In this document: positions 1 to 11,307 of the stretch, piece by piece
Position numbering within the stretch: position 1 is the first letter of the stretch
Layout: each line of letters starts with the position of its first letter
NCBI GenBank assembly: GCA_003990745.1
Contig: RBNI01006458.1
Span: 1-11,307, forward strand
Direction: 5' to 3'
Source of the DNA: Jimgerdemannia flammicorona
Taxonomy: Eukaryota; Mucoromycota; Endogonomycetes; Endogonales; Endogonaceae
Length of the DNA: 11,307 bases
Position numbers and translations under genes: made by a program
Notes under the pieces: generated by a model
The model's database searches: none
What the model was told of the DNA's origin: nothing
What the model saw: the letters and a program-made list of their open reading frames with translations, nothing else

Positions 1-1921
1 AGGTGGAAGTTGTAGAAAAGATTAGCAGGTGGCAGGAGTGGGGATTGGAGATTGGGGACCACTGGCAGTGGCTAAAATCAAGTACTCAGAGATATTAGAG
101 GGAGGCAGGGAGGGAAAGGAGTATACAGCAGAGGCAGTGAGTACAATGGGCTTCACAAAGATTGGTAACACTTCTAGGAAGGTGGGCAGAGTCATTGGAG
201 GATTTGGGGGCAGTAGATTGGTGAATTCTGAGGATATAAAAGGAAGTAGATGAGCTGAAGAATGTGCTATAAATGGAGGAGGAGGTTCAGTTGAAAGGGA
301 TAGTGACAAGGTTGTGGTAGCAGGAGTTGGAGGAGGGGGAGAGGCCCACTAAGTTTCTTTTGAAGATGCTCTAAGCTTGGAGAACCAGACAGAGGTGGGA
401 TGGTATTCTGGAGAAGGATGGAGAGATGGTGGTAGGGACTTCTAAGATTCTGGGAGTGCTGTGAGATTACTGGGAGAACTTATGGAGGGATGAAGGAGAG
501 GGTAAGGATGCCCTAGACATTGAATGGCAGTTGGAGAATTGGCATCCAGATCCAGCACTGGGCCTGAGGACCTTGGGTGAACTCATACAGAGAGAGGAAG
601 TATACAGGGTCTTGGCTTTGATAAGTAAGGGAACAGCTCTAGGTGAGGATGAGCTTCTCTGGGATTTTTGGAAGAAGATGGCTGGGGTAGAGGTGGTATT
701 AGAGGAGATGATAGTGATGTGGAATGAGGTACTTCAATCTGGAGATTGGATTGGGAGCCAGTGCCTAGGGCTGGTCTCCTTACTCTATAAGGATAAGTAG
801 AGAAGAGAAGATTGGAGGAATTAATAGCCAATCATGCTCCTTGATATGGACTGCAAGCTGGTGATAAAGATCTTGGTAACTAGGCTGTAGGGAATTGCTC
901 AGTAAGTATTAGGAGTGGAGCAGAGGGGGTTTATTGGTGGCCAGTTGATCTAAGATGGAACTGTCTGAGTCTATGGAGTAATTGAAGGGGCTCAGGTGGC
1001 TGGGTTGATGGATGGTTAGTATTCCTGGATCAGGAGAAGATGTATGATAGAGTGAGGAGAGTCTGGCTGGAGGGTGTGCTGAAACATATGAGAGTTCCCC
1101 CAGAGTTCAGGAGGTCATTAATCAGGCCACTGGAGGATAGTCAAGCAGCTTTGGTAGTGAATGGATACAGAGGTATAACTTTCCTGCTAGGGCATGGAGT
1201 GCTACAAGGAGATCCTCTGTCACCCATCTTATACACCCTTTCCTTGGAGCCCCTATTGGATAGAATTCAGCATTGAAATGGGAGTTTGGATATTTTGGGG
1301 ATTAACTGAAAGATTGGAGCCTTTGTAGATAATATAGTAGTAGGACTGAGTTCATTAGTGGATGTGGAGGAATTGAGGAGGACCATAGAATGGTATGAGA
1401 GGGGCTCTGGTGCATAACTCAACTGGTACAAATGTGAGACCCTGGTGCTCAGCAGCAGAATAGTTGGTGGTAATGTGATTGGAACAGTGGTTCCTACAGA
1501 GGAACCAGTCCAGTACTTGGGGATATACTTTTTGGTATATGGGTCCCTTCTGCCCCATGTATGGTGGGAATAGCAGCTACTAGCATGGAGTAATGTTCTC
1601 TTAAGATAGAGTGGTAGATATATATTCTTGGTAGGAAGGGTGATAATGCTGAATGTATATTAGTTGCCAAAGTTGTGGTATATGGGATACCATCTGGACT
1701 TTCTAGCATGGGTGGTCAAGCAACTTCTGAAGATGGCTAGATCATGGATTTGGGCTGGGTGGTAGAGTCAGATAGGCTGGGAGGTTCTTACTCTACCTGT
1801 TGACAGAGATGGGCTGGGGTTGGTGGACTTTACCAAGTGTCTTTGTTGTCTGAGAGCATGGTGGCTGAAGAGGGTGAGTGAGTTGAGGGGCCAAGAGTAG
1901 GTGCTGCTCATGCAGAGGTTG
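1..1921 (+). pseudogene. Decayed LINE (non-LTR retrotransposon) ORF2, endonuclease-RT linker and RT
   Basis: This is a remnant of the reverse transcriptase ORF of a LINE-type element, which would copy its own RNA at a nicked target. One frame runs from position 3 to about 1011. It holds the helical linker, GERPTKF (about 339-359), DGEMVVGTSKIL (about 408-443), and the RT N-terminus with WDFWKKM and GLVSLLYKDK near 640-800. After a frameshift at about 1011-1016 the next frame carries FLDQEKMYDRV (from 1022), QGDPLSP (1205-1225), a degenerate active site FVDN in place of FADD (1322-1333), LNWYK, YLGIYF, VWWE, LPKLWYMGYH and GLGLVDF. More than twenty in-frame stops of all three types are present. 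The upstream endonuclease is outside the window. The end is cut by the LTR at 1922. Base use is G-rich on this strand, unlike the C/A-rich gypsy sequence that follows. It is certainly a LINE-like RT relic; the clade (perhaps Tad-like) is a guess. Confidence 0.85.
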
Positions 1922-1939
1922 TGTAAGTGCACAACCTCT

Positions 1940-2003
1940 AAGCCACAGAAATCACACGTCACCCTCTTAACAAGCCACTGAAATCACACGCGACCTCTGA
2001 ACA
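1940..2003 (+). repeat. 32-bp tandem duplication near the start of LTR 1
   Basis: Two adjacent 32-bp units (1940-1971 and 1972-2003) both read aagccac.gaaatcacacg followed by a diverged tail. The second LTR has a single unit at the matching place (from about 9266). This accounts for nearly all of the LTR length difference. It is either a duplication in this copy or a loss in the other. Confidence 0.8.
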
Positions 2004-2030
2004 AATCTGGAAATCACTTGCGTGATCACA

Positions 2031-2092
2031 AAGCTGAGTCAAATAGAAGTCACAGTGCACAAAGCTGAGTCAATACAAAGTCACAGAACATA
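2031..2092 (+). promoter_or_regulatory. Two tandem 31-bp units each with a TGAGTCA (AP-1/Gcn4-type) site
   Basis: Two consecutive units start aagctgagtcaa and continue with an agtcacag block. They place TGAGTCA at 2035-2041 and 2066-2072, exactly 31 bp apart. TGASTCA is the classical binding site of bZIP activators (Gcn4/AP-1 type). The pair is conserved in the second LTR at 9329 and 9360. It lies just upstream of the U3 reading frame. An enhancer role is inference. Confidence 0.5.
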
Positions 2093-2134
2093 AGGTTCAC
2101 ACAAACAGAATCTTACCAATCAAGAATAGATACA

Positions 2135-2140
2135 TATATA
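2135..2140 (+). promoter_or_regulatory. Possible TATA box for the U3 reading frame
   Basis: TATATA lies 75 bp before the ATG at 2210 and downstream of the paired TGAGTCA sites. It is conserved at 9429-9434 in the other LTR. Transcription starting about 30 bp downstream would make the 2210 ATG the first one on the message. It may be coincidental in AT-rich sequence, and it also falls inside the longer reading of the ORF. Confidence 0.25.
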
Positions 2141-2209
2141 CCGAGCCCCGAAATGTGTCAAAACAGAAAACCAAAACAAATAACAACCACAACTTCCAAA
2201 CACACAAAC

Positions 2210-3307
2210 ATGACCACTGAGATCTACAACCACATCCGTGCTGACATTTGGAATGCCATTGTCAACTGAGCCACACCCCCTCTGCCCCTCATGAACATCT
2301 ATAGCCTAGCACCCCTCTACTTCATGGAAGCCCGATGGAACGCCCTGAACATGCTTAACAAGGCCCACTGGATTGGATAAATCTCAAGCTACTACTAGAT
2401 TGGCCGCCTCCTAGAAGACATGGTCAAACACCACCATGATACAGACATTACCCAGATGTCTCAACACCAGAAGCTCATCGCCCGCAAACACCGAGAACTC
2501 TTCTTCAAGTACAGCACCTTTATTCCCTGCCTCTGAGTTACTACCAGCGAAATGATTGCTACCCTGTCCTATGGCCAAATCAACAACATGATATAAGAAC
2601 TCAACCACAAGTATCTCAAGTATATTGAAACCACAGACAGAACCTTCCCGCACCCTGACGATCACATCCTGCAAATGCCTCAAGTCAGATATGTCATGAA
2701 GGACATCTACGATATAATTAACTTCAATGAAGACGAAGCAGAAGACAATGACTCTTCTGATGCCGACATGACCTCAAGCCAAGGATTCCTACCAACCCTG
2801 ATCACACCGCCAACCTTGCCGATGAACTTACAATAGTTTATAACCATATACGAGACTTATTGGGACAATGACCACTAGCATGAATACCAATCTGCATTCA
2901 CCTCCGATTACTTCAACTATAATGAAGAGACCGGAGAACACAACCTGTACCTTCAGACAACCCTCGAAGTCGAACCAACCACTCCACCACCCGAGTACAA
3001 GCAACATGAACCACAGCCGCCAGCTTACTACAACTCTGCAACTCATAGTACTGTAATCTATAGAAGGTATGCAGACAGTAAATCTGATGAAAGTGAAAAT
3101 GATGCACCACTTCTTCATCCACCAACACCTTATCCAGCATATGAAACAGACGATGCTATCCTGTGGGATGGAGATAAAGTTCCAATGTATTACTACCTCA
3201 GCGAACAAGGAGAAGTAATCCGTGAACCACTTTTTCTAGATGACTACTTCATCAGAGATGAAGCAATTGATGGTGATGTCATCAAAGACTATCCAGACAG
3301 TGCCTAA
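2210..3307 (+). pseudogene. U3-encoded ORF of unknown function, LTR 1 copy (broken)
   Basis: This is a 366-codon frame inside the LTR, from ATG at 2210 to TAA at 3305-3307. The frame is open upstream to 2105, with another in-frame ATG at 2153. Seven in-frame stops interrupt it (2267 TGA, 2378 TAA, 2396 TAG, 2534 TGA, 2594 TAA, 2834 TAG, 2876 TAG). There is no frameshift and no net length change against the copy at 9504-10601. Six of the seven are sense codons there (CGA, CAA, CAG, CGA, CAG, TGG). The predicted product has a probably helical first 150 residues (MTTEIYNHIRADIW...), an acidic stretch near residue 175, a Tyr/Pro-rich middle (TTPPPEY) and an acidic C-terminus with MYYYLSEQGEVIREPL. 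I see no signal peptide, membrane segment or known domain. Position in U3 means a genomic transcript would carry it near the 3' end, downstream of pol. The function is unknown. Confidence 0.6.
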
Positions 3308-3368
3308 ATCATAAATAGCTTAGCAGTCATAGTATAGTTAGATTAGCCTTGTATGACATGACTGTGAA

Positions 3369-3384
3369 CTGACTCAGCAGTCAG
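3369..3384 (+). promoter_or_regulatory. Palindrome containing TGACTCA in U3
   Basis: CTGACT-CAGC-AGTCAG is a perfect 6-bp inverted repeat around a 4-base centre, with a TGACTCA bZIP-type site at 3370-3376. It lies about 120 bp upstream of the TATA box. It is conserved at 10664-10679 in the second LTR. It is a likely activator site for element transcription, by inference. Confidence 0.4.
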
Positions 3385-3495
3385 ATGATCTCTTGACATG
3401 TCAGATCACACTTGTACTACATGACTACATTCCAACTCAGCAAAGCACTTAGTACTACATCTACATCTAGCATAGTCCAGATAGCCCCTCACTAG

Positions 3496-3503
3496 TATAA
3501 ATA
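3496..3503 (+). promoter_or_regulatory. TATA box of the LTR promoter
   Basis: TATAAATA is followed by a C-rich run (cccctccccc) and a conserved CAGACCTCAGAA-type start region. The second LTR has the same box at 10791-10798. It is well placed to start the genomic transcript, putting the U3/R boundary near 3525-3540. The exact start cannot be read from sequence. Confidence 0.6.
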
Positions 3504-3620
3504 TCCCCTCCCCCAGACCTCAGAATCTCAGACCTGAACAATCTGAACACAACTCCTGAGCACTTCCCCACAATATTCCTTCACATAACTACTCCTAGTA
3601 TAGCAATATTATGAATAGCG

Positions 3621-3626
3621 AATAAA
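3621..3626 (+). terminator. Polyadenylation signal AATAAA in the LTR
   Basis: AATAAA lies about 125 bp downstream of the TATA box, with TTTAATAA just after it. This is the usual order for R in an LTR. It is conserved at 10915-10920. It would direct 3' end formation when the LTR is at the 3' end. Confidence 0.5.
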
Positions 3627-3741
3627 TCTATTTAATAACCCACAAACTACTTTTAAGTAAATCTGCTCCCTGTTAGGTCCTACTCCTAACCCCATCACGA
3701 AATTTCCTAATTGGGTATTGTCTGCAGCGATACGCCAATTC

Positions 3742-3760
3742 AACTAAGCTGGTCTTAGTT
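3742..3760 (+). other. Stem-loop in the transcribed leader (R/U5)
   Basis: AACTAAG, then CTGGT, then CTTAGTT: a perfect 7-bp stem with a 5-nt loop, identical at 11035-11053. It would lie in the 5' leader of the genomic RNA, where retroelements keep packaging, dimerisation or reverse-transcription structures. The function is inferred from location only. Confidence 0.4.
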
Positions 3761-3987
3761 TTTTGAACTTCCTGAAATATGGAAAATCCTGAACATCCAG
3801 AACTAGTCTGAAAAGGGACTTTGGTTGAGACATTAACCCGATCTTGAAATCAATAAGCGTAGAGGATGTACTCCATATGAAATTGATCTTGACCATAAGA
3901 AAATGGTCTTCCAGAATATCTAGAACTTCCAGAAAACCCTTCCAGAACTACATAATGGTTACCCTAAGAAGCAACTCTCTTACAACT

Positions 3988-3999
3988 TGGTAGCAGCGG
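3988..3999 (+). other. Primer-binding site (initiator Met tRNA-like)
   Basis: TGGTAGCAGCGG starts three bases after the LTR end. Its complement ends in GCTACCA, and the U72-A73-CCA end (TACCA) is the signature of eukaryotic initiator Met tRNA. Minus-strand DNA synthesis would be primed here. The same site follows the second LTR at 11281. Confidence 0.75.
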
Positions 4000-4073
4000 T
4001 TTACAATCCAATTCTGCTTCAAGACGCTTCCTCACCCCACTATAAACCCCTCTGAGAATTCCTACAAGTTGGT
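4000..4073 (+). other. Leader between primer-binding site and gag, without ATG
   Basis: This short stretch follows the primer site. It contains no ATG in any frame. The gag frame is already open on both sides of a TGA at 4053. It holds nothing else that I can identify. Confidence 0.4.
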
Positions 4074-5960
4074 ATAAAGCCCAACCTCTGAACTGGAATT
4101 TATTCTGAACCATCTGACAATCTGGAGAGAATTGAACCTGACGTACAAGGACAATTTGACCTCCACATCTGCAACAAGTGGGACAAACTTCATTCAAAGA
4201 AAGAAGTACTCTGATTAAACCAGCAAATAGGCGAACCCCTATTCGCCGAACTCCTTGTACTACACCCAGCAAGTCAAGATGAAGAAGGTCTTATAGAAGC
4301 CTTCTTTACTCTTCTCAACAAGAGTTTTGTCAGCTCCACAAACCTGAGCGACCTAGGACAACCAGCAGCAGTCTTTCTAGCCTTAGTTCCTCACAAAGCC
4401 CAAGCCTCTGTAGCCAAGTGGCTCAACTCTACCAACTTTCACCATACCAGGACCAAGACCACATTATACTACCGATTCCAGAACAGCAAGGCCCGCCATA
4501 TTCTTAAGGAAGAAGCAAGAGAAACCCTTTACCAACTACCTGACCCCAAACCAGAAGCAGGCCCTGCTACAGCCCTACTTGAATCCAAAACCAATACCGA
4601 ATCAGAACTTGACTTTGAATTAAGTCCATCTGAAATCAGATATACAACTGATTCTGTCTACTTTGACGCTGAGCAAACCCAAGTACACGGGGACCAAACT
4701 GAAGAAGAGGAGGAGTATCTCAGTGAATTTGATCCCAGATATACCACCGAAGGAGACATACCTCCATCAGGACAGAACACACCTATACAGCAACAGACAG
4801 CTATCTATCAAGCCCTTACTCCAGACCCACAACTATTACTCCAGCAACTTACACAGACCCAAAGAACCCCATCGCACTCTGCACCAGTACCTCAAGTAGT
4901 ACCAGTAATACCACTACCAGCAGTCCAACTGTCTCCAGTAAACAATATAGCAAACCAACAGATTCTAGACCTCACAGCTCAGGTAGCCATAATGGCAGCA
5001 ACCATTACTGCCTTAGCCAAACAGACTTGACCTACAAAAAATCTGAGCCTACCTACCTTCAATGGTACTGCACAAAAAGTCCAAAGCTTCATTAGTGTAG
5101 TTGACACCAACTTCGAAGCCAATCAATGGACCAACGAACGAGTCGCTGACCGCGTTCTGACAAATAATCAAGACCACACTCTGGAACAACTCTTTGCTAC
5201 CACTATAGCCTATGTCCGCCGAGTTGTTACATTCTTCTGAGGACCTGCCGAAGAATGGTGGCAAACCCTTCCTGAAAAACCCCTCACATGGGACACCTGA
5301 CCTGCAGTAGTTACTTAGAATGCAGCAAATAATGCCCCAGGATATGGAGCCCATCCTGCAGCCCCTGGACTTAAACAACTCATGATTGCTCAATACCACA
5401 GCGAAACTATGATCGCTGAATCCTGAGTAAAACTCCGCAACCTCAAATTCGATGTACATGGCAAGGAGGAATTCGAAACTTTCTGTACAAAACTTGAGTC
5501 ACTCCTGAACACTGTTGGCCTAGGATACATTGCCAATGACGAAGCATGAAATAGTACAAGAGCAGATCATTTATTCGATGCCCTGCCTGAATGGCTTACT
5601 AGAAAGATCTGAGAACAAGGATGCCCAGTTAGGTGTGACCATCAACAATGGTGCCTGGCAAGAATCAAGACCATGGTCAAGTGGATCCTAACAGCTGGAC
5701 CCATTCTGCCCCGAAGACAATTCAACAACAAGGAAAAGACTTGGACCAAGAAAGAAGAACCCAAGTATGAAGCATCCCGAGCTCCCTCATCATCCACTTC
5801 ATGGACACCCAGAAATCATAAACCCACCCAGCCGAGTACCTTCAAGAAACTCACTGAAGGCGAAAGGAATGAACTCAGAAGAAGCAGAGCATGCTTCTAT
5901 TGCAGAAAGACAGGACACATGGCCAGCACCTGCCCTAACCGAAAACCCCGAACAGCAACA
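4074..5960 (+). pseudogene. gag: Gag region: N-terminal extension, capsid, CCHC zinc knuckle
   Basis: This is the structural protein that packages element RNA into virus-like particles. The first ~325 codons are an extension of unknown fold: a probably helical part (LNQQIGEPLFAELLV, HKAQASVAKWLNS), then an acidic and Gln/Pro-rich part with EEEEEY (about 4700). The capsid domain of the retrotransposon Gag type starts near FNGTAQKVQSFI (5058) and includes GPAEEWW, LKFDVHGKEEFETF and NDEA. A basic tail leads to the nucleocapsid zinc knuckle CFYCRKTGHMASTC (5892-5933), matching Cx2Cx4Hx4C. Stops fall at 4212, 5028, 5238, 5298, 5316, 5424, 5547 and 5610. Confidence 0.8.
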
Positions 5961-6053
5961 CGAGCAACTGTTACCACTCTGCACCACCTCAACAACCTGA
6001 CTACCAGAACCCTAGACTTTGTCAAGTTAAGACAAACTGCCAAAGCCCCAACC

Positions 6054-6423
6054 AAAGGAAGTCAAAAAGCAGCCGAATATGACCTGTATGCAGCCAAAGA
6101 AGCTACAGTCTCTAACTGAGAAGTCAAGCAAGTCTATACAGGAATCAGTATCCAAATTCCTGAGGGACATGTTGGAAGAATATGCTGTCGCAACAGCCTA
6201 GCATTGAAAGGACTCTCAGTAGAAGGAGGAGTCATTGACAAAGATTATACAGGCAAAATTATTGTCCTCATCCGAAACCACAGTTGGACACCCTTCAAGA
6301 TCCCTATAGGCTTCTGTATTGCCCAGATCCTATTCGAGAAAATCGAGTCAACCCTGACAGTCAAGGAAGTCCCAGAACTACTGCCCACCATCTGAGGATC
6401 TAAAGGATTTGGCTCATCAAAAA
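6054..6423 (+). pseudogene. dUTPase domain within the gypsy polyprotein
   Basis: dUTPase hydrolyses dUTP to dUMP and pyrophosphate, limiting uracil incorporation during cDNA synthesis. The trimeric dUTPase motifs appear in order: motif 1 AEYDLYAA (6072; Gly changed to Glu), then GISIQIPEGHVGRI; motif 2 CRNSLALK; motif 3 GGVIDKDYTGKIIV, with the catalytic Asp of VID and the Tyr; motif 4 GFCIAQILFEKI; motif 5 GSKGFGSS (about 6396-6419), preceded by TGA at 6393 where the family has Arg. A second stop is at 6117. Length (about 120 codons) fits one monomer. It sits between the zinc knuckle and protease in the same frame, the order known from betaretroviruses. The identification is firm; activity in this copy is excluded by the stops. 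Confidence 0.88.
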
Positions 6424-6605
6424 AGGCCCCAGTCCAACCTACCATGAACAAAGAAGAACAATTCTATAAGAAAATCGAAGACAGATATGTACCAAGTGGC
6501 CGATGTCCCCATGGCATTGGAATGTACTCTTCCCGAATGATTGATGATTGCTTCTCTTGTGTCAACAAACTGGCCCAAAGAAGAACTAACAGAAGGAAAG
6601 CTCCT

Positions 6606-7000
6606 ACAACCAAAATCACCACTATTGGATCAGACAAACTGCTTACACTCAAAGCTTTTGTCAATTGAGCATCTGTCAAGATTATGATAGATAGTGGAGC
6701 CTCAGACAACTTCATTAATGAAGAAACAGCCAACAGACTCAAGGTCTTCACCTCTCCAGTACAACAAACTCAAGCAGTTGCCACAGCTGATGGAACCTCA
6801 CATGTCATTAGCAAGGAAGTCTGCAATCTACCCTTCCGAATCGGTGACTATCAAGTACATGTTACCCTCCAGATCGTGCCACTCCCTGACAATGAAATCA
6901 TCCTTGGAACTCTATGGTTAAAACAAGAGAACCCTATAATCGATTGGGCAAACCATTCTCTGACCATCAAGAAAGGATGCCACAACTTCAAACTGTAAGG
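6606..7000 (+). pseudogene. Retropepsin-like aspartic protease domain
   Basis: This protease would cut the polyprotein into mature units. The active site reads MIDSGASDNFINEE, with the catalytic Asp codon at 6690 in a DSGAS variant of the usual D[ST]G[AS]. The domain continues with AVATADGTSHVIS, VTLQIVPLPDNEIILGTLWL (the ILG flap-side motif) and NPIIDWANHSLTI, as in gypsy-type proteases. Stops at 6666 (just before the core) and 6996 (just after) bracket it. Confidence 0.85.
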
Positions 7001-7073
7001 CGAAAGGGACACACTCAACTCTAGTGACTCTGGACCAAAGATCACCCACATCAACAAACTACAACTCAAGAAA

Positions 7074-7890
7074 TTGGCCAAGAAATGCCCTCTCTTTGCT
7101 ATCTCCATCCGTCCATCCAAAGGAGAACCCGAGAACTCTGAAGAAGACTTTTCCAAAGTTGACAGCCATGTCAGACCACTACTCCAGAAATTCCGAGACA
7201 TATTCCTGAAGAAACTCCCAAAAGGCCTACCTCCCAAACAAGCAGTGGACTATGCCATCAAGACCATTCCAGATGCCAAGCCAGCCTTCAAGTCAATCTA
7301 CCACATGTCTCCGAGAGAAATCAATGCACTCAAGAAAGAAATTGATGAACTCCTAGAACAAGGATTCATCAGACCCAGTGTATCACCTTATGGTGCACCA
7401 GTCCTCTTTATTGTCAAGAAAGGAGGAGATCTGTGAATGTGCATTGATTACCGTGACCTCAATGAACAGACCATCAAGAACTGTTGCCCACTACCCAGAA
7501 TCGACGAAATATTCGATAGGCTTACCAACCCACAATTCATGAGCTCTTTTGACCTATGAAATGGTTACTGGCAAATTGCCATGAAAGAAGAAGACATCTA
7601 CAAGACAGCCTTCCGAACTTGCTATAGATATTTCGAATTCCTAGTTATACCCTTTGGCTTAACTAATACTCCTGCAACCTTCCAGACACTGATGAATACC
7701 ATTCTGCATCCATACCTGGACAAATTCGTTATTGTCTATATTGATGACATCCTAGTCTTCAGCAAAACCCTGGAGGAACATCTCAAACACCTTGAACTAG
7801 TACTACTGAAACTCCGAGAAAACAGACTCTTCGCAAAACTCAGCAAGTGTGAATTTCTCCTAAAAGAAATCTAATTCCTTGGACACATTG
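7074..7890 (+). pseudogene. Ty3/gypsy reverse transcriptase domain
   Basis: This RNA- and DNA-templated polymerase makes the element cDNA. Motifs in order: LPPKQAVDYAI, MSPREINALKKEIDELLEQG with FIRPSVSPYGAPVLFIVKK, GGDL(stop)MCIDYRDLNEQT, LPRIDEIFDRL, SSFDL(stop)[28 protein letters not shown], and the catalytic YIDD (7737-7748), followed by [15 protein letters not shown]. All key aspartates are kept. Stops are at 7434, 7557 and 7872. The first two replace Arg in standard motifs (DLR-MCIDYR and DLR-NGYW). Confidence 0.92.
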
Positions 7891-8545
7891 TCACACCAAA
7901 TGGAATCAAAGTGAACCCCAGCAAAATCTCTGCAATCAAGGATTGGCCCAGACCCAAGAAGCTGAAAGACCTCCAGTCATTCCTGGGATTAGCAAACTAT
8001 TACCGACGATTTGTTGCCAACTTTGCCAAAATCGCCACTGCCCTTACCCAAATGACCAAGCACAGCAAGAAAGAAGAACAACCCTGGACCATGAAACAAG
8101 AGAAAGACTTCAACAATCTTGCAAATTGGAGACCTGAACAAGATATAGCCTTCCAAGCATTGAAAGATGCTTTGATAACTACTCCAGTACTTCAAGTGGC
8201 AAATCCTGCCCTACCATATGAAGTCTCTACTGATGCCTCTGACCTAGCTCTTGGAGCAGTACTCATGCAAGAAGGACACCCTGTGGCCTATCACTCCCAC
8301 AAGTTCAATGATGCTGAAATCAACTATGCAACTCATGAGAAAGAAATATTAGCCATCATGGACACTCTGATCAAATGGTGACCATACCTAGAAGGAGCTC
8401 ACTTCACTGTATTGACTGACCACAAGTCATTAGTCAACATCAAGACCCAGGCTACCCTTTCTTGAAAGCAAGCCAGATGGATGAAAGTCCTCACCAATTT
8501 TGACTATGAAATCTAGTACCACCCTGGTAAGGAAAACATTATTGC
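7890..8545 (+). pseudogene. RT connection and RNase H domain
   Basis: RNase H degrades the RNA strand of the RNA-DNA hybrid. The connection begins [16 protein letters not shown] and [13 protein letters not shown]. RNase H proper shows [17 protein letters not shown] (catalytic Asp codon at 8232), [22 protein letters not shown] (the Glu of HEKE) and LTDHKSL (third acidic residue near 8420), ending with QARWMKVLTNFDYEI and YHPGKENIIAN. Stops at 8379, 8463 and 8514 replace residues usually Arg, Arg and Gln or Glu. Confidence 0.9.
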
Positions 8546-8559
8546 CAATGCAATCTCCA

Positions 8560-9247
8560 GACCACCTATCGAAGAAGTTATCCAGACTCTCACCATGGTT
8601 ACAAACTCCATCATGGAACAAATTATCGCAGCATGTGCTGATGATAAGGAAGCTCAAGCACTCCGAGAAATCCTGAACAGTGATGATGCTGATAAGTATA
8701 CCTGATACAATCAATACTAACTCAAGGACAATGCTATCTACTATAAGGACAGACTGTATGTTCCGAACAACCGAGACCTCTGAAGGACTATCCTATTTGA
8801 ATGTCATGATGCCCCTACAGCTGGACACTTAGGATTTGATAAATGCTACGAAGTTATCTCCCGAAACTTCTATTGGCCCCGGATGGCAGATCAGCTAAAG
8901 ACCTACATCACTTCCTGTGATGCCTGCCAACGAAATAAGTCCTCAACACTAGCAAAACCTGGTCTACTCCACCCTATCCCAGTACCATCTGCTAATTGGG
9001 AATAAATCTCCATGGACTTCATTGTACAGCTACCCTGAACCAAGAATGGGAAAGATGCAATTGTTGTTTTTGTGGACTATCTCAGCAAACAAGCTCACTT
9101 TGTGCCAACCACCACCACTGCAACAGCACCAGACATAGCCACACTCTTGTTTGACAATATCTTCCACTATCATGGTCTTCCTAAGATCATTATTAGTGAC
9201 TGAGACCCGAAATTCACCAGCCATTTTTGGAAAGCCCTCCATGCGCA
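8560..9247 (+). pseudogene. Integrase, truncated inside the catalytic core
   Basis: Integrase joins the cDNA to host DNA. The zinc-binding HHCC domain is complete: His codons at 8805 and 8826, Cys at 8916 and 8925 (Hx6Hx29Cx2C). The core begins ISMDFI with the first catalytic Asp at 9015, and the second is in IISD (9198), 61 codons later. The catalytic Glu expected about 36 codons further on is missing, because the reading frame runs into the LTR at 9248 after FWKALHA. Stops are at 8703, 8718, 8781, 9003, 9036 and 9201. No C-terminal or chromodomain region is in the window. It is probably interrupted rather than lost. Confidence 0.9.
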
Positions 9248-9324
9248 TGTAAGCGCACTACCTCCAAGCCACAGAAATCACACGCGATCTCCGAACAAAT
9301 CTGGAAATCACCTGCAAGATCATG

Positions 9325-9386
9325 AAGCTGAGTCAAACAGAAGTCACAGTGTACAAAGCTGAGTCAATACCAAGTTACGGAACACA
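9325..9386 (+). promoter_or_regulatory. Two tandem 31-bp TGAGTCA units, LTR 2
   Basis: This is the same pair as at 2031-2092, with TGAGTCA at 9329-9335 and 9360-9366, again 31 bp apart. The core sites are unchanged while flanking bases differ (aaacagaagtcac against aataccaagttac). Confidence 0.5.
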
Positions 9387-9398
9387 AGATCCACACAA

Positions 9399-10601
9399 AT
9401 GGAATCTTACCAATCCAGAACAAATACATATATACCCAGCCCCAAGATGCGTCGAAACAGAGAACCAAAACAAACAACATCCACAACTTCCAAACACACA
9501 AACATGACCACCGAGATCTACAACCACATCCGTGCTGACATTTGGAATGCCATTGTCAACCGAGCCACACCCCCTCTGCTCCTCATGAATATCTACAGCC
9601 AAGCACCCCTCTACTTCATGGAAGCCCAATGGAATGCCCTGAACATGCTTAACGAGGCCCACCAGATTGGACAAATCTCAAGCTACTATCAGATCGGCCA
9701 CCTCCTGGACGATATGGTCGAACACCACCATGATACAGACATTACCCAGATGTCTCAACACCAGAAGCTCATTGCCCACAAACACTGAGAGCTCTTCTAT
9801 GAGTACAGCACCTTTATTTCCCACCTCCGAGTTACTATCAGCGAAATGGTTGCTACTCTGTCCTACGGCCAAATCGATGACATGATATAAGAACTCAACC
9901 ACAAGTATCTTGAGTACGTTGAAACCACAGACAGAACCTTCCCGCACCCCGACGATCACATCTTGCAAATGCCCCAAGTTGGATACGCCATGAAGGACAT
10001 CTACGATATAATCAACTTTGATAAAGACGAAGCAGAAGACAATGATCCTTCCGACGCTGATATGACCTCAAGCCAAGAATCCCTTCCAACACTGATCACA
10101 CCACCAACTCTGCCGATGAACTTACAACAGTTCATAACTGCATACGAGACTTATTGGGACAATGACCACTGGCACGAATACCAACCTGCATTCACTCCCG
10201 ACTACTTTAACTACAATGAAGAGACTGGAGAATACAATCTATACCTTCAGACAACCCTCGAGATTGAACCAACCACTCCACCACCCGAGTACGAGTGACA
10301 TGAACCATAACTACCAGCATATTACAACCCCGCAACTCATAGTGCTGTAACCTATAAAAGGTATGCAGATAGCGAATCCGATGAAAACGAAGACGATGCA
10401 CCACTTCTTCACCCCCCAACACCTTATCCAGCATACGAGACAGATGATGCAATCCTGTGGGATGGAGATGAAGTTCTAATGTATTATTACCTCAGTGAAC
10501 AAGGAGAAGTAATCCGCGAACCACTCTTCCTAGATGACTACTTCTTCAGAGATAATGCAATTGATGGTGATGTCATCGAAGACTACTCAGACAGCGCCTA
10601 A
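9399..10601 (+). pseudogene. U3-encoded ORF of unknown function, LTR 2 copy (broken)
   Basis: This is the better-preserved copy of the LTR reading frame: ATG at 9399 (400 codons plus stop), with further in-frame ATGs at 9447 and 9504. The last two are conserved in LTR 1; the 9399 ATG is ACA there. It ends TAA at 10599-10601. Stops are TGA at 9786 (CGA in LTR 1), TAA at 9888 (shared with LTR 1), TGA at 10296 (CAA in LTR 1) and TAA at 10308 (CAG in LTR 1). By eye, over the first ~170 codons of the shared part, copy differences fall more at third than at second codon positions, which suggests past selection on a protein. The longer N-terminus is basic and Thr-rich. The rest is as described for the LTR 1 copy. 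I recognise no family. Confidence 0.6.
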
Positions 10602-10663
10602 ACCTATAAATAGATTAGCAGTCATAGTATAGTTAGATTAGCCTTGTACGACATGACTGCGAA

Positions 10664-10679
10664 CTGACTCAGCAGTCAG
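10664..10679 (+). promoter_or_regulatory. TGACTCA palindrome, LTR 2
   Basis: CTGACT-CAGC-AGTCAG, unchanged from 3369-3384, with the TGACTCA core at 10665-10671. Confidence 0.4.
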
Positions 10680-10790
10680 ACGATCTCTTGACATGTCAGA
10701 TCACCCTTGTACTACATGACTGCATTCCGACTCAGCAAAGCACTTAGTGCTACACCCATATTTAGCATAGTCCAGATAGCCCCTCACTAG

Positions 10791-10798
10791 TATAAATA
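10791..10798 (+). promoter_or_regulatory. TATA box, LTR 2
   Basis: TATAAATA followed by a C-rich run, matching 3496-3503. This would be the active promoter of the inner copy. Confidence 0.6.
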
Positions 10799-10914
10799 CC
10801 CCCTCCCCCAGACCTCAGAACCTCAGACCTGAACAATCCGAACACAACTCCTGAGCACTTCCCCACAATACCCCTTCACACAACTACTCCTAGTATAGCA
10901 AATCATGAATAGCA

Positions 10915-10920
10915 AATAAA
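10915..10920 (+). terminator. Polyadenylation signal AATAAA, LTR 2
   Basis: AATAAA followed by CCTATTTAATAA, matching 3621-3626 and lying about 125 bp after the TATA box. Confidence 0.5.
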
Positions 10921-11034
10921 CCTATTTAATAACCCACAAACTACTCTTAAGTAAATCTGCTCCCCGTTAGGTCCTACTCCTAACCCCGTCACGAATTTCC
11001 TAATTGGGTATTGTCTGCAGCGATATGCCAATTC

Positions 11035-11053
11035 AACTAAGCTGGTCTTAGTT
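11035..11053 (+). other. Leader stem-loop, LTR 2
   Basis: AACTAAG-CTGGT-CTTAGTT, identical to 3742-3760 although neighbouring bases differ between the copies. Confidence 0.4.
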
Positions 11054-11280
11054 TCTTGAACTTCCTGAAATACAGAAAATCTTGAACATCCAGAACTAGT
11101 CCAAAAAAGGACTTTGGTTGAGACGTCAACCCGATCTTGAAATCAATAAGCGTAGAGGATGTACTCCATATGAAATTGATCTTGACCATAAGAAAACGGT
11201 CTTCCAGAACATCTAAAACTTCCAGAAAACCCTTCCAGAACTACATAATGGTTACCCTAAAAAGCAACCCTCTTACAACT

Positions 11281-11292
11281 TGGTAGCAGCGG
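11281..11292 (+). other. Primer-binding site of the inner element
   Basis: TGGTAGCAGCGG lies three bases after the LTR end, identical to 3988-3999. Its presence shows that this LTR is a 5' LTR with element-internal sequence downstream. Confidence 0.75.
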
Positions 11293-11307
11293 TTTACAAT
11301 TCAATTC

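What the first reader, a model, noticed from the sequence alone, without database searches (positions are those of the whole stretch)
2210..3307. A 366-codon reading frame sits inside the LTR (U3) of a fungal gypsy element
Both ~2-kb LTRs carry the same long frame with no frameshift between copies. Stops differ between copies except one, and most are sense codons in the partner. The acidic Tyr/Pro-rich product matches no family I know. It lies upstream of the LTR promoter, so in a genomic transcript it is the last gene, in the 3' U3. This resembles retroviral 3' accessory genes that overlap U3 (sag of MMTV, nef of lentiviruses). Gypsy LTRs normally encode nothing.
Basis: partly seen in the sequence, partly recalled or inferred. 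Interest (0 to 1): 0.78.

Follow-up and report, generated by a model that had tools for sequence, protein, structure and literature searches.

The report
Selected gene inside retrotransposon terminal repeats
The long terminal repeats of a very numerous jumping element, probably of a fungus, contain a real, selectively maintained protein gene with what looks like its own promoter, which is unusual because such repeats normally hold only control signals.

Summary
The frame is real and is a gene. Window 2210-3307 reads ATG to TAA over 366 codons, with 7 internal stops in the left copy and 4 in the right; one stop is shared and there is no frameshift. Both copies are decayed. In the same genome 26 of 112 scored copies, the query included, are stop-free. 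Copies show purifying selection in this frame only: codon omega 0.38 in 52 copies, 0.38 for pol of the same family, 1.1-2.0 out of frame. In 13 copies picked by non-coding LTR sequence, shared non-CpG variants are N7:S37 and singletons N63:S47 (p=2e-6).

It lies in the 2.06-kb LTR of a chromodomain gypsy element with dUTPase. One correction: the window's two LTRs are 5' LTRs of two elements, the second inserted in the first one's integrase.

A conserved TATA-like box, leader, ATG and AATAAA suggest that each LTR is a self-contained gene; expression is untested. The acidic, aromatic product has no family match; its function is inferred (transcription activator, about 0.3). Two relatives were found: a 63%-identical metagenomic protein and a 94%-identical fragment. 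My searches found no earlier report of such a gene in a fungal LTR.

The parts
1922..3984 (+). 5' LTR of the left element, TG...CA, 2063 bp; preceded by GGTTG (1917-1921)
   Evidence: Boundaries by alignment to solo LTRs and complete elements with 5-bp target duplications, read by eye
1940..2088 (+). Distal U3 repeats: three GAAATCAC-type copies at 30-32 bp spacing, two 31-bp copies each holding GCTGAGTCA (2033, 2064)
   Evidence: the repeat finder; each GCTGAGTCA kept in 23 of 26 copies
2134..2140 (+). ATATATA box, candidate TATA box of the LTR gene, about 70 nt upstream of the ATG
   Evidence: Kept in 26 of 26 copies; 20 of 896 non-coding 7-mers of the LTR are so fully kept. Also present in the older copy in L021. 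Role inferred
2210..3307 (+). LTR gene, left copy, decayed (7 internal stops), 365 codons plus stop
   Evidence: selection
3370..3378 (+). TGACTCAGC, same core as in the distal U3 repeats, upstream of the main TATA box
   Evidence: kept in 25 of 28 copies
3496..3503 (+). TATAAATA, presumed TATA box of the genomic RNA promoter
   Evidence: 28 of 28 copies; 9 of 896 non-coding 8-mers are so fully kept; role inferred
3621..3626 (+). AATAAA, presumed poly(A) signal
   Evidence: 28 of 28 copies; role inferred
3988..3999 (+). Primer-binding site TGGTAGCAGCGG
   Evidence: Follows the LTR end after 3 bases in the window; near-identical in L009; which tRNA was not tested
5673..6116 (+). gag, open piece with CCHC zinc knuckle
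   Evidence: Pfam PF00098, E 1.2e-4
6120..6392 (+). dUTPase domain between gag and protease
   Evidence: Pfam PF00692, E 1.2e-20
6684..6995 (+). aspartic protease
   Evidence: Pfam PF13975/PF08284
7581..8378 (+). reverse transcriptase and RNase H, broken by stops
   Evidence: Pfam PF00078, PF17919 on open pieces 7581-7871 and 7911-8378
8401..9247 (+). pol continuation into integrase of the left element, cut at 9247 by the second element
   Evidence: Homologous stretch in L010, L019, L020, L025 and others, seen to continue in L010
9248..11277 (+). LTR of a second, nested element (a 5' LTR, followed by its PBS at 11281-11292)
9504..10601 (+). LTR gene, right copy, decayed (4 internal stops)

Best explanation
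The LTR of this chromodomain gypsy family carries a true accessory gene of 365 codons wholly inside U3. Shown: a conserved frame, purifying selection, and stop-free genomic copies. Inferred: each LTR, solo LTRs included, is a self-contained transcription unit. On this view a U3-distal promoter (tandem repeats plus ATATATA box at 2134) starts an mRNA with a short CA-rich leader, which is translated from the ATG at 2210 and ends at the LTR's own AATAAA at 3621; the genomic RNA starts separately at the TATAAATA box at 3496. Inferred, weaker (about 0.3): the product acts in trans on the element's own expression. Its C-terminal half is strongly acidic and rich in aromatic residues and proline, like a transcription activation domain; its N-terminal half may be helical. 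The closest working model is an LTR-acting activator such as foamy virus Tas.
For: Selection. Codon omega is 0.378 in 52 copies, lnL -12380.8 against -12641.7 for the best of four fits with omega fixed at 1. In three sets of copies omega is 0.38-0.49 in frame and 1.13-1.94 out of frame; pol in 13 copies gives 0.381 in frame. Shared non-CpG variants are mostly synonymous and third-position, singletons are not: N7:S37 (3 or more copies) against N63:S47, p=2.2e-6, in 13 copies picked by flanking sequence; N23:S53 (4 or more) against N60:S38, p=6e-5, in 39 copies. The other two frames do not show this shift. Boundaries. Indels shared by two or more of 27 copies number 0 in the frame (2210-3304) and 18 outside, reaching close to both ends (the sample favours intact frames). 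Relative. A metagenomic protein 63% identical over 68% of the query ends at the same residue. Own promoter. ATATATA 26 of 26, ATG 26 of 26, AATAAA 28 of 28; only 20 of 896 non-coding 7-mers are fully kept. An older LTR copy keeps the box, the repeats and the leader. Activator-like make-up. Residues 171-365 have net charge -36 and pI 4.05.
Against: No RNA or protein evidence was available. The GCTGAGTCA and TGACTCAGC sites are only in the 88th-92nd percentile of conservation among 889 background 9-mers. The N-terminal half is also mildly acidic (pI 5.6), which does not suggest direct DNA binding. Structure prediction failed (mean pLDDT 31). TGA at codons 20, 42 and 109 occurs in 18-19 of 50 copies each, so many copies, perhaps also copies that were mobilised, do without a full-length product, unless these are repeated CpG decay. 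Most of the first 50 copies were picked by similarity to the frame. Without the CpG filter the shift in 39 copies is weaker (N89:S105 against N66:S45, p=0.024), and variants in 2-3 copies look more like singletons (N58:S45; N15:S14 for two copies). In two 13-copy sets taken from largely the same loci, the frame is somewhat less constrained than pol: omega 0.478 against 0.381, shared variants N32:S45 against N47:S95.
Confidence: 0.55

Rival explanations
1. The gene is real but is expressed from the genomic RNA, as the last cistron in the 3' U3, through a spliced or otherwise subgenomic mRNA, as the first reader proposed and as in retroviral 3' accessory genes.
For: The frame lies downstream of pol in genomic RNA when read in the 3' LTR (one search gives pol end, PPT and LTR order in L010). 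MMTV sag is an LTR-encoded protein (PMC11998498, passages).
Against: A conserved TATA-like box and leader directly upstream of the ATG are not needed in this model. By eye no clear splice acceptor is seen between 2100 and 2209; no splice-site program was run.
Confidence: 0.25
2. The protein is an accessory factor of particle formation, RNA handling or counter-silencing rather than of transcription. The proline-rich PPxY-type stretches near residues 260-263 and 270-273 could recruit WW-domain ubiquitin ligases, as late domains of Gag do (recalled).
For: PPPEY and PPAYY are the commonest forms in the copies (PTTPPPEYE in 23 and PTTPPPEYK in 6 of 50; PQPPAYYN in 27 of 50).
Against: Neither PPxY is kept in the 63% relative P0002, which reads PLSEY and PLAYY. 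No likeness to the element's own gag piece 4215-5027.
Confidence: 0.25
3. The frame is a captured or inherited coding remnant, once selected and no longer used; the LTRs spread now without it.
For: Both window copies and most sampled copies have stops (4 of 50 stop-free; 1 of 13). Three stops are each in 18-19 of 50 copies.
Against: Selection is visible on variants shared among copies of the current family, near the level of pol, which decays in the same way. Stop-free copies exist.
Confidence: 0.12
4. Chance long frame, kept open by base composition, or constraint on DNA or RNA sequence rather than on protein.
For: The acidic C-terminal half of biased composition could reflect base composition (inference; not tested).
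Against: Frame-specific omega and third-position excess, not seen in the other frames; a 63% identical protein elsewhere.
Confidence: 0.03

Closest known systems
MMTV sag, LTR-encoded superantigen (betaretrovirus)
   Same: Coding frame within the LTR; element also has a dUTPase (MMTV dut-pro; PMC11998498, passages)
   Different: Sag is a type II membrane protein of an animal retrovirus (same passages). The product here matches no Pfam or NCBIfam family or PDB sequence, no direct comparison with Sag was made, and no membrane helix was looked for; host and element superfamily differ
Foamy virus Tas/Bel1 transactivator
   Same: Second promoter besides the LTR promoter and a C-terminal acidic activation domain (PMC517496, passages); 3'-end accessory gene (recalled)
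   Different: Activator function here is inferred only; Tas is not encoded wholly within U3 (recalled); no direct sequence comparison was made
Additional ORFs (aORFs) of plant and fungal LTR retrotransposons (Athila env-like, Grande, RIRE2, Retand, Boty)
   Same: Extra gene beside gag-pol, in many families present in most copies, function unknown
   Different: The review places these in the internal region, mostly between pol and the 3' LTR, and holds none of the phrases 'within/inside/in the LTR' (PMC7264820, passages)
Fungal chromoviruses with dUTPase (PosPlaTy3 of Postia placenta and others)
   Same: Gypsy pol with chromodomain, CCHC gag and dUTPase; an 'additional ORF' is marked in its figure legend (PMC2864245, passages)
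   Different: No coding LTR is described in the passages seen; the phrase 'in the LTR' does not occur in the main text; the supplement was not readable

Membership tests
Chromovirus (Ty3/gypsy with chromodomain) | PR-RT-RH-IN order with chromodomain at the IN C-terminus | tested here: met
   Pfam on open pieces of window and L010; IN core read by eye from L010; no RT tree built
LTR retrotransposon | Two LTRs TG...CA, PBS, PPT, 5-bp target duplication | tested here: met
   C703 element (L009/L010): GTTAT duplication, PBS, PPT AAGAAGGGGAGAGT; solo LTRs L011, L028 with 5-bp duplications (by eye)
Protein-coding gene of the element | Frame-specific purifying selection in the spreading lineage | tested here: met
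Protein-coding gene of the element | Transcript and protein | not testable with these tools
   No RNA-seq or proteome at hand
MMTV Sag / lentiviral Nef | Sequence or fold likeness | tested here: not met
   No Pfam, NCBIfam or PDB-sequence match; no direct pairwise comparison; fold not testable, model pLDDT 31
Retroviral-type LTR transactivator (Tas-like) | Activates its own LTR in trans | not testable with these tools
   Only composition: C-terminal half pI 4.05, charge -36
env-like gene | Signal peptide and transmembrane helices | not tested
   GRAVY -0.69 for the whole protein speaks against it; no predictor was run

The most novel reading that the evidence does not exclude
A gypsy retrotransposon family has turned its LTR into a complete gene cassette: promoter, 365-codon gene and poly(A) site. 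Every new insertion therefore plants two copies and a solo LTR can remain a working copy. A product that acts in trans could then support or control the whole genomic population of the element even where the internal region is gone.
Probability: 0.45. Interest if true: 0.78.

Novelty: new variant of a known kind. Interest (0 to 1): 0.64.

Why it matters
LTRs of gypsy elements are usually treated as non-coding, and solo LTRs as relics. If the LTR carries a selected gene with its own promoter, solo LTRs could be gene copies, possibly in large number (2974 first-look candidates for the frame in this genome, of which 40 were scored), and annotation pipelines that mask LTRs would miss a protein family. 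It would also be a case outside animal retroviruses of a U3-borne accessory gene, in an element that, like MMTV, also carries a dUTPase, which invites a test of whether complex retroviral features arise repeatedly in retrotransposons.

Tried and rejected
Structure prediction on five sequences gave mean pLDDT 31, so no fold search was made. Homology to the element's own gag piece: none. IMG/VR scan: 28 pattern matches, none a relative. A second protein search with the alignment found only P0002 again. The N-terminal 200 residues found one 94% identical fragment, P0003. P0002 as query in the genome gave at most 70% identity in the 150 matches scored, so it is not a copy of what was scored there. 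The IQ-TREE MG model was dropped for GY because it fixes kappa at 1 (run, read: omega 0.247 in frame, 0.807 and 1.193 out of frame). The indel contrast is kept only as support because the sample was picked by the frame; the sample picked by flank is the cleaner one, and of its 20 fetched loci 13 were full length, 3 partial and 4 without a match. A shared TGACTCAGC core at both promoters is noted but could be chance: by my rough reckoning about 0.3 such coincidences are expected, and the whole-window scan with one mismatch finds 8 against 3.8 expected. The bacterial-type promoter scan has no bearing on a eukaryote. Papers PMC11728184 and PMC4299795 were looked into (passages) and do not bear on coding LTRs.

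Rows dropped: two short pieces of the older copy in L021 (under 850 bp); loci L001, L003, L006 and L007 as duplicates of others; in the indel count L029-L038 and L020:7898; in the variant tests, columns with more than two bases and, where stated, columns that touch CpG.

Full report
1. What is there. The frame at 2210-3307 was confirmed: ATG, 365 codons, TAA, 7 internal stops. The copy at 9504-10601 aligns without a gap at 88.3% and has 4 internal stops, one of them (codon 129) at the same place. Both window copies are decayed.

2. The LTR is real, but the window does not hold a pair. In the window's genome G000 (134.8 Mb, 7754 contigs) one search scored 40 matches to the frame from 2974 candidates, so the family is numerous. 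Twenty contig stretches were fetched and mapped. In L010 the order is integrase, chromodomain, PPT AAGAAGGGGAGAGT, LTR. Element C703 (L009/L010) has a 5-bp duplication GTTAT; solo LTRs L011 (CTTGC) and L028 (GTAGA) have theirs (read by eye). The window's left LTR runs from 1922 to 3984. The right copy starts at 9248 inside the integrase reading frame and runs on into a primer-binding site at 11281, so it is the 5' LTR of another element nested in the first. The divergence of the two window LTRs therefore does not date the left element.

3. The element. Pfam on open pieces gives a CCHC zinc knuckle, dUTPase (1.2e-20), protease, RT, RNase H and, in L010, Tf2-type SH3 and chromodomain. It is a dUTPase-bearing chromovirus, a kind described in fungi (PMC2864245, passages).

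4. Is the frame a gene? 50 copies were put in register (39 of the main family, 11 more diverged). In the 39, with CpG columns left out, variants carried by 4 or more copies are N23:S53 and singletons N60:S38 (Fisher p=6e-5); variants in 2-3 copies lie between (N58:S45). With CpG columns included the figures are N89:S105 and N66:S45 (p=0.024). The +1 and +2 frames show no significant drop in N/S. GY codon fits give omega 0.384 (39 copies), 0.485 (11 diverged copies), 0.478 (13 copies from loci that also gave pol pieces) and 0.381 for pol in 13 copies; all out-of-frame fits lie between 1.13 and 2.03. In the 13-copy sets the shared variants are N32:S45 for the frame and N47:S95 for pol, so the frame is somewhat less constrained than pol. 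For 52 copies omega is 0.378, with lnL 261 units above the best of four fits with omega 1.

5. A sample free of the main bias. Because picks copies by the frame itself, searched with the non-coding part 3308-3984; its 40 scored places give 42 matches. Twenty places were fetched, those next in rank to the window, one already held being passed over. Thirteen are full length in the frame, 3 partial and 4 without a match. Of the 13, 11 have no indel, 2 have one (1 bp, 2 bp), and 1 has no stop. Non-CpG variants in 3 or more copies are N7:S37, 36 of 44 at third positions; in two copies N15:S14; singletons N63:S47 (shared against singletons p=2.2e-6). The other frames move the opposite way, with N38:S3 and N36:S4 for shared variants. 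This is the strongest result.

6. Ends of the gene. In 27 LTR copies, indels shared by two or more copies number 0 inside the frame (2210-3304) and 18 outside; singletons 5 and 34 (same bias caution). Shared indels lie as near as 2177 and 3306, the last at the stop codon itself. Although many copies are open further upstream (open_frame 412 in many rows), the gene thus most likely starts at the ATG at 2210.

7. Intact copies. Of 112 copies scored with a stop-free copy as query, 26, the query included, have no stop (ranked by similarity to that query). Of the 50 in register, 4 have none, three of which had been picked from that list. TGA at codons 20, 42 and 109 is found in 18-19 of the 50 each. 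Most changes are transitions (102 of 121 singletons; kappa about 28), which fits methylation-type decay.

8. Relatives. Among 5.8 billion proteins the full product finds one: P0002, 247 aa, 63% identity over 68% of the query, E 2.8e-98, from ENA, no name. With an alignment, again only P0002. The first 200 residues find P0003, 128 aa, 94%, JGI. No relative in IMG/VR. No Pfam, NCBIfam or PDB-sequence match.

9. Promoter anatomy. Upstream of the ATG lie three GAAATCAC-type repeats, two 31-bp repeats with GCTGAGTCA, ATATATA at 2134-2140 (26 of 26 copies) and a CA-rich leader. Downstream lie TGACTCAGC (25 of 28), TATAAATA at 3496 (28 of 28) and AATAAA at 3621 (28 of 28). Of 896 non-coding 7-mers 20 are fully kept, and of 896 8-mers 9. 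The TGACTCAGC-type sites are only at the 88th-92nd percentile. An older LTR copy in L021 keeps a TATA-type box, two AGCT(A/G)AGTCA motifs and the leader. I read this as two promoters in one LTR: the distal one for the gene, the proximal one for genomic RNA. This is inference; no transcript data were available.

10. Product. 365 aa, pI 4.35, net charge -45; residues 1-170 pI 5.56, residues 171-365 pI 4.05 and charge -36 with many aromatics and prolines (on the stop-free copy P0001). AlphaFold2 with five sequences was uninformative (pLDDT 31); helices drawn in the first 170 residues are not reliable. An activation-domain-like C-terminal half suggests an activator; foamy virus Tas is the working comparison (PMC517496, passages). 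PPxY-type motifs are common in the genome but not kept in P0002.

11. What is known. Searches listed no paper that by title or abstract start describes a gene within a fungal gypsy LTR. Searches used narrow phrases and returned nothing; only 15 of 254, 12 of 42 and 12 of 15 papers were listed. A review of additional ORFs in plant elements puts them in the internal region (PMC7264820, passages). MMTV sag is an LTR-encoded case (PMC11998498, passages). Most subscription papers are not in the library, so an earlier report may exist.

12. Verdict. The gene status is secure at about 0.93 in my estimate, own-promoter expression about 0.6, activator role about 0.3.

Noticed in passing
window 6120-6392: dUTPase domain between gag and protease; together with an LTR-borne gene this parallels MMTV, presumably by convergence.
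   Followed up: partly
window 1-1921: Decayed sequence read by eye as a non-LTR (LINE-type) reverse transcriptase, into which the left element inserted; related stretches lie in many of the fetched loci. No family search was run on it.
   Followed up: no
L010 about 2030-2330: Between pol stop and PPT of the complete element lies a run of about 22 A, then a stretch that reads by eye like a reverse tRNA-related sequence; not tested.
   Followed up: no
L020 3745-9579; L018 2505-7114; L021 3716-5773: Clusters of LTRs: a row of LTR pieces in one orientation (L020), two LTRs in opposite orientation (L018), an LTR of the main family inserted in pol of an older, about 80%-identical element (L021).
   Followed up: no
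copies of the LTR gene and pol examined: Strong transition bias and recurrent TGA stops at a few codons, suggesting CpG methylation-type decay of a silenced high-copy family.
   Followed up: partly
window 3522-3571: Most variable 50-bp bin of the LTR (pi 0.122), with many small indels nearby (3530-3582), just downstream of the main TATA box, where R would begin.
   Followed up: no
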